Virus record (IMG/VR): IMGVR_UViG_3300046466_000088
Coordinates: 1 to 57,240 of that record
Strand: one strand, 5' to 3'
Source of the DNA: a virus
Length of the DNA stretch: 57,240 bases
Shown here: piece by piece, positions 1 through 57,240 of the stretch
Layout of the letters: each line of letters begins with the position of its first letter
Numbering within the stretch: the first letter of the stretch is position 1
The notes under the pieces: generated by a model
Databases searched by the model: none
What the model was told of the DNA's origin: nothing
Seen by the model: only the letters and a program-made list of their open reading frames with translations
Program-made: the position numbers and the translations under genes

Positions 1-143
1 TCCAATAGATGATAATACAAATCATCAAATAATTTTGAATCAATCACACCTTCATCAGATAGTTCCATTAAATCAAACATATCTAAATCTAAAACTTTCC
101 AATTATGTTTGTTACTTGATTCTGTCTGTGCAATTTTACTCAT
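1..143 (-). CDS. Small hypothetical protein, left-edge fragment
   Basis: This is the first 47 codons of the 69-residue gene complete at 56941-57150, cut by the window edge. It starts with ATG at 143, which overlaps the stop of the zinc-ribbon gene (ATGAGTAA). It differs from the complete copy only at codon 6. No function recognised. Confidence 0.7.
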   Translation of the reverse strand, partial: MSKIAQTESSNKHNWKVLDLDMFDLMELSDEGVIDSKLFDDLYYHLL

Positions 144-233
144 CAGTCATCTCCTGTCTACAAAGTTCACATAGATTGTGTCCATCATAAGCTGGTTCAT
201 CTTTGTGAAATATCTCGTTACAGTTAATACATT
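1..233. repeat. Terminal direct overlap, left copy
   Basis: Bases 1-233 match 57008-57240 except at position 128 (G here, T at 57135). The repeat covers two small early genes in mid-operon, which is not where a natural packaging end would be expected. It most likely marks a circular assembly of about 57,007 bp. The mismatch changes codon 6 of the 69-residue protein (Gln here, Lys in the right copy). Confidence 0.9.
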
Positions 234-246
234 CATAGTCACCCAT
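136..246 (-). CDS. 36-residue zinc-ribbon-like protein
   Basis: The reading frame begins MGDYECINCNEIFHKDEP and has a second Cys pair near its C-terminus (CELC), giving a CxxC...CxxC pattern typical of a small zinc ribbon. AAAGGAGT precedes the ATG. Its stop overlaps the start of the next gene and its start overlaps the stop of the previous one, so it is tightly coupled in the leftward operon. A nucleic-acid or protein-binding role is a guess from the fold alone. Confidence 0.7.
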   Translation of the reverse strand: MGDYECINCNEIFHKDEPAYDGHNLCELCRQEMTDE

Positions 247-311
247 TACTCACTCCTTTCTTTCATAATCTTTTTAACTTTCTCTTCAACTAATAAGTTT
301 TTAGTCATCAT
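246..311 (-). CDS. Possible 21-residue peptide
   Basis: A short frame beginning MMTKNLLVEEK follows the preceding gene directly, with AAGGAGGA as ribosome binding site. Its TAA overlaps the ATG of the zinc-ribbon gene. Tight packing and a good binding site support translation, but at this length it may only serve to couple its neighbours. Confidence 0.4.
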   Translation of the reverse strand: MMTKNLLVEEKVKKIMKERSE

Positions 312-438
312 CTTCCTCCTTATCTAAATCAAATCTAATCCATATTGATGCACCTGCTTCATCACTGAAGTGTTCTACTTCTTCATAGTCAACTGGTGCA
401 TTTTCATCTAACCATTTAATAAATTCTTTTTCATTCAT
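301..438 (-). CDS. Small acidic hypothetical protein (45 aa)
   Basis: The frame begins MNEKEFIKWLDENAPVDY and ends in an acidic KEEDDD tail. The start ATG overlaps the TGA of the 103-residue gene upstream, and AAAGGAGAG lies about 9 bases before it. No family recognised. It belongs to the run of tiny early genes typical of phage host-takeover regions. Confidence 0.65.
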   Translation of the reverse strand: MNEKEFIKWLDENAPVDYEEVEHFSDEAGASIWIRFDLDKEEDDD

Positions 439-742
439 CTTCCAACTCTCCTTTCTCGTACTCTATTTCTTCGTGCAATGTGTGATTCATTGCAGTTAAT
501 AATATATGTTGAGCAGACGCAACTGAAGGTGCAGTATCGTGTATGAACTGAGCAGATACATCTGCTAGGGCACACGCAATGTCAAATCCGTGAGTCTTTC
601 TTTTAATGTGTTTGTTAATTACTTTCTCTAAGTCTTTTGCTACAATGTCCACATCAAACTCTGCATCTATAACTTTTTCTTTTTGTTTCTTTCTATGTTT
701 AGAAAGCATTCGTTTAGTTTTAAAATCAATTACTTCAGTCAT
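431..742 (-). CDS. Hypothetical early protein (103 aa)
   Basis: A soluble protein with a Lys/Arg-rich N-terminal third (residues 8-25) and an acidic C-terminus, starting MTEVIDFKTKRMLSKH. AAAGGAATATAACT precedes the ATG. It is packed between two other small leftward genes. No family recognised. Confidence 0.75.
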   Translation of the reverse strand: MTEVIDFKTKRMLSKHRKKQKEKVIDAEFDVDIVAKDLEKVINKHIKRKTHGFDIACALADVSAQFIHDTAPSVASAQHILLTAMNHTLHEEIEYEKGELEDE

Positions 743-744
743 AG

Positions 745-954
745 TTATATTCCTTTCTTTAGTTTAGCTACTACTTCAGGTGTTTGTTCAACAATAGATT
801 CTATTTGTTCATCTTGAACATCAGTAGGATTACCAAAGTTTAATTCATCATAGTCCCCTGACCAAACTTTTTCTTCAGCTTCCTCTTCAGAGTCAGCTTC
901 TACTATACATTGCCATTCAGCAGTAGCATAGGTTGTTACAAGATATTTTTTCAC
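745..954 (-). CDS. Small protein, DpnD/PcfM-like pattern (69 aa)
   Basis: GTG start (MKKYLVTTYATAEWQC) with GGAG 8 bases upstream. The layout, a beta strand then VEADSEEEAEEKV, resembles the DpnD/PcfM-like small proteins of phages and plasmids. This is pattern recognition by eye, not a search. Function unknown. Confidence 0.7.
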   Translation of the reverse strand: MKKYLVTTYATAEWQCIVEADSEEEAEEKVWSGDYDELNFGNPTDVQDEQIESIVEQTPEVVAKLKKGI

Positions 955-956
955 AG

Positions 957-1166
957 TTATACTCCTTTCATTTTAGTTACTGTATCATAGAATCTTGGAT
1001 TTTCCAAGATAAATTCTTCACCATCTTGATAAAATGTAATCTCTTCATTATCGTAGGCATCATCAATGATGAACTCGTCCACACCCATTTCAAGTAACTG
1101 ATTCTCAGTCATCTGTTTGCGTGTTTCTTGTGTCACATTTATTAATATAAACTTTTTATTGTTCAT
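957..1166 (-). CDS. Hypothetical early protein (69 aa)
   Basis: Starts MNNKKFILINVTQETRK, with GAAAGGACT before the ATG. Acidic and without Cys or a membrane segment. Nothing recognised. Confidence 0.7.
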   Translation of the reverse strand: MNNKKFILINVTQETRKQMTENQLLEMGVDEFIIDDAYDNEEITFYQDGEEFILENPRFYDTVTKMKGV

Positions 1167-1169
1167 AGT

Positions 1170-1385
1170 TTAGTCCTTTCTTTTCATAGTGTACTCGCCA
1201 TACTTTACTTGAGTAAAGCTAACACTATGGTTTTCAGTTAAGTATTTGCGTAACTCTGAACCCTCATAACCCTCAGTGTCACACCATTTTTTCAAGACTG
1301 GATTGTCAAACTCCATTCTTAAAATCTCTTTGGCAAAGTTATTAATCATCTGCCAATCTATTTCAGTCTTTAAATATTTACCCAT
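1170..1385 (-). CDS. Hypothetical early protein (71 aa)
   Basis: Starts MGKYLKTEIDWQMINNFAK behind GAAAGGAGATAACTA. Mostly predicted helical. No family recognised. It shares the GAAAGGAG leader seen across the early block. Confidence 0.7.
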   Translation of the reverse strand: MGKYLKTEIDWQMINNFAKEILRMEFDNPVLKKWCDTEGYEGSELRKYLTENHSVSFTQVKYGEYTMKRKD

Positions 1386-1399
1386 TAGTTATCTCCTTT

Positions 1400-1933
1400 C
1401 TATGTAAACCATATTGGTCTTGGTCGTTTAGTCCAATTACAAAATGGTCGCTTGTGTTTCATATAAAAATTCTGATACGCAAGTATAGGCATATGCTCTA
1501 TCTTACAATCATCAGGCATACATTGTGGCATAGGTGTTAGTTCTTTATGCTCAATGTTTTTTGGTGGATACAGAAATAAATAACTACGTCTATCCACTGC
1601 GTGTACCCTTTCATATCTATGTGTATACTCAGTTAATAGTTTATCTAATAAACTTCGTAACCATAAATAGTTTTTATGACTCTCTCTAACCCATTTATTA
1701 CTAGGGTGATTGATGTGACTAGCTAACATTAATCCCTTATCATACATTTGATTAGGGTGTTTCCATCTCTTGAGTCTTCTACCATTTTGTATAACAGTGT
1801 ACTCTTCACCATCAAGAACTCTATGAGCAGTTGATAATAACTGAGCATACTCAATACACATTTTAACAACGTGCTTGTCACAGTGTTGCTCTGCACAAAT
1901 CTGTGGGTCATCTGATAAATAAAATATATTCAT
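1400..1933 (-). CDS. Conserved phage protein, pyrimidine-dimer glycosylase-like N-terminus (177 aa)
   Basis: The first 40 residues (MNIFYLSDDPQICAEQHCDK, then HVVKM and AQLLSTAHRV) match a protein seen in many phages that recalls the pyrimidine-dimer DNA glycosylase family (Pyr_excise type). A DNA-repair role is possible but not shown. The rest is rich in His, Trp and Arg and ends RPRPIWFT. A strong AAAGGAG precedes the ATG. It is the largest gene in this stretch of tiny genes. Confidence 0.75.
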   Translation of the reverse strand: MNIFYLSDDPQICAEQHCDKHVVKMCIEYAQLLSTAHRVLDGEEYTVIQNGRRLKRWKHPNQMYDKGLMLASHINHPSNKWVRESHKNYLWLRSLLDKLLTEYTHRYERVHAVDRRSYLFLYPPKNIEHKELTPMPQCMPDDCKIEHMPILAYQNFYMKHKRPFCNWTKRPRPIWFT

Positions 1934-1947
1934 AGCTTTACTCCTTT

Positions 1948-2163
1948 CTAGTCTGCGAACTCATCATATATTTCAAATCTTTTTATTACAACATCTCGTA
2001 TTAAATCTTGTAATTCAAAAGAGTAACCACTTTCATCAAGTGGTATTTCAATCTTGTCTTGGTCTTGATAAGGGTCATACTCATTAAGTATGATGTCAGT
2101 AATCTCCATAGACAATTCATTGGCATCATCATATGTATGTAATTTTCTTTTTATACTAGGCAT
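1948..2163 (-). CDS. Hypothetical early protein (71 aa)
   Basis: The frame is open further upstream, but the ATG at 2163 (MPSIKRKLHTYDDANEL) is chosen because TGGAGGACAG lies just before it. The upstream part overlaps the previous gene in another frame. Unknown function. Confidence 0.65.
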   Translation of the reverse strand: MPSIKRKLHTYDDANELSMEITDIILNEYDPYQDQDKIEIPLDESGYSFELQDLIRDVVIKRFEIYDEFAD

Positions 2164-2398
2164 TTCTGTCCTCCATAAATTGTTGCTGTCTTGTAGAAAA
2201 ATTAGACATAAATTTTTCATAAATTTTACTTCCTAAATTATGTTTTCCAATAATCATACACAAAGATTCTAAGTAACCCACATCATAGGCAATAGTATCA
2301 TACTGACCATCTTCAAGAAGAGTTTCATAATCTTTATTTAATTCTTTATAAATCTCAACAATAGTATTTCTTATTTCTTTTTCTGTATAGTTAACCAT
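2156..2398 (-). CDS. Hypothetical early protein (80 aa)
   Basis: AAAGGACTATGATT precedes ATG 2398 (MVNYTEKEIRNTIVEIYK) at good spacing; an ATG at 2404 sits too close to the binding site. It overlaps the next gene by a few bases. Helical, unknown function. Confidence 0.65.
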   Translation of the reverse strand: MVNYTEKEIRNTIVEIYKELNKDYETLLEDGQYDTIAYDVGYLESLCMIIGKHNLGSKIYEKFMSNFSTRQQQFMEDRNA

Positions 2399-2412
2399 AA
2401 TCATAGTCCTTT

Positions 2413-2508
2413 CTATATTGGTAGCACTTGGTTGCTATGCCATAAGGCATACATAGCTAGACCAAATGCTAGTATTAATTTTAATAGTAGTCTATCGTAC
2501 ATATTCAT
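2413..2508 (-). CDS. 31-residue membrane peptide
   Basis: Frame MNMYDRLLLKLILAFGLAMY is one hydrophobic helix. Its start lies inside the 3' end of the upstream gene (WRDEYVR), so it would be translated by coupling. There is no separate strong ribosome binding site. Confidence 0.45.
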   Translation of the reverse strand: MNMYDRLLLKLILAFGLAMYALWHSNQVLPI

Positions 2509-2761
2509 CTCGCCATTCAGGTGTAGACCCTACAAGTTCAGCACCTGCACCTATGATTTCATTGATGTATGCATCTCCATACTCCCACGAACCATATGTG
2601 AATGGTGAACGACACGCAGTGTACCACCTTGCGTAAGAGTTTTTCTTTTCATTGTCTGCACTTTGATAGGTCTTTAGCACTACCCACTCAAAGCCATCAA
2701 GTTTATATCTTGCATAAGGTGAATCCACCTTTACAGTCTTACCAAATTTATTTTTTGCCAT
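2492..2761 (-). CDS. Hypothetical early protein (89 aa)
   Basis: A longer open frame exists, but ATG 2761 (MAKNKFGKTVKVDSPYARY) follows AAAAGGAGAAAAAGT, so the upstream extension is out-of-frame overlap. Aromatic-rich (WVVLKTY, YTACRSPFTYGSWEYG) and probably a small beta fold. Function unknown. Confidence 0.7.
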   Translation of the reverse strand: MAKNKFGKTVKVDSPYARYKLDGFEWVVLKTYQSADNEKKNSYARWYTACRSPFTYGSWEYGDAYINEIIGAGAELVGSTPEWRDEYVR

Positions 2762-2897
2762 ACTTTTTCTCCTTTTGTTGGTCAAAATATTTATCAAGTT
2801 TCTTAAAGAAACTCTCGTTAATAATGTCTGACAGTTCAGTACAAACCTTTGGTGGTAGGTCTGAACTGCCATATAGTTTTATGGAACTACTCATCAT
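2748..2897 (-). CDS. Small hypothetical protein (49 aa)
   Basis: The start is one of two adjacent ATGs (2897 or 2894), overlapping the stop of the 61-residue gene, with GGAG six bases upstream. The sequence MMSSSIKLYGSSDLPPKV leads into a Lys-rich C-terminus. The longer frame reaching 3065 is antisense-like overlap with the neighbouring gene. Unknown function. Confidence 0.55.
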   Translation of the reverse strand: MMSSSIKLYGSSDLPPKVCTELSDIINESFFKKLDKYFDQQKEKKYGKK

Positions 2898-3072
2898 CAG
2901 TAACTCCACACTTGGACATAATGTATGCCCTAGCGACAGACTTTTTGTCTTCGCCAAATCTATCACCAATCTTGGTGACAATGTCAGACATAGCCCAACC
3001 CCTAATCTTGGGGTCAGACTTACCATCTGCCATAAGTTTTTCAATAACTTGAAAAATAAAATCATTATCCAT
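2887..3072 (-). CDS. Small protein with helix-turn-helix-like pattern (61 aa)
   Basis: AAAGGAGTTTAATT precedes the ATG (MDNDFIFQVIEKLMADGK). The middle part (AMSDIVTKIGDRFGEDKKSV, then ARAYIM) looks like a small helical, HTH-like unit, so DNA binding is possible. It lies 44 bases after hairpin copy 1. The role is a guess. Confidence 0.65.
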   Translation of the reverse strand: MDNDFIFQVIEKLMADGKSDPKIRGWAMSDIVTKIGDRFGEDKKSVARAYIMSKCGVTDDE

Positions 3073-3115
3073 AATTAAACTCCTTTGTCAATGGATTGTT
3101 AATATTACATAAATA

Positions 3116-3144
3116 AATACTACTTCATTATATTCAGTAGTATT
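3116..3144 (-). ncRNA. Tandem-GA hairpin, copy 1
   Basis: A 29-nt dyad read on the minus strand: nine-pair stem AATACTACT/AGTAGTATT, symmetric internal loop GA/GA, two-pair inner stem and 3-nt loop. It starts two bases after the stop of the upstream gene (3147) and is followed by ATATTAAC and a ribosome binding site. Same family as copies at 4320, 5552 and 6053. RNA element or terminator is inferred. Confidence 0.7.
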
Positions 3145-3146
3145 TT

Positions 3147-3479
3147 TTATGGTTGCTCACTTGCTCTGAGTTCTTGGACATCTTCATTCAGAAGATTGTA
3201 CAAGTATTCATCTGCAAATTCGTCAAAGTATTCTGCTTCTTCAGAGAGCATTTGGAACTCTCCAAAATGTACTTCGTGCATATGCCATACTCTGTCTATG
3301 ATTTCATTAAAAAGACACGCAACTACTAATCTATCTGAAGCGAACTCTTCAAAGTTAAACTTGGTAAGTTTCTTACCATTGTAGATGAATGTGCGTGTTT
3401 CTTCATCATACAATCTAGCAAGATGATATTCTATTTCAGAATATAAATCTTCTTTCATTTTTAAATGTTGATTTGACAT
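3147..3479 (-). CDS. Hypothetical early protein (110 aa)
   Basis: AAAGGAGTTTGACT precedes ATG 3479 (MSNQHLKMKEDLYSEIEYH); a TTG two codons earlier is less likely. Acidic and rich in Tyr, Phe and Glu. Hairpin copy 1 follows its stop at once. No family recognised. Confidence 0.7.
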   Translation of the reverse strand: MSNQHLKMKEDLYSEIEYHLARLYDEETRTFIYNGKKLTKFNFEEFASDRLVVACLFNEIIDRVWHMHEVHFGEFQMLSEEAEYFDEFADEYLYNLLNEDVQELRASEQP

Positions 3480-3500
3480 AGTCAAACTCCTTTCTTTTTG

Positions 3501-3875
3501 TTATGCCACATAATATATCTGGCTTGTTTGTCTACCTACAAAATGTCTTTTTGAAAGTAGAACTTGTTTAGCTTTAGCTAATGGTTTATTAGAGTGAGCA
3601 TCAACAAAGCTACTGTACTTATAAGGATTATAAGTAGCTAACTTGATAGGTAATCTGGGTACAAACTCACTCACCCAAGTGCCTACGACATATGCGTGGA
3701 CATTCTTTTTCTGCTCACGCAACACTCGTTGTCTGCCTTTCTCTGACACTTTGAACTGTGCATCAAACAATGGCACACAGTTCTCGTGTTTGATTACTTT
3801 ACCATAGTTCTCTTTCTCAAGAGAAACGATAGAGTAACATTTCTTATGTAAGTTATAGTAAACTTTAACTTTCAT
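3501..3875 (-). CDS. Conserved-looking hypothetical protein (124 aa)
   Basis: Starts MKVKVYYNLHKKCYSIVSLE behind an unusually strong GGAGGTGATAGA. Strongly basic, with the pattern KVSEKGRQRVLREQKKNVHA then YVVGTW seen in other phage hypothetical proteins. The ATG overlaps the TGA of the gene upstream (ATGA). Possibly nucleic-acid binding by charge. Confidence 0.75.
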   Translation of the reverse strand: MKVKVYYNLHKKCYSIVSLEKENYGKVIKHENCVPLFDAQFKVSEKGRQRVLREQKKNVHAYVVGTWVSEFVPRLPIKLATYNPYKYSSFVDAHSNKPLAKAKQVLLSKRHFVGRQTSQIYYVA

Positions 3876-4015
3876 TCTATCACCTCCAAAAGTTTTTCCA
3901 ATGCTGAACCTTTAAACTTTTTAGAAGTAAAAGTTTCCATTGGAAGACCCTTGTAAACAAGAGCCTTCAAATGTTTGTGTTGACTACTCGTCAACTGTAT
4001 GTGTTTGTATATCAT
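3872..4015 (-). CDS. Small basic hypothetical protein (47 aa)
   Basis: Frame MIYKHIQLTSSQHKHLKALV ends in ALEKLLEVIE and stops inside the start codon of the 124-residue gene. AAAGGAAAATCGT precedes the ATG. Translational coupling supports it as real. Confidence 0.65.
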   Translation of the reverse strand: MIYKHIQLTSSQHKHLKALVYKGLPMETFTSKKFKGSALEKLLEVIE

Positions 4016-4028
4016 ACGATTTTCCTTT

Positions 4029-4286
4029 CTATCTTGGGTTAATTCTGAAGTCTTTCAACCAATCAGATAACCATTTGAGTTGTTCAAACTCACTCACTTT
4101 TGAGTGCATTAGGTTATTTTTCCACAAATCCCTATTGGAATCTTCTAAATCCCAACCTATTTGCTGAAGTTCTTCAGCCATAGATTCAAACTCAGGGTTA
4201 AGTTCTTCAAGTCTAGCTTGAATCTTTTCAACCCTTTCGTCTATGTCATCAGGTAATGCTGATGTAAAGGTTATTTTTCTAGCCAT
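4029..4286 (-). CDS. Coiled-coil-like hypothetical protein (85 aa)
   Basis: Starts MARKITFTSALPDDIDERV and continues as an acidic, heptad-like helix (residues 14-60). AAAGGAGTTTGAT precedes the ATG. The leader carries two RNA hairpins, at 4320-4348 and 4371-4405, so the gene may be controlled after transcription. Function unknown. Confidence 0.7.
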   Translation of the reverse strand: MARKITFTSALPDDIDERVEKIQARLEELNPEFESMAEELQQIGWDLEDSNRDLWKNNLMHSKVSEFEQLKWLSDWLKDFRINPR

Positions 4287-4319
4287 ATCAAACTCCTTTC
4301 AGCTAGGTTAATATATAAA

Positions 4320-4348
4320 AATACTACTTCATAATATTCAGTAGTATT
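4320..4348 (-). ncRNA. Tandem-GA hairpin, copy 2
   Basis: Same 29-nt dyad as copy 1, with the loop triplet changed only. On the minus strand the inner part reads GA-AT-ATT-AT-GA between AATACTACT and AGTAGTATT. It lies 34 bases before the start of the 85-residue gene, with TATATTAAC between hairpin and ribosome binding site. Confidence 0.7.
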
Positions 4349-4370
4349 TATATATACCAACTCAAAATGT

Positions 4371-4405
4371 GGTGCAGTTCTGAGCTTTCACTCAAGGTCT
4401 GCACC
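4371..4405 (-). ncRNA. GC-richer nested hairpin in an early leader
   Basis: Outer stem GGTGCAG/CTGCACC (7 bp), internal loop, inner stem TGAG/CTCA and 6-base loop. It is much richer in G+C than its surroundings and lies in the gap 4349-4455 between two leftward genes, just ahead of hairpin copy 2. There is no strong U-run, so it is not a clear terminator. A 25-codon frame across it is probably fortuitous. Confidence 0.5.
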
Positions 4406-4455
4406 TTACCCATACTACATAGCATACCACCTTTCGTAATGCAAGTTTTATTTAT

Positions 4456-4578
4456 TTACTTAGAAATAAATCTGCCACTTACTGGGTCGTGTTTAACTGA
4501 CAAATAACCTTGATTATTTGAAAATGTACCAACTTTGCTATATCTGTTGGTCGTTCTTTGTCTATATAATTTATGCAT
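4456..4578 (-). CDS. Small basic hypothetical protein (40 aa)
   Basis: Frame MHKLYRQRTTNRYSKVGTF ends in a beta-like GYLSVKHDPVSGRFISK. AAAGG lies eight bases before the ATG. Unknown function. Confidence 0.6.
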   Translation of the reverse strand: MHKLYRQRTTNRYSKVGTFSNNQGYLSVKHDPVSGRFISK

Positions 4579-4591
4579 AAATTATACCTTT

Positions 4592-5302
4592 CTAGTGTTG
4601 ATAAATTGCAACACTCTTTGCGTTAATATTTGAACCACTACATAACACACATTGTTCGCAGGTGGTTCGTTTTCCTGCTTCCTTAGAAGCTGGACAAAGT
4701 ACCTCATTCTTAGAATCAAGTACCTCGTTCTTTTGTAGGACTCTAAAAGTCCTAAATCCTCTTGACCAAAACTGTTTGGATTCTTCGTAAGAATCTGCAG
4801 ACATCATACATTGGTCTGCTCGTACATCTGCACTTCCAATCTTTGATTGGTGAGTGTAGCCAGTATGCTTCTTCGCTTTGGATAGTAAACTATCCCAGAT
4901 GTAAGAAGGTACTGCACTTGGGTCGCCATAAGTACCAAGTCTTATGACTTGATTTTCGCCTAGACTTTGTATGTCATTATGGTGATTAACTACTTTGTAG
5001 TTACCTTTCATAAATGACTTGTAGGTTGCCAATACACCTTGAAACAATTTAACATAACAAGTTCTGTTAATCGCTTGTTTTCTGTTTGGGTCATTCGTAG
5101 GTGTACCCCTATGCTTACAGTTGCCACAGATTGAATAATCTGCACCAGTCTTACTGGCTAACATTGGGTCTATATCACTACGAATGATATAAGTTTGAGC
5201 CATATTGCCAGTTTTTTTGTTTTTACTTCCATTGAAGTAAATCACTACAATATCTTCACCATCAATCAAAGATTGACCTTGATATATTATCGTACCAGTC
5301 AT
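4592..5302 (-). CDS. Cys-rich conserved phage protein (236 aa)
   Basis: The start is ATG 5302 (MTGTIIYQGQSLIDGEDIV), overlapping the stop of the upstream gene (TAATATG). It has several Cys pairs: CGNC near residue 60, CYVK, and a C-terminal C-x2-C-x2-C cluster (CEQCVLC), suggesting one or two metal sites. The central motif VIRLGTYGDPSAVP is typical of a phage protein family that I recognise but for which I know no function. One of the largest genes of the early block. Confidence 0.75.
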   Translation of the reverse strand: MTGTIIYQGQSLIDGEDIVVIYFNGSKNKKTGNMAQTYIIRSDIDPMLASKTGADYSICGNCKHRGTPTNDPNRKQAINRTCYVKLFQGVLATYKSFMKGNYKVVNHHNDIQSLGENQVIRLGTYGDPSAVPSYIWDSLLSKAKKHTGYTHQSKIGSADVRADQCMMSADSYEESKQFWSRGFRTFRVLQKNEVLDSKNEVLCPASKEAGKRTTCEQCVLCSGSNINAKSVAIYQH

Positions 5303-5303
5303 A

Positions 5304-5513
5304 TTACAAATCCCATTCGTTATAAGCAAAGTCAATGCTTTGCATTGGTGTCATACCTTGTTGCCTAGCTTTGGTAAAGCTATCTGCAACTTCGTACTCA
5401 AGACCATAAGGTCTAGCAGTTTTAAACAGTACCAATAGAAATTGGTAATGATGATTTTTAGTTGGTAGTAATTCCAAAGGAATTAATTGCGTTAGTGTGT
5501 TGTAATCGTACAT
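5304..5513 (-). CDS. Hypothetical early protein (69 aa)
   Basis: Starts MYDYNTLTQLIPLELLPTK, with AAAGGTGACTT before the ATG. Helical. It lies 39 bases downstream of hairpin copy 3, with AATATTAAC between. Unknown function. Confidence 0.7.
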   Translation of the reverse strand: MYDYNTLTQLIPLELLPTKNHHYQFLLVLFKTARPYGLEYEVADSFTKARQQGMTPMQSIDFAYNEWDL

Positions 5514-5551
5514 AAGTCACCTTTCAGTTGGTCGTTAATATTTAATAAATA

Positions 5552-5580
5552 AATACTACTTCGTTATACTCAGTAGTATT
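5552..5580 (-). ncRNA. Tandem-GA hairpin, copy 3
   Basis: Same dyad as copies 1, 2 and 4, but the outer pair of the inner stem is G-C instead of A-T, with both sides changed. This compensatory change argues for a folded RNA. It lies five bases after the stop of the membrane-protein gene (5586). Confidence 0.7.
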
Positions 5581-5585
5581 TTTTA

Positions 5586-5768
5586 TTATTCAAGTCCCTT
5601 TGCCATTCCCATTCCAAAGAATGCAACAGTACAAATCCCATAACCCATAAAACTATCTAAGAAACTTGTAGGTTGTTCTATGAACAATAGGCATATACCA
5701 CTTGTGGCACACATAAAGAAACAAAATAAACTTATCCAAAGATAAGTTGTTGGTTTTAAATTAAACAT
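5586..5768 (-). CDS. Two-helix membrane protein (60 aa)
   Basis: Two hydrophobic segments (about residues 8-29 and 40-56) joined by a short loop, starting MFNLKPTTYLWISLFCFF. GGACTTAAACT precedes the ATG. Inner-membrane location is expected. A role such as superinfection exclusion is only a guess. Confidence 0.7.
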   Translation of the reverse strand: MFNLKPTTYLWISLFCFFMCATSGICLLFIEQPTSFLDSFMGYGICTVAFFGMGMAKGLE

Positions 5769-5771
5769 AGT

Positions 5772-5876
5772 TTAAGTCCTTTTTTTTAGGGTTACTATCA
5801 TTGATGATTTGGTAGGAAATTTTATTTCCTTTATCCAAACTTTCTTTTTAAAGTTTGCTATTTCTATTTTTGACAT
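5772..5876 (-). CDS. Small basic protein, first gene of the leftward unit (34 aa)
   Basis: Frame MSKIEIANFKKKVWIKEIKF lies behind GAAAGGACTTAAACT. It is the first gene after the divergent control region and the promoter at 5907-5935. Its stop lies three bases from the next start. No family recognised. Confidence 0.65.
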   Translation of the reverse strand: MSKIEIANFKKKVWIKEIKFPTKSSMIVTLKKRT

Positions 5877-5900
5877 AGTTTAAGTCCTTTCAGTTAGTTA

Positions 5901-5954
5901 TAACTCAACATAATTGAGTTAAATTAGTATGTCAAGTATTAATTAAAAATTAAT
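5901..5954 (-). promoter_or_regulatory. Leftward early promoter with two inverted repeats
   Basis: On the minus strand a perfect -35 TTGACA (5930-5935) is followed after 17 bases by TATGTT (4 of 6 to the -10 consensus). A perfect inverted repeat, TAACTCAA-n5-TTGAGTTA (5901-5921), overlaps the -10 and spacer. A second AT-only repeat, ATTAATT-AAA-AATTAAT (5938-5954), lies just upstream, where an UP element would be. It would drive the whole leftward block using host sigma70 polymerase. No repressor was identified. Confidence 0.55.
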
Positions 5955-6038
5955 CGCTGAGTTTCACTTGCGTTGCACCCTTGCCCAACTGCCTAGATGC
6001 AAGAGAGCAAAGGGAACAACTTGGGAGGAAACCAAGAG
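5955..6038. other. GC-rich, possibly structured non-coding segment
   Basis: About half G+C in an AT-rich setting. It contains CTTGG-n7-CCAAG (6020-6036) and competing complements (CCCAA at 5984-5988 with TTGGG at 6021-6025; CCCTTGC with GCAAAGGG). It lies in a gene-free region and is followed on the plus strand by hairpin copy 4 and its T-run. A small RNA or structured leader is possible. The 74-codon plus frame across it has no ribosome binding site. Confidence 0.35.
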
Positions 6039-6052
6039 ATATATATATAATA

Positions 6053-6081
6053 AATACTACTTCATTACATTCAGTAGTATT
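6053..6081. ncRNA. Tandem-GA hairpin, copy 4
   Basis: Fourth copy of the 29-nt dyad, in the divergent region rather than between close genes. The loop triplet differs. On the plus strand it is followed by TTTTTAT and could terminate rightward RNA from 5955-6052. On the minus strand it would sit in the RNA entering the early block. Confidence 0.6.
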
Positions 6082-6171
6082 TTTATATAACTGCATTGAA
6101 AACATTGAAGAAAATGTAGTTGAAGACTACATTATATGCATTTGCATAGCACTTACACAGACTTGCACAGG

Positions 6172-6180
6172 TTATGCACA
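6172..6180 (+). promoter_or_regulatory. DnaA-box match
   Basis: TTATGCACA fits the DnaA box consensus TTATnCACA. It lies 13 bases before an array of 14-bp dyads and near AT-only runs (6341-6356), a plausible origin layout. A single nine-base match can occur by chance. Confidence 0.35.
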
Positions 6181-6192
6181 CACTCACGACCT

Positions 6193-6312
6193 GTCAAAAA
6201 GTTGACGTCAAAGAATTGACATAGAATATGTCAAAGAACTGACACAAAGTGTCAAAGAATTGACGAAATGGAACCTTAAATCGTAGATTTAGAGAGGTGT
6301 CAGAAAATTGAC
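6193..6312. promoter_or_regulatory. Array of five 14-bp dyads (iteron-like)
   Basis: Five copies of GTCAAAGAAYTGAC or close variants start at 6193, 6207, 6230, 6251 and 6299. Each is itself an inverted repeat (GTCA...TGAC). The gaps also form dyads: TTGACATA-GAA-TATGTCAA between units 2 and 3, and TGACAC-AAA-GTGTCA between 3 and 4. A related site (GTCAAATTACTGAC, 56344-56357) lies by the promoter at 56.3 kb. Suggests binding sites for a phage or host regulator, or an origin. Confidence 0.6.
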
Positions 6313-6617
6313 GAAGGGGGACGGAAAAAACTGCCTTGCACATATATATATAAAAAGGGTACCCCAAAAAAATTAGGGAGAAAATGGAGTTATAGTTGTT
6401 GATAATGATTATTAATGGGGGAGTCCTCTAAATAGATGTACACAACTATGCACGAGGGATGCAATAGAGTCTATATAGTTATGTGTTATGTGATTTGTGT
6501 TCCCTACAGGTATACCTTTACCCCTGGAAACTTAGTAATAAGTATATCATACTTTCTTAAAACTCGCAATAGTATTTTTTTCTTTTTTATAAACACATTA
6601 TAGTGTATAATACAATA
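6313..6617. other. Rest of the divergent control region
   Basis: No gene found. It holds an AT run (6341-6356), the palindromes GGGTACCC (6357-6364) and AGGTATACCT (6508-6517), and an inverted repeat AAGTAT-ATC-ATACTT (6540-6554). A TATAAT at 6606-6611, just before the terS ATG, has no good -35, so the late promoter is unresolved. If that -10 is used, terS mRNA would be nearly leaderless. Confidence 0.5.
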
Positions 6618-7316
6618 ATGAAAAAGCAACCTAAACATTTATTGTATGCTCATTTAGATGATTCAGGTCTCAGAGACTTAATTAAAGAGACGGCAGCCAC
6701 CAGAAAAAAGGTAAACGCAGGTAGAGACTTAATTGAGATGAGACGTGAGTACATGAGAAGAGTTGAAGAGAGGAGATTTAAGATGACAGAGAAGAAAGCT
6801 AAGAAGTTACCTGAAGGACAAAAGGTGCAGATGCTAAAGAATGCACAACAGAAGTATCAGAACTTTGCAAAGAACACATTACCTAGTGGACTATCAGCTA
6901 TGCAAGAGAAGTTCTGTTTAGAATACACAGCTACAGGTGACGTATTAAGTGCGTATCGTTCAGCAGGTTATAAAGATTTAAATAATGATGCAAAGACTCG
7001 TGCTGAAGCTAAACGATTATTAAAGAATGATAAGATTGAAGAAAGATGTAATCAAATAAGACTGGACGCAATGAAGGACGTAAGTCTTAATATTAATGAA
7101 GTTGTAAAAAAGTTTATGAAAGTTTATGAAAGAGGTATGGAAGAAAATGATTTAACTAACTCTAATAGAGCAATGGAGTTTATTGGTAAACATCTAGGTA
7201 TGTTAATTGAACGTCAAGAAATTAAACAGGACATTACAACTAAATCACCTGAAGAATTAGAACGTGAGATAAAACATTATGAAAATGTCGTTAAACTTGA
7301 AAAGATTAATAAATAA
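6618..7316 (+). CDS. terS: Terminase small subunit
   Basis: Residues 95-140 (AMQEKFCLEYTATGDVLSAY, then RSAGY) are typical of the Terminase_2 small-subunit family, the DNA-recognition part of the packaging motor. An 85-residue basic N-terminal extension precedes it, and a C-terminal helix (residues 190-232) would suit oligomerisation. ATG 6618 is chosen; a GTG at 6603 would add five codons and overlap the possible -10. No clear Shine-Dalgarno. First gene of the late block, with the large subunit two small genes downstream. Confidence 0.85.
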   Translation: MKKQPKHLLYAHLDDSGLRDLIKETAATRKKVNAGRDLIEMRREYMRRVEERRFKMTEKKAKKLPEGQKVQMLKNAQQKYQNFAKNTLPSGLSAMQEKFCLEYTATGDVLSAYRSAGYKDLNNDAKTRAEAKRLLKNDKIEERCNQIRLDAMKDVSLNINEVVKKFMKVYERGMEENDLTNSNRAMEFIGKHLGMLIERQEIKQDITTKSPEELEREIKHYENVVKLEKINK

Positions 7317-7530
7317 AGTTATTAAATATTTTTATTATATATCTCTAGCTTTTTTAATTAGTTGGATTTTATATATGTTTTCTATGGCAGGATGGAATAC
7401 ATTTTGTAAAGGATGTCCAGTTAAGTGGTACACAACAAATGTTCAACCATATATACCTAGACCTGAACCTAAACCTGAACCACCTATTATAGAAGATGAT
7501 GAAGACTGGGAAGATTCAGAATGGGAATAA
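7279..7530 (+). CDS. Single-pass membrane protein with acidic tail (83 aa)
   Basis: Overlaps the end of terS. One hydrophobic helix (about residues 18-38) after a basic N-terminus, then CKGC, a Pro-rich linker (PRPEPKPEPP) and a very acidic C-terminus (EDDEDWEDSEWE). The layout could suit a spanin-like or pinholin-like protein, but no lipobox or second spanin partner is visible. Unknown. Confidence 0.65.
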   Translation: MKMSLNLKRLINKVIKYFYYISLAFLISWILYMFSMAGWNTFCKGCPVKWYTTNVQPYIPRPEPKPEPPIIEDDEDWEDSEWE

Positions 7531-7667
7531 AAATAATTAAGGGGACTACATATTGGTTTATACCTTCAAACTTTGAACGAAGAATAAAACCAAGAGAATA
7601 TAAATCACCTGTTGTTTCATGGACAAGTAAAATATCAAATGCTACAAGTAAACGAAAACTTAATTAA
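7521..7667 (+). CDS. Possible small basic protein (48 aa)
   Basis: ATG lies inside the last codons of the membrane-protein gene (ATGGGAATAA). Frame MGIKIIKGTTYWFIPSNFER ends SKRKLN and overlaps the start of terL. Basic and plausible, but with no ribosome binding site of its own. Confidence 0.4.
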   Translation: MGIKIIKGTTYWFIPSNFERRIKPREYKSPVVSWTSKISNATSKRKLN

Positions 7668-9162
7668 ACTAAGAGAGTTATACTTTCAAAAAGCAGTAAT
7701 ACAATCTAAAGATAGCTTTTTACATTTCATAGCTATGTTTGCACCTACCCTTGTACCTGATTGGATAATGGGTAGACATATACATCTTATAGCTGATAGA
7801 TTACAAAAAGTTGAAAGTGGAGAAATAAAAAGACTGATGGTGTTTCTTCCACCACGTTCTTCCAAGTCAGTAATATGTTCCAAGTTATTTCCTGCGTGGT
7901 ACGTAGGTAGACATCCACAACATGAGATATTAACTGTATCACACTCAGACCAATTAGCTTCAGACTTTGGTAGAAGTGTAAGAGACTTAGTAAACTTTGA
8001 TTTATTTAATACAGTATTTCCAGATGTAACATTACGTAGTGATGTACGAGCTGCAGGTAAATGGAAAACAAATCAAGGTGGAACTTATTATGCAGCAGGT
8101 GTTCGTAGTCAGATTGCAGGTCGTGGTGCCCATGTGGCAATACTAGATGACGTAATGTCTGAAGAAGACTCCTTTAGTGAAACAGGTAGACGATATGTAA
8201 AGGAATGGTACCCTTCAGGTTTACGTACACGTATTATGCCTAATGGTTCAATTGTAATTATTAATACACGTTATCATGAGGACGATTTATGTGGATGGTT
8301 ATTGAGACAAGAATCACAAATAGAATTAGAAAATAAATGGGAAGTAATAAAGATACCTGCATGGGTAGACGAATCTTCAAGTAAAATGCTGGACCTACCA
8401 ATAGGTTCAAGTTATTTTCCTGAGTGGAAGCCTACTAAAATACTCAAGAATGATGAAGAAGAAATAAAGGCAAGTAATGGCTCACGATATTGGGAGTCTC
8501 TTTATATGCAGAATCCTGTGCCTGATTCAGGTGGTATAATTAAAAAGAAATGGATTCAGTGGTGGGAGTATGATGAGCCACCTGCATGTGACTATATAAT
8601 ACAAACATATGATACTGCATTCTCTACAAAGACTACAGCAGACTTTAGTGTAATACAAACCTGGGGTATCTTTGAACATATGGAGACTGATTCAACAGGA
8701 AGAGAGAACTGGGTATCTAACTTAATACTATTAGGAAATGAAAAAGGTAGATTTGATTATCCAGCATTAAGAATGAAAGCACAAGAGTTATATGATTATC
8801 ATAAACCTGATGTGTGTATCATTGAAAAGAAAGCAAGTGGACAATCATTAATACAAGATTTAAGACGTGCAGGTTTACCTGTACTTGATTATATTCCTGA
8901 TAGAGATAAGACTGCTAGAGTGTACGCAGCAACACCAATGATGGAAGCAGGACGTGTATGGTTGCCTAAAGGTCATGATTGGAGTGATGACTTATATAGT
9001 GAAGCAATTACATTTCCAAATGCACGACATGATGACCAAGTAGATGCAATGACTATGGCAATACACTACATGAAAGAATCATGGAATTTAACTCATCCAG
9101 ATGACCCTGATTATGAAGAAGGTTATGAAAGAAAAAAAAGGGTTGCATACTGGAAGTTTTAA
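7639..9162 (+). CDS. terL: Terminase large subunit
   Basis: DNA-packaging ATPase and nuclease. From ATG 7639 (507 residues): Walker A-like LPPRSSKS at 70-77, Walker B VAILDD at 166-171, coupling region NTRYHEDD at 209-216. The RNase H-fold nuclease has its acidic residues at D325 (TYDTAF), E396 (CIIEKK) and D465/D466 (ARHDDQVDA). All key residues are present and length is normal. A TTG at 7612 could add nine codons; neither start has a clear Shine-Dalgarno, and coupling to the upstream frames is likely. Confidence 0.95.
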   Translation: MLQVNENLIKLRELYFQKAVIQSKDSFLHFIAMFAPTLVPDWIMGRHIHLIADRLQKVESGEIKRLMVFLPPRSSKSVICSKLFPAWYVGRHPQHEILTVSHSDQLASDFGRSVRDLVNFDLFNTVFPDVTLRSDVRAAGKWKTNQGGTYYAAGVRSQIAGRGAHVAILDDVMSEEDSFSETGRRYVKEWYPSGLRTRIMPNGSIVIINTRYHEDDLCGWLLRQESQIELENKWEVIKIPAWVDESSSKMLDLPIGSSYFPEWKPTKILKNDEEEIKASNGSRYWESLYMQNPVPDSGGIIKKKWIQWWEYDEPPACDYIIQTYDTAFSTKTTADFSVIQTWGIFEHMETDSTGRENWVSNLILLGNEKGRFDYPALRMKAQELYDYHKPDVCIIEKKASGQSLIQDLRRAGLPVLDYIPDRDKTARVYAATPMMEAGRVWLPKGHDWSDDLYSEAITFPNARHDDQVDAMTMAIHYMKESWNLTHPDDPDYEEGYERKKRVAYWKF

Positions 9163-9200
9163 GTATATAATATTAGAATAATAACTGTGAAAGAAAATTT

Positions 9201-11594
9201 ATGCCAACTGAAAAAAATCCTTTTGATAAGATAAGTTCTAATACTGAGAATGAAGTAGAAGAAATAGAAACAGAGAATCAAGAAATACTTCCTGATGAAA
9301 GTGTAGCTATGATGGAAGATGGTTCAGCAGTAGTTGACCTAATGGGTAATCCTGCTATTATGCCTGAAGAAGGTATGCCAGGTGGACATTATGATAATTT
9401 AGTTCCAACTCTTGAGGAAGAACAGCTACAAGAGATTGGTGCTGAAGTATATGAAAAGTATCAATCAGATAAAGAATCAAGACAAGAATGGGAAGAAACT
9501 TTTCAAAGAGGTTTTGATTTACTAGGACTAAAACTAAAAGAAACTTCAGAACCATTTGAAGGTGCATGTACTGCAGTTCATCCACTCTTAATAGAGTCAG
9601 CAGTGAAGTTTCAATCTAAAGCTTCTCAGGAATTATTTCCTGCAGGTGGACCAGTTATGGCTCAGATAATTGGAACTGAGACTGAACAAAAACAACAACA
9701 AGCATCTCGTGTAAAACAGTTTATGAATTATCAATTAACTGATATGATGCCTGAATACTTTCATGAGTTTGAAAGAATGTTGTTTCACTTACCTATTATT
9801 GGTTCAGCATTTAAAAAAATTTATTATGATTCATCATTAGACAGACCATGTTCAGAGTTTGTTCCTATTGACCAGTTCTATGTGTCTTATCATGCTTCAG
9901 ATTTAATGAAGGCAGATAGATATACACATGTTATATTACGTAATCCAAATGACTTAGCAAAAGAAATTGCTGCAGGTGTTTATGAAGATTTAGATTTACC
10001 TGATGCACAACCAATAGAACAAACATCAATGTCAATGAAAGTTGACGAGATTATGGGCACAGCTATACCTGCTGACTCTGACCCTCAGTACGTTTTATTA
10101 GAACAACATTGTTATTTAGATTTAGATGATAGTGGTATTGGTTTACCTTATATTGTTACAGTTGAAGAAAGTTCACAAAAAGTTTTATCTATTAGAAGAA
10201 ACTATAATGAAGATGACCCTACCAAACAAAAGAAAATGTTCTTTACACATTATAAGTTTGTTCCAGGTTTTGGTTTCTATGGTTTAGGTTTAATACATTT
10301 CTTAGGTAATCTTACAATGACTGCAACTGCAGCTATGAGAAACTTAGTTGACTCAGGACAGTTTGCAACATTACCTGCAGGATTTAAAGCTAAAGGTGTT
10401 AAAGTTGTAGGTGATAATGAGCCTCTATCTCCTGGTGAGTTTAGAGATGTAGAAGCTACAGGTGTAGATTTAGCTAGAGCAATTGTACCTTTACCTTATA
10501 AAGAACCTTCTAATACTTTATATCAGATGTTAGGTTTTGTCGCAGGTGCAGGACAAAAGTTTGCTGATAGTACAGAACAAGTAATTAATGATTCAACTAA
10601 CTATGGTCCAGTTGGAACAACTATGGCATTGTTAGAAGCTTCAAGTAAATTTTTTAGTGCAATACATAAACGATTACATTATTCACAAAAAGAAGAATTT
10701 AAAATATTAGCAAGAATAAACTTTGAGTCATTACCTGACTCATATCCATACGAGGTTCCTGGTGCAAGTCCAACCATATTAAAGATGGACTTTGATGGTA
10801 AGATAGATGTCATTCCTGTAAGTGACCCTAACATACCTTCAAGTGCTCATAGATTAATGCTTTCACAGTTGGCTCTTCAGTTAGCCAGTCAAGCACCACC
10901 AGGAACTTATAATATACAGGCATTGCATAGAACAATATTACAAGCTGCAAATATGCCTAACTTGGAAGCTATACTTCCACCACAAATACAACCACAGGCA
11001 CTTGACCCTGTGTCAGATATACAAGCAGCAGTAAAAGGTATGCCAATAGCTGCCTTTCCTGGACAAGACCATATGGCACACATAACAGTTAAGTCTTCAT
11101 ATTTAACTGACCCAATGAATGGTGGTAGTCCTATTATGCAGAAAGTACAACCAGTGCTTGAAGCAAATATAAAAGAACATATGATTATGAGATACCAAGA
11201 ACAAATTAATGGGATGGTATCAGGAGTAGCTACTGACCCTGCAACATTACAACAAGTTCAGGCTCAAGCTGCACAACAGATTTCACAAGCCAACCAAGTA
11301 ATGGGTAAAACGGAAACACCTGAACAACAAATGGTTGAGCTTGAGAAAAAGAGATTAGAGATTGAGTCTGAAAAACTTGGTCTTGAGGCTCTACAAGAAG
11401 CTGCAAACTTAGCTGTTAAACAAAGAGAACTAACTCTTAAAGAAGAAGACCAAGGTATTAAAGCTTTAAAAGATGGTGCTCAAATAGCAGTTAAAAGAAC
11501 TGAAGGTGAAAAGAATCGTCAGTCTAAAATTGCAGGTCAAGCAATTAAAACTCTTGGTGACTTAGCTAAAGAAGAAATGAAAGGAGAAGACTAA
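9201..11594 (+). CDS. Portal protein (P22/SU10-like)
   Basis: A 797-residue protein directly after terL, of the size of P22/SU10-type portals. Expected to form the dodecameric DNA channel at the head vertex. The acidic N-terminal 60 residues are followed by the conserved core, including FKKIYYDSSLDRPCSEFVPI, then ASDLMKADRYTHVI, and TNYGPVGTTMALLE. The last 140 residues are a long Gln/Lys/Glu-rich helix resembling a barrel or coiled coil. The call rests on position, size and core pattern; no catalytic residues exist to check. Confidence 0.88.
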   Translation: MPTEKNPFDKISSNTENEVEEIETENQEILPDESVAMMEDGSAVVDLMGNPAIMPEEGMPGGHYDNLVPTLEEEQLQEIGAEVYEKYQSDKESRQEWEETFQRGFDLLGLKLKETSEPFEGACTAVHPLLIESAVKFQSKASQELFPAGGPVMAQIIGTETEQKQQQASRVKQFMNYQLTDMMPEYFHEFERMLFHLPIIGSAFKKIYYDSSLDRPCSEFVPIDQFYVSYHASDLMKADRYTHVILRNPNDLAKEIAAGVYEDLDLPDAQPIEQTSMSMKVDEIMGTAIPADSDPQYVLLEQHCYLDLDDSGIGLPYIVTVEESSQKVLSIRRNYNEDDPTKQKKMFFTHYKFVPGFGFYGLGLIHFLGNLTMTATAAMRNLVDSGQFATLPAGFKAKGVKVVGDNEPLSPGEFRDVEATGVDLARAIVPLPYKEPSNTLYQMLGFVAGAGQKFADSTEQVINDSTNYGPVGTTMALLEASSKFFSAIHKRLHYSQKEEFKILARINFESLPDSYPYEVPGASPTILKMDFDGKIDVIPVSDPNIPSSAHRLMLSQLALQLASQAPPGTYNIQALHRTILQAANMPNLEAILPPQIQPQALDPVSDIQAAVKGMPIAAFPGQDHMAHITVKSSYLTDPMNGGSPIMQKVQPVLEANIKEHMIMRYQEQINGMVSGVATDPATLQQVQAQAAQQISQANQVMGKTETPEQQMVELEKKRLEIESEKLGLEALQEAANLAVKQRELTLKEEDQGIKALKDGAQIAVKRTEGEKNRQSKIAGQAIKTLGDLAKEEMKGED

Positions 11595-11731
11595 TGAGTG
11601 AAATAATTAAAGGTCCTAAACAAGGACAAGGTTATGGTGATTGGTCAAAGATACCTAGCACTGAATATTCAGTTCGTGCTAAAAAAGGTATACTTAGACA
11701 AGACCCACCTGATACTTATAAAGTTAAATAA
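11594..11731 (+). CDS. Small hypothetical protein (45 aa)
   Basis: Start overlaps the portal stop (TAATG), with AAAGGAG 8 bases upstream. Frame MSEIIKGPKQGQGYGDWSKI ends DPPDTYKVK. Small basic proteins at this position are common in marine podoviruses. Function unknown. Confidence 0.7.
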   Translation: MSEIIKGPKQGQGYGDWSKIPSTEYSVRAKKGILRQDPPDTYKVK

Positions 11732-11736
11732 TAACT

Positions 11737-11943
11737 ATGATACATAAAATTATTTCTGAGATTGAGAAGGAATTAAATCTGGAAATAAGTCAAATTCAAA
11801 AATCATTAGGGGATGGTAATTGTGAAGACTATCCTCGTTATCAACAAATGGTAGGTTCAATTACTGGATTGAATATGGCTATAGCTATAACTAAAAATGT
11901 TTATAAAACTATGATTGATGGAGATGAAGATGAGAGTACCTAA
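11737..11943 (+). CDS. Hypothetical protein (68 aa)
   Basis: Helical protein starting MIHKIISEIEKELNLEISQI and ending in an acidic DGDEDEST tail. Its 3' end contains the ribosome binding site of the GroES gene, so the two are coupled. Unknown function. Confidence 0.65.
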   Translation: MIHKIISEIEKELNLEISQIQKSLGDGNCEDYPRYQQMVGSITGLNMAIAITKNVYKTMIDGDEDEST

Positions 11944-12346
11944 ACTAGAAAATGCTATTAAGAATAATGAATGGATTGAAGATGCAGAAAAACCTGACCC
12001 AGAAGTTTTACCTAGTCTGCCTGGCTACCATGTATTGGTTCGCCCTGTTTCGGTAAAAGGTAAAACTAAAGGTGGTTTATTATTACCTGACTCAGTTAAA
12101 AGTGATGTAGCTTATTTAACTACAGTAGGTAAAGTTTTATCAATAGGTGATTTAGCTTATGAAGATAAAGATAAATTTCCAAATGGTAAATGGTGTGACG
12201 TAGGAGACTACGTTTGTTATGGAAGACATGTAGGTCAAAAACTATATTATAAAGGTATAAGATTATTATTATTATTTGATGACCAAGTAATGATGAAAGT
12301 TGATGACCCTACTAATTTAGATATGACTTATAATCTAGCTAATTAA
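11930..12346 (+). CDS. groES: GroES-like co-chaperonin
   Basis: Residues 30-130 follow the Cpn10 pattern: PGYHVLVRPVSVKGKTKGGL, LLPDSVK (mobile loop region), VGKVLSIGDLAY, then VGDYVCYGRHVGQK and YKGIRLLLLFDDQVMM. It would cap host GroEL and help fold phage proteins, probably the capsid, like T4 gp31. About 28 extra N-terminal residues are unusual for bacterial GroES. ATG 11930 is chosen because GGAG lies six bases upstream; a TTG at 11915 is possible. Confidence 0.88.
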   Translation: MRVPKLENAIKNNEWIEDAEKPDPEVLPSLPGYHVLVRPVSVKGKTKGGLLLPDSVKSDVAYLTTVGKVLSIGDLAYEDKDKFPNGKWCDVGDYVCYGRHVGQKLYYKGIRLLLLFDDQVMMKVDDPTNLDMTYNLAN

Positions 12347-12347
12347 A

Positions 12348-12545
12348 ATGAAGTATAAATTAAAAGAGGCTTTTTTATCTCATGCAGATGGTCATATAAA
12401 AAAACATGTTGCTAATGTTGAAGTGTTATTAAATAATCCTAGAGGTATAGGTGAGCATGGAGATATTATAAGTGAGATTGAAAAAGAACTTGAAGAAGTT
12501 GCTAAGTATGAAGACTTAATAACAGTAATGAATAAATATTTTTAA
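12348..12545 (+). CDS. Hypothetical protein (65 aa)
   Basis: Starts MKYKLKEAFLSHADGHIKK one base after the GroES stop, with no clear ribosome binding site, so probably coupled. The second half is acidic and helical (ISEIEKELEEVAKYEDL). Unknown function. Confidence 0.65.
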   Translation: MKYKLKEAFLSHADGHIKKHVANVEVLLNNPRGIGEHGDIISEIEKELEEVAKYEDLITVMNKYF

Positions 12546-12555
12546 AGGAGGAGCT

Positions 12556-12678
12556 ATGTTATTAACTAAAAATATTGTAAAGTTTTCTGGCTTTTTAGTA
12601 AAGATACCAGATTCTATGAAAGGTGTTTGGGACGTTTCTGAAAATCGCTGGGGATATAGGAAGATTAACAATGACTAA
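12556..12678 (+). CDS. Small hypothetical protein (40 aa)
   Basis: Preceded by an excellent AAAGGAGGAGCT. Frame MLLTKNIVKFSGFLVKIPDS ends GYRKINND and overlaps the next start. The strong ribosome binding site argues for high translation. Unknown function. Confidence 0.7.
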   Translation: MLLTKNIVKFSGFLVKIPDSMKGVWDVSENRWGYRKINND

Positions 12679-12928
12679 ATTATGTGCAAGGGGGAAAAAT
12701 GCTGCGAAACGTAAATTTAAAGTTTATCCTAGTGCGTATGCAAATGCGTATGCTTCTAAAATCTGTGCAGGAAAAATTAAAGACCCTAGTGGTCTCAAGC
12801 GAAAAGATTTTAAAGGTCCTAAAAAGAAAATGGCAGGGGGTAAAAGAGTGGGTAAGCCACAAGGTAAAATTGCTAAAGGTTGTGGTGCTGTTATGGCAAA
12901 TAGACGAAAACGAACTAAAATTACTTAG
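12671..12928 (+). CDS. Small basic phage protein with SAYANAYASK motif (85 aa)
   Basis: ATG 12671 gives MTKLCARGKNAAKRKFKVYP followed by SAYANAYASKICAGKIKDPSG, a motif I recognise from small basic proteins of marine phages and some large viruses. Extremely Lys/Arg-rich with four Cys. Probably a virion or DNA-associated protein; function unproven. The frame is open upstream to 12623, but that overlaps the previous gene. Confidence 0.7.
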   Translation: MTKLCARGKNAAKRKFKVYPSAYANAYASKICAGKIKDPSGLKRKDFKGPKKKMAGGKRVGKPQGKIAKGCGAVMANRRKRTKIT

Positions 12929-12974
12929 TGATAAATATAAAAAAGAAAAAGGCAAAAGACCTGAAGAGGTATAG
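12882..12974 (+). CDS. Possible coupled peptide (30 aa)
   Basis: A GTG-start frame ending ELKLLSDKYKKEKGKRPEEV bridges the 46-base gap between two basic-protein genes and overlaps the 3' end of the first in another frame. The C-terminal part looks protein-like, but the start is weak. Confidence 0.3.
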   Translation: MVLLWQIDENELKLLSDKYKKEKGKRPEEV

Positions 12975-13256
12975 ATGAAAAAGAAAAAAGGTGGTGGACT
13001 TAAAAAATGGTTTAAAGAAGACTGGGTAGATATATCTACTGGTAAACCATGTGGTCGTAAATCAGCTAGTAAATCAAAAAGAAAGTATCCTGTATGCAGA
13101 CCAAAGGCAGTTGCTAATAAAATGACTGCAGGACAAAAGTCTGCAGCAGTAAAAAGAAAAAGGGCAAAGACTAATGTAGGACCTAAACCAACTTCTATTA
13201 GGTACCCTATTAGTGCAAGTGGACGAAAACAAAAAGTAAAAACAAAAAGGGGATAA
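12975..13256 (+). CDS. Small basic phage protein with GKPCGR motif (93 aa)
   Basis: Contains WFKEDWVDISTGKPCGRKSA then KYPVCRP, a pattern of a widespread family of tiny basic phage proteins (DUF5872-like, by eye). Pairs of Cys near basic residues could bind metal or DNA. Neighbour of another basic protein of similar size. Function unknown. Confidence 0.7.
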   Translation: MKKKKGGGLKKWFKEDWVDISTGKPCGRKSASKSKRKYPVCRPKAVANKMTAGQKSAAVKRKRAKTNVGPKPTSIRYPISASGRKQKVKTKRG

Positions 13257-13259
13257 AAT

Positions 13260-13727
13260 ATGATTGACCCATTCACAGCTTTTGCAGCTTTGAAGGGAGC
13301 TACAGAAGCTATATCAAGTGCAATAAAAACTGGAAGAGATTTATCAACTATGTCAAGTTCAGTTGCTAAATGGGCAAAAGCTGAAGCAGGTTTACAAGTT
13401 ATAACTTCAGAAAAACCTGGAGTTGTTTCTAAATTATTTGGTAAGCTAACTGGTGCTGAACAAAATGCAATTGATGCACATTTTAGAAAAGAAGAAGCAA
13501 ATAGACTACGTGATGAAATGCGAAGTATGTTTTTACTATATGGGTCTGCTGGTCAATGGGAAAGATTACAAAAAGAAATTGCAGTTGAAAGAAAAAGACA
13601 AGCTAATATATTAAAAGAAAAAATAAGAAAACAAAAATTAAAAAAAAATATTATAATAGGAGTAATTGCTGGAATATTAGGATTGGGTATTTTAACAATT
13701 GAATTTTATATAATTACCAATCTATAA
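13260..13727 (+). CDS. Hypothetical protein with C-terminal membrane helix (155 aa)
   Basis: Ala/Ser-rich N-terminal half (MIDPFTAFAALKGATEAISS), then a basic helix (residues 105-128) and one hydrophobic segment near residues 130-152 (IIIGVIAGILGLGILTIEFY). Such tail-anchored proteins occur at this place in marine podoviruses. A lysis or virion role is possible. Starts four bases after the previous stop. Confidence 0.7.
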   Translation: MIDPFTAFAALKGATEAISSAIKTGRDLSTMSSSVAKWAKAEAGLQVITSEKPGVVSKLFGKLTGAEQNAIDAHFRKEEANRLRDEMRSMFLLYGSAGQWERLQKEIAVERKRQANILKEKIRKQKLKKNIIIGVIAGILGLGILTIEFYIITNL

Positions 13728-13737
13728 AGGAGTAAAA

Positions 13738-13860
13738 ATGAAAAAATCTAAAATGGGTTATGCTGGTGGCAAAAAAGTTAAGATGGGTTATGCTGGTGGC
13801 AAAAAAGTTAAGATGATGAAAGCTGGTGGTAAAGTTCCACTGATACATGGACCAAAATAA
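13738..13860 (+). CDS. Small Gly/Lys-rich repeat protein (40 aa)
   Basis: Two tandem copies of MGYAGGKKVK and a third partial copy (MMKAGGKVP). A good AAAGGAG precedes the ATG. At DNA level the 30-bp unit is repeated exactly (13753-13782, 13783-13812). The Gly-Gly-Lys-Val theme recurs at the C-termini of two larger late proteins here. Function unknown. Confidence 0.65.
   Translation: MKKSKMGYAGGKKVKMGYAGGKKVKMMKAGGKVPLIHGPK
13753..13812 (+). repeat. 30-bp perfect tandem duplication inside a gene
   Basis: Two identical 30-bp units encode MGYAGGKKVK twice in the 40-residue gene. Exact identity at all codon positions suggests a recent duplication. Confidence 0.85.
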
Positions 13861-13862
13861 AT

Positions 13863-14525
13863 ATGCCTCATCTTATATCCAATATACCTTTTTTTAGGTG
13901 TTGGGTAAGGAAGGAGTTTACTCATAATCATCAGGCTTATCATGGGGAATATCTACATGCATTAGCTATTGCAGTTAATTGTATGCCTGATAGATGTCTA
14001 AGTTTTCAAGTTGTATTTACAGGTTGTGAAGCTGAAGAACAAAATTTACATGGTGGTGCTATGTGGGCACGTATGCCAATAACAGGTTTGATAGGTGACA
14101 TACCTTTAGATGAATGGACACCACCTATTGAAACACATTTTGCTCAACCTTGGGATTGTCCTAGTCATAATCATAGTATTATAGTAATGGATAGAATTAG
14201 TTCAAGTCCTTGGATGTGTAAAGTAAATGGTGAATTTTATACTGGTAAATATTATTTTACAGTTGATTTCACTGATAGTGCAGTAGCAGATGACCCTGCA
14301 CAACATAAACAATCACATGTTTTACATTTAACATCTGGTCCATATAAAGGTGCAATGGTAGCTTTACCTAATAATAGAGTTAGAGTTACAAGTCCTGCAA
14401 TGTGGTCAGCAGGTGAAGGTGCTCCAGACTTTGTGCCTTCTCAATATAAACATACTGCTGAATCTCATGATGACTATATGGATGTAAATAAAACATTTGA
14501 TAATTTATATAATAAGGATAAATAA
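13863..14525 (+). CDS. Conserved-looking hypothetical protein (220 aa)
   Basis: A soluble, His- and Trp-rich protein. Notable parts are FTHNHQAYHGEYLHALAIAV, then LHGGAMWARMPITGLIGDIP and the C-terminal GAPDFVPSQYKHTAESHDDY. The many His residues could bind metal. It lies between small basic genes and the scaffold gene, so a head-related role fits its position. No family known to me. Confidence 0.7.
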   Translation: MPHLISNIPFFRCWVRKEFTHNHQAYHGEYLHALAIAVNCMPDRCLSFQVVFTGCEAEEQNLHGGAMWARMPITGLIGDIPLDEWTPPIETHFAQPWDCPSHNHSIIVMDRISSSPWMCKVNGEFYTGKYYFTVDFTDSAVADDPAQHKQSHVLHLTSGPYKGAMVALPNNRVRVTSPAMWSAGEGAPDFVPSQYKHTAESHDDYMDVNKTFDNLYNKDK

Positions 14526-14629
14526 TGAATAATAAAACATTAAAAGGTGTAATTGCTGGATTAAAAAAAGCATCAAGAACTCATGCAGCACAAGCTAAGA
14601 AATTAGAGAAAATGTTAAATAAAAAATAG
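14525..14629 (+). CDS. Small basic helical protein (34 aa)
   Basis: Start overlaps the previous stop (TAATG). Sequence MNNKTLKGVIAGLKKASRTH continues AAQAKKLEKML as an amphipathic basic helix. Similar tiny genes precede the scaffold gene in related phages. Function unknown. Confidence 0.65.
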   Translation: MNNKTLKGVIAGLKKASRTHAAQAKKLEKMLNKK

Positions 14630-14713
14630 TGTCTTGTATGTTACACAATACTGTAGTATTATTATAACATTAAACTTTGCGTAATCGTTTGGTTCGCATC
14701 AACGGAGATAAAA
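14630..14713 (+). promoter_or_regulatory. Intergenic gap before the scaffold gene, possible promoter
   Basis: One of the larger gaps in the late block. It holds AATACT-GT-AGTATT (14647-14660) and an AT-rich stretch TATTATTATAACA, with TTACAC 17 bases before ATAACA. Weak promoter-like layout; CGGAGATAAAA provides the ribosome binding site of the next gene. Confidence 0.3.
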
Positions 14714-15742
14714 ATGGAAGTAGATAAAAAGGAAGAATGGAGTGACATTGACACTTCACAACCTGAAACTAAAGAAGAAGACAAAGTAGACTTTGAGGTT
14801 GAAAACTCTTCAAAACCTGAAAAGGAAGAAAAAGTTGAAGCTGTAGTTGAAGAAAAACCTGTAGCTAAAACTAAAACTGAAACGAAGAAGGAAGATACTC
14901 AACCAGAGGAACAACCTGATGAAGCTAAAGACATTGAGTCTGAAAGAGCACAAAAAAGAATACGTCAGTTAGTTCGTCAAAGAAAAGAAAAGGAAGAAGA
15001 AGTTGCCAGACTTTTAGCTGATAAACAAGAACTTGAAAAAAGACTTACAGCAAATCAAAGTAATCAATTTGATTTAACTAAGACAAGTCTTGAGTCTCAA
15101 GAAAAAGGTTTAGAGAATCAACTTAATCTTGCTAAACAAAATTACTTAGATGCTTTTGAAAAAGATGACAAGAGTCAATTATTAAAAGCACAAGAAGCTT
15201 TAAATGAAGCACAGATTAATTTAAATAGTGTAAAAACAAATAAGGTTAATTTTGATAAAGATTACGAGAATTACCAGAACACAGTTAAACAACAGCCTGT
15301 TCAACAACCTCAACCTCAACAACCCCAATACGACCCTAAAGCAGTCGCATGGGCAGAAAAGAATGAGTGGTTTGGTCAAGACAAAATGATGACTGCTGCA
15401 GCACTAGCCTTAGATGCTCAGTTAAAAGAAGAAGGTTTTGACCCAGCAGATGATGACTTCTATGGAGAAGTTGATACTAGACTTAGAAAAACATTTCCAA
15501 CTAAGTTTGAAACATCTGAACAGGAAACTCAACAAGTTCGTCAGAAGGCTACGTCAAGTCCTTCCCAAGTGGTAGCAGGAACATCTCGCACTCCTGCTTC
15601 TAAAAAAATCAAACTATCTCAAGAAGATGTTAGATTAGCTAATAAATGGAATATACCACTAGACAAGTATGCGAAAGAAAAGTCTAAAATAGAGACTGGA
15701 GAAGAGTATACTACAATAACAACACAAATGCGTAGGAGTTAA
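14714..15742 (+). CDS. Capsid scaffold protein
   Basis: A 342-residue, very acidic, Glu/Lys-rich protein with a long coiled coil (about residues 70-195) and a Gln/Pro linker (PVQQPQPQQPQYDP). This composition and its place upstream of the major capsid gene are typical of podovirus scaffolds, which guide procapsid assembly and then leave the head. No sequence motif proves it. Confidence 0.75.
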   Translation: MEVDKKEEWSDIDTSQPETKEEDKVDFEVENSSKPEKEEKVEAVVEEKPVAKTKTETKKEDTQPEEQPDEAKDIESERAQKRIRQLVRQRKEKEEEVARLLADKQELEKRLTANQSNQFDLTKTSLESQEKGLENQLNLAKQNYLDAFEKDDKSQLLKAQEALNEAQINLNSVKTNKVNFDKDYENYQNTVKQQPVQQPQPQQPQYDPKAVAWAEKNEWFGQDKMMTAAALALDAQLKEEGFDPADDDFYGEVDTRLRKTFPTKFETSEQETQQVRQKATSSPSQVVAGTSRTPASKKIKLSQEDVRLANKWNIPLDKYAKEKSKIETGEEYTTITTQMRRS

Positions 15743-15744
15743 AA

Positions 15745-16236
15745 ATGGCTATTAATAAAATAAAACGTAATGAAGAAACTAGACAAGCAACATCAAAAGA
15801 AGAAAATTATTCATTTGAAGATACTGGTCTATTAGATATACCTCAATCTGTAACTGATAAATTTGCAAATCAAGGCATGTCATTAAGATGGATTAGAATA
15901 GATTTAAATGGACAAGATGATTATAAAAATGTTGGTAAAAGACAACGTGAAGGTTGGACATTTGTCACACCTGATGAAGTCCCTGAACTAGGTTCTACAA
16001 CTGCTATCAAAGAAGGTGGCAGATATAATGGAGTCGTTTCCAGTGGTGATGTGGCATTAGCAAAAATGCCTACAAACAAAATGATAGCTAGGCAAGAGCA
16101 TTATATAAAAAAGCACCAACAACAAGAAGATTCATTAGATTCTACTTTACGTGCTCAATCTGATTCTCGTATGCCAATAACTAACTCAAGTAAATCAACA
16201 GTTACAAAAGGTCGTGAACCTCGTTTTCAACGATAG
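15745..16236 (+). CDS. Hypothetical head-region protein (163 aa)
   Basis: Follows the scaffold gene after two bases, with AGGAG upstream. The centre (SLRWIRIDLNGQDDYKNVGK then REGWTFVTPDEVPE) matches a conserved pattern in marine phages; the C-terminal 50 residues are basic and low-complexity. Probably a minor head protein. No function assigned. Confidence 0.7.
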   Translation: MAINKIKRNEETRQATSKEENYSFEDTGLLDIPQSVTDKFANQGMSLRWIRIDLNGQDDYKNVGKRQREGWTFVTPDEVPELGSTTAIKEGGRYNGVVSSGDVALAKMPTNKMIARQEHYIKKHQQQEDSLDSTLRAQSDSRMPITNSSKSTVTKGREPRFQR

Positions 16237-16277
16237 TTTGTAATATATATTAATAATACTTACGAAGGAGATAACAA

Positions 16278-16859
16278 ATGAGTGCAAGTAAAGCATTATT
16301 TGGAATGGTCCCTTTAAGAAAAGTTGGTTCAGATACTAATTCTACTGGTCAATCTCAGTACGCAATTGCTAATGGATTAGCTTCTAATATCTTTCATGGA
16401 GACCTCGTAACGATTTCTGCTGGTAATATTACACCAGTAGCAACGACTACTGACTATGCTATAGGTGTTTTTATGGGATGTGAATATACAGACCCTACTA
16501 CAAAACAACCTACGTTTAGTCGTTACTTTCCTGCAAATACTTCAAGTGCTATTGGCAACCCAGTAGGATTTGTTTCTGATGACCCTTATGGTTCTTTTAT
16601 GATTCAAGCAGATGCATCAGTTACTGCAGGTGATATTAACTCGCAAAACTTTGCTGTGACTTTAGGTAGTGGTAGCACGATTACTGGTAATTCAGGTTTT
16701 GGTATTAAAGCTGCAAGTAGAGCAACTGCAACAAAAGCTGTAAGACCTATAGCATTAATTGATGAACCAGGCAATGCCTTAACAGGTACTGATGGTGCAT
16801 TCCCTAAACTTGAAGTCAAAATCGTCCAACACTGGATGAAACGTCAGGCAACAGCATAA
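16278..16859 (+). CDS. Probable capsid-associated (decoration-like) protein (193 aa)
   Basis: Ser/Thr/Gly/Ala-rich beta protein starting MSASKALFGMVPLRKVGSDT and ending KLEVKIVQHWMKRQATA, just upstream of the major capsid gene and behind a strong GAAGGAG. Position and composition suggest a head decoration or capsid-associated structural protein. The assignment is by context. Confidence 0.55.
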   Translation: MSASKALFGMVPLRKVGSDTNSTGQSQYAIANGLASNIFHGDLVTISAGNITPVATTTDYAIGVFMGCEYTDPTTKQPTFSRYFPANTSSAIGNPVGFVSDDPYGSFMIQADASVTAGDINSQNFAVTLGSGSTITGNSGFGIKAASRATATKAVRPIALIDEPGNALTGTDGAFPKLEVKIVQHWMKRQATA

Positions 16860-16877
16860 CATAGAAGGAGAAATAAT

Positions 16878-17786
16878 ATGGCTATAAATAGAGCAAGTAT
16901 TGCTAAACAACTTCTTCCAGGACTTAATGCTGTATTTGGTGTTGAGTATGGTGATGTCAATGACGAACATACACCCCTATTTGAAACTGAAAACTCAGAT
17001 AGGTCTTTTGAAGAAGAAGTGTTATTCACAGGATTTGGCACAGCTCCAGTAAAATCTGAAGGTGCTGCTGTTTCTTTTGATGACGCACAAGAATCGTTCA
17101 CAGCTAGATATAACCACGAAACAGTGGCTTTAGCTTTTTCAATCACTGAAGAAGCAATGGAAGATAATCTATATGATACTTTCGCTAAAGTTCGTTCTCG
17201 TGCACTAGCAAGAGCAATGGCTAACACAAAACAAGTAAAAGCAGCTACAATCTTTAACCAAGGTTTTGTTGCTGGTGACACTGCAATTGGAGATGGTCAA
17301 GCATTCTTCTCTGCGTCTCACCCTGTTGTTGGTGGTGGCACACAAAGTAACCTACTAGCTGCAGCAGATTTAGCTGAAGCAGCTTTGGAAACTGCATTAA
17401 TCGCAATTGATGGAACTAAAGATGACAGAGGTATCTTAATTGGTGCACAAGCTGTATCTTTACATATTCCATCTGACCTAAAATTTACTGCTGATAGGCT
17501 TCTAGCTTCTCCAGGTAAAGTTGGGTCTGCAAATAATGACATTAATGCAATCAGAAATATGGGAGTAATTCCTGATGGATATTATGTAAATAGAAGATTT
17601 ACAAATTCCAACGATTACTTCATTAAAACTGACGTACCTAATGGTACTAAAATGTTTGTTAGAGTTCCTCTACAAACTAAAATGGAACCAGATTTTGATA
17701 CTGGTAACGTCAGATTTAAAGCAAGAGAAAGATACTCTTTCGGTGTTTCTGACTGGAGAGGATTTTATGGTTCTCAAGGAGCCTAA
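16878..17786 (+). CDS. Major capsid protein
   Basis: 302 residues, resembling the Mu F/HK97-fold major head family: YNHETVALAFSITEEAMEDN, then LYDTFAKVRSRALARAMANT, and late domain residues FVRVPLQTKMEPDFDTGNVR. It is followed by the strongest terminator of the late block, as expected for the most abundant virion protein. Good AGAAGGAG before the ATG. Normal length for this fold. Confidence 0.9.
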   Translation: MAINRASIAKQLLPGLNAVFGVEYGDVNDEHTPLFETENSDRSFEEEVLFTGFGTAPVKSEGAAVSFDDAQESFTARYNHETVALAFSITEEAMEDNLYDTFAKVRSRALARAMANTKQVKAATIFNQGFVAGDTAIGDGQAFFSASHPVVGGGTQSNLLAAADLAEAALETALIAIDGTKDDRGILIGAQAVSLHIPSDLKFTADRLLASPGKVGSANNDINAIRNMGVIPDGYYVNRRFTNSNDYFIKTDVPNGTKMFVRVPLQTKMEPDFDTGNVRFKARERYSFGVSDWRGFYGSQGA

Positions 17787-17798
17787 TCCAAATTATAT

Positions 17799-17826
17799 AA
17801 GGGGTCTCATTAGAGACCCTTTATAC
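17799..17826 (+). terminator. Intrinsic terminator after the major capsid gene
   Basis: Stem GGGTCTC (17802-17808) and GAGACCC (17813-17819) with a four-base loop, extended by A-T pairs, then TTTATACTTTATA. It would limit readthrough into the downstream tail genes. Confidence 0.85.
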
Positions 17827-17847
17827 TTTATATAGAAGGAATTATAA

Positions 17848-18144
17848 ATGACAAATTTAAGTACAGTAAGACATGTAACAACTTCAGCAGGAGACTTAAC
17901 AGCAGTCGCAGTTAGTTTTCCAACAAGAATTAGAGGTTTTAATGTTTTAAATTCAAAAAATGCAGTAGGTACATTTGAGATAAAAGATGGCTTAACAACA
18001 GGAGCTACTAAATCAAGAATTAAAATTAATATGGCAGCAGATGGTACATTAGACACTTATTTAGCAGATGAAGGTGTTAGATGCGAAACTGGTGTTGTGG
18101 TAAGTGCAAGTGTTAGTGTATATGCTACAATTTACTTTGGATAA
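17848..18144 (+). CDS. Small beta-rich structural protein (98 aa)
   Basis: Thr/Val/Ala-rich with alternating hydrophobic residues (AVAVSFPTRIRGFNVLNSKN). AGAAGGAATT precedes the ATG. Located between capsid and adaptor genes. Possibly a head or head-fibre component; unproven. Confidence 0.6.
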   Translation: MTNLSTVRHVTTSAGDLTAVAVSFPTRIRGFNVLNSKNAVGTFEIKDGLTTGATKSRIKINMAADGTLDTYLADEGVRCETGVVVSASVSVYATIYFG

Positions 18145-18149
18145 ATGAA

Positions 18150-18455
18150 ATGGCTAGAAAAGCTAAAAAGAAATCTAAAGGAATGGGAATTAAGACTAGT
18201 GTAAAGTCAGGTAATTTTTTACCCACTAGCAAAGGTGCAGGTATGACAAAAAAGGGTGTTGCTGCTTATCGTAGAGCAAACCCAGGTTCTAAATTAAAGA
18301 CTGCAGTAACTGAATCAAAACCTACAGGGAAAAGAGCAAAGAGAAGAAAATCATTTTGTGCACGTTCAGCAGGACAAGCTAAGATGCATAACATAAGCTG
18401 TAAGAAAACTCCAAAGAAAAGAATTTGTGCAGCTCGTAGAAGGTGGAAATGTTAG
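18150..18455 (+). CDS. Small basic phage protein with KKGVAAYRRANPGSK motif (101 aa)
   Basis: The core GMTKKGVAAYRRANPGSKLK, then TAVTE..PTGKRAKRRKSFCAR and CAARRRWKC, matches a widespread phage family (DUF6321-like, by eye). Very basic with several Cys. Probably DNA- or virion-associated. Stop and next start are adjacent. Confidence 0.75.
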   Translation: MARKAKKKSKGMGIKTSVKSGNFLPTSKGAGMTKKGVAAYRRANPGSKLKTAVTESKPTGKRAKRRKSFCARSAGQAKMHNISCKKTPKKRICAARRRWKC

Positions 18456-19112
18456 ATGGCAAATTTTACAACTTTAACAACAGAGATAGTAAATACAACT
18501 GAGAATGATGCTCAAGAGTTCTTAGACCAAATACCTAACATTGTTAATAGAGCAGAGGAAAGATTAACAGATGAATTAGATGATTATGGTTTAGTAACTT
18601 ATACATCAGTAGCAGTATCATCAGGTAATAATATTGTTACCTTACCAACTGGTACAAGAATAGTAAAGAATTTTAATGTAGATATTAATGGAGAAAAGAC
18701 AAGTATATTAGTAAAGACTGATGAATATTTGAGAGATTACTGGTCAGTGTCAGCTTCAACAGGTGAGCCAAAGTATTATGCACATAAAGATAATACAACA
18801 ATAATGATTGCACCTACACCTTCATCAACAAGTAATGGTGAAGTAGTACATGTAACTAGACCAACAACATTAACGTCAGCTTCACCTGCTAATTATTTTA
18901 CACAGTTTTGTTATGACGCATTATTTAATGCCTGTATGGTAGAGTCGTACATCTTTATGAAGAACTTTCAGATTGTACCTATGTTTGAACAACGATACCA
19001 AACTTCAATACAGACTGTAAGAAACAGAGCCAGAAGATTTAGACGTGATGATATGACAAGACCTGCAAGTCCTGCAGGAGCAGATAACACAGTTATAGAT
19101 GGGAGTAACTAA
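18456..19112 (+). CDS. Head-tail adaptor-like protein (218 aa)
   Basis: Begins MANFTTLTTEIVNTTENDAQ. The pattern PNIVNRAEERLTDELDD, then YFTQFCYDALFNACMVESYI and a C-terminal basic helix (TVRNRARRFRRDD), is typical of SU10-type adaptor proteins that join the portal to the tail. It lies two genes after the capsid gene. No enzymatic motif. Confidence 0.65.
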   Translation: MANFTTLTTEIVNTTENDAQEFLDQIPNIVNRAEERLTDELDDYGLVTYTSVAVSSGNNIVTLPTGTRIVKNFNVDINGEKTSILVKTDEYLRDYWSVSASTGEPKYYAHKDNTTIMIAPTPSSTSNGEVVHVTRPTTLTSASPANYFTQFCYDALFNACMVESYIFMKNFQIVPMFEQRYQTSIQTVRNRARRFRRDDMTRPASPAGADNTVIDGSN

Positions 19113-19573
19113 TGGTTATTAGTAGAAGTTCAATACCACAACAAATAATGAAACCTGGTGTAAAGAAAAAGAAAAAAAGTTTATACAGTAAAGCTAAAGA
19201 TAAGATAAAAAAATTAGACATAACTAAAAAAATGCCTGAGAGTTTAAAAAAAAATCCTATTCGTAAAGCTTTAAGTAAAGCTGCAAGATTTGGTTTAAGA
19301 ACTGCAACAGGAAGTAATCCATTAGGAATGGGTTTATTAGTTGGTAGTATGACACTTGATGAATATAATAAACCTGAAAATAAATTAAAAAGATTAAAAA
19401 GACAAAAAAAAGTTTTTAAAAAAAGAAGAACTGGGACTGATAGACAAAGAGCAAGACATGGCTCAGGAGTTCTTACTGCTGCTGAAGAAAGAGAACTAGA
19501 TAGAAAACAAAAAGAACTTGAAGAAGTTGTAAATAAATACATGGGTGGTTCATTAAATACAAGGAGAAAATAA
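19112..19573 (+). CDS. Lys-rich hypothetical protein (153 aa)
   Basis: Start overlaps the adaptor stop. Extremely basic (KPGVKKKKKSLYSKAKDKIK) with a short hydrophobic glycine stretch near the middle (NPLGMGLLVGSM), and a helical C-terminus. One of several basic proteins in a row. Function unknown; a DNA-associated virion protein is plausible. Confidence 0.65.
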   Translation: MVISRSSIPQQIMKPGVKKKKKSLYSKAKDKIKKLDITKKMPESLKKNPIRKALSKAARFGLRTATGSNPLGMGLLVGSMTLDEYNKPENKLKRLKRQKKVFKKRRTGTDRQRARHGSGVLTAAEERELDRKQKELEEVVNKYMGGSLNTRRK

Positions 19574-20073
19574 TGGTAAAAGAAGTAATTAAAAAAACAA
19601 TTGGAAAAAAATTTACACAATTAACTCCAGAACAAAGAAAAGAAATAGTTAATCAAGTTAAAAAGATTCCTGAGTTTGCAAAGAAAACTAAAGGTGAAAT
19701 AAGAAAAATACTTAATAAAGTTTTTACAAAACTACCTACAAGAAGACCTAAGAAAAATGAAAGAGAACCACTCTTTGACCCTTCAGATAGAATCTTAGCT
19801 AAAGATGGTGACGTTACTATGGTAAATAGACCTTCAAAACTTAAAGCTGACCCTGAAGCAATGGAAGCACTTGGTGGTTTTAAATTAGTTGGACCTAAAT
19901 CTGTAAAACAAAATCCTAAAACAGGTAAATTAGAAGAATCACTAGTAACAGGTCGTATGGATAAACCTTCTAGTGATATACCTGTATTTGATGTAGGTAA
20001 AGGTATGCCTCAAATGAATAAGGGTGGAAGAGTTCGTAGCTATCGTGGTTATGGAAAAGCAAGGAAAGGATAA
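19573..20073 (+). CDS. Basic protein with Gly/Arg C-terminal tail (166 aa)
   Basis: Start overlaps the previous stop (TAATG). Lys-rich N-terminal half, then DPSDRILAKDGDVTMVNRPS and a C-terminal MNKGGRVRSYRGYGKARKG tail of a kind seen in many marine phage proteins. Function unknown. Confidence 0.65.
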   Translation: MVKEVIKKTIGKKFTQLTPEQRKEIVNQVKKIPEFAKKTKGEIRKILNKVFTKLPTRRPKKNEREPLFDPSDRILAKDGDVTMVNRPSKLKADPEAMEALGGFKLVGPKSVKQNPKTGKLEESLVTGRMDKPSSDIPVFDVGKGMPQMNKGGRVRSYRGYGKARKG

Positions 20074-20077
20074 CTGT

Positions 20078-20923
20078 ATGATTATAAAAGGTGTAGGTAA
20101 AGTTACAGAAGCAATGTTTAAAGCTGCTTCTAAAAAAGCTAATAAACTTAAAAAGAAAAAAGATAAACTTGAAAAAGAATCAATTGTAACTGCAAAAAAA
20201 GACCCTGCAGTTATAGCTGAACTAAAAAAAATGAAACCAGGTTCAATGCCAGGTATTAAATCTGGAAGTAGAGAATCTGATGCTTTAAAAAATGTTTTGG
20301 GTCCAAAAGATTTTACATCTCAAAGTAGTAATACAAGAGGTTTACCAAGATTTACTGGACTACCTAGTAAAAAAGCAGCTTCATCTACAGCTTCTACTAA
20401 AAAATTAACTAAACAATTTGTTAAAAAAGAAAGAACTAAAAAAAGATTAATGGAATTAAATAGAAAAAAAAATCTAACTGAAGCTGAGAAGTTAGAGGAA
20501 AGAGGATTAAAAAAAGATTTTGGTTCAATTAAAAGTTTACAAAAAGAAACTTCAAAAATAAAAAATACTTTAAATAAAATAAAGAAAAAACTTCCACCAG
20601 GTGTTAGAGGTATGGCAGATTTTAGTCCTGAAGAATTAAAAAAAATTACTCAATCTCTTAACAAAAAATCTGGTCGTAGAGTTGGTGATAAAGAACGTAA
20701 AAATCTTAAAAGATTAAAAGTTGACCAAAGACCAAAAAAAAGAAAGCAACCAATTGACCCTAGAGATATATTTATAGAAGGACCTAGAACTACAGGTGGT
20801 AATAAAGGTGGTTCTAGAAAAGGTAAGGTTATTGAAAGTTTACCTACACCTAGAAGAGGAAATGGTAAACTAAGAGGTATGGGTAAAGCACTACGTGGTG
20901 GTGGTAAAGTAAGTAGAGGTTAA
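20078..20923 (+). CDS. Very basic protein with Gly/Lys C-terminal tail (281 aa)
   Basis: ATG 20078 (MIIKGVGKVTEAMFKAASKK) follows AAGGAAAGGATAACTGT; the frame opens at 20024 but overlaps the previous gene. About a third of residues are Lys or Arg. It ends LRGMGKALRGGGKVSRG, echoing the tail of its neighbour. Probably structural or DNA-binding, by composition only. Confidence 0.65.
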   Translation: MIIKGVGKVTEAMFKAASKKANKLKKKKDKLEKESIVTAKKDPAVIAELKKMKPGSMPGIKSGSRESDALKNVLGPKDFTSQSSNTRGLPRFTGLPSKKAASSTASTKKLTKQFVKKERTKKRLMELNRKKNLTEAEKLEERGLKKDFGSIKSLQKETSKIKNTLNKIKKKLPPGVRGMADFSPEELKKITQSLNKKSGRRVGDKERKNLKRLKVDQRPKKRKQPIDPRDIFIEGPRTTGGNKGGSRKGKVIESLPTPRRGNGKLRGMGKALRGGGKVSRG

Positions 20924-20927
20924 ATAA

Positions 20928-21611
20928 ATGGCAACTAATAATACGTCAGGCACTTATGACTTTAACTTAGAAATAGGTGACGTTATACAGGAAGCCACTG
21001 AGATGATTGGTGGTGAAGTAACTCTTGGTGAAGAACCTAGAAGTGCTAGACGTTCAATTAATCTTATTTTAAATGACTGGCAGAATAGAGGTGTTTGTTT
21101 ATGGACAACAAATACAACTATTGTGAGTATTGCTGCGAGTACATCTCAAGTAAGTTTAGGTAGTCATGTAAGTGACGTAATGCAAGTTGTTATTAATAGA
21201 GATAATACAGATTTAGAAATGACTCGTATATCGTTTGAAGAATATTTAAAAGTTCCTAATAAAGGACAAACAGGTAGACCTTCACAGTACGCAGTTAAAA
21301 GATTTGGTGATAATGTACAATTGCATCTATGGTCCTTATCAAATGTTAATACTGATAAACTAAAGATTGAAAAGATTGATTATATGCAGGACGTAAATAA
21401 ATCTGCAATACAAAATGCAGATATGCCTAGAAGATTTTTACCTGCATTAACAACTGGTCTAGCATATTATATGTCATTAAAAAGACCAGGGATAACTGAA
21501 GCAAGGGCAAAGTTTTTAAAAGCTGAGTACGAAGAAAGGCTTGGCTTTGCAATGACTGAAGATAAAGAACGTGCATCACTTTACATTACACCTAAGATGG
21601 GTGTAATATAA
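20928..21611 (+). CDS. P22 gp4-like tail accessory protein (head closure)
   Basis: Residues 10-60 (DFNLEIGDVIQEATEMIGGE, then RSARRSINLILNDWQNRGVC and LWTTNTTIVS) match the P22 gp4 tail-accessory-factor family. This protein binds under the portal and stabilises packaged DNA; the P22 protein also has muramidase activity, which cannot be judged here. Length 227 against about 166 in P22. A gp10-like gene lies downstream. Confidence 0.78.
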   Translation: MATNNTSGTYDFNLEIGDVIQEATEMIGGEVTLGEEPRSARRSINLILNDWQNRGVCLWTTNTTIVSIAASTSQVSLGSHVSDVMQVVINRDNTDLEMTRISFEEYLKVPNKGQTGRPSQYAVKRFGDNVQLHLWSLSNVNTDKLKIEKIDYMQDVNKSAIQNADMPRRFLPALTTGLAYYMSLKRPGITEARAKFLKAEYEERLGFAMTEDKERASLYITPKMGVI

Positions 21612-21901
21612 TGGCAGTAGGAAAAAGAGCCAAAGCAGTATGTGACGTATGTGGATTTGTATATCCTCATAATGTTATGAAGTTAAACTCTTATGGCTTA
21701 TTAGTTTGCCCTACTGATTTTGATGGTGCTTATGATGAAAAGAATCATCCACAAAATAAAGCACCTAATGTAAAAGATGACGAGACAATTAGAAACCCAA
21801 GACCTACACAAAGCGAAGCTTTTACAACTTGGGAAAATCAAAATACTAACTGGGAAGCAACTACCCAAGATTGGAACATAGTGAGTAATTTAGATGCCTG
21901 A
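21611..21901 (+). CDS. Zinc-ribbon-like phage protein (96 aa)
   Basis: CDVCGFVYPHNVM followed by LLVCPTDFDG gives C-x2-C plus a third Cys, with His residues nearby. The Trp-rich C-terminus (TWENQNTNWEATTQDW) is typical of this marine phage family. Start overlaps the gp4-like stop, and its end overlaps the fibre gene. Probably a tail component. Confidence 0.7.
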   Translation: MAVGKRAKAVCDVCGFVYPHNVMKLNSYGLLVCPTDFDGAYDEKNHPQNKAPNVKDDETIRNPRPTQSEAFTTWENQNTNWEATTQDWNIVSNLDA

Positions 21902-23726
21902 TTTAACTGGACAAGAAATATCAAATTCGTATAAACGATTAATGCAAGTAAAGACTTCAGCTAATGAAGGAATTACGACTACTCTAAGGACTATTCAGTC
22001 AGGTGACAATGCAGACTCACCTTTACAACTCAACAACTCTACATTAAATGTTAATGGTACTTTTGCAATAGGTGGTGTAAATCTAACTGCAACTGTATCA
22101 TCTTTAAATGCAACTGCAGATATATCAGGTGGTGAAGGTTATGTAGTTGTATCAGGAACTAATGTTTACAAAAGAAGTTTTTCTGCAGGTAATGGTATTA
22201 CTATTACTAGTAATGATGGAGTTGCTAGTAATACAGGTATTGCCTTAACAAGTACAATAGCTAATATTCAAAGTTTTGCTGCTTCAGCAGTTTCAGCTAA
22301 TACATTAAATGTTACAGGAACTATGACAGTTTCTTCAATGAGTGTTACTGATTTTAATGCAGCTACTGTAAGTGCTACTTTATTAAAAGGTAATAATGCA
22401 ACAATTGTAAGTACAGTATCAGCAGGATTTTTTGTAGGTGATGGTTCAGGTTTAACAAATGTTCCTTCTGCTGAAGGTGGTACAGTAAATGCAGTAGTTG
22501 CAGGAACAGGTCTTAATGCAACTGTTAATGGTGCAACATCAACAACTGTAAATACAAGTGGTACTATAAATGTTAATCCTAATCAATCTTTTGGTACAGT
22601 TTCAGTTTCAACAGGTTTAGTTGTTCCACAAGGAGCAATAACTTTTTCAGTACCAGTGAGTGGTACTTCAGCAGTCTTTACAGGTAATGTATCAGCAGCA
22701 AATGTTTATGCAGGAACAAATGTATTTGTAGGTGGCACAGCAGTACCAACAGCAGCAAATGTAGCTGCAGTATCTGCATTAACTTCAGTTAATAAAGCTG
22801 ATATCGCTACAAATGTGGCAGCAATCACTTCAGCAAATACAGTCATAGCTGCAGTATCTGCATTAACATCTGTAAATAAAGCAGCTATAACATCTATAAA
22901 TGGTATTATAGGTGATGGTGGTAATTATGCAACGTCTGCTGAATTAGCTACAGTATCTGCAGCATTAGCAACAAGTATAGGTAATAGTAATACCAATATA
23001 GCTGCAGTTTCAGTTTTAACTTCAGTAAATAAAGCTGACATTGCAACAAATGTAGCAGCTATTACTTCAGCCAATACAGTAATAGGTGCAGTTTCTGTAC
23101 TTACAAAAACAAATTTAGATGCCATTACTTCAATCAATACAGTTGTAGGAAATGTTTCATCAACTCTTGCAACCTCTATAGCAAATTCAAATACTGCAAT
23201 AGCTGCAGTTTCAGTTTTAACTTCAGTAAATCTTGCAAGAATAGTTGCAACTTCAGCAGCATTAGCAACAAGTATTGGAACAAGATTACCTCTAGCAGGT
23301 GGTGCATTAACTGGAATACTTTCAGCAACTGATGTTATATGTAGTGGAGTGGGTGTAGATGTAGATGCCTTATTAGGTAAAGATGTAAGAATTGCAAAAG
23401 CTGCAGTAGCTGACATTGTAAGTTTAACTGATGGTGCAAATATATCAGTTGACTTTAACGCAGGTCAAAACTTTGCAGTACAGTTAGCAGGTAATAGAAC
23501 AATAGATAATCCTACAAATTGTGTCCCTGGACAAACAGGAAGTATATTTGTAATACAAGATGGAACTGGTAGTAGAACTTTATCATATGGGACTAATTAT
23601 AAGTTTCCTGGAGGGACTGCTCCAACTTTATCAACAGGTGCAAGTGCATGTGACAGAATTGACTACATTACGTTTACGTCAACAAACGTACATGCAGTAG
23701 CAACATTGAATGTGAGTACAGCTTAG
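21894..23726 (+). CDS. Repetitive tail fibre-like protein (610 aa)
   Basis: Ala/Ser/Thr/Val-rich protein with a block of imperfect repeats (AVSALTSVNKADIATN type, about residues 290-445) that looks like a fibre shaft. The C-terminal 90 residues (residues 518-610; QDGTGSRTLSYGTNYKFPGG) are homologous to the end of the 323-residue protein at 28901-29872. Probably a fibre or spike, possibly trimeric. The N-terminus may attach to the tail. Confidence 0.7.
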   Translation: MPDLTGQEISNSYKRLMQVKTSANEGITTTLRTIQSGDNADSPLQLNNSTLNVNGTFAIGGVNLTATVSSLNATADISGGEGYVVVSGTNVYKRSFSAGNGITITSNDGVASNTGIALTSTIANIQSFAASAVSANTLNVTGTMTVSSMSVTDFNAATVSATLLKGNNATIVSTVSAGFFVGDGSGLTNVPSAEGGTVNAVVAGTGLNATVNGATSTTVNTSGTINVNPNQSFGTVSVSTGLVVPQGAITFSVPVSGTSAVFTGNVSAANVYAGTNVFVGGTAVPTAANVAAVSALTSVNKADIATNVAAITSANTVIAAVSALTSVNKAAITSINGIIGDGGNYATSAELATVSAALATSIGNSNTNIAAVSVLTSVNKADIATNVAAITSANTVIGAVSVLTKTNLDAITSINTVVGNVSSTLATSIANSNTAIAAVSVLTSVNLARIVATSAALATSIGTRLPLAGGALTGILSATDVICSGVGVDVDALLGKDVRIAKAAVADIVSLTDGANISVDFNAGQNFAVQLAGNRTIDNPTNCVPGQTGSIFVIQDGTGSRTLSYGTNYKFPGGTAPTLSTGASACDRIDYITFTSTNVHAVATLNVSTA

Positions 23727-24022
23727 TGGTTAAAAGAATACCTAGAAAAAAAGGTCAACCTGCTAAAAGTAAAAAACACTCAGACTTATATACTGATGAA
23801 GACCCTAAAGGTACAATACATGGTTTGAAGTTTGCAACAGTAGCAGATGCACAAAGGTCAATACGAAAGATAAAAAATTCTACTCGTAAACATAATCATA
23901 AAACACAAGCAGCAATTGCAATGGAACAAAGAGCAAAAGTTGCAGGTAAAAATAAAGCAGCATTAGTTTATAGAAGATTTATTGAACAACAAAAAAGAAA
24001 GACAAAAACAAGGACAGCTTAA
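23726..24022 (+). CDS. Small basic phage protein (98 aa)
   Basis: GTG start directly after the fibre stop (TAGTG). The core TIHGLKFATVADAQRSIRKI, then KHNHKTQAAIAMEQRAKV, is a conserved pattern in marine phages. Basic and helical. Function unknown. Confidence 0.7.
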   Translation: MVKRIPRKKGQPAKSKKHSDLYTDEDPKGTIHGLKFATVADAQRSIRKIKNSTRKHNHKTQAAIAMEQRAKVAGKNKAALVYRRFIEQQKRKTKTRTA

Positions 24023-25461
24023 TGGCAGTATTTCAAAATAATTTATTAGCAGGTGCAGGTGCACAAAGTAGTGATAGTATCCATACAATAGACCAATCAA
24101 TTAGGTTTGATGATGCAGCTGAACATTTTATGTATAGTCCTACACCATCTAGTGGTAAAGATTTTTCTACAACCTGCACAATTTCACTTTGGTTTAAAAT
24201 TGCTAATCTAAAACAAGGTATTTTAGCTGGTTCTTTTTATGGTAGTAATGCACGATATAATTTAATACAGATAACTTCAGATGGTCAATTAAAAGAAAAC
24301 GATAGAGTAGGTGGAGCTTCAACAGCAACTGGAACTGGTGGTACATCTTGGATAACAACACGAGTCTTCAGAGACCCTTCAGCTTGGTATCACGCAGTGT
24401 TTGTATGGGATACAACAAATGCAGTTCAATCGGAACGATTCAGACTATATATTAATGGTGTAAGAGAAACAGACTTTGCAACTGCTCCATCCCTTGGTGC
24501 GAGTGAACTTGTTTATTGGTTTGGTAAAAGTTCTTATACTACTTTAGGTGCATACTTTAATGGCACTGGCTATGCAGACACTTTATATTTTGATGGATAT
24601 ATGGCTGAGATGCACGGAATAGATGGAACTGCACTTGACCAAGATAGCTTTGGCGAATTCAATAGTTCAGGTATTTGGATTCCGAAAGAATACACAGGAA
24701 GTCACGGAACAGATGGGTTTTATATAAAAGGTGCAGATGCAAGTGACTTAGGAATAAACAGTGCAGCTAATGGAAATGATTTTACATTAAATGCAATTAG
24801 TTCACATGACCAAGTTCCCGACTCACCTACGAATAATTTTTGTGTAATGAGTCCTATAGACCAGTCAGGATTTACATTAAGTGAGGGTAACTTAAAAACT
24901 GCATATGGGTCAAATAATTCAACTAGTGGAGTTAAAGGAACTGTTGGAATATCAACAGGTAAATGGTATTGGGAAGGTAGAAGAAATTCTGCAAATGTAT
25001 ATCATTGTCAAGTTGCAGTAGCTTCTTCTGAAGTGTCACCAACTAAATTACCCCCTTCAAATACACCTGACAATGGAGGGTCAACAGTAGGGTATTGGGG
25101 GACATCTCTTTATAAAGATGGTGTGGCAGTTCAAACAGTAGCTGCATCTGGAAATGGAGATATTATAGGTCTAGCTTTAGATTTAGATTCAAGTCCTAAC
25201 ACAGTTACATTTACAAAAAATGGTAGTGCTTTAGGCACAGCAGTTTCAGTAACAAGTGGTTTTACTTGGACACCTTGTGAAGGTACAAATCCAAGTGGTT
25301 ATACAGCATCAGTAAATACATCACATAATTTTGGACAAGATGGAACAATGGCAGGAAATATAACTGCTGGTGGTAATAGTGATGCAAATGGAATCGGTGA
25401 TTTTAAATATAGTGTACCAAGTGGTCATCTTTCGGTATGCACAAAGAATGTAGGGAGTTAA
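24022..25461 (+). CDS. Tail protein with LamG-like and SPRY-like domains (479 aa)
   Basis: Residues 35-210 form a concanavalin A/LamG-like domain (TISLWFKIANLKQGILAGSF; YHAVFVWDTT; FRLYINGV; YMAEMHGIDG), a carbohydrate-binding fold. The C-terminal 170 residues (GKWYWEGRRNSANVYHCQVA) resemble a SPRY-type domain. The next gene is a larger paralogue. Likely receptor-binding or tail-surface protein. No enzymatic residues seen. Confidence 0.68.
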   Translation: MAVFQNNLLAGAGAQSSDSIHTIDQSIRFDDAAEHFMYSPTPSSGKDFSTTCTISLWFKIANLKQGILAGSFYGSNARYNLIQITSDGQLKENDRVGGASTATGTGGTSWITTRVFRDPSAWYHAVFVWDTTNAVQSERFRLYINGVRETDFATAPSLGASELVYWFGKSSYTTLGAYFNGTGYADTLYFDGYMAEMHGIDGTALDQDSFGEFNSSGIWIPKEYTGSHGTDGFYIKGADASDLGINSAANGNDFTLNAISSHDQVPDSPTNNFCVMSPIDQSGFTLSEGNLKTAYGSNNSTSGVKGTVGISTGKWYWEGRRNSANVYHCQVAVASSEVSPTKLPPSNTPDNGGSTVGYWGTSLYKDGVAVQTVAASGNGDIIGLALDLDSSPNTVTFTKNGSALGTAVSVTSGFTWTPCEGTNPSGYTASVNTSHNFGQDGTMAGNITAGGNSDANGIGDFKYSVPSGHLSVCTKNVGS

Positions 25462-25462
25462 T

Positions 25463-28192
25463 ATGGCAGCACCAACAATAACAAACGGACAAGAACATTT
25501 CTTTCCGATAATCTACGAAGGCAACGGAGCTGGGCAACGAGTGGGTCGTTTTGTACCTTTTACTGACCAAGCTACTGTTGCTAATAGTTGTTTAATTCAA
25601 CCAGTTGCACAACGAAGACTTGGCAGAACACCAAGTTCAAATGGTAGTGGTACCATATTAACTTTCTCAGCTTGGGTTAAAAGAGGAAGACTTGGAAGTA
25701 TTAGTTCAATTTTTATTGCAAATGATTATGCTTCAGTTGGTGAAGCTTTAGAGTTTAACACCAGTAATCAACTAAATTATTATTGTATTAAAAGTTCTCC
25801 AGGTTCGTATGATTGGAATTACATCACAAATAGAACTTTTGAAGACACTAGCAAATGGTATCATATTATGGTGGCTAGAGATACTACTGATTCAACACAA
25901 GCTGATAGAGTACAAATTTACATTGATGGAGAAAAAGTTACAAGTTGGAATACAGAAACTCAGGCAGGTTCTAATCTAACAGGTTGGATGAATCAAACAA
26001 CTTATGAAAATAGTTTTGGTAATACTAATAATGCAAGTTATGTAAGAGGCATAGGTTATCTTGCAGAAATGAATATGATAGATGGTCAAGCATTATTACC
26101 AGCATCTTTTGGTATTACTGATACTTCAACTGGTAGATGGATTCCAAAAACTGTTGAACCTTTTCCTACAACCACAACTGATATTGCAGTTACTGTTGTA
26201 AGTAGTGGTGGTAATAAATATGCTTTAGATGGTGTAACTCAAGGCACAGTTACTTTAATTGAAGGTGCAACTTATAAGTTTGACCAAAGTGATTCTTCAA
26301 ATTCAGGACATCCATTAAGATTTTCTACAACTTCAGATGGTACACATGGTGGTGGTTCAGAATTTACAAGTGGAGTAACAACAGCAGGAACTCCAGGCTC
26401 ATCTGGTGCTTATACTCAAATAACAGTTCCAACAGGAACTGCAACATTATATTACTATTGTTCAGTACACTCTGGAATGGGAGGTACTGCAAATACTCAA
26501 GACCAATATGGCACAAATGGATTTAGATGTAAGTTCCAAGATAGTTCAGCACTTGGAGATGATACGAGTGGTAAAGGAAATGACCTAACTGCTACAGGAA
26601 TGTCCACTACAAACCAGACTACGGATAGTCCCACACAGAATCATGCGACATTAAGTCCACATAGTTTATATAAAAGTAGTAACTTTACATTATCAGAGGG
26701 TAATTTAAAGGCAACAAGTACATCAGCAGCAGGAACACATAGTGGTCAAGGTGGAATGAGAATACCTAATGGTGGTAAATATTATTGGGAATGTGAGATT
26801 GATGCTGGTAAAGATGGAATGGGAATAGGCATAATTCCAGCAGATACTCCAACGACATCAGCTAATCCTTCAACAGCAACACTTTACTTATCTAATGGCT
26901 CAATGAGAACGGATGGAAGTAATGCCATAAGTTATGGAAGTGGTGTTAGTAATGGTGATATAATGGGTTTTGCTTTAGATTTATCAAACCCAGCAAATGG
27001 TAAACTTTATGTATCTGTAAATGGAACTTATGAAAATAGTGGAAACCCTGTAACAGGAGCTAATCCTGCACCAGCAAATCCATTGATAGGAGACTTTAGA
27101 GTTATATATCAAGATGGTTCTAATGGATATACTCCAGTTTATATTTATAACTTTGGACAAAAAAGTTTTAACACAGCACCACCAACTGGATTTTCTGCTT
27201 TACAACAGGACAACCTACCAGAAACAGTTAAAGGCATAAGTGGATTAGTGTGGACAAAAAACCGAGATTCTACGGATAATCACATTTTGATGGATTCAAG
27301 TAGAGGTGCTGGTCAAAGACTTGAATCAACAGAAACTGGTGCACAAATATTAATAAACAATTCTTTAAATAAATTTTTAGCTGGTGGTCAGCAGATTGGT
27401 AGCTATGCTGATATGAATAGAAGTGGTAATTCTTTTGTAAGCTGGAACTGGGTAGCAAATGCAGGAACAACTGCAAGTAACACTGATGGTTCAGTTACAT
27501 CTACTGTTCAAGCTAATACGACTGCTGGATTTAGTATCGTGCAATTTACTGCACCTAGTGCAGGTAATTTTACAACAGGTCATGGACTATCTTCAACACC
27601 TGAATGGGTTATAGTTCGTATGGTAAATGCTACATCTAATTGGGCAGTTTATCATAAATCTGTATATGATGCTTCTGGTAACCAATTTAGTGCAAGTTTA
27701 AATAGTAATGCTGCTTACTCTGATTTAGGGTCAGCTATTTGGGGTGCTGGTATGACTTCAAGCACATTAGGATTAACTTCAGATGGTGTTGTAACTGCTG
27801 GAGCAGTTTCACTAGCTTATGCTTGGCACTCTGTAGATGGCTTTAGTAAATTTGGAAAATACACTGGAAACGGAAGCACAAATGGTCCGTTTGGGTACAC
27901 AGGATTTAGACCAGCTTGGTTTTTAGTAAAAAGAATTGATACAGCAAATGATTGGCAGTTATTTGATTCTGCAAGAAATCCATTTAATCCAGTAGACAGA
28001 AGACTTTATCCAAATTTAACTAATGTAGAGGCAGTTGGTAGTACATCAGATATTTTTGATTTTACAGCAAATGGATTTAAAGTTAGAGAAGATAATGCAG
28101 CTATTAATGCAAGTGGTGGAACATACATCTACATGGCATTTGCTGAACATCCATTTGTTGGAGATGGCACAAGTCCTGTAACTGCACGATAG
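25463..28192 (+). CDS. Multidomain tail protein: LamG, cupredoxin-like, SPRY-like (909 aa)
   Basis: Residues 60-230 are LamG-like and paralogous to the gene before. Residues 237-345 look like a cupredoxin: H283 (SGHPLRF) and the loop C333-x2-H336-x2-M339 (YYYCSVHSGM) match type-1 copper ligands as in amicyanin. Residues 385-570 are SPRY-like. The C-terminal 300 residues contain FTTGHGLSSTPEWVIVRMVN and AYAWHSVDGFSKFGKYTGNG, a repeat domain common in marine phage tail proteins. Likely a receptor-binding or tail-surface protein. Copper binding is inferred from residues only. Confidence 0.7.
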   Translation: MAAPTITNGQEHFFPIIYEGNGAGQRVGRFVPFTDQATVANSCLIQPVAQRRLGRTPSSNGSGTILTFSAWVKRGRLGSISSIFIANDYASVGEALEFNTSNQLNYYCIKSSPGSYDWNYITNRTFEDTSKWYHIMVARDTTDSTQADRVQIYIDGEKVTSWNTETQAGSNLTGWMNQTTYENSFGNTNNASYVRGIGYLAEMNMIDGQALLPASFGITDTSTGRWIPKTVEPFPTTTTDIAVTVVSSGGNKYALDGVTQGTVTLIEGATYKFDQSDSSNSGHPLRFSTTSDGTHGGGSEFTSGVTTAGTPGSSGAYTQITVPTGTATLYYYCSVHSGMGGTANTQDQYGTNGFRCKFQDSSALGDDTSGKGNDLTATGMSTTNQTTDSPTQNHATLSPHSLYKSSNFTLSEGNLKATSTSAAGTHSGQGGMRIPNGGKYYWECEIDAGKDGMGIGIIPADTPTTSANPSTATLYLSNGSMRTDGSNAISYGSGVSNGDIMGFALDLSNPANGKLYVSVNGTYENSGNPVTGANPAPANPLIGDFRVIYQDGSNGYTPVYIYNFGQKSFNTAPPTGFSALQQDNLPETVKGISGLVWTKNRDSTDNHILMDSSRGAGQRLESTETGAQILINNSLNKFLAGGQQIGSYADMNRSGNSFVSWNWVANAGTTASNTDGSVTSTVQANTTAGFSIVQFTAPSAGNFTTGHGLSSTPEWVIVRMVNATSNWAVYHKSVYDASGNQFSASLNSNAAYSDLGSAIWGAGMTSSTLGLTSDGVVTAGAVSLAYAWHSVDGFSKFGKYTGNGSTNGPFGYTGFRPAWFLVKRIDTANDWQLFDSARNPFNPVDRRLYPNLTNVEAVGSTSDIFDFTANGFKVREDNAAINASGGTYIYMAFAEHPFVGDGTSPVTAR

Positions 28193-28194
28193 GG

Positions 28195-28223
28195 TTGTAT
28201 TTAAATAACTAATAGTTTATAAT
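28195..28223 (+). promoter_or_regulatory. Sigma70-like promoter inside the tail region
   Basis: TTGTAT (28195-28200), 17-base spacer, TATAAT (28218-28223), in the 64-base gap before the 210-residue gene. The -10 is perfect and the -35 has four of six consensus bases. It would give separate expression of the distal tail genes. Confidence 0.55.
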
Positions 28224-28256
28224 ATTAATTAACACAATAACATAAGGAGAAATATA

Positions 28257-28889
28257 ATGTGGGCAAAAGTAAAAGCTGACCAAGTTATTGAAATCTTCAG
28301 TGGTGCTAAAGCTATAACTGATAATAATGGTATTCAGCATCCTGCAAGTATATTTAGTAATTGGTCAAAAGCAGAATTAGCTAATATTGGTTTTTATCCA
28401 GTAACTCAGGCAACACCTGCTGATAATAGATTTTATAGAAATGGAGCTGCAAGTTATAGCTTTAGTAATGGAGTCGTTACTGAAACTATGAGTTCAACTG
28501 CACATGAAATAGCTGACGTTACAGTTACAGATGAAGATGGTAACGTAGTTAATGATAGTGAAGGTAATCCAACAATACAAACTGGTTTAATATCTCAATA
28601 TAAAATGGATATTGATAAACTTGCTTATGATTTATTACAACCATCAGACTGGATGGTGGTAAGAGAAATGGAAACTGGGGTATCAGTACCAGATACATGG
28701 TCAACGTATAGAGCAGGTGTACGAACTAAAGCTGCAGAGATGAAAACTGCAGTATCTGCTGTAACTTCAGTAGGTGCATTAAAAGATTTACATGTAGTTT
28801 ATACACAAGTAACTGCAGAAGATAATACTGTTTCAACAACAATAGCAAGTGGAATATTATATAATTTTGGTGAACCACCAACAGAATAG
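28257..28889 (+). CDS. Tail fibre-associated protein (210 aa)
   Basis: Starts MWAKVKADQVIEIFSGAKAI behind AAGGAGAAATATA. The C-terminal part (SDWMVVREMETGVSVPDTWS then YRAGVRTKAAEM) resembles tail-fibre assembly or DUF4376-like proteins. Lies between fibre genes, with its own promoter upstream. Chaperone or structural part cannot be told apart. Confidence 0.6.
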   Translation: MWAKVKADQVIEIFSGAKAITDNNGIQHPASIFSNWSKAELANIGFYPVTQATPADNRFYRNGAASYSFSNGVVTETMSSTAHEIADVTVTDEDGNVVNDSEGNPTIQTGLISQYKMDIDKLAYDLLQPSDWMVVREMETGVSVPDTWSTYRAGVRTKAAEMKTAVSAVTSVGALKDLHVVYTQVTAEDNTVSTTIASGILYNFGEPPTE

Positions 28890-28900
28890 GGGAAAATTAA

Positions 28901-29872
28901 ATGGCAACATTTACGTCAAGGATTAGACTTGAGAAGCAAGATAATGGAGCAAACTCAGGAACATGGGGTACTGTACTTAATCAAAACGTAATTGATTTGG
29001 TTGATGATGCAGTTGCAGGTTATACGATTGTTTCATGTAGTTCAGCAATAACATTATCATCTAATAATGGTTCTGCTGACCAATCTCGTAGTGCAATTCT
29101 TGAACTTCAAGGAACATTAACATCTAGTGTTGACATTACAATTCCTTCAGTATCTAAGATTTATTTTGTAAAAAATAATACTTCAGGTTCACATGCCATT
29201 ACATTAAAAACTGCAGCAACAACTGCAAAAACTACAGTTACTCAAGGTGGTACTGGTCCATTTATTTGTGATGGTACAAATGTATTTACTGGAGCTGACA
29301 CTACAGGTTTAGGTTTAGGTACAGCAGCTACATTAGACTTTGGTACTGGTGATGCAAATTTAATACCAGTATCAAGTGCAGATATAAGATATATACCCAC
29401 TTCAACTTCTTCAACTATTAGTTCTAATAAAGTATTTAGTGGTACTGTTATTACTTCAGGAACAAATACATTTACTTCAACCACTACCCAATCAGGTAAG
29501 GCAGTATTTACTGCTGAAGTATCAGCAGCTTCATCAGCAACTTTTTCAGGTGCAGTAGGAACTCCTGAAGTTTCAATTGCAAGTGCAACTTCAATGAATG
29601 TAGATTTCTCAGCAGGAAATAATTTTGCTATTACATTAGGAACAAATGCTACACTTGCTGGAGCAGTTAATGGTAAGGTAGGTCAATCAGGTACAATAAC
29701 AATAACACAAGATGGTACAGGAAGTAGAACATTATCTTATGGAGCTGCTTATAATTTTCCAAGTGGAACAGCACCTACACTTTCAACTGCTGCTGCTGCA
29801 AAAGATATTATAGTTTATAAAGTAAGAGAAGTTTCATCTGTAGATTGTGCCAGTATTCTTAATCTTTCATAG
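28901..29872 (+). CDS. Tail fibre-like protein (323 aa)
   Basis: The N-terminus (RIRLEKQDNGANSGTWGTVL) is a pattern common at the start of marine phage tail fibres. The body is Thr/Ser/Ala-rich. The last 90 residues share QDGTGSRTLSYGAAYNFPSG with the 610-residue fibre. Likely a receptor-facing fibre using the same C-terminal module. Confidence 0.65.
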   Translation: MATFTSRIRLEKQDNGANSGTWGTVLNQNVIDLVDDAVAGYTIVSCSSAITLSSNNGSADQSRSAILELQGTLTSSVDITIPSVSKIYFVKNNTSGSHAITLKTAATTAKTTVTQGGTGPFICDGTNVFTGADTTGLGLGTAATLDFGTGDANLIPVSSADIRYIPTSTSSTISSNKVFSGTVITSGTNTFTSTTTQSGKAVFTAEVSAASSATFSGAVGTPEVSIASATSMNVDFSAGNNFAITLGTNATLAGAVNGKVGQSGTITITQDGTGSRTLSYGAAYNFPSGTAPTLSTAAAAKDIIVYKVREVSSVDCASILNLS

Positions 29873-29880
29873 GGGATTCT

Positions 29881-31713
29881 ATGTCAACAGAAACACAGCT
29901 TCAACTACTTAAACTTGACTTTGCTCCAGGCTTTCATAGAGAGTCAACTCAATATGCAGAACAAGGTAAGTGGTTTGATGGTAATAGAGTTAGATTTAGA
30001 GCAGGTAAACCTGAAAATATAGGTGGTTGGAACTTTAAAGTAAGTTCTCATTTTGAAGGAACTGGTAGAGATTTAATTAGTTGGACTGATAATGATACAT
30101 TAAAGAGGGCAGCTTTTGGAACTGAATCAAAACTTTACACTTATTTTGGTGGTGTTAATTATGACATTACTCCTATTACCTCAACAGTTACTGTAACAAA
30201 TAAATTAACAACTGCAGCAGGTAGTACAAAAGTTTTAGTAAGTACAACTAATAATTTATCTACTGGAGACTTTGTAGAATTTACATCAATGGCAGCAACT
30301 ATTGGTGGTAATGTATTTTTTACAAGTGGTAGTGATTTTAAAGTTAGTGTTATTGATAGTAATTCATTTGAAGTATTATCATCAACAACTGCAGCAGCTA
30401 CATCAGCAGCAACTGGTGAAGTAACAATAAATTTTTTATTACCAGTAGGTACATCAACAGCAGTTACAGGTTTAGGTTGGAATGCAGGTTATTATGGTCA
30501 AGGTGGTTATGGAGAACCAAAGACTCAATCAGATATAACTATATTACCAAGACAGTGGACATTAGATACATGGGGTGAAGATTTAGTTGCAGGTTTAAGA
30601 GGTGGACGTGTTTATTATTGGGAAACTTCTATAGGTATTAACCAAAGAATAATTGAAGTAAGTGCAGCACCAAGTGTAAGTAATACATTAATTGTTTCTC
30701 AAGAAGATAGACATTTAATTTGCATGGGAACAAATGAATTTACAGGTGGTGCATTTAATCCATTATTAGTTAGATGGTCAAATCAAAATGATTTTAATAA
30801 TTGGACACCTTCAGTAAGTTCAACTTCAGGTGAAGCTATATTAGGTTCAGGAAATAGAATTGTAGCAGCAGCTCGTAGTAGAAATAATATAATTATTTTA
30901 ACTGATAAGTCTGCACATACTATGCAATTTATTGGACCACCATTTACGTTTGGTTTTAATGAGATAGGTACAAACTGTGGTGCAGTAGGTTTACATGCAG
31001 CTAAAGATTTTGATGGTAGAGTTTATTGGATGGGTACTGCAAACTTTTATGTGTTTGATGGTACAGTTAAAAATTTACCTTGTACAGTAAGACGATTTGT
31101 TTTTGACGATATTAATTTAGACCAATCAGATAAAATATTTGCAGGTGTTAATTCACAGTTTAAAGAGATAACATGGTTGTACTGTTCTAAAAATTCTACT
31201 GAATGTGATAGGTACGTAACCTTTAATCCAAATGAAAACTATTGGGTATATGGTTCAACTCACTTTACAACTTTTGAAGATAAGGGTGTATTTGCTAATA
31301 CAATCACAACTGGTCGTGAAGATGATGGTGATTCATACTTATATGATAATGAACCTGAAGGTATTTATACTGCAAATGGAAATGGTATTGAATCATTTGT
31401 AGAGTCAGCAGATTTTGATATGTCTCAAGGTAATGAGATAATGTTTATAGATAGAATGGTTCCTGACTTTACATTAAACAATGAAGTATCAGGAACATCT
31501 GGACAACTTAATGTACAGTTTACTACTAAGAGATATCCAGATGCAAATGAATCAACAACAAAAGGACCTTTTATTATACAACCAAATACTGAAAAGGTTT
31601 CAATGAGAGCCAGAGGAAGACAAGCAAAAATAAGAGTGGCAACTTCAACAACAGGCACAAGTTGGAGATATGGTACAGTAAGGCTTGATATAGGCTCAGA
31701 TGGGATGAGATAA
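29881..31713 (+). CDS. P22 gp10-like tail accessory (DNA-stabilising) protein (610 aa)
   Basis: The N-terminus FAPGFHRESTQYAEQGKWFD then GNRVRFRAGKPENIGGW, and later WSNQNDFNNWTPS, are typical of the P22 gp10 family, which closes the tail hub under gp4. Length is about 130 residues above P22 gp10 (472), with a Thr/Ser insertion near residues 100-200. Occurs with a gp4-like gene, as in P22. Confidence 0.78.
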   Translation: MSTETQLQLLKLDFAPGFHRESTQYAEQGKWFDGNRVRFRAGKPENIGGWNFKVSSHFEGTGRDLISWTDNDTLKRAAFGTESKLYTYFGGVNYDITPITSTVTVTNKLTTAAGSTKVLVSTTNNLSTGDFVEFTSMAATIGGNVFFTSGSDFKVSVIDSNSFEVLSSTTAAATSAATGEVTINFLLPVGTSTAVTGLGWNAGYYGQGGYGEPKTQSDITILPRQWTLDTWGEDLVAGLRGGRVYYWETSIGINQRIIEVSAAPSVSNTLIVSQEDRHLICMGTNEFTGGAFNPLLVRWSNQNDFNNWTPSVSSTSGEAILGSGNRIVAAARSRNNIIILTDKSAHTMQFIGPPFTFGFNEIGTNCGAVGLHAAKDFDGRVYWMGTANFYVFDGTVKNLPCTVRRFVFDDINLDQSDKIFAGVNSQFKEITWLYCSKNSTECDRYVTFNPNENYWVYGSTHFTTFEDKGVFANTITTGREDDGDSYLYDNEPEGIYTANGNGIESFVESADFDMSQGNEIMFIDRMVPDFTLNNEVSGTSGQLNVQFTTKRYPDANESTTKGPFIIQPNTEKVSMRARGRQAKIRVATSTTGTSWRYGTVRLDIGSDGMR

Positions 31714-32000
31714 TGTCTACAAATAAAGCTACAGTTTTTCCTGAATTAATAGACACGTTTGGAATATTAACGACACGAGAACAAAAAATTTTATTTGATA
31801 TTATAAAACAATGGGCAGATTCTTTAACAACTGAATTAACCTCACAGATTATTCAGGAACAAGCTAGAGAATCAATAAGAGTTGCAAGAGTGGTTAATAC
31901 AGCAAATGTACCTAACCCTCAAGCAGGTGATATAAGATTTAACATTTCAACTTCAAAGTTCCAGGGATATACTGGAAGTGCATGGGTTGATTTTCATTAG
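31713..32000 (+). CDS. Small tail-associated protein (95 aa)
   Basis: Start overlaps the gp10-like stop (TAATG). Helical N-terminus (TREQKILFDIIKQWADSLTT), then a C-terminal PQAGDIRFNISTSKFQGYTG, a short beta motif frequent at fibre ends. Probably a tail component. Confidence 0.65.
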   Translation: MSTNKATVFPELIDTFGILTTREQKILFDIIKQWADSLTTELTSQIIQEQARESIRVARVVNTANVPNPQAGDIRFNISTSKFQGYTGSAWVDFH

Positions 32001-32008
32001 GAGTAATT

Positions 32009-32797
32009 ATGGGAGCAGGTGGTAGACAAAACTACGCACAAAATGCATTAGCCACATTATTTACAGAACAGTTTAGAAATCAAGGAGCTATTGGTCCTAA
32101 TGATAATCCACGAAATTTACAAGAGTTAACTGATGCTATGGCTAACAATAAATCTAGGCAAGAAGGATTAACACCTAATCAAGAATTAGTTGAGCAATAT
32201 ACTCCTCAAAGAACATCTACTAAAGATACAGTTCAAGATGTTTTAAAAAGATATACTGAAGGAACTGGTGTAGTACCTACTTCACAATCAGCAGGACTAC
32301 AAGGAATACTAGATAAGATAGCTGCAGAGAAAGAAGCATTAAAAGATTTAACTGTAACTGAAACATCTACAAGAATGGTTCCACAATATGAAGTGACTTA
32401 TCCTACCACAAGTCCATATCAACAACAAAGAGCACCAACAATGACTACCTCATTACCACAGGGGGCTGTTCTGACAAGAGGAGCTTATGGTCAAGAATTT
32501 CTTCAAGCTCCAATGCAATCGTCAGGCTTGTACCAACAAAATACAAACCCACAATATAGACGAGTAGGTAGTAAACAAATTACAGACACAAATGTAAGAC
32601 CTGCAATAGCTGGTGATTCAGTATTTGATAAACAACAAAAATTAATAAATGCTCTACAAGGACAGTACGATACAAGAAATAAATATACTTCACCAAGTTC
32701 TACAGGTATTCAAAGTTTAATAGCTGAACCTATTGTAAATCAGTCACAAACAGGATATAATAATATAAACGAAATTATGAGAAGGTATATAGGATAA
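32009..32797 (+). CDS. Hypothetical virion protein (262 aa)
   Basis: Gln/Thr/Pro-rich and poorly ordered by composition, starting MGAGGRQNYAQNALATLFTE behind TAGGAGTAATT. First of the gene group that, by position, makes the internal or ejection proteins. No family recognised. Confidence 0.6.
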   Translation: MGAGGRQNYAQNALATLFTEQFRNQGAIGPNDNPRNLQELTDAMANNKSRQEGLTPNQELVEQYTPQRTSTKDTVQDVLKRYTEGTGVVPTSQSAGLQGILDKIAAEKEALKDLTVTETSTRMVPQYEVTYPTTSPYQQQRAPTMTTSLPQGAVLTRGAYGQEFLQAPMQSSGLYQQNTNPQYRRVGSKQITDTNVRPAIAGDSVFDKQQKLINALQGQYDTRNKYTSPSSTGIQSLIAEPIVNQSQTGYNNINEIMRRYIG

Positions 32798-34116
32798 TGA
32801 TGCAAAATAAAATGACAGCTCCACCATTACAAGGAATATCTAACTTGATGAAGATGCAAGGTAGAATGGGTGACACTGAATTAGTGCATATGAGTCCTAT
32901 GGAAGTTAAAGGTTTATCTTCATTGGGTAGACTAACTCGTAATCCTGACACAGGTTTACCTGAAGCATTTAGCATTGGTGGATTTTTTAGAGATATTGTA
33001 GCTCCTACAGCATTAGCTGCAATTCCAGTTGTAGGTCCATATGCTTCAGCAGGTTATCAAATGGCTAAGACTGGTGCAATGGGTGGTAGTTTTATTGATG
33101 CAGCTACAGCAGGTTTAATGAGTTTTGCAGGTGGTAAATTAGGTGGAAAAATAGCAGAAGGTTTAACCACTGCAACAGGTGCTGCAGCAGATGCAGGTTC
33201 AGGAGCTGCTGCTGATGCATTAACAACAATGCCTGATATTGGACAACAAGCATTTGATTCTGCAGTAACTCAACAAATTCCTTTAGGAGATGTTACAACA
33301 ACAGGAGCACCAAGTTTCATGAGGGCAGCAGCAGATAGTGCAGCAGGAAGAGTTGCACAAGGTTCAACTGCTATTGCAGATAGGATAGGAAGTGGTTTAT
33401 CATCACTATCAGATATGAGTTTGGGAGATATTGCTTCTAATTTAATTCCTAAAACACCTAAAGATATAGGTGAAGCATTAGGAAGAACAATAGGTTCAGC
33501 TTCAGCAGATGCTATGTTACAAGATAAACTACAATCAGAAAATATTCCAAAAGAAGTTAAAGATGCTGAAACAGTTCAACAAGAATTTTCAACAGGTAAA
33601 CTACAAAACATGAACCCTCAATATGCAGATAAAGATTTGTCTGCCTCACGAATCGTAGGTGCAATGCAAGGAACTCAAGCACCTTTACAATTTACTGACC
33701 CTAGTTATTCACCTGCAGTGACAGGTAATTTAAGTTCAATACTAGGTGCCAAGAATGGAGGTGCTATGTCTAATCTGAAGGAGAGAGCAATGGGCAGCCA
33801 AAGTAAAGGTCTAGCAGATGCGTTAGAATCTATTACTGAAGGTGCTGAAGACATTGTAGACATGGGGGGAGGGCAGGTTTATTTTGAAGGTATGGTAAAA
33901 GGTGATGGTGATGGTATGTCAGATGAAATACCTTTTAGTATTGAAGGACAACAACCTGCTTTATTAAGTAGAGACGAATACGTGTTACCTGCTGACGTTG
34001 TATCAGCTTTAGGTAATGGTTCATCTAATGCAGGTGCAGATATGTTAGATAAGTTTATGACTGACGTTAGAGAAAAAACTATGGGGAGAGAAAGACAGAT
34101 TAACCAAATAGGATAG
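32797..34116 (+). CDS. Internal virion-like protein with DTELVHMS motif (439 aa)
   Basis: Residues 26-57 (GDTELVHMSPMEVKGLSSLG, then NPDTGLPEAF) match a motif shared with the 736-residue protein two genes on. Ala/Gly-rich hydrophobic stretches (residues 65-130) could insert into membranes. The C-terminal part holds SDEIPFSIEGQQPALLSRDE then YVLPADVVSALG, a conserved module in marine phages. Likely ejected or internal head protein. Confidence 0.65.
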   Translation: MMQNKMTAPPLQGISNLMKMQGRMGDTELVHMSPMEVKGLSSLGRLTRNPDTGLPEAFSIGGFFRDIVAPTALAAIPVVGPYASAGYQMAKTGAMGGSFIDAATAGLMSFAGGKLGGKIAEGLTTATGAAADAGSGAAADALTTMPDIGQQAFDSAVTQQIPLGDVTTTGAPSFMRAAADSAAGRVAQGSTAIADRIGSGLSSLSDMSLGDIASNLIPKTPKDIGEALGRTIGSASADAMLQDKLQSENIPKEVKDAETVQQEFSTGKLQNMNPQYADKDLSASRIVGAMQGTQAPLQFTDPSYSPAVTGNLSSILGAKNGGAMSNLKERAMGSQSKGLADALESITEGAEDIVDMGGGQVYFEGMVKGDGDGMSDEIPFSIEGQQPALLSRDEYVLPADVVSALGNGSSNAGADMLDKFMTDVREKTMGRERQINQIG

Positions 34117-34124
34117 GAGTAATA

Positions 34125-34541
34125 ATGAAAGTCGTGCCTGTTGAACCCATAGGTGTAGAATTATTTTGGAATAAGATTGAACCATTAGTTAAAAAATCAG
34201 TAACATATTCAGGTGGTAGACATACAGTAGCCACAACAAAGTTTCTTTTAGAAAAGGGTATGATGGATTTATTTATTGTATTTAAAACTGTAAAAGATAT
34301 TGAAGCGATTATTGTTACACAAAAATCTATATATCCTGCTAAAACAATGATGACTGTTGTATTATGTGGTGGTAAAAATATGAATAAATGGGCAGGAGAA
34401 GGAATTAAAACAATCATGGAACATGCAAAAACAAATGATTGTACTGGAGTTGAAGTCATGGGTAGACCAGGATGGAGAAAAATATTTAAACAACATGTAA
34501 AGTATAAGGAAAGCTATGTCACTTTTGAAACACATTTCTAA
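34125..34541 (+). CDS. GNAT-like protein (T7 gp13-like position) (138 aa)
   Basis: An acetyltransferase-like fold is suggested by the strand VVLCGGKNMNKWAGEGIKTI followed by MEHAKTNDCTGVEVMGRPGW. T7 gp13 (internal virion protein A) has a related GNAT-like sequence and position. The acetyl-CoA loop is not convincing, so the protein may be structural only. Its end overlaps the next gene. Confidence 0.6.
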   Translation: MKVVPVEPIGVELFWNKIEPLVKKSVTYSGGRHTVATTKFLLEKGMMDLFIVFKTVKDIEAIIVTQKSIYPAKTMMTVVLCGGKNMNKWAGEGIKTIMEHAKTNDCTGVEVMGRPGWRKIFKQHVKYKESYVTFETHF

Positions 34542-36726
34542 TTTTTTAATAGAAAAAGTATTACCAATTAAATTTAAAGTTTGGTTACTGGACAGACTTG
34601 CGTGTGATATTGCCAATCAAGGTGAAGATGGTGATACTGAACTTGCACATATTAATTCCTATGAAGCTAAACTATTAAGGTCAGTTGGTGGTTCAGGCAC
34701 ATTAAATAGTAAGACAGGTCTAAAACAATATGGTGGTGGTGGTAGTAAATCTGCTCCAGCTCCTGCATCTACATCTACAGTTGTAGAAAAAGCAGAGTTT
34801 CCTCCTGAACTCAGACCATTTATTACTGACATACTTGAGAAAGCTCAAGCTCAAGAACAGGCAAGACTTGCAGTAGGTTATCCAGTATACCCTGGTCCAC
34901 GTATCGCCCAGTTTACTCCTGAAGAAAAAGCAGCTCAAGCAGGTATAGTTAGCTTGGTAGGTTCACAAGAACCAACATTTGATATAGCTAAAGGGTTAAC
35001 TGCTGCAGGTACAGGTGCAGCTACAGCAGAAACTATAGGGAAACGTATGTCTCCATATATGCAACAAGTTGTAGATATAGAAAAGAGAGAAGCTGAACGT
35101 GCTGCAGAAGGACGTAGACAACAACTAGCTGCTCAAGCTGTAGGTTCAAGAGGATTTGGTGGTTCAAGAGAGGCATTCATACAGTCTGAACTGGACAGAA
35201 ACTTACAACAACAATTAGGTGATATACAAGCTAGAGGACAACAAGCAGCTTTTCAACAGGCACAACAAGCATTTGAACAACAGAAACAAAGACAACTTGC
35301 TGGTGGGCAACAGATGGCAGGTATGGCTCCAATACAATCAGGTGTACAATTTAAAGAACTTGGTGCACTTGCAGGTATTGGTGAACAACAAAGACAACAA
35401 CAACAAAGAGCATTAGACTTAGGATTCCAACAGTTTAGAGAAGAACAAACATTCCCTGAAGCTAGTCTACAACAATATCAATCTATCATTCGTGGGTTCC
35501 CACTACAACCAACAACTACGCAAACTCAGCAATCAATACTACCTACACCTTCATTAGGACAACAACTAATAGGTATGGGCACTGGTGCATTAGGTCTCGC
35601 AGGTGCAGCTAAAACTTTATTTAAAGAAGGTGGAACACTCAAACAGATACCTGAGGGTAATGAAGGTTTAAAAGCATTAGCTAAAGAGTCTCCAAATACT
35701 GTTGAGAAAATGGGATTTAAACCAATGAAATCAGGTAAGAGACCAAAGATAACTAAAAAACAAAATAAGATGTACAAAGAAATGTTGTACGCAATGTTAT
35801 CAGATAATAAAAGAGAAGACATGAATGGTGACATAAGTGAGATAGCTGACATCATGAAAGAAAAAGGCATTGCTACATTGTCTCAAGATGGTGGTGTTGT
35901 TAAGTTACAACCTGGTGGGCAAATACCTACAGCTCCTAGTGTTCCAATATATGGAGATATTACAAGTTTTGAAATTGAAGATTTATTAAAAAGAGCCAAA
36001 GCTAGGTCTACAAGAGCAGACGAACTAGGTATGGTTATGTCTGATGAAGAAAGACAAAAACAAATTGAAGAAGATAAATCTGCAGCTAAACTTAGAGCCT
36101 ATATGCAACTTGCACAATTAGGTGGAGATGTACTCGCTGCTGACCCAAGTAGAGGTACATTAGCTGCAGTAGGTTCTGCTGCTTCTAAAGCTGCTCCAGG
36201 ATTTATGGAAGCTGCTAAAGAATTTAAAGATGTAGATAGAAAAGCTAGAAAAGAAAAATTAGATGAAACACTAAAACAAATTACTGTTGAAAGTACACTT
36301 GATAAAGATGTTCTTGATATTCTTAAAACTGATGCTGATTATAAAGCTGCTATTAAAAAAGCAGGTGATTTAGGTTTAAGTATTGTTGGAGATGTTAAAA
36401 GAGTTACTGATATAGTTAAAGGAAATTTATCAGGTACTGACCAACAAGTATTAGATGCTAATTCTGTATTAGAAACAACTCAAGGTAAAAAGACTTTAAC
36501 ACAGATAACTAAAATTGCTTCAGTAAATGCATTAAGAAAACTTCAAGAAATGAATAGAAAAGGTCAGTTAATAGGAACAGACAATGAAACAGAATTTAAT
36601 AATTTATTAATTGATGAAGTTAATATGTTAGGTGTAGGTGGTCTTGAAAATTTAAAAGAAGGTGGTTTAGTTCCTGCAACTAAAGAACAAAAAACTGTAT
36701 CACAAATATTAGACGAGATAGAATAG
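34516..36726 (+). CDS. Internal virion-like protein, Gln-rich (736 aa)
   Basis: The N-terminal motif GDTELAHINSYEAKLLRSVG repeats that of the 439-residue protein. The middle (residues 150-325) is Gln/Ala/Arg-rich helix (ARGQQAAFQQAQQAFEQQKQ), and the C-terminal half is helical and Lys-rich. Overlaps the GNAT-like gene, with AAGGAAAGCT before the ATG. Likely a channel or ejection protein. Confidence 0.65.
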   Translation: MSLLKHISNFLIEKVLPIKFKVWLLDRLACDIANQGEDGDTELAHINSYEAKLLRSVGGSGTLNSKTGLKQYGGGGSKSAPAPASTSTVVEKAEFPPELRPFITDILEKAQAQEQARLAVGYPVYPGPRIAQFTPEEKAAQAGIVSLVGSQEPTFDIAKGLTAAGTGAATAETIGKRMSPYMQQVVDIEKREAERAAEGRRQQLAAQAVGSRGFGGSREAFIQSELDRNLQQQLGDIQARGQQAAFQQAQQAFEQQKQRQLAGGQQMAGMAPIQSGVQFKELGALAGIGEQQRQQQQRALDLGFQQFREEQTFPEASLQQYQSIIRGFPLQPTTTQTQQSILPTPSLGQQLIGMGTGALGLAGAAKTLFKEGGTLKQIPEGNEGLKALAKESPNTVEKMGFKPMKSGKRPKITKKQNKMYKEMLYAMLSDNKREDMNGDISEIADIMKEKGIATLSQDGGVVKLQPGGQIPTAPSVPIYGDITSFEIEDLLKRAKARSTRADELGMVMSDEERQKQIEEDKSAAKLRAYMQLAQLGGDVLAADPSRGTLAAVGSAASKAAPGFMEAAKEFKDVDRKARKEKLDETLKQITVESTLDKDVLDILKTDADYKAAIKKAGDLGLSIVGDVKRVTDIVKGNLSGTDQQVLDANSVLETTQGKKTLTQITKIASVNALRKLQEMNRKGQLIGTDNETEFNNLLIDEVNMLGVGGLENLKEGGLVPATKEQKTVSQILDEIE

Positions 36727-36730
36727 TGCA

Positions 36731-39700
36731 ATGGCAATTAGTATTGACTCACAATCATTCAGAGAAACTGCAGAAAAAATTGAAGAACTGCAAAGTAAGG
36801 GAGCTTTAGATTCTGTTAAAGCTAAACAGCTTATTGAAGAACAAGGTTTTGACCCTATTGAATTTAAAGAAACTTATAATAAATACTCAGGTTTAACTCA
36901 AGAGGAAAAAGATAAAGCTGCAGAGATAACTGGTTTAGGTATTATTGATGCACCTATAAGAGTAGCAGGTAGAGCATTTGGTGAAGCTGGTAGAGATATT
37001 GCAAGTTTTTCTGCAGACGTAGCACCTAATTTAACTAAAAAGATTTCAGATAATTTTTCAGTAGTATCTGATGCAGTAGGTCAATATGTACCTGAAAGTG
37101 TAAAAGAATTTTCAGATGAGTTGTTTGACCCTTATCATGGTGATGGTGTATATGGAACTGCTGAAGGAGCTATAGGTAATATTGCCTCTTACTTTGTACC
37201 TGCAACAGGTATACTCAAAGCAACAAGAGGAGCACATACATTAGCTAAAGGTAATAGGTTTCTAAACTCAGGTCTAAAACAAGCATCAAATCTATTGGGT
37301 GCTAAAGGTCGTAAAGCTACAAAGGTAGCAGGTTTTTTAACAACTGGTGCAGCAGCAGCTACAATAGCTGAAGACCCTTCAGAAAATATAGTAAATACCT
37401 TACGAGAACAATTCCCTGAATCAACACAAATATTAGAAGGTCTTAGTGTCAACCCTGAAGATACAAGGTTGCAACAAAGACTTAATGCCTTTGTAAATAA
37501 TTTAGGTTTTGAAGTTGCAGCAGTAGGTGGTATAGCAGGTTTAATAAAAGGATATAATAAAGTTAAACCTTTAGGTAGAAAGTTTGAACAATTGTTTTCT
37601 TCTACAAGAGGTATGTCAGATAAAGCTCAAGAATTATTTTTAGGTTCAGATGCAGCAGTAAGTAATGCTTTTAAAGAAGCAACTGTTGATGCTAAAAAAT
37701 TATCTAAGGTAATGAAAAAGAATAACATGAAAGACCCTGCTCAAGTTCAACTTGTTAATGATGCACTTCAAGGTGATTCAGTTGCATTAAAAAATATACC
37801 TACTGATGTTAAAGAAGTTGTTACTGAAATGAGAAATAATATAGATGAGTTATCAAGATTTTTTATTAAGAATGAGAGATTGTCCAAACAACTTGCAACT
37901 ACAGTAGATAATAATTTAAATACATATATAACTAAAAGTTATCAAGCTTTTGAAGACCCTAAATATCTACAGGATATGTCAGATGCTATTAGAAGAAATA
38001 AAAAAAATATTTCAATGGGTAGACTTGACCAGATAACAGATGAAGGTCTAAAGAAAATGACAAACTATTTAGTAGATGATATTGGTTTAGAACCTAACCA
38101 AGCTTTTAATGCACTAAAGAATAGTGTTCAAAATTTAAGTCCTGAAGAAACTGGTAATTTTTTACTTGACCTCGCTAATAAAAATAAAGGTGGACAAGGT
38201 ACAACAGGAGCATTGAAAAAAAGACAGCTCATACCTGACCCTGTTAAAGCTTTTTTAGGTGAGATAAAAGACCCTACTTTTAATTATGTAAACTCTTATA
38301 AAAAATTAGCTGCCTATAAAGCTGAAGTAAATTTTTTAGAGGGATTAAAAAAGGACATGTTAAATAGTGGAGCTGCAGTTAATATAGCTAAAGCTAAAGG
38401 TCAAGACATAACTAATGTTCCTGATGCTTTTGTTAAAGCTGAAGACATAGTAGATGAAAGATTAAGTAAAGTATTTGGTGGTGGGGTAGTTAGAAAAGAT
38501 GCAGTTAAAAATCCATTAAGTGATTTATATATTGACCCTAGTTATGCTAAAACTTTAAGAGAGGGTATAGATGGAATGAATCCTGCAAGTAGTTCTTTTT
38601 TTAAATATGCTTGGATTCCATTAAAGACAGGTTCACAAATAGCTGTTACTGTATTTAATCCTATTACTCATGCAAGAAATGTTTTAGGTAACGTAGTATT
38701 TATGACAAGTAATGGTATGTCTCCTATTAATGGTGGTGCTTTTGATGCATCTAAATTTGTAGTAGATAAATTATTTGGATTAAATAATAAAGAACTTACA
38801 CAACAATTTAATAAATATAAATCTTTAGGCATAACTGGTACAGATATTGCATCTGAAACAATAAGAAAAAATTTAAAAGATATAACTTTAAATACACCTG
38901 AAGTTAAAAAAAATATTATAGATAATTTATATAAAAAACTTCCTCAGAATATAACTAAGTATACAACAAAACCTTTAGGTAAAGCTGCAAAAAAAGCAAT
39001 AGATAAAGTTATTGATGTGTACCAACTTGAAGATGATGTATTTAAAATAATGCACTTTGAAGGAAGTAAAAAATATTTAAAAGAAGCATTTCCTAATTTA
39101 GCAGATGATGCTCTTGAAAGTATGGCAGCTCAAAGAACAAGAGACTTAATGCCTAACTATAAAATAGCTCCTGCATTTATTAAAAGTTTAAGATATATGC
39201 CTATAGGTGACTTTGCTACATTTGCTGCTGAATCTGCAAGAGTGGCTAAAAATTTAGTTAAGTATACAGTTAAAGATGCATTGAGTGGTAATGCTACATT
39301 AAGTGCTGCAGCAGCTAAAAGATTAGCAGGTATGACTGCAGCAGGTGTAGGTGCAGATTATCTATCTGAACAATCTAAAATGTTTTTAGGTATATCAGAT
39401 AAAGAAGAAGAAGCATTAAAAACTATTGGACCAGATTGGGAATACTTTGCACCTCAAATATATTTAGATAAAAAGAAAGTTGGTGGAAAAAAAGTATATG
39501 ATACATTGTCAATGGCAAGTCTTGACCCTTTTGCTTTTCCTAAGACTGCAGCAAAGGCAACTCATAGAATGTTCTTTGACCCTAAAATAAGTGAACAACT
39601 TCTTTCAGGAGATATAGATAAAACATTACAACCTGAATTATTTAAAGTAGGTAATGCACTTTTTGATGGTTTACTAGGTCCTTTCATTGGAACATCATTA

Positions 39701-40489
39701 GCTACAGATGCTTTATTAGATGCAGCAGTTGGTCTAAAAGAAGATAAACCTTTTGGTGAAGTAGCAACTAAATTTATAGGAGATACACTGACACCTGCAG
39801 GTCTTGACTTTTATAGAAAAAGAAAGCAGTATGAATTAGAACTTGCAGCAAAAGATAAAGAACTAGCTGATAAAGGTTATCCATCTTACACTTTGTTTTC
39901 TGAAAGAACAAAAGGTATTCCAGGCGAAGCTGACTATGGTGCTTTGTTAGGTGTTAAAACAAGAAGAATAGATATTGATTCCAGTGTTCCTTATAACATG
40001 GGTTATAGACTTAAAAATATGAATAGAGGTAAAGCATTATCAAGAGTTATGAAAGGAGACTTACCTTTTAGTGTTGATATTAAAAAAAGAATAAGAGAAA
40101 AAACACCTATAGCTTTGAACCAAATTAATGATAATGATTTTGTTGAAGCTAAAAAAACAGATGAAAAAACTAAATTAAGATTAGAACAAGAATTAAGAAT
40201 GTATATTAATGCTTACAGAGATTTAGGTTATAGTGACAAAGATATAACTAAAGCAATGAGAAGATTAAAAATATCTAAAGAAGGTTTACAAACATTAGAT
40301 GCTATACAAAAAAATAAACACATACCTACTGATATAACTAAATCTGATTTAGAAAATTTTTATAGAGGATTAAAACAAAAAGGTGTATCTTTTCCTTTAG
40401 GTAAGATAAGAGAAATAAATAAAAAATTAGTGGGTCAAAAGATTGACGAAGAATTATTTAAAACAATAAGAAGAGTAGGAGAAAAATAA
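36731..40489 (+). CDS. Large internal virion (ejection) protein (1252 aa)
   Basis: The largest gene. Mostly helical, with hydrophobic patches near residues 145-215 (IASYFVPATGILKATRGAHT; FLTTGAAAATIAED) and 600-900. Large size, composition and place at the end of the tail block match T7 gp16-type or SU10-type ejection proteins that cross the cell envelope with the DNA. No lytic transglycosylase motif found. Starts four bases after the previous stop. Confidence 0.68.
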   Translation: MAISIDSQSFRETAEKIEELQSKGALDSVKAKQLIEEQGFDPIEFKETYNKYSGLTQEEKDKAAEITGLGIIDAPIRVAGRAFGEAGRDIASFSADVAPNLTKKISDNFSVVSDAVGQYVPESVKEFSDELFDPYHGDGVYGTAEGAIGNIASYFVPATGILKATRGAHTLAKGNRFLNSGLKQASNLLGAKGRKATKVAGFLTTGAAAATIAEDPSENIVNTLREQFPESTQILEGLSVNPEDTRLQQRLNAFVNNLGFEVAAVGGIAGLIKGYNKVKPLGRKFEQLFSSTRGMSDKAQELFLGSDAAVSNAFKEATVDAKKLSKVMKKNNMKDPAQVQLVNDALQGDSVALKNIPTDVKEVVTEMRNNIDELSRFFIKNERLSKQLATTVDNNLNTYITKSYQAFEDPKYLQDMSDAIRRNKKNISMGRLDQITDEGLKKMTNYLVDDIGLEPNQAFNALKNSVQNLSPEETGNFLLDLANKNKGGQGTTGALKKRQLIPDPVKAFLGEIKDPTFNYVNSYKKLAAYKAEVNFLEGLKKDMLNSGAAVNIAKAKGQDITNVPDAFVKAEDIVDERLSKVFGGGVVRKDAVKNPLSDLYIDPSYAKTLREGIDGMNPASSSFFKYAWIPLKTGSQIAVTVFNPITHARNVLGNVVFMTSNGMSPINGGAFDASKFVVDKLFGLNNKELTQQFNKYKSLGITGTDIASETIRKNLKDITLNTPEVKKNIIDNLYKKLPQNITKYTTKPLGKAAKKAIDKVIDVYQLEDDVFKIMHFEGSKKYLKEAFPNLADDALESMAAQRTRDLMPNYKIAPAFIKSLRYMPIGDFATFAAESARVAKNLVKYTVKDALSGNATLSAAAAKRLAGMTAAGVGADYLSEQSKMFLGISDKEEEALKTIGPDWEYFAPQIYLDKKKVGGKKVYDTLSMASLDPFAFPKTAAKATHRMFFDPKISEQLLSGDIDKTLQPELFKVGNALFDGLLGPFIGTSLATDALLDAAVGLKEDKPFGEVATKFIGDTLTPAGLDFYRKRKQYELELAAKDKELADKGYPSYTLFSERTKGIPGEADYGALLGVKTRRIDIDSSVPYNMGYRLKNMNRGKALSRVMKGDLPFSVDIKKRIREKTPIALNQINDNDFVEAKKTDEKTKLRLEQELRMYINAYRDLGYSDKDITKAMRRLKISKEGLQTLDAIQKNKHIPTDITKSDLENFYRGLKQKGVSFPLGKIREINKKLVGQKIDEELFKTIRRVGEK

Positions 40490-40722
40490 TGAACAGTAGA
40501 GATTCATTGGAAGCAAGACTAGCTGCACTTGAAGCACGTAATGAGGAACAACACAAAGAGGTTGCCAATAAACTAGAAGTTGCTTTTGAATTAATTAATA
40601 AACAGACAGAGATTATATCAGGACTCAGAGCAGATATTGCTAGAGGTTCAGGTGCTATTAAGATGTTGTTTATTGTAGGTGCTGCATTAGGTTTAATATA
40701 TACATGGATTAAGATGATATGA
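40489..40722 (+). CDS. Coiled-coil protein with C-terminal membrane helix (77 aa)
   Basis: Residues 4-50 form an acidic coiled coil (LEARLAALEARNEEQHKEVA) and residues 57-74 one membrane helix (IKMLFIVGAALGLIYTWIKM). The layout resembles XhlA-type haemolysin or accessory holin proteins. A separate 3TM holin exists at 41991, so this may be a partner. Start and stop overlap both neighbours. Confidence 0.6.
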   Translation: MNSRDSLEARLAALEARNEEQHKEVANKLEVAFELINKQTEIISGLRADIARGSGAIKMLFIVGAALGLIYTWIKMI

Positions 40723-41042
40723 GTTTAGTTAATTTAACTGACTCAGCTAAGAAACATTTAAAAAAATTAGCACAAGACAATAATAAAAAATATGTTCGTC
40801 TAGAAGTTAAGGGTGGTGGTTGTGCAGGTTTTAAATATGATTGGTCATTTGATGACTACATACAAGACAGTGATGACTTTATAGAGTTAGATGGCTTTAC
40901 ATTATTAATAGATAAATCTAGTTTATTTTATTTAATGGGAATGACTATTGAATATAAGAAAGAAATATTTGGTAGCTTCTTAGAACTAAAGAATCCTAAT
41001 GCAACAAGTAGTTGTGGATGTGGAGAAAGTTTTGGAGTATGA
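40719..41042 (+). CDS. iscA: A-type iron-sulfur carrier (IscA/HesB)
   Basis: 107 residues with all three ligand cysteines at the same numbers as E. coli IscA: C35 (GGGCAGFKYDW), C99 and C101 (SSCGCGESF). IscA proteins hold Fe or an Fe-S cluster and pass it to target enzymes in the cytoplasm. It is coupled to the preceding gene (ATGA) and overlaps iscU downstream. Intact and of normal length, so likely functional. Carried at the end of the late operon. Confidence 0.93.
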   Translation: MSLVNLTDSAKKHLKKLAQDNNKKYVRLEVKGGGCAGFKYDWSFDDYIQDSDDFIELDGFTLLIDKSSLFYLMGMTIEYKKEIFGSFLELKNPNATSSCGCGESFGV

Positions 41043-41434
41043 CATATAGTAAAGAATTATTAGAACATTATGAGAACCCTAGAAATGTAGGGTCAATGGA
41101 TAAAGAAGATAAAGATGTAGGTACTGGACTTGTTGGAGCACCTGCCTGTGGTGACGTAATGAAGTTACAAATTAAAGTAGGTGATGAAGGTGTTATAAAA
41201 GATGCTAAGTTTAAAACATTTGGATGTGGTTCAGCTATTGCATCTAGTTCATTGATTACTGAATGGGTTAAGGGTAAGAAGATTGATGAAGCTAATAAGA
41301 TAAAGAACACAGAGATAGCTAATCATTTAGCTTTACCTCCAGTAAAAATACATTGTTCAGTTCTAGCTGAAGACGCAATCAAAGCTGCAATCTCAAACTA
41401 TAAAAAAAAGAATGAAAGTAAAAACTTATTGTAG
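41039..41434 (+). CDS. iscU: Iron-sulfur cluster scaffold IscU
   Basis: 131 residues from ATG 41039, overlapping the iscA stop (ATGA). Every key position keeps E. coli IscU numbering: C37 and D39 (GAPACGDVMKLQI), C63 (TFGCGSAIASSS), LPPVK at 99-103 (HscA contact), H105 and C106. Overall likeness to bacterial IscU is very high by eye, pointing to capture from a host. It would assemble clusters on sulfur delivered by host IscS. No iscS, hscA or fdx here. Confidence 0.95.
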   Translation: MTYSKELLEHYENPRNVGSMDKEDKDVGTGLVGAPACGDVMKLQIKVGDEGVIKDAKFKTFGCGSAIASSSLITEWVKGKKIDEANKIKNTEIANHLALPPVKIHCSVLAEDAIKAAISNYKKKNESKNLL

Positions 41435-41537
41435 AATAATTATATTTTTATTTATTGTGGAAATATTTATGCACATTGCTGAGATAGCATTTGATATAGA
41501 AGCACATTATAATTTAACAGGTATGTTATACAAGTAG
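41412..41537 (+). CDS. Possible small membrane protein (41 aa)
   Basis: Frame MKVKTYCRIIIFLFIVEIFM overlaps the 3' end of iscU and ends GMLYK. One hydrophobic N-terminal helix. No ribosome binding site, so coupling would be needed. Last frame before the terminator. Confidence 0.45.
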   Translation: MKVKTYCRIIIFLFIVEIFMHIAEIAFDIEAHYNLTGMLYK

Positions 41538-41559
41538 CCAACTGTGAAAATTGGACAAA

Positions 41560-41597
41560 AAAATACCCCTAGTTATTAAGTTAGCTAGGGGTTTTTT
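41560..41597. terminator. Bidirectional terminator between converging blocks
   Basis: Stem CCCCTAG (41566-41572) and CTAGGGG (41585-41591) with an A-run on the left and TTTTTT on the right. It can end both the rightward late transcript and the leftward transcript that ends at 41600. Confidence 0.9.
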
Positions 41598-41599
41598 AT

Positions 41600-41794
41600 T
41601 TATTTAATTTCTTTTTTTATTGAAGCGATATCTTCTTCTACTTGTTTTATTTCGTTAATATAATGGTCTCTCATTTCTTTAAGACTTTCTAATTTATTTT
41701 TATAGTTCTTCATTCTATATTCATTATAGACTTTATCAGATATGACCATTAAATTTGGTCTCATCATATTAAACATGTCATTTACTAATAACAT
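41600..41794 (-). CDS. Coiled-coil hypothetical protein (64 aa)
   Basis: Behind AAAGGAGAAAATATT. The C-terminal 40 residues are a Lys/Glu coiled coil (KNKLESLKEMRDHYINEIKQ). Last gene of the leftward block, 115 bases after pqqA. Unknown function; not a PqqD-like protein as far as I can see. Confidence 0.7.
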   Translation of the reverse strand: MLLVNDMFNMMRPNLMVISDKVYNEYRMKNYKNKLESLKEMRDHYINEIKQVEEDIASIKKEIK

Positions 41795-41856
41795 AATATT
41801 TTCTCCTTTAGTTAATTATCCCTATATAGGCAATAATGTTGTTGTTAAACTAGGTT

Positions 41857-41887
41857 TAAGCCACACCTAATTAAAGCATATGGCTTA
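41857..41887 (-). other. Hairpin between pqqA and the next gene
   Basis: TAAGCCATA and TGTGGCTTA (one G-U pair) form a nine-pair stem with a 13-base loop, 22 bases after the pqqA stop. No U-run follows, so an mRNA-stabilising or processing element is more likely than a terminator. Confidence 0.35.
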
Positions 41888-41908
41888 TACCAAAAAAGAT
41901 AATGCTAA

Positions 41909-41989
41909 TTACTTTTCAGCACAAGCATATGAATTGATTTCTAAACCCACAGAAATTTCTGCGATAATAGGTTTTGTCCATACAGTCAT
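41909..41989 (-). CDS. pqqA: PqqA-like peptide, precursor of coenzyme PQQ (26 aa)
   Basis: The peptide starts MTVWTKPIIAEISVG and ends LEINSYACAEK. It has the PqqA signature: W and KP near the N-terminus, EIxxG, then E-x3-Y (E17, Y21), the Glu and Tyr that PqqE cross-links to begin PQQ synthesis. It closely resembles alphaproteobacterial PqqA (Methylobacterium type: W..PI..EI.VG.E..SY..AE). A perfect AAGGAG lies just before the ATG, inside the end of the holin gene. No pqqB, C, D or E is present, so host enzymes would be needed. Easily missed because of its length. Confidence 0.85.
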   Translation of the reverse strand: MTVWTKPIIAEISVGLEINSYACAEK

Positions 41990-41990
41990 A

Positions 41991-42362
41991 TTATTTCTCC
42001 TTCCATGTTTTAATTCCTTTCTCAGCACCTCTGCTTATGATATAGCCACCAATACCAATCTGTAATAAATCAAATAACTTCATGATAACTTGGTCAGATA
42101 AATTCTCTGGGTGTACACCAAACCAATACATAAACAAAAGCATCAAGAAAGATAGCATTGTTAAAGGTCTCCAATTACGTTGTAACCAACCTTCACCTTT
42201 AGCTTCAGCAACCACTACAGATGCAGCAGCTTTTTCTATATCTGCTGAGTGCGTAACTAGTGCTTTATTTAATTCTGATTGAGCCTTTGCTTGAGCAGCT
42301 TTATCAGGAATTATTCTATCAATTACTTTACCTAATATAGGTGCAATCATTGGTAATAACAT
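41991..42362 (-). CDS. Holin, GTA/3TM type (123 aa)
   Basis: Matches the pattern of the GTA_holin_3TM family: amphipathic N-terminus (APILGKVIDRIIPDKAAQAK), then KGEGWLQRNWRPLTMLSFLM, a membrane helix, and a final helix (LLQIGIGGYIISRGAEK). It would open the inner membrane so the M15 endolysin can reach the wall. Normal length for the family. AGGAGAAATATT precedes the ATG; pqqA follows directly, so both are likely made together. Confidence 0.85.
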   Translation of the reverse strand: MLLPMIAPILGKVIDRIIPDKAAQAKAQSELNKALVTHSADIEKAAASVVVAEAKGEGWLQRNWRPLTMLSFLMLLFMYWFGVHPENLSDQVIMKLFDLLQIGIGGYIISRGAEKGIKTWKEK

Positions 42363-42402
42363 AATATTTCTCCTATTTATATGTATTATAACTCAATTTT
42401 AT

Positions 42403-42978
42403 TTAAAAGAAAAGAGTTAAATTATTATTTTTGTTCATCCTACATTTACCTTCAAGGCAAACTAAGTCGTTGGTTTCATTAATCTTTTCATAAGTCTTAT
42501 GAAGAGGACTTGTATAAAAATAGAATGAACCTTCCTGCATAGGTATATAATATTTTTTAGTAGCAGGTCTATTGTAATAAAATAAACCTGAACTAGAATT
42601 ACCTACATGTATAGGTAACACAAAATAGCTATTAGCATTATGGTTTAGATTATAATACGTTCCATCCTCTTGTATAATTTCAAAAGCAGGTGATGAATAT
42701 GTATCATCAAATGATAATTCCTCTACATATAAATTATTTAACATCTGTTTTATTTTAAATAATAAAGATGGAAACTTTTCAAATACAATAGGATTGTTTG
42801 TAAGACATTTATTTTTATAAGTATCTTCAGTATCTGTATCTTCTTTTCCTGAACCTAATGATAATCTATTAGAATATTTTGACCAAGAATCTTTTAAATC
42901 CAATACTGATTTATAGATTGTTTTACAATCTGTATCTTCTATAAAATCTTTAATCGTTATTGAAGAGAGTATTTTCAT
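42403..42978 (-). CDS. Hypothetical protein after glycosyltransferase genes (191 aa)
   Basis: ATG 42978 (MKILSSITIKDFIEDTD) is chosen: it overlaps the end of the 758-residue gene and has AAAGGAAC upstream. Beta-rich C-terminal half (SYFVLPIHVGNSSSGLFYYN then YIPMQEGSFYFYTSPLHKTY) faintly recalls cupin or 2OG-oxygenase folds, but a full metal triad is not visible. Coupling to the glycosyltransferase suggests work in the same pathway. Confidence 0.65.
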   Translation of the reverse strand: MKILSSITIKDFIEDTDCKTIYKSVLDLKDSWSKYSNRLSLGSGKEDTDTEDTYKNKCLTNNPIVFEKFPSLLFKIKQMLNNLYVEELSFDDTYSSPAFEIIQEDGTYYNLNHNANSYFVLPIHVGNSSSGLFYYNRPATKKYYIPMQEGSFYFYTSPLHKTYEKINETNDLVCLEGKCRMNKNNNLTLFF

Positions 42979-45226
42979 ATTTAGGATGTTCCTTTCTACC
43001 ACCAGTTTTCCACAACTCAGAAACAAGAGTACCCTCACCATATAGTTCCATATGCATGTCAACATCTTGTCTTTGAAATAATTTCTCACAGTCTTGTGCC
43101 ATAGCTAGTAGCTCACCTGTAGTCCAGAACTTTTTATTATTTGTAGTAACGTGTAAGTATTTACCTTTACCTGTTGAACTATCAACTGCATCTTTATCTT
43201 TAGGTTCATCCATTGAACAATCAAAACCATATAGTTTAAAGTTTCTAAATCCTAACGTATGTCCAACACTAATGGCTCTCATAGCTGCACAAGTACCACC
43301 AGTTAATAGAACTGTATCATCAGGTATACCTAAGTCTTTTGGTATAGTAACTTTATTATCTGTATTCTGTTCAACAATAGCATCTGAGTAAGCATTCCAA
43401 CCTATTATCTTAGCACTCTTATCTTTTAAGAAATCTACAACTGAGGTATCAGTCATAGATGATACAAAGAATATAGTCTCTTTAGGTATCTCTTTAAATA
43501 ATTCTTTACGAACAATACCATGTGTACTTGTACCTTCAATAGGTCTAGGGTCAAGTATGTTACATGCCCAAGGAACTATACCTTCTTTCAAAAGCATAGG
43601 TAGTGAATGTTTAACACACATGATTTTGTCTTTAGTTGATTTAAGATAGTCTCTATAATTTAAAAAGGAACTACCACCTGAAACTATATTAAGTATCTCT
43701 CCATGTGGTCTTGACTTAGTTAGCCATTTATTAATTGACTGCACATTATTTTTTATATTGTTTCTAATATAATCAGTAGGCATACAGTCTTTTGGTTTAA
43801 CAATTATTGGAACGTGATTGAAACTTTCAGGGAGTTTATCAAGACTAGATTTATGAAGAACGACAGCAAGATGAGTAACACCACCACCTGCCACTGGGTC
43901 ACTAGATGGAAGAACTTTCCTGCGTAGCTTTTTATCAAGGGCATCAAATACTTTATTAGTTCCTTTATGTTCATCAACAACTTCCTTTCCTTTTTCATCC
44001 TTAGTAAAGTAATCATCAAACACGACAACAGGTAAATCTTTTGTCATATTATAATCGTGTTGAACAGTATCAAAGCTATGTCCACCATCAAGATAAGCTA
44101 TATCAAAATTCTTTTGTTGCGTTAGTGTTACTTTAGTATCACCTTTAACTAATTTAAATTCAAAGTCTTTGTTCATTTTTTCTTTAACAAAAGTTTTAAA
44201 TTCTTTTAGTCTATTACTAACTGCTTTATAAAGATTGTGTGGTTTAGTATTCATTTCAGTTGCATCAGTAAATTCATCTGCATCTTCAAATAAATCATAA
44301 CCTTCATAGTAAACTTTATCTACGTTGTCAAAAGCTGCCAGTGCCATTTCAATAGCACGACCACCATTCCATGTACCTGTCTCCAGTATTCTTGAAAACT
44401 TGTAATGTCTGATGACATCTGCCAATTGTTTGTACCTCTTTGGACCAACGACATCAGGTGTGGTCTTATCAGATAACAAGTCCTTCCTATTACCCTTGAA
44501 GTGTTCAAAGTAATCTGCCAAAGGTGAATTATTAAACGCATCTAAACCTCTCACGTCTGGTGTTAAACTATGTTTTTTTAAACCATGTGCACCATAGATA
44601 TTAAATAATCTTTCAAAGATAAATCCATCATGCCATTCTCTATATGAAAGAACTTCATGACTATTATAAAGACCTCTCATATCTCCCAGTAAATCAAGGG
44701 GTGGGATAGTGTTAAGATTAAAAGCCATGAAAGATGTTTCACTATAGTCCACATCCTTCCTACCTAAGTGGACGAGTTCAGAACCTAGGGGAATGATTCC
44801 AAACAAGTCTTGTTTATTAACAGGCTTTCTAAGGATAATGTCAGCATCTAACCAAACTACCCACCCTACTTGTACACTCTTTTCTACCAACTTGAAGGAG
44901 AAGTCAGTCAGAGCATACACTTTGTGACACCATTTAATGGCATCTAATCTCCAGTTATAAGGCATCTTACCAGCTTCAGTACCATCATGAAGTTTCATTT
45001 CTTCACGATAGGTAATCATTTCATCTACCTTATTAAGATTTCTAAATGTTATCTTGTCTGTTTTAGGAAACTCTTTTACCTGCTCATCAGTAAAGTCATG
45101 ATAGTAGGCAGTTAAATGTAAATCGTCAGCCATATATTTTATAACTGAGTCAATCATTTTCTTTGCATAAGTTTCCCATCCTTTAGGATTAAAGGACGTA
45201 ACGATATTTATTGTGTCTTTACTCAT
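42950..45226 (-). CDS. Fusion: glycosyltransferase, SAM methyltransferase, DUF115/MAF-like domain (758 aa)
   Basis: Three parts. Residues 1-250: glycosyltransferase with a DxD motif D127-A-D129 (GWVVWLDADIIL). Residues 262-460: class I SAM methyltransferase (ILETGTWNGGRAIEMA at 280-295; AYLDGGHSFDTVQHDY at 377-392), like sugar-modifying Methyltransf_24. Residues 508-745: DUF115/MAF_flag10-like fold (ILNIVSGGSSF at 511-521; LTGGTCAAMRAISVGHTLGF at 641-660), a family linked to flagellin and nonulosonic-acid glycosylation. Likely adds and methylates a surface sugar on virion or cell. No frameshift. Confidence 0.82.
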   Translation of the reverse strand: MSKDTINIVTSFNPKGWETYAKKMIDSVIKYMADDLHLTAYYHDFTDEQVKEFPKTDKITFRNLNKVDEMITYREEMKLHDGTEAGKMPYNWRLDAIKWCHKVYALTDFSFKLVEKSVQVGWVVWLDADIILRKPVNKQDLFGIIPLGSELVHLGRKDVDYSETSFMAFNLNTIPPLDLLGDMRGLYNSHEVLSYREWHDGFIFERLFNIYGAHGLKKHSLTPDVRGLDAFNNSPLADYFEHFKGNRKDLLSDKTTPDVVGPKRYKQLADVIRHYKFSRILETGTWNGGRAIEMALAAFDNVDKVYYEGYDLFEDADEFTDATEMNTKPHNLYKAVSNRLKEFKTFVKEKMNKDFEFKLVKGDTKVTLTQQKNFDIAYLDGGHSFDTVQHDYNMTKDLPVVVFDDYFTKDEKGKEVVDEHKGTNKVFDALDKKLRRKVLPSSDPVAGGGVTHLAVVLHKSSLDKLPESFNHVPIIVKPKDCMPTDYIRNNIKNNVQSINKWLTKSRPHGEILNIVSGGSSFLNYRDYLKSTKDKIMCVKHSLPMLLKEGIVPWACNILDPRPIEGTSTHGIVRKELFKEIPKETIFFVSSMTDTSVVDFLKDKSAKIIGWNAYSDAIVEQNTDNKVTIPKDLGIPDDTVLLTGGTCAAMRAISVGHTLGFRNFKLYGFDCSMDEPKDKDAVDSSTGKGKYLHVTTNNKKFWTTGELLAMAQDCEKLFQRQDVDMHMELYGEGTLVSELWKTGGRKEHPKYENTLFNND

Positions 45227-45227
45227 A

Positions 45228-46061
45228 TTAATAAGTTACCATCTTTGTAGGTCTTGTTTCACTTATAGTGTTTCTATATAATAGTTTTTCATCTTCCCAG
45301 TCTTGGGCAAATTGCATGTTCTCAAACTTACCACCAAACCAAGGACCACCAAGAGAAAAATGTATAGCATTAGGACTTTCATTTAATTTTGAAACTTCAG
45401 GAATATGATTCCAACTAGCAGGTATTTCTCCTATCTGGTCATCACTTGTCCACTTAAACTGATGTAGGTCTAAACCTTTCATATTATTTACTTTATCACT
45501 TGTCAAATTTTTTACATCTTTATGTTTCATATTAAACAACATAAGTGAAGACCATAACTTCTTATCATAACCAAGTTGTTTTTGATTATCCATCTTAGTA
45601 TCTTCAGTAGGTTGCCAATCAAACTTAACACAAGCAACAGCTTTATCAGAATGATTTTCCTCTACAAACTTAAATAGTTTATCTATATCTCTAAGAAATA
45701 AAAAATCACAGTCACAAAACATCACCCAATTTTTCATCTTATTTATTTTAGCTAGGTGGGGACATAGAAATCTTGTGTGACTAAACTCTGTTGAAAAAGG
45801 TTTGTCATCTAGCACATCATATTTTTGTCCTTCGTTATCTTCTCTCCACTCTCTAGTAAAATGACCACTACTTCTTAAATGATTAACATTTAAATCAATA
45901 ATTGTTAAAGGTCTTGAGCTATGTCTAGCTAATGAATTTTCACAAACTCTATAAGCTATATCTTCACGAGAGTCATACCCTATAAAAACAAAATTAGTTT
46001 TCTCTTTAGGTAAAGGATGAATTGTTTTTTCTTCGTGTGTTGTTCTTGCATTTATATACAT
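45228..46061 (-). CDS. Glycosyltransferase, GT8-like (277 aa)
   Basis: Contains NWVMFCDCDFLFLRDIDKLF, a DxD-type nucleotide-sugar site within a hydrophobic strand, and later a NAIHFSLGGPWFGG motif typical of GT8-like enzymes. Cytoplasmic. One base before the fused enzyme gene, so both probably act on the same glycan. Ribosome binding site AAAGGAG is 12 bases from ATG, rather far. Confidence 0.78.
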   Translation of the reverse strand: MYINARTTHEEKTIHPLPKEKTNFVFIGYDSREDIAYRVCENSLARHSSRPLTIIDLNVNHLRSSGHFTREWREDNEGQKYDVLDDKPFSTEFSHTRFLCPHLAKINKMKNWVMFCDCDFLFLRDIDKLFKFVEENHSDKAVACVKFDWQPTEDTKMDNQKQLGYDKKLWSSLMLFNMKHKDVKNLTSDKVNNMKGLDLHQFKWTSDDQIGEIPASWNHIPEVSKLNESPNAIHFSLGGPWFGGKFENMQFAQDWEDEKLLYRNTISETRPTKMVTY

Positions 46062-46103
46062 TATATAATTGTACTCCTTTTAATTATTAAAGTCAAATAC
46101 TTT

Positions 46104-48017
46104 TTAAATTATCTCACATGCACCTGCAGTACATGCAAGTTCTTTTGATGAGGTGGTTGTATCTTCTTTCTCATAGTTAGTTAAGTCCATCCAATTAATA
46201 TTCTTAGGAGTTTTAGCTAACCATTCTTTATAAGTATTCTCATTAACTTCTTGATAAGGTGCTTGTTTATATGAATGTTCAGAGTGTGGTAAGAATGAAA
46301 CACCACTCATCACGTCAAAGTTTTCATAAACCCATGCACCAACTTGTAACCACTCTTCTTCCTTTACATAAACTGTAATTGAAGGTTTGTGTTCGCACCA
46401 ATATAGTTGATAAGTTTTCCATATTTCTAGTTGTTCAATAGCAGACTTAGCATCTCTCATAATTGAACTCGTTGGAGACTTCATAGGAAAATAAATAACT
46501 TTAGTATCATTTGGTTTCATTACGTCATCTTCAGCATGAAATCCTTTATCTATCATCATGTCACATAAAGGGTCTTTCTTATCTGCTCTTACAGTTCTAA
46601 GATAGTAAGGTGAATAACGTGGGTGAATACCTGAAGCTGAATCAACTAATTGTGATACAGTTCCTGAAGGTTTCACACAAGTAATAGCAGTGGATTGATT
46701 AACTCCTAGCATTTCTGCCCACTTCTTATTTGTTTTAATTGAATGTTCTTTTAAATTAACTAACATATTTTTTAAAACTTGTTGATTAAATATATCACCT
46801 GCTAAAATTTTGTGGTCCATGATACCAGTTAATGAAACACCTAGTAATCTTTCTTCTTCAGTATTATCTTTCCATTGTTTAGTTAAATATCTAAAGTCTG
46901 ATAAAGTTGATTGAAGTGTACCAAAGATTGTAGCTATCTCTACCTTTTCTTTTAAAGTTTCTTCAGTGTCATCAGGTCTTACAACTACTTCAGATAGATT
47001 ACAGAATTGTTTATTTCGTAGAACTATTTCTGAACATGGATTAGTTCCAAAATCAAAGTCACCCTCTCTTCTACCTGAACGTGTTGCCATCTTTTGTGAT
47101 GCAACTCTATTAAAGATACCACGTTCACCTGACTTAGAATCATAAAGAGATACCCACTCCTTCATAAATGTACCTATGTCAGGCTTCTCAGTATAAGCTA
47201 CAGAGTTATTAGCATAACTTCTTTGTGGATTATTGTCCCACCATTGACCAGTCTTTGCATCTCTCATTCTAATGTCTGAAAGATTAGAAAGACTAATTAA
47301 AGCTGAACGTCTTACACCACCACAAACAACTACATCTGCAATCTTACATACAATATCGTGACATTCAATACTATTTAATTTTCTACCTTTAGCTTTTTGA
47401 AATGTTTCAATACTAAATTTAAATAAATCTCTTAATGGGTCAGGACCACTAGCACGTCCACCAAATGTTTTTAGTTTAGCACCTGCAGGTCTAACAAGGG
47501 ACACATCAAATTGTGGTATCTGTCCTGCATAAAGCATAGCAATAAGTTCTCTATAAGATTTTGCCCAACCTATTTTACTATCTCTAACTTTAATTACTGT
47601 TTCAGTAGTATGAAACTTCTCTGCAATATCAGGAAGTTTGTCAACGTATTGTCTCTCAACACTAAACCCTACACCAGTACCACACATAAGTATATACATT
47701 ATTTCATCAAAGGTTCTTACATTATCAATAGCAACATATGAACAGTTAAATCCTGCTACATTATCTTTATCTAAAGCAGGACCTGCAGTCATCAAGGCTC
47801 TCATTGAAGGCATAACTTTTAATGTAGTGATAGCATCAATCCATCTATCTCTTTCTTTTTTATCTAATTTTTTATTTGTTAGTTTCTCATAACGTCCTTG
47901 CATATAACTAACATATCGTTCAACAGTTTCACTCCATGTTTCTCTTCTGTTTTCTTTTTCAATCCATCTCGCATAACGAGAGATAGCAATATAGTTTTGG
48001 TATTCAGTTGGTAACAT
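46104..48017 (-). CDS. nrdJ: Adenosylcobalamin-dependent ribonucleotide reductase (class II, monomeric)
   Basis: Reduces ribonucleoside triphosphates to deoxy forms for phage DNA synthesis. Active-site residues are visible: C92 (FNCSYVAID), N326/C328/E330 (TNPCSEIVL; thiyl radical Cys and partners), C339 (QFCNLSE). A C-terminal C629-x4-C634 pair (CTAGACEII) accepts electrons as in the Lactobacillus leichmannii enzyme. Length 637, shorter than 739 in that enzyme. Needs vitamin B12 from the host and works with or without oxygen. AAAAGGGGAAAT precedes the ATG. Confidence 0.93.
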   Translation of the reverse strand: MLPTEYQNYIAISRYARWIEKENRRETWSETVERYVSYMQGRYEKLTNKKLDKKERDRWIDAITTLKVMPSMRALMTAGPALDKDNVAGFNCSYVAIDNVRTFDEIMYILMCGTGVGFSVERQYVDKLPDIAEKFHTTETVIKVRDSKIGWAKSYRELIAMLYAGQIPQFDVSLVRPAGAKLKTFGGRASGPDPLRDLFKFSIETFQKAKGRKLNSIECHDIVCKIADVVVCGGVRRSALISLSNLSDIRMRDAKTGQWWDNNPQRSYANNSVAYTEKPDIGTFMKEWVSLYDSKSGERGIFNRVASQKMATRSGRREGDFDFGTNPCSEIVLRNKQFCNLSEVVVRPDDTEETLKEKVEIATIFGTLQSTLSDFRYLTKQWKDNTEEERLLGVSLTGIMDHKILAGDIFNQQVLKNMLVNLKEHSIKTNKKWAEMLGVNQSTAITCVKPSGTVSQLVDSASGIHPRYSPYYLRTVRADKKDPLCDMMIDKGFHAEDDVMKPNDTKVIYFPMKSPTSSIMRDAKSAIEQLEIWKTYQLYWCEHKPSITVYVKEEEWLQVGAWVYENFDVMSGVSFLPHSEHSYKQAPYQEVNENTYKEWLAKTPKNINWMDLTNYEKEDTTTSSKELACTAGACEII

Positions 48018-48019
48018 AA

Positions 48020-48421
48020 TTATTTCCCCTTTTTATTTTTAAGTTTAATTCTATCATAACTATCCTTGTGAGTCAACAAAGCATTTATATGATTCCTCAC
48101 AAAGTTAGTTCTTTTAGATGTTAATATTTCCATAGCGACTCTCCTCATATAATTAGGTTCAATTTCTGCGAGGTCGCATATGTATTCAAAGTCTTCCTTT
48201 CGTTTACCATTGTTAGTAGTAAACCAAAGTATCGCTTCACGTTTATACTTATGACTTTCCAAGTCCTGAGTATCTTTTTGAGTAGCATCAAGTAATGCTT
48301 GTAGTATAACTGCAAGGAACAATGTTCTTTCAGCATCTGTTGAGATGCTAATATTCTTTTCAACTGTACGTAAAAAATTTTCATGTTGTTGCATTGTACC
48401 ATTGTTTAGGAATACCATCAC
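48020..48421 (-). CDS. Hypothetical phage protein (133 aa)
   Basis: Helical; the middle SISTDAERTLFLAVILQALL then KREAILWF, and YICDLAEIEPNYMRRVAMEI, are typical of a phage family of unknown function next to replication genes. Start overlaps the endonuclease gene; an internal ATG (MQQHENF) is an alternative. A DNA-binding, HTH-like unit is possible. Confidence 0.68.
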   Translation of the reverse strand: MMVFLNNGTMQQHENFLRTVEKNISISTDAERTLFLAVILQALLDATQKDTQDLESHKYKREAILWFTTNNGKRKEDFEYICDLAEIEPNYMRRVAMEILTSKRTNFVRNHINALLTHKDSYDRIKLKNKKGK

Positions 48422-48752
48422 TTATTTTACAGTATTCAAAGTTATGTTTGTTACACCACCCTGCATAAGTCATAGTGCCACCTTTGTTTAATTTCTTATT
48501 AGGATTATCAAAAGCAAATCTAATTATAATATTAGGATTAGACTTTCTAAAAAACAAATGTTTCTTTCTCATCTCTATAGTTAATCTACCTTTGACTTCT
48601 ATATAAGAACCATTAGGTAATAAGAAGTCAGGGCAATAAGTTTTATTTTCAAACCATTCATAACTATATTTATTAGGTTCATATTTAACTTTAATCTTTT
48701 TATCTTTAAAAAATTTATAAACCTTTTCTTCTGAACCACTTCTAAACTTCAT
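48381..48752 (-). CDS. T7 endonuclease I-like Holliday-junction resolvase (123 aa)
   Basis: Pattern of the Phage_endo_I (T7 gp3) family: SGSEEKVYKFF, YCPDFLLPNGSYIEVKGRL (PD-(D/E)xK active site), RFAFDNPNKKLNKGG and TYAGWCNKHNFEY. It resolves branched DNA before packaging. Length 123 against 149 in T7. Its stop overlaps the gene below. Confidence 0.9.
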   Translation of the reverse strand: MKFRSGSEEKVYKFFKDKKIKVKYEPNKYSYEWFENKTYCPDFLLPNGSYIEVKGRLTIEMRKKHLFFRKSNPNIIIRFAFDNPNKKLNKGGTMTYAGWCNKHNFEYCKISDGIPKQWYNATT

Positions 48753-48973
48753 TTAATATTCCTCATATGAAAATAGTTTCGTACATGTAAGCATGTAAAA
48801 ACAATACACATAATTAACATATAATAACTGTCAGATAATACTGACCACGTAATCCATATTATATTTGAAACCATACCATATAAGGGTGCATAGTTATCTT
48901 TATTACCATACACCCATACAGTAATCACTGCACTAATTGCAGCAAGTAATTCAAATAAACTAACCAATGTCAC
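48749..48973 (-). CDS. Small three-helix membrane protein (74 aa)
   Basis: Three hydrophobic segments (about residues 3-21, 28-46, 49-66), with YGNKDNYAPLYGMVSNIIWI in the centre. The layout recalls half of a PnuC-like transporter, but this is only a likeness. Overlaps genes on both sides. Confidence 0.65.
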   Translation of the reverse strand: MTLVSLFELLAAISAVITVWVYGNKDNYAPLYGMVSNIIWITWSVLSDSYYMLIMCIVFTCLHVRNYFHMRNIK

Positions 48974-49808
48974 TTAATTGTACCTCATTTACATCAGGTT
49001 CTTTTACAACCTTGGTTAAGTATCTTGGTCCATTCGCATAGATAAATTTTCTAAGTCCTGTCCCACTATTAGCATCCTTCCAACAATTAACTTTATAAGC
49101 ACAGTAGGAACAGCCAACGTCAAGTTTACGATTACCACTAGCACCATCTGCAATATCGTCATAACACTTGCTAGGAACTGTATCACTTGTGACAACATTT
49201 TTAAGATGTAAGACCCTATCTTTCGCATTTATCATCTCCATATCGTGGACAGGCATTAAACATATACGTCCACTTTGTTTATCAATAGCAAGAAAAGCAC
49301 CACCCTTTTTATTCTGTGCATCAGCATAAGCTGATAACTGTGCAATGTAACCAAAAGGGTCATCCTTTAATAAGGAACGATTGGAAAACTTTTTAAATGA
49401 ATAAGCACTAGCTGATTTACAATCAGTAACAACACCATCAATCTCACAATCTTGATGTCCTAATATTCCTTCAATATTTAATTCTTTCTGTTCATTCTTT
49501 ACTTCATGCCCTGCAGTTTTAGCTAATAATAAAAGTAACTCTTCAAGTATATGACCATAAGTAAACTTTATCTTTGCCCATGCAGGTAACTTTTCTTTTG
49601 TTATATCTCTTGATTGATACCACACCTGTCTATCAGGTTTACCAATCTGAGACATTCTTAATTTATTATTCTCAGAACGTGTATTGAATAATTGTAATAC
49701 ACCTTCCTTTACTCTTTCAGCAAACAACTCCATATCTTTTTCACTAGGTTGTGTGCCATCAGTAATCGTCTGGTACATATCTTCAACTAAAGTATCAATA
49801 TTTTTCAT
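48960..49808 (-). CDS. PD-(D/E)xK exonuclease, Cas4-like (282 aa)
   Basis: Nuclease motif GHQDCEIDGVVTDCKSAS (D-x-D...D-C-K) and QLSAYADAQNKKG match the RecB/Cas4-type exonucleases of phages. Four Cys near the end (C at KCYDD; then CSYCAYKVNC) could hold an Fe-S cluster or zinc, as in Cas4. Probably processes phage or host DNA ends. Lies just after the SSB terminator and has no clear ribosome binding site. Confidence 0.8.
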   Translation of the reverse strand: MKNIDTLVEDMYQTITDGTQPSEKDMELFAERVKEGVLQLFNTRSENNKLRMSQIGKPDRQVWYQSRDITKEKLPAWAKIKFTYGHILEELLLLLAKTAGHEVKNEQKELNIEGILGHQDCEIDGVVTDCKSASAYSFKKFSNRSLLKDDPFGYIAQLSAYADAQNKKGGAFLAIDKQSGRICLMPVHDMEMINAKDRVLHLKNVVTSDTVPSKCYDDIADGASGNRKLDVGCSYCAYKVNCWKDANSGTGLRKFIYANGPRYLTKVVKEPDVNEVQLSDIG

Positions 49809-49810
49809 AG

Positions 49811-49844
49811 AAAAAAATAGGGGTGAGTTATTAACTACACCCCC
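49811..49844 (-). terminator. Intrinsic terminator after the SSB gene
   Basis: Leftward hairpin GGGGTG-T-AGTT / AACT-CACCCC (49820-49843; one bulged base) is followed by TATTTTTTT. With the promoter at 50414-50443 it makes the SSB gene a nearly separate transcript. Confidence 0.85.
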
Positions 49845-49865
49845 ATCTCCTTATTAAGGTTAAGG

Positions 49866-50351
49866 TTAAGCAGGTACTTCTGCAAACTCTGAAGTTGAAG
49901 TATCTGCATTAGATGCAGAAGGAATCTCTTCAAATTCACTCGCAGTTGAACTACCACCTTCATAGGCAACTAGGTTTACAACCTGAATAGCTTGTAAGTC
50001 AGCACTCTTTCCACTTCTACCAGTTGGTTTATGAGTCCACTCGTAAGTTTTATATAAAACATTTACGTCTGAACCATTACCAATCAAAGTATTTTGAAGT
50101 GGACGTTTCATACCATCCATTACATCAGGTGCTTTGTTAGGGTTACCATCTTTTCTTTTAGCTTTTCTTTTGATGGTTACAAAGTCTCCTCTCTCGTCAC
50201 CTTTGTTTTTAATAGATAGACCTTCAGCTTCAGCTAATTTTTTATTATTAGCATCAACTGCTATGTCTACAGAATAGACACCATCTTCATCAAACGTAGT
50301 GTTTGGTGATACAACTGATGCCCAGTAGGCTTTACCATTTAATATTGGCAT
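49866..50351 (-). CDS. ssb: Single-stranded DNA-binding protein, T7 gp2.5-like (161 aa)
   Basis: Pattern of the gp2.5 OB-fold family: LNGKAYWASVVSPNTTFDED, then GVYSVDIAVDANNKKLAEAE and VLYKTYEWTHKPTGRSGKSA. It ends in an acidic tail (EFEEIP...SEFAEVPA) that in T7 binds polymerase and helicase. Coats single strands during replication. Good GAAGGAG, its own promoter and its own terminator suggest high output. Confidence 0.88.
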   Translation of the reverse strand: MPILNGKAYWASVVSPNTTFDEDGVYSVDIAVDANNKKLAEAEGLSIKNKGDERGDFVTIKRKAKRKDGNPNKAPDVMDGMKRPLQNTLIGNGSDVNVLYKTYEWTHKPTGRSGKSADLQAIQVVNLVAYEGGSSTASEFEEIPSASNADTSTSEFAEVPA

Positions 50352-50382
50352 ATGTTTACTCCTTCTTTAAGGTTATTATATT

Positions 50383-50443
50383 TTCGTATTAACTACGAAT
50401 ATCTCAGTATATAATTATAATCTATAACTATATGCTTTGTCAA
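50383..50443 (-). promoter_or_regulatory. Consensus sigma70 promoter for the SSB gene
   Basis: Minus-strand TTGACA (50438-50443), 18-base spacer, TATAAT (50414-50419): both boxes perfect. An inverted repeat TTCGTA-n5-TACGAA (50383-50399) lies in the expected early transcribed part and may be an operator or leader hairpin. Confidence 0.85.
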
Positions 50444-50466
50444 CACATATTAAAAATAAATTTTAA

Positions 50467-52167
50467 TTAATGTGTATCTGCCCAGCTAGAGCCAGTTTTA
50501 AACTCTGCATCTAGTGGACAATTAAGGTTGAGTTGTTCAGTTGTTTCTTTGATTGCCAACTTCACAATCTCTCCCATACTTTGTATGTCATTCTTGTTTA
50601 CTTCAAACTGATACTCGTCATGTATTGAAGCTACAAGTTTAACATCCAAACCTTTTGTGCGTACATGTTTAATCATGTTACGCAACCATACTTTACAAGC
50701 GATAGCACCTGCACCTTGTATGATTGTATTAACTGCTTTATGTGGTGACCTAACATTAAAGAGTCTACCATCTAAACCTTTTACTTTACCTGACTGAGCA
50801 GCTTCTTCTACTTGACTTCTAAAAGATTTCAGTCGTGGTAACTCAGATAAAAATTTATCTATAAGTTGTTTACCAACTGCCATATCTTTTGAGCCAACTA
50901 TTTGTGCAATCTTTTTTGCACCTGCTCCAAACAGAAAAGCATATATAAATGTTTTAGCTTGGTCTCTATCTGATAGTCCTGCCATATTCATATTCTTTGT
51001 ATGTATATCACCATTCAATATCTCATGTGTATATTCAGATGTGTTAATGTAATGTGCTAACATTCTTAACTCTAGTCCTGAAGCATCAGTACCAAAGATA
51101 ACATGAGTATCAGGCTTATCAGTTGTCCATACTTCTCTACACTCTTTACCATAAGGTGAATATGTAGCAGGTATCTGAGCCATGTTTGGCGAGTGATGAC
51201 TCATTCTACCTGATACACAACGCAAAGTAAGGACACGACCATGCACTCTTCCAGTGGTTTGATTAACAACATCAAGCCAAGAAGAGATTTGAGACGTTCT
51301 CTTTTTTAATAATAAATATTTAGCTATTAATTTAGCTTCAGCTATGTTATCTATCTTTGACAACACACTCTCATCTACAATAGGTGAACCTTTATCAGTA
51401 AACTTATTTGGTTTCCAACCTAACTTCATAAGTCTTTCAGCTATTTGTTTACGAGACGCAAGATTAAACTCTTGATAACTAACCTTAGTAAAAGGTACAC
51501 CCTTTACATACCCACGAGATTTGTTATTTACTTTAGGTAAGAACTCTTCCTCAATCTTTAATGGTGGAAAAGTTTTATGTACTTCTTTTTCTAACTCTTC
51601 AGCTTTATCTTCAAGCATTGCATGTAGACCACTAGCTTTTTGTTGGTCTAAGTAGAATCCATTGTCTTCTTGTTTAGAAACAATGGAACGTATATCATGC
51701 TCAAGTCTCAAAGAATAATTTGAAAATCTTTTACCCTCAAGTTTTAAATGATTGTAAACTTTATGTGTTAATTCAACATCACGTCTGCAATAAGTAAGCA
51801 TCTCTTCACTAAACTCAGAGAAGTTATTGAACTCAAGTTTATTGAATCCAAATCTTTTACCCCAGGAATCTAATGAGTGTCCATTCTCACGTTCAGGATT
51901 GTATAGCTGAGACATAATTAAAGTATCTTCAATCTGTCCAATAGTAATCTTTGTACCTGTCAATCTATTTAATACTGGTGCGTCAAAGCCTATACCATTA
52001 TGCATAATAATTTTATCTGCATGTTTGTTTATAAACGCAGGAAACTTATCATAACAATCGCTACCAACAAAAGCATAGTTATCATTTGTCTCCATATTTC
52101 TAGCGACAATACAATGTATCTTTGTTGCATCTAGTGAATCTGTTTCTATGTCAACTACTAAATTCAT
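50467..52167 (-). CDS. polA: DNA polymerase A family, with 3'-5' exonuclease (566 aa)
   Basis: Exonuclease motifs: D6/E8 (VVDIETDS), HNGIGFDAPV and YCRRDVE. Polymerase motif A is FGTDASGLELRML, motif B RDQAKTFIYAFLFGAG, motif C SIHDEYQ. The residue matching E. coli F762 is Tyr, as in T7. The residue matching Y766 (T7 Y530) is Phe, which is unusual. No 5'-3' exonuclease. Shorter than T7 gp5 (704). Start overlaps the nuclease gene upstream (TAATG). T7 gp5 uses host thioredoxin; a thioredoxin-binding loop was not identified. Confidence 0.93.
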   Translation of the reverse strand: MNLVVDIETDSLDATKIHCIVARNMETNDNYAFVGSDCYDKFPAFINKHADKIIMHNGIGFDAPVLNRLTGTKITIGQIEDTLIMSQLYNPERENGHSLDSWGKRFGFNKLEFNNFSEFSEEMLTYCRRDVELTHKVYNHLKLEGKRFSNYSLRLEHDIRSIVSKQEDNGFYLDQQKASGLHAMLEDKAEELEKEVHKTFPPLKIEEEFLPKVNNKSRGYVKGVPFTKVSYQEFNLASRKQIAERLMKLGWKPNKFTDKGSPIVDESVLSKIDNIAEAKLIAKYLLLKKRTSQISSWLDVVNQTTGRVHGRVLTLRCVSGRMSHHSPNMAQIPATYSPYGKECREVWTTDKPDTHVIFGTDASGLELRMLAHYINTSEYTHEILNGDIHTKNMNMAGLSDRDQAKTFIYAFLFGAGAKKIAQIVGSKDMAVGKQLIDKFLSELPRLKSFRSQVEEAAQSGKVKGLDGRLFNVRSPHKAVNTIIQGAGAIACKVWLRNMIKHVRTKGLDVKLVASIHDEYQFEVNKNDIQSMGEIVKLAIKETTEQLNLNCPLDAEFKTGSSWADTH

Positions 52168-52577
52168 TATAAACTAATATACTCCTTAATCGTTTTTAAG
52201 TCAAATAGTTTTTGCAAACTAATTAAATACATTCGTGATGCGTTATGGTCACCACCATTTACAGATACTTTTCTTTCCAAAGAATCTATTATCTTTTTTA
52301 GATTCTCAGTTTTGAATACTAACGTGGCATATACATCTTCACCTACACATAGATTATGAAACCAATAGTCAGCTTCAGTTGCATTGATGCCTGAAGGTTT
52401 ACCATAACATTCATATTCAATAGCTATGTTACCAGTTCTTTTCCAAACATCACGTTCAGATTTAACTTCAATCTTTTTATCTTGAAGCATATCTTTAATT
52501 AAGTCTTCTCTGACTTTGCCATAAGCTAAATCAATATCAAACTTCTTTCTGTCTTTACTCTTGGGTTTCAAACTCAT
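52167..52577 (-). CDS. Nuclease-like phage protein (136 aa)
   Basis: Contains KKIEVKSERDVWKRTGNIAI then EYECYGKPSGINATEADYWF, the pattern of a small PD-(D/E)xK nuclease family found beside phage replication genes (ExK plus an upstream acidic residue near DIDLAYG). AAGGAGAACGCAG precedes the ATG. Sits between primase-helicase and polymerase and overlaps both. Confidence 0.7.
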   Translation of the reverse strand: MSLKPKSKDRKKFDIDLAYGKVREDLIKDMLQDKKIEVKSERDVWKRTGNIAIEYECYGKPSGINATEADYWFHNLCVGEDVYATLVFKTENLKKIIDSLERKVSVNGGDHNASRMYLISLQKLFDLKTIKEYISL

Positions 52578-54198
52578 CTGCGTTCTCCTTAAAAGGGTTA
52601 TCTATTTCAGTCATCCTACCATTCTCAGTAGAATAAAGTAAGTAAGAACCTACCCCAGTAGTTCCTGCATATCTATTTTTAAGTACACGAATAGTGGAAG
52701 TATTCTTTGCAATCTCATCATCATCTTGTTGGTTTCTTTCCATACCAATCACTGCGTCAGATAACTGTGCGATTGAATGTGAACCACGCAAGTGTGATAA
52801 AGATACTTGTTTACCTTCTTCATGTCCTTTATCATTATCAAGTCTACGTAAGTGACAAGCTAATAACATACCTATCTTAGACTCATGACATAAGCTACGA
52901 AGTTTAGTCATAAGAATATCAATAGCTTTTCTTTCATTACCATCATCTCTTCCTGATATAATTAAACTTAGATGGTCAACGAATACCCACTTACAATCAC
53001 AACCTTTAGCCATATAACGAATACGATTGATAACATCATCATCATCCATAGAACCAAAGTGGTCAAACAAAACTAAACGTCTATCACCTCTGAGTTCTTC
53101 AGACCATTTCTTTAATTCAGATGGTTCTTGTTTCTTCCACTCTTCAGGCTTATGTAGTTCTTTGTTTGCATGTATGCCTACCAAACCTCTGAATGTTCTT
53201 TTCTTTTCTTCTTCCAAAAACAAAAGACCAATCTTATCTTCAGTAGTTTTCCATATGTGATATACAAGTTCACGAAGTAAACTTGACTTACCCATACCAG
53301 TACCTGATGTAAGTGTAACTAGTTCACCAACACGCATACCATATAACTTATTGTTTAATCCTTGATAAGGATAGGGAACAGAGTCAACATCATCCTCTAC
53401 CCATAAGTCATCAACGACATCATCATACGTTACAATACCTGCAGGTGTATAGGGTTTAGCATCCCACCAAGTACGAGTAAACTGCTCACGTTTACCTGCC
53501 TTTAAATACTCATTAGCATCTTTCAATTCAAGATTAACTACCTTACATTTATTAGGTGGAAATATCTCTGATACTTTGTTAGCAGTTTCTCTACCAATGC
53601 TATCGCTATCAAAACATATCACAATATTCTCAAAGCTATTTAAGTATTCAAAGTTTTGTTTACAATCTCTGACTGCTGAAGCTACACCATTCTTAATAGA
53701 CACAGTAGCATAACGACTACCAGTCATTTGAAAGACTGCCATAGCATCACACTCACCTTCAGTAATTGTAATGTACTTCTGTCCACTTGTAAACAAATGT
53801 TGTCCAAACAATTCAGACTCAGCAAAGTTACCTTGAGTTGTAAAAACTTTAGGCAATGCTCTAATCTTATTAGCAATATGCTTACCTTGTGCATTATAAA
53901 ATGGATAGATATGTTTTGTTATCATTCCATTATTAGCTAGTGTCGTTACTCCAAATTTACTGGCAGTTTCTTGAGAGATATTTCTATCTTTCAATTCAGT
54001 CCTATCACCAACGTACAAGTCAGAATAACTATTACTATTATTTATAATAGGTGTTACTTCCACTCCTTCTCCTTTCTCATAATATCCACAGTCAGGTGTA
54101 AAGCAATGAGCACCATCAGTATAACGTGCTAGATTATTCTTACTACCACATTTAGGGCATTGTTCATGCCTAATAAATTTACTCTCCATCTTTAACAT
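52555..54198 (-). CDS. DNA primase-helicase, T7 gp4-like (547 aa)
   Basis: Zinc ribbon C14, C17, C32, C37 (EQCPKCGSK ... HCFTPDCGYY). Toprim primase domain with ITEGECDAMAVF and ICFDSDSIGRE. DnaB-type helicase with Walker A TSGTGMGKSS, Walker B VFVDHLSLI, and LRGSHSIAQLSDAVIGMERN. Unwinds DNA and makes primers at the fork together with the polymerase and SSB encoded next to it. Length close to T7 gp4 (566). Start ATG 54198; ATG 54189 also possible. Confidence 0.94.
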   Translation of the reverse strand: MLKMESKFIRHEQCPKCGSKNNLARYTDGAHCFTPDCGYYEKGEGVEVTPIINNSNSYSDLYVGDRTELKDRNISQETASKFGVTTLANNGMITKHIYPFYNAQGKHIANKIRALPKVFTTQGNFAESELFGQHLFTSGQKYITITEGECDAMAVFQMTGSRYATVSIKNGVASAVRDCKQNFEYLNSFENIVICFDSDSIGRETANKVSEIFPPNKCKVVNLELKDANEYLKAGKREQFTRTWWDAKPYTPAGIVTYDDVVDDLWVEDDVDSVPYPYQGLNNKLYGMRVGELVTLTSGTGMGKSSLLRELVYHIWKTTEDKIGLLFLEEEKKRTFRGLVGIHANKELHKPEEWKKQEPSELKKWSEELRGDRRLVLFDHFGSMDDDDVINRIRYMAKGCDCKWVFVDHLSLIISGRDDGNERKAIDILMTKLRSLCHESKIGMLLACHLRRLDNDKGHEEGKQVSLSHLRGSHSIAQLSDAVIGMERNQQDDDEIAKNTSTIRVLKNRYAGTTGVGSYLLYSTENGRMTEIDNPFKENADEFETQE

Positions 54199-54206
54199 TT
54201 AACCCC

Positions 54207-54509
54207 CTAATGTAGTTTGTTATTATTATTTTTATCGTACATAAACTCAAAGATTTCATCACCTTCAGTTAATGACTCTCCCATATCTAATGCTATGAGT
54301 TCTTGAGCAGTATCATTTAATGCATTCTGCATTGTAAGAAAACCATAGTAATCTTTTTCAGCTTTAGTTATAGCTGTAATGGATAATGCTCTAGCCATTA
54401 GGTACACAGTTTCAGGTGAATCATATTTCATTATTAACTCCATAATTATTTTATGGATAGCCATAACTACTTCTTCACGTTCCTTTATTGTTAATTTCTT
54501 TAATTCCAC
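54207..54509 (-). CDS. Hypothetical protein (100 aa)
   Basis: GTG 54509 is chosen because GGAAGGAG lies six bases upstream; a TTG at 54515 sits against the binding site. Helical (VELKKLTIKEREEVVMAIHK) with an acidic stretch near the end (MGESLTEGDEIFEFMYD). Overlaps the 58-residue gene upstream. Unknown function. Confidence 0.65.
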   Translation of the reverse strand: MELKKLTIKEREEVVMAIHKIIMELIMKYDSPETVYLMARALSITAITKAEKDYYGFLTMQNALNDTAQELIALDMGESLTEGDEIFEFMYDKNNNNKLH

Positions 54510-54651
54510 TATCAACTCCTTCCATTAGTTCAACAAATCCATTGATGTCTTCCAGGGAAACTTGTTTAATATTTGTTTCACCAGTTATAGTTAATATATT
54601 ATCTACAATAGATGTTGGTATTTCTTTATGTGTTTTAAATTTAGTTATCAT
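54475..54651 (-). CDS. Small hypothetical protein (58 aa)
   Basis: Frame MITKFKTHKEIPTSIVDNIL ends KEINNKGT, with GGAGGAGA before the ATG. Overlaps the DUF3310-like gene upstream and contains the ribosome binding site of the next gene. Unknown function. Confidence 0.65.
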   Translation of the reverse strand: MITKFKTHKEIPTSIVDNILTITGETNIKQVSLEDINGFVELMEGVDSGIKEINNKGT

Positions 54652-54940
54652 CTTCTCCTCCTTCCTTAAAACCTTCCATTATTATCTGTCTTGATTTTAA
54701 GTCCCTAGTATGAATTATATTTATAAGTTTGTCAAGATACCATTGTGCTTTTTTTAAATCTTCCAAAGGTTTTCCTTTATAATCATACCTCCAAAGATAC
54801 TTTATAACATTTGCTTTTAAGTAACCAACAAACTCTTTGTCTGACATTGATGCTTTGATACCATCAATACATTCAATGCCATCTTTGTTATAATGTCTTG
54901 GGTTGTTTACATTATCGTAATTTTTTATAGACGTGTCCAT
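54641..54940 (-). CDS. DUF3310-like protein (99 aa)
   Basis: ATG 54940 (MDTSIKNYDNVNNPRHYNKD) follows AAAGGATAAAGAAT; the longer frame overlaps its neighbour. The pattern NPRHYNKDGIECIDGIKASM, then VGYLKANVIKYLWRYDYKGK and DLKKAQWYLDKLI, is DUF3310, common in phages near nucleotide-metabolism genes. Biochemical role not settled. Confidence 0.82.
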   Translation of the reverse strand: MDTSIKNYDNVNNPRHYNKDGIECIDGIKASMSDKEFVGYLKANVIKYLWRYDYKGKPLEDLKKAQWYLDKLINIIHTRDLKSRQIIMEGFKEGGEDDN

Positions 54941-55136
54941 ATTCTTTATCCTTTCTTTTATCACCAAACTCTTTTGGTGTATCACACTTAACTGCCTTTA
55001 CTTTATAAGGTGGTTTTGTTTTTTCATAAATTTTCATTACAGTTTTCTCACAGTTATCATATAACCTAGGTAAAACTTTTTGATAAATTTTATTATTGTA
55101 TTCTATCCATACAGTTACTAAAAAATATGTAAACAT
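54912..55136 (-). CDS. Hypothetical protein (74 aa)
   Basis: ATG 55136 (MFTYFLVTVWIEYNNKIYQK) overlaps the end of the gene upstream; a longer frame exists but only as overlap. Basic C-terminus. Unknown function. Confidence 0.6.
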   Translation of the reverse strand: MFTYFLVTVWIEYNNKIYQKVLPRLYDNCEKTVMKIYEKTKPPYKVKAVKCDTPKEFGDKRKDKEYGHVYKKLR

Positions 55137-55137
55137 A

Positions 55138-55428
55138 TTATCTAATCTCCATTGGCATTGATACAACACATTTTCTTTCCTGCACTGGTATGTACTTAGG
55201 GTCAACTGGTACACCTTTAATAAATTTCTGCCTTATCATATGATGCTCCACTCCAATACACATATATCCTGATGAGCTAAGTTTACTTCTATCAATATCT
55301 CTTTTAAGATATTCTTCTTCAGCTATCTCTTCAGCATTATCACAGCTAGGTAATTCTCTGACGAATAGTTCTACCTCACCAACTGGTGAAGCAAAAGTTA
55401 AATACAATGCAAACATTTCTTTTATCAT
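55138..55428 (-). CDS. Hypothetical protein (96 aa)
   Basis: Starts MIKEMFALYLTFASPVGEVE, with an overlap to the gene upstream (ATGA-type). Central region is acidic; the C-terminus CVVSMPMEIR is beta-like. Layout is similar to the 74-residue neighbour, but no clear homology. Unknown function. Confidence 0.65.
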   Translation of the reverse strand: MIKEMFALYLTFASPVGEVELFVRELPSCDNAEEIAEEEYLKRDIDRSKLSSSGYMCIGVEHHMIRQKFIKGVPVDPKYIPVQERKCVVSMPMEIR

Positions 55429-55640
55429 TTATCTAGTTCCTTTCTTACACACTTTTGTTTATAATATACATTACCCAAGAGTGTGAGGCTTGGGTTCTGT
55501 GGCTCTGGTTTTTTCTTACCAACGTACTCCCATACACAAGTCATAGCCTTGTTATTGTTTGCACGTTGGTGAAAAAAATCAAAGTTATCAAGGGTATAGA
55601 TGTTAAATACTATACCAAGTATTAGTGTTTCAATTCCCAT
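55425..55640 (-). CDS. Hypothetical protein with hydrophobic N-terminus (71 aa)
   Basis: Starts MGIETLILGIVFNIYTLDNF behind ATAGGAGATTATTTTA. One short hydrophobic segment, then basic and Cys-containing. Could be membrane-anchored. Unknown function. Confidence 0.65.
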   Translation of the reverse strand: MGIETLILGIVFNIYTLDNFDFFHQRANNNKAMTCVWEYVGKKKPEPQNPSLTLLGNVYYKQKCVRKELDK

Positions 55641-55749
55641 TAAAATAATCTCCTATAAAATATAATATTGTAAATAAAAATATACCCATCATAAATCCAA
55701 ATAGGATTTGTAATATAAACCATAATGCTCTGTCAACTTTAGTAGACAT
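55630..55749 (-). CDS. Small membrane protein after the endolysin (39 aa)
   Basis: Frame MSTKVDRALWFILQILFGFM continues as one hydrophobic helix and ends GDYFNGN. Its ATG lies in the last codons of the endolysin gene, so it is coupled to it. A lysis accessory role is plausible from position. Confidence 0.6.
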   Translation of the reverse strand: MSTKVDRALWFILQILFGFMMGIFLFTILYFIGDYFNGN

Positions 55750-56158
55750 AAACAACTTGTGGTAAAGGTGTATAATCTATTCTTCTATCAAGGTGTATGA
55801 ATGTTCTTGCTACACCTACAGTCCAACCTAAGTCTATTGCTCTCTTAACTAAGTCTTTTCTAAAGACTGAATTAGGTATGGCAATGTCAACTGCACACGT
55901 ATCTGTGTCCCATTTATCATTACCTATTTTATGAAATGAGTTAGGACTTGCAGGATAGCCACGACTTTTTAACCAGTCATTATGTTCTTGTGAACGACAA
56001 CAAGAAGTTATCTGTAATGGTTCTCCAACATTCTCTCTTAAATTTATAAGACAATTTAAAAATCCTTCAGCTAAAACTATATCCTTTGAAGTAGGACATT
56101 GTAATTCTTTTTCACTAAAGTATTTATTATCATAATAGTTTAATCTTTGTGACATCAT
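55739..56158 (-). CDS. Endolysin, peptidase M15 family (139 aa)
   Basis: D-Ala-D-Ala carboxypeptidase-type fold: ITSCCRSQEHNDWLKSRGYP, then zinc ligands H76 (SFHKIG), D91 (CAVDIA) and H122 (FIHLD). It would cut peptidoglycan peptide links at lysis. The distance between H76 and D91 is longer than the usual H-x6-D, through an insert (NDKWDTDTC). No signal peptide; the holin at 41991 would release it. GAAAGGAGATAA precedes the ATG. Confidence 0.85.
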   Translation of the reverse strand: MMSQRLNYYDNKYFSEKELQCPTSKDIVLAEGFLNCLINLRENVGEPLQITSCCRSQEHNDWLKSRGYPASPNSFHKIGNDKWDTDTCAVDIAIPNSVFRKDLVKRAIDLGWTVGVARTFIHLDRRIDYTPLPQVVYVY

Positions 56159-56268
56159 TTATCTCCTTTCTTATCTTTGTCATTAAGTTCTTTAATTCTT
56201 TTATAAGAATTATATAGTTGTTTATTTAGTTCTTGTATTTCTCTTTCATACAATTCACTTTTTTTCAT
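56155..56268 (-). CDS. Small coiled-coil protein (37 aa)
   Basis: Frame MKKSELYEREIQELNKQLYN continues as a charged helix and stops within the endolysin start (ATGA). AAGGAGATAATGTG precedes it. First gene after the promoter at 56299-56328. Unknown function. Confidence 0.65.
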   Translation of the reverse strand: MKKSELYEREIQELNKQLYNSYKRIKELNDKDKKGDK

Positions 56269-56298
56269 TCACATTATCTCCTTTCTTCTTATGTAAAT

Positions 56299-56380
56299 AT
56301 TATACAATTTTTGTATAACTCGTGTCAAATTTAAAATGTAATAGTCAAATTACTGACACTATCTGTTGTATAATTACAAC
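56299..56380 (-). promoter_or_regulatory. Consensus sigma70 promoter with operators
   Basis: Minus-strand TTGACA (56323-56328), 18-base spacer, TATAAT (56299-56304), both perfect. The inverted repeat TTATACAA-TTT-TTGTATAA (56300-56318) overlaps -10 and spacer. Upstream lie GTCAAATTACTGAC (56344-56357), like the dyads at 6193-6312, and GTTGTA-TAAT-TACAAC (56365-56380). Drives the endolysin and replication genes and looks repressible. Confidence 0.85.
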
Positions 56381-56383
56381 AAA

Positions 56384-56713
56384 CTATCTTCCTCTCCAAT
56401 CTCTTTTGTCACCTCTTGGTGTTGTTATTTTTTTCTCACAAGCATAGCCACTATGTGTAGTGATAACCATTTTTTCTTTGTCAGTACAAGTATAGTAGCA
56501 TTTAACAGAGTCTTCACCAAAGAATGGTTCAACTATTTTTTCCTTTGTTAATCTGCAAGTCACAAAGTATTGGTTTCTTTGGTCATAAAGTTTACCTTTA
56601 CCAGTCCATTTATAACTCCAACTTTTAGCTTCAGCAGTTAGAACTAAATAAATTATGGTTGTAAGCACCACATAACCTATGAGTAATTCGTAATCAGGTT
56701 TCTTCATCATCAT
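56384..56713 (-). CDS. Membrane-anchored or secreted Cys-containing protein (109 aa)
   Basis: Three Met codons in a row at the start (56713, 56710, 56707), with GGAG upstream. A hydrophobic segment (residues 10-26, LLIGYVVLTTIIYLVLT), then a basic domain with four Cys (TCRLTKEK; CYYTC; YACEKK) that may form disulfides outside the membrane. Unknown function; an envelope or exclusion role is possible. Confidence 0.65.
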   Translation of the reverse strand: MMMKKPDYELLIGYVVLTTIIYLVLTAEAKSWSYKWTGKGKLYDQRNQYFVTCRLTKEKIVEPFFGEDSVKCYYTCTDKEKMVITTHSGYACEKKITTPRGDKRDWRGR

Positions 56714-56957
56714 ACATCTCCATATAGTCTTGAATCTCTTCTTGTGTCATAAGATTGACAAGTATTGGTGTGTCTTCACCTATGTAACCACCTTCAATGT
56801 TAAAGTCTACAAATTCTTTTGCATCTTCATAAGACATATCGTCCCTTTTAACCAGTTTGGTTATCATTCTGTGCTTATCATAGATAAATACGTCCACCAT
56901 ACCACTGCGTGTACCTACACCTATGATGCAGTCATCATAATCATCCCATATTTTCAT
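56694..56957 (-). CDS. Hypothetical early protein (87 aa)
   Basis: ATG 56957 (MKIWDDYDDCIIGVGTRSGM) with AAAGGGG six bases upstream; a GTG one codon earlier is possible. A beta strand VDVFIYDKHRMITKLV is followed by an acidic helix. Overlaps both neighbours. Unknown function. Confidence 0.68.
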   Translation of the reverse strand: MKIWDDYDDCIIGVGTRSGMVDVFIYDKHRMITKLVKRDDMSYEDAKEFVDFNIEGGYIGEDTPILVNLMTQEEIQDYMEMYDDEET

Positions 56958-57150
56958 CACTCACCCCTTTCTCCTTATGCTTTAATTGTTTTCTTAACTC
57001 TACATTATCCAATAGATGATAATACAAATCATCAAATAATTTTGAATCAATCACACCTTCATCAGATAGTTCCATTAAATCAAACATATCTAAATCTAAA
57101 ACTTTCCAATTATGTTTGTTACTTGATTCTGTCTTTGCAATTTTACTCAT
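56941..57150 (-). CDS. Hypothetical early protein (69 aa), complete copy
   Basis: Starts MSKIAKTESSNKHNWKVLDL, with an acidic middle and a basic end (RKQLKHKEKG). Ribosome binding site AGGAG lies within the zinc-ribbon gene. The same gene appears truncated at 1-143, with Gln for Lys at codon 6. Unknown function. Confidence 0.7.
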   Translation of the reverse strand: MSKIAKTESSNKHNWKVLDLDMFDLMELSDEGVIDSKLFDDLYYHLLDNVELRKQLKHKEKGVSDENMG

Positions 57151-57240
57151 CAGTCATCTCCTGTCTACAAAGTTCACATAGATTGTGTCCATCATAAGCT
57201 GGTTCATCTTTGTGAAATATCTCGTTACAGTTAATACATT
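57008..57240. repeat. Terminal direct overlap, right copy
   Basis: Repeats 1-233 with one mismatch (T57135 against G128). With the left copy it shows that the leftward operon is continuous through the window ends. See the left copy. Confidence 0.9.
57143..57240 (-). CDS. Zinc-ribbon-like protein, right-edge fragment
   Basis: 3' part of the 36-residue gene that is complete at 136-246. It lacks the start codon because the window ends. Identical to the left copy over the shared part. Confidence 0.65.
   Translation of the reverse strand, partial: CINCNEIFHKDEPAYDGHNLCELCRQEMTDE

Follow-up and report, generated by a model that had tools for sequence, protein, structure and literature searches.

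The window analysed here is the whole of an IMG/VR virus record (57,240 bases, 33.7% G+C), in which no terminal repeats were found. Its plus strand carries the terminase, portal, virion and tail protein genes, and its minus strand carries the polymerase, primase-helicase, ribonucleotide reductase and holin genes. The window is a genuine phage genome that carries a host-like metabolic gene, pqqA, which lies next to the holin gene. The features of this region are as follows.

41909..41989, minus strand: pqqA, the 26-residue precursor peptide of pyrroloquinoline quinone (PQQ), matched by PF08042, TIGR02107 and a bacterial-only profile; Glu17 and Tyr21 are expected to be cross-linked
41991..42362, minus strand: holin with three transmembrane segments, gene-transfer-agent holin type (PHROG 3427, E 2.9e-25; PF11351, E 2.6e-10), immediately upstream of pqqA
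41600..41794, minus strand: 64-residue open frame between pqqA and the terminator, weakly XhlA-like (PF10779, E 0.0049, score 17.5 against a cut-off of 34.7)
41565..41592, no strand assigned: intrinsic-terminator-like hairpin that separates the converging plus- and minus-strand transcripts and is conserved in relatives

The pqqA frame runs from 41989 to 41909 on the minus strand and consists of 26 codons followed by TAA, giving the peptide MTVWTKPIIAEISVGLEINSYACAEK. An earlier, sequence-only reading of this DNA had placed a 26-codon pqqA at 41909-41989; its coordinates and length hold, and its strand has to be corrected, since a plus-strand reading of the same interval contains stops and is ruled out. 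The ribosome-binding site that it described is present as an AAGGAG motif 5' of the ATG. The ATG follows the stop codon of the holin (gene at 42362..41991) by 1 nt and the ribosome-binding site lies within the 3' end of the holin gene, from which it is inferred that translation of pqqA probably uses the holin transcript and would then be late. The hairpin probably ends the pqqA transcript.

The frame exceeds the cut-offs of both PqqA families, Pfam PF08042 (E 9.8e-8, 32.3 bits against 21.1) and TIGR02107 (E 6.7e-10, 38.6 bits against 20), so that the PqqA identity proposed earlier passes the profile check. A profile built from bacterial PqqA only scores the frame at 57.0 bits, while no other frame of the window exceeds 5.6 and the maximum over 100 shuffled windows is 12.6. 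The frame is short, stands alone and has a ribosome-binding site; its translation is itself inferred. On the strength of these profile matches, the coding of PqqA by 41989..41909 is confirmed as a sequence assignment. The peptide contains the E-x3-Y pair, Glu17 and Tyr21, as had been pointed out. No relatives of PqqA were found in the PDB by sequence.

PqqE, PqqD and a PQQ alcohol dehydrogenase were searched for in the window and none was found. The earlier statement that no pqqB-E lies in the genome is therefore borne out by profile searches for PqqE and PqqD only, PqqB and PqqC being outside any separate search. A complete phage PQQ pathway, with phage-encoded pqqE and pqqD, is not present. 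A NifU-like Fe-S cluster assembly protein (41012-41434, plus strand; PHROG 8429, E 1.8e-40) is a second possible metabolic gene, located beside the lysis region. A 758-residue protein that combines MptE-like and methyltransferase domains (42950-45226, minus strand) adjoins a glycosyltransferase-8-like frame.

Conservation and distribution of viral pqqA

Close relatives of the locus were anchored on the holin (at least 89% holin identity, with enough sequence past the holin), so that they were not selected for PqqA. The pqqA gene is kept at the same offset in 23 of the 24 holin-anchored contigs. Residues 11-26 (EISVGLEINSYACAEK), a 16-residue core, are invariant across 13 distinct DNA alleles, which vary silently in core codons 12, 14, 18, 19 and 20; the residues that do vary are 2, 3, 5, 6, 8, 9 and 10. 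Glu and Tyr are retained in all of these relatives. The alignment with L261, a near-full-length relative of 56.7 kb with a 95% identical holin, shows a clean loss of both pqqA and the 64-codon frame there, with the same terminator located directly past the holin, and no PqqA was found elsewhere in that record. This loss indicates that pqqA is an accessory cassette and is not essential.

The viral collection was also searched with degenerate DNA patterns for PqqA. A first pattern matched at least 120 stretches, and short PqqA frames accounted for 119 among the 120 matches listed. A second pattern, of the EINxYACAE type, returned PqqA in 119/119 cases with more than 70 distinct peptides, and ribosome-binding sites precede 117 of these 119. 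When the Glu and Tyr codons were left free in the pattern, both residues were present in 262/262 viral matches (a few contigs are counted twice among them), so the loss of either residue, which would have spoken against the earlier reading, does not occur among these matches. The pN/pS ratio is 0.25 for the alphaproteobacterial type and 0.16 for the methylophile type, and 0.14 and 0.10, respectively, in the core; all four values are somewhat reduced by the positions that the patterns fix. Viral pqqA is under strong purifying selection.

Overall, pqqA is present in hundreds of viral contigs, where it is usually unannotated. Exactly one PqqA was found in 47 of the 48 viral records searched whole; PqqE over cut-off was found in none of the 48, and PqqD over cut-off in none of 49 records, the window included. 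A viral record of 356,312 bases (L032) also has a single pqqA. The neighbours of pqqA differ among the viral loci and include holin, portal, GroES co-chaperonin, exonuclease, recombinase and other genes, which makes several acquisitions or relocations of pqqA probable. In many other loci a holin family is found no more than 80 bp from pqqA. About 32 phage loci of the alphaproteobacterial type (L291:4813-5253 and about 31 others) have a gene for a GroES-like co-chaperonin near pqqA. In one of the 48 viral records, of 72 kb (L050 / L454, G074:C1:34049-35731), a PQQ-dependent methanol dehydrogenase gene is located about 6 kb from pqqA and is flanked by frames that match phage protein families; this arrangement resembles that of the Lake Baikal methylotroph viruses. 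A nearby frame of 946 residues matches PHROG 7800, which is annotated DmsA.

Three PqqA queries, two of which were gamma-proteobacterial PqqA sequences, found the same 12 entries among 50,697 catalogued phage records. Nine of the 12 are isolates from Methylophilales/Methylophilaceae (Venkman, P19250A, MEP301, MEP401, MEP402 and four Melnitz records) and three are environmental assemblies. The isolates belong to different phage types, including one Zobellviridae and one Kyanoviridae member; Venkman and P19250A are described as siphoviruses in PMC8163748. No gene is annotated at pqqA in Venkman, P19250A, MEP301, MEP401 or MEP402, and only an antisense hypothetical frame is annotated at the site in Melnitz-1. 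The available portions of the papers describing the pqqA-bearing Methylophilales isolates contain no mention of PQQ as a phage gene. Klebsiella and Pseudomonas are hosts able to make PQQ, and many of their phages are catalogued; the three queries gave no PqqA match in them. The alphaproteobacterial type was not detected among the catalogued phages by tblastn with the 26-residue peptide of the window and an EINCYACAE-type peptide, and a megablast search with 20 kb of the window gave no match there.

Bacterial relatives and the presumed host

The nearest bacterial PqqA sequences are those of HIMB59-family genomes obtained from single cells and metagenomes; this family was centred on a genome titled HIMB59-MED-G10. 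From the Trp on, 22 of 23 residues are identical to the phage peptide, at a DNA identity of 84%. HIMB59 corresponds to the AEGEAN-169 clade according to the title of PMC10308909. The pqqA gene is present in 31 of 32 incomplete HIMB59-family genomes, with 78 copies in total and 1-5 per genome. Several of the copies inspected are located away from the pqq operon, among them copies close to recQ, typA or a TonB receptor gene, and these orphan copies indicate that the presumed host clade itself multiplies pqqA alone. The genomes concerned (G001-G037) are streamlined, at about 1.2 Mb, and up to five dispersed copies occur in them.

The host had been expected to provide the remaining pqq genes, and pqqABCDE does occur in the family with the nearest PqqA. 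PqqE scores over its cut-off in 16 of the 22 incomplete genomes searched, a set that includes a few from outside the HIMB59 family, and in one HIMB59-family genome PqqB, C, D and E all score over cut-off behind pqqA, giving a complete operon. A PQQ methanol/ethanol dehydrogenase scores over cut-off in 20 of the 32 genomes, typically a few kb from pqqE on the same contig, and the nearest PDB relative of the copy tested is the lanthanide-dependent XoxF. Both the pathway and a XoxF-type enzyme are thus present in the clade. The earlier reading withstood all three of its own refuting checks, the last of them on a host clade that is inferred, and its interpretation is supported. The main text of two HIMB59/AEGEAN-169 papers contains no mention of PQQ.

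The phage probably infects marine alphaproteobacteria of the HIMB59/AEGEAN-169 clade, an assignment inferred from the peptide alone. It is plausible and unproven, because a search of the 32 HIMB59-family genomes with the window terminase did not find an infecting or integrated relative. The DNA polymerase of the window is closest (~50-51%) to those of the Pelagibacter phages HTVC115P, HTVC104P and HTVC103P, and the cultured phages nearest by this protein (~51%) infect Pelagibacter HTCC7211, which counts against a HIMB59 host. Two other candidate hosts, 'Maricaulis' L128 and 'Flavobacteriaceae' L178, were rejected, as their phage-type pqqA alleles lie on small contigs that are probably mis-binned phage; no PqqE over cut-off was found in the L128 genome.

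Proposed role and comparison with known systems

PqqA is consumed in PQQ synthesis, one peptide for each PQQ, and the PqqB-E enzymes are reusable. The phage pqqA is interpreted as an auxiliary metabolic gene that supplies this consumed substrate to host PQQ synthesis, with a probability of roughly 0.78; the expression of the gene, the processing of the peptide by host PqqD/PqqE and the benefit to the phage are inferred, as is the identity of the host. Since one peptide is destroyed per PQQ, a host whose transcription has been taken over by the phage would be depleted of PqqA sooner than of the reusable enzymes, and a phage copy of pqqA alone would be the cheapest repair. The phage would bring only the consumable substrate and the host PqqB-E enzymes would do the rest, joining the Glu and Tyr side chains of a functional phage peptide and cutting them out to give PQQ. 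PQQ maintained in this way may keep periplasmic XoxF-type methanol/alcohol oxidation and the electron supply going until lysis.

The supply of substrate is supported by the occurrence of pqqA alone, without partner genes, by the fixed core and Glu/Tyr pair, by the multiplication of pqqA in the host clade and by the conversion of PqqA to PQQ in extract. Purified PqqA fed to a Gluconobacter extract was 70-80% converted to PQQ, as stated in PMC9851590, which cites Wang et al. 2021; the same source mentions five pqqA copies in a methylotroph. Late, holin-linked expression, itself an inference, would leave limited time for a benefit and counts against this model.

The sequence-only reading had raised a decoy for PqqD/PqqE as the alternative. 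Binding of the peptide to these proteins would then obstruct or redirect PQQ synthesis in the host, for example so that SAM or reducing power is spared or respiration is stopped. Excess PqqA could occupy PqqD, and the linkage of pqqA to a lysis gene in the window would suit such a role; however, a dead-end form would be expected to have given up one of the two reactive residues, and neither Glu nor Tyr is ever lost among the 262 viral peptides. The core also shows no variation and is almost the same as in the host peptide, the viral record with its own PQQ dehydrogenase argues for supply, and genomes of the presumed host family carry several extra pqqA copies themselves. A decoy is accordingly disfavoured and considered unlikely.

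The one-base coupling to the holin in the window clade, together with the holins found near pqqA in many other loci, could instead point to a repurposed peptide, for example a holin regulator or an antiholin partner, for which PQQ is irrelevant. Other phages, however, have pqqA near portal, GroES, exonuclease or recombinase genes and not near a holin, the conservation follows the PqqA core and its catalytic pair, and wherever a host is known or inferred its type corresponds to the type of the phage peptide, leaving repurposing quite improbable. A recently captured host gene that drifts in the phage without a function is very doubtful and largely refuted by the strong purifying selection on pN/pS: PqqA is tiny and easily picked up and was lost in L261, yet the window copy differs by 16% in DNA from the closest host copy while encoding nearly the same peptide, the same gene is kept in many gene contexts with ribosome-binding sites in 117/119, and the frames are intact in all sampled relatives. 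Bacterial contamination can be dismissed even though some IMG/VR contigs are short, as it is refuted by the completely sequenced phage isolates that carry pqqA, by the terminase, portal, tail, polymerase and holin genes of the window and by the searches of viral records, none of which gave a pqqE or pqqD match over cut-off.

With supply of the substrate as the preferred reading, a broader proposal is favoured with less confidence, namely that phages of PQQ-dependent hosts (Methylophilales, HIMB59/AEGEAN-169 and related marine alphaproteobacteria) repeatedly and independently took up a single orphan pqqA and almost always kept it. Their strategy would be to supply a consumed cofactor precursor and not an enzyme. 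The gene would have been missed because its frame is too short for annotation, and the pqqA type could predict hosts, so that the peptide may link uncultured phages to them. The near invisibility of pqqA to gene finders accounts for the cultured Methylophilales phages that carry it unannotated, and since such phage-host pairs are already in laboratories, the idea is directly testable. If phage PqqA does feed PQQ synthesis in the host, then the cofactor behind lanthanide-dependent methanol/alcohol oxidation is under direct viral influence in streamlined bacteria that are abundant in the ocean. As an auxiliary gene pqqA is unusual, its product being a consumed peptide, used at one copy per cofactor, and not an enzyme.

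The earlier remark that there is no established phage PQQ system was too strong, as viral PqqA had been reported twice and the kind is therefore already known. In the Lake Baikal population VP_266 (Coutinho et al. 2020, PMC7678222), PqqA was found on a viral contig and was proposed to aid the PQQ supply for methanol dehydrogenase. That case is a single contig of a predicted methylotroph virus from freshwater, and those populations also encoded methanol dehydrogenase, whereas the window has a likely HIMB59 host and no dehydrogenase and is accompanied by a survey of breadth and selection. A 2026 study of reservoir sediments (PMC13188868) reported virus-encoded pqqA, pqqD and pqqE and interpreted them as phosphate solubilisation; no analysis of the PqqA peptide was seen in the available part of that study. 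Earlier reports of the breadth, of evidence for selection, of pqqA in cultured Methylophilales phages or of the HIMB59 link were not found, which is weak evidence since only open-licence literature was covered. The breadth of phage pqqA and the host link look new.

The window peptide shares with bacterial PqqA (PF08042 / TIGR02107) its length, the W..(K)P...E..VG.E...Y core, the ribosome-binding site and the Glu/Tyr pair, and is nearly identical to the HIMB59-clade peptide; it differs in being phage-borne, in following a holin gene and in the absence of pqqD/pqqE. The orphan pqqA genes of methylotrophs and HIMB59-family genomes are likewise extra copies outside the pqq operon that provide substrate only, but they are chromosomal, whereas the extra copy of the window is delivered by a phage. 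Cyanophage psbA, which encodes the D1 protein, is a phage copy of a fast-turnover host component that needs replacement. It encodes a photosystem protein subunit, whereas pqqA encodes a consumed cofactor precursor; the two are not homologous and the likeness is one of analogy only.
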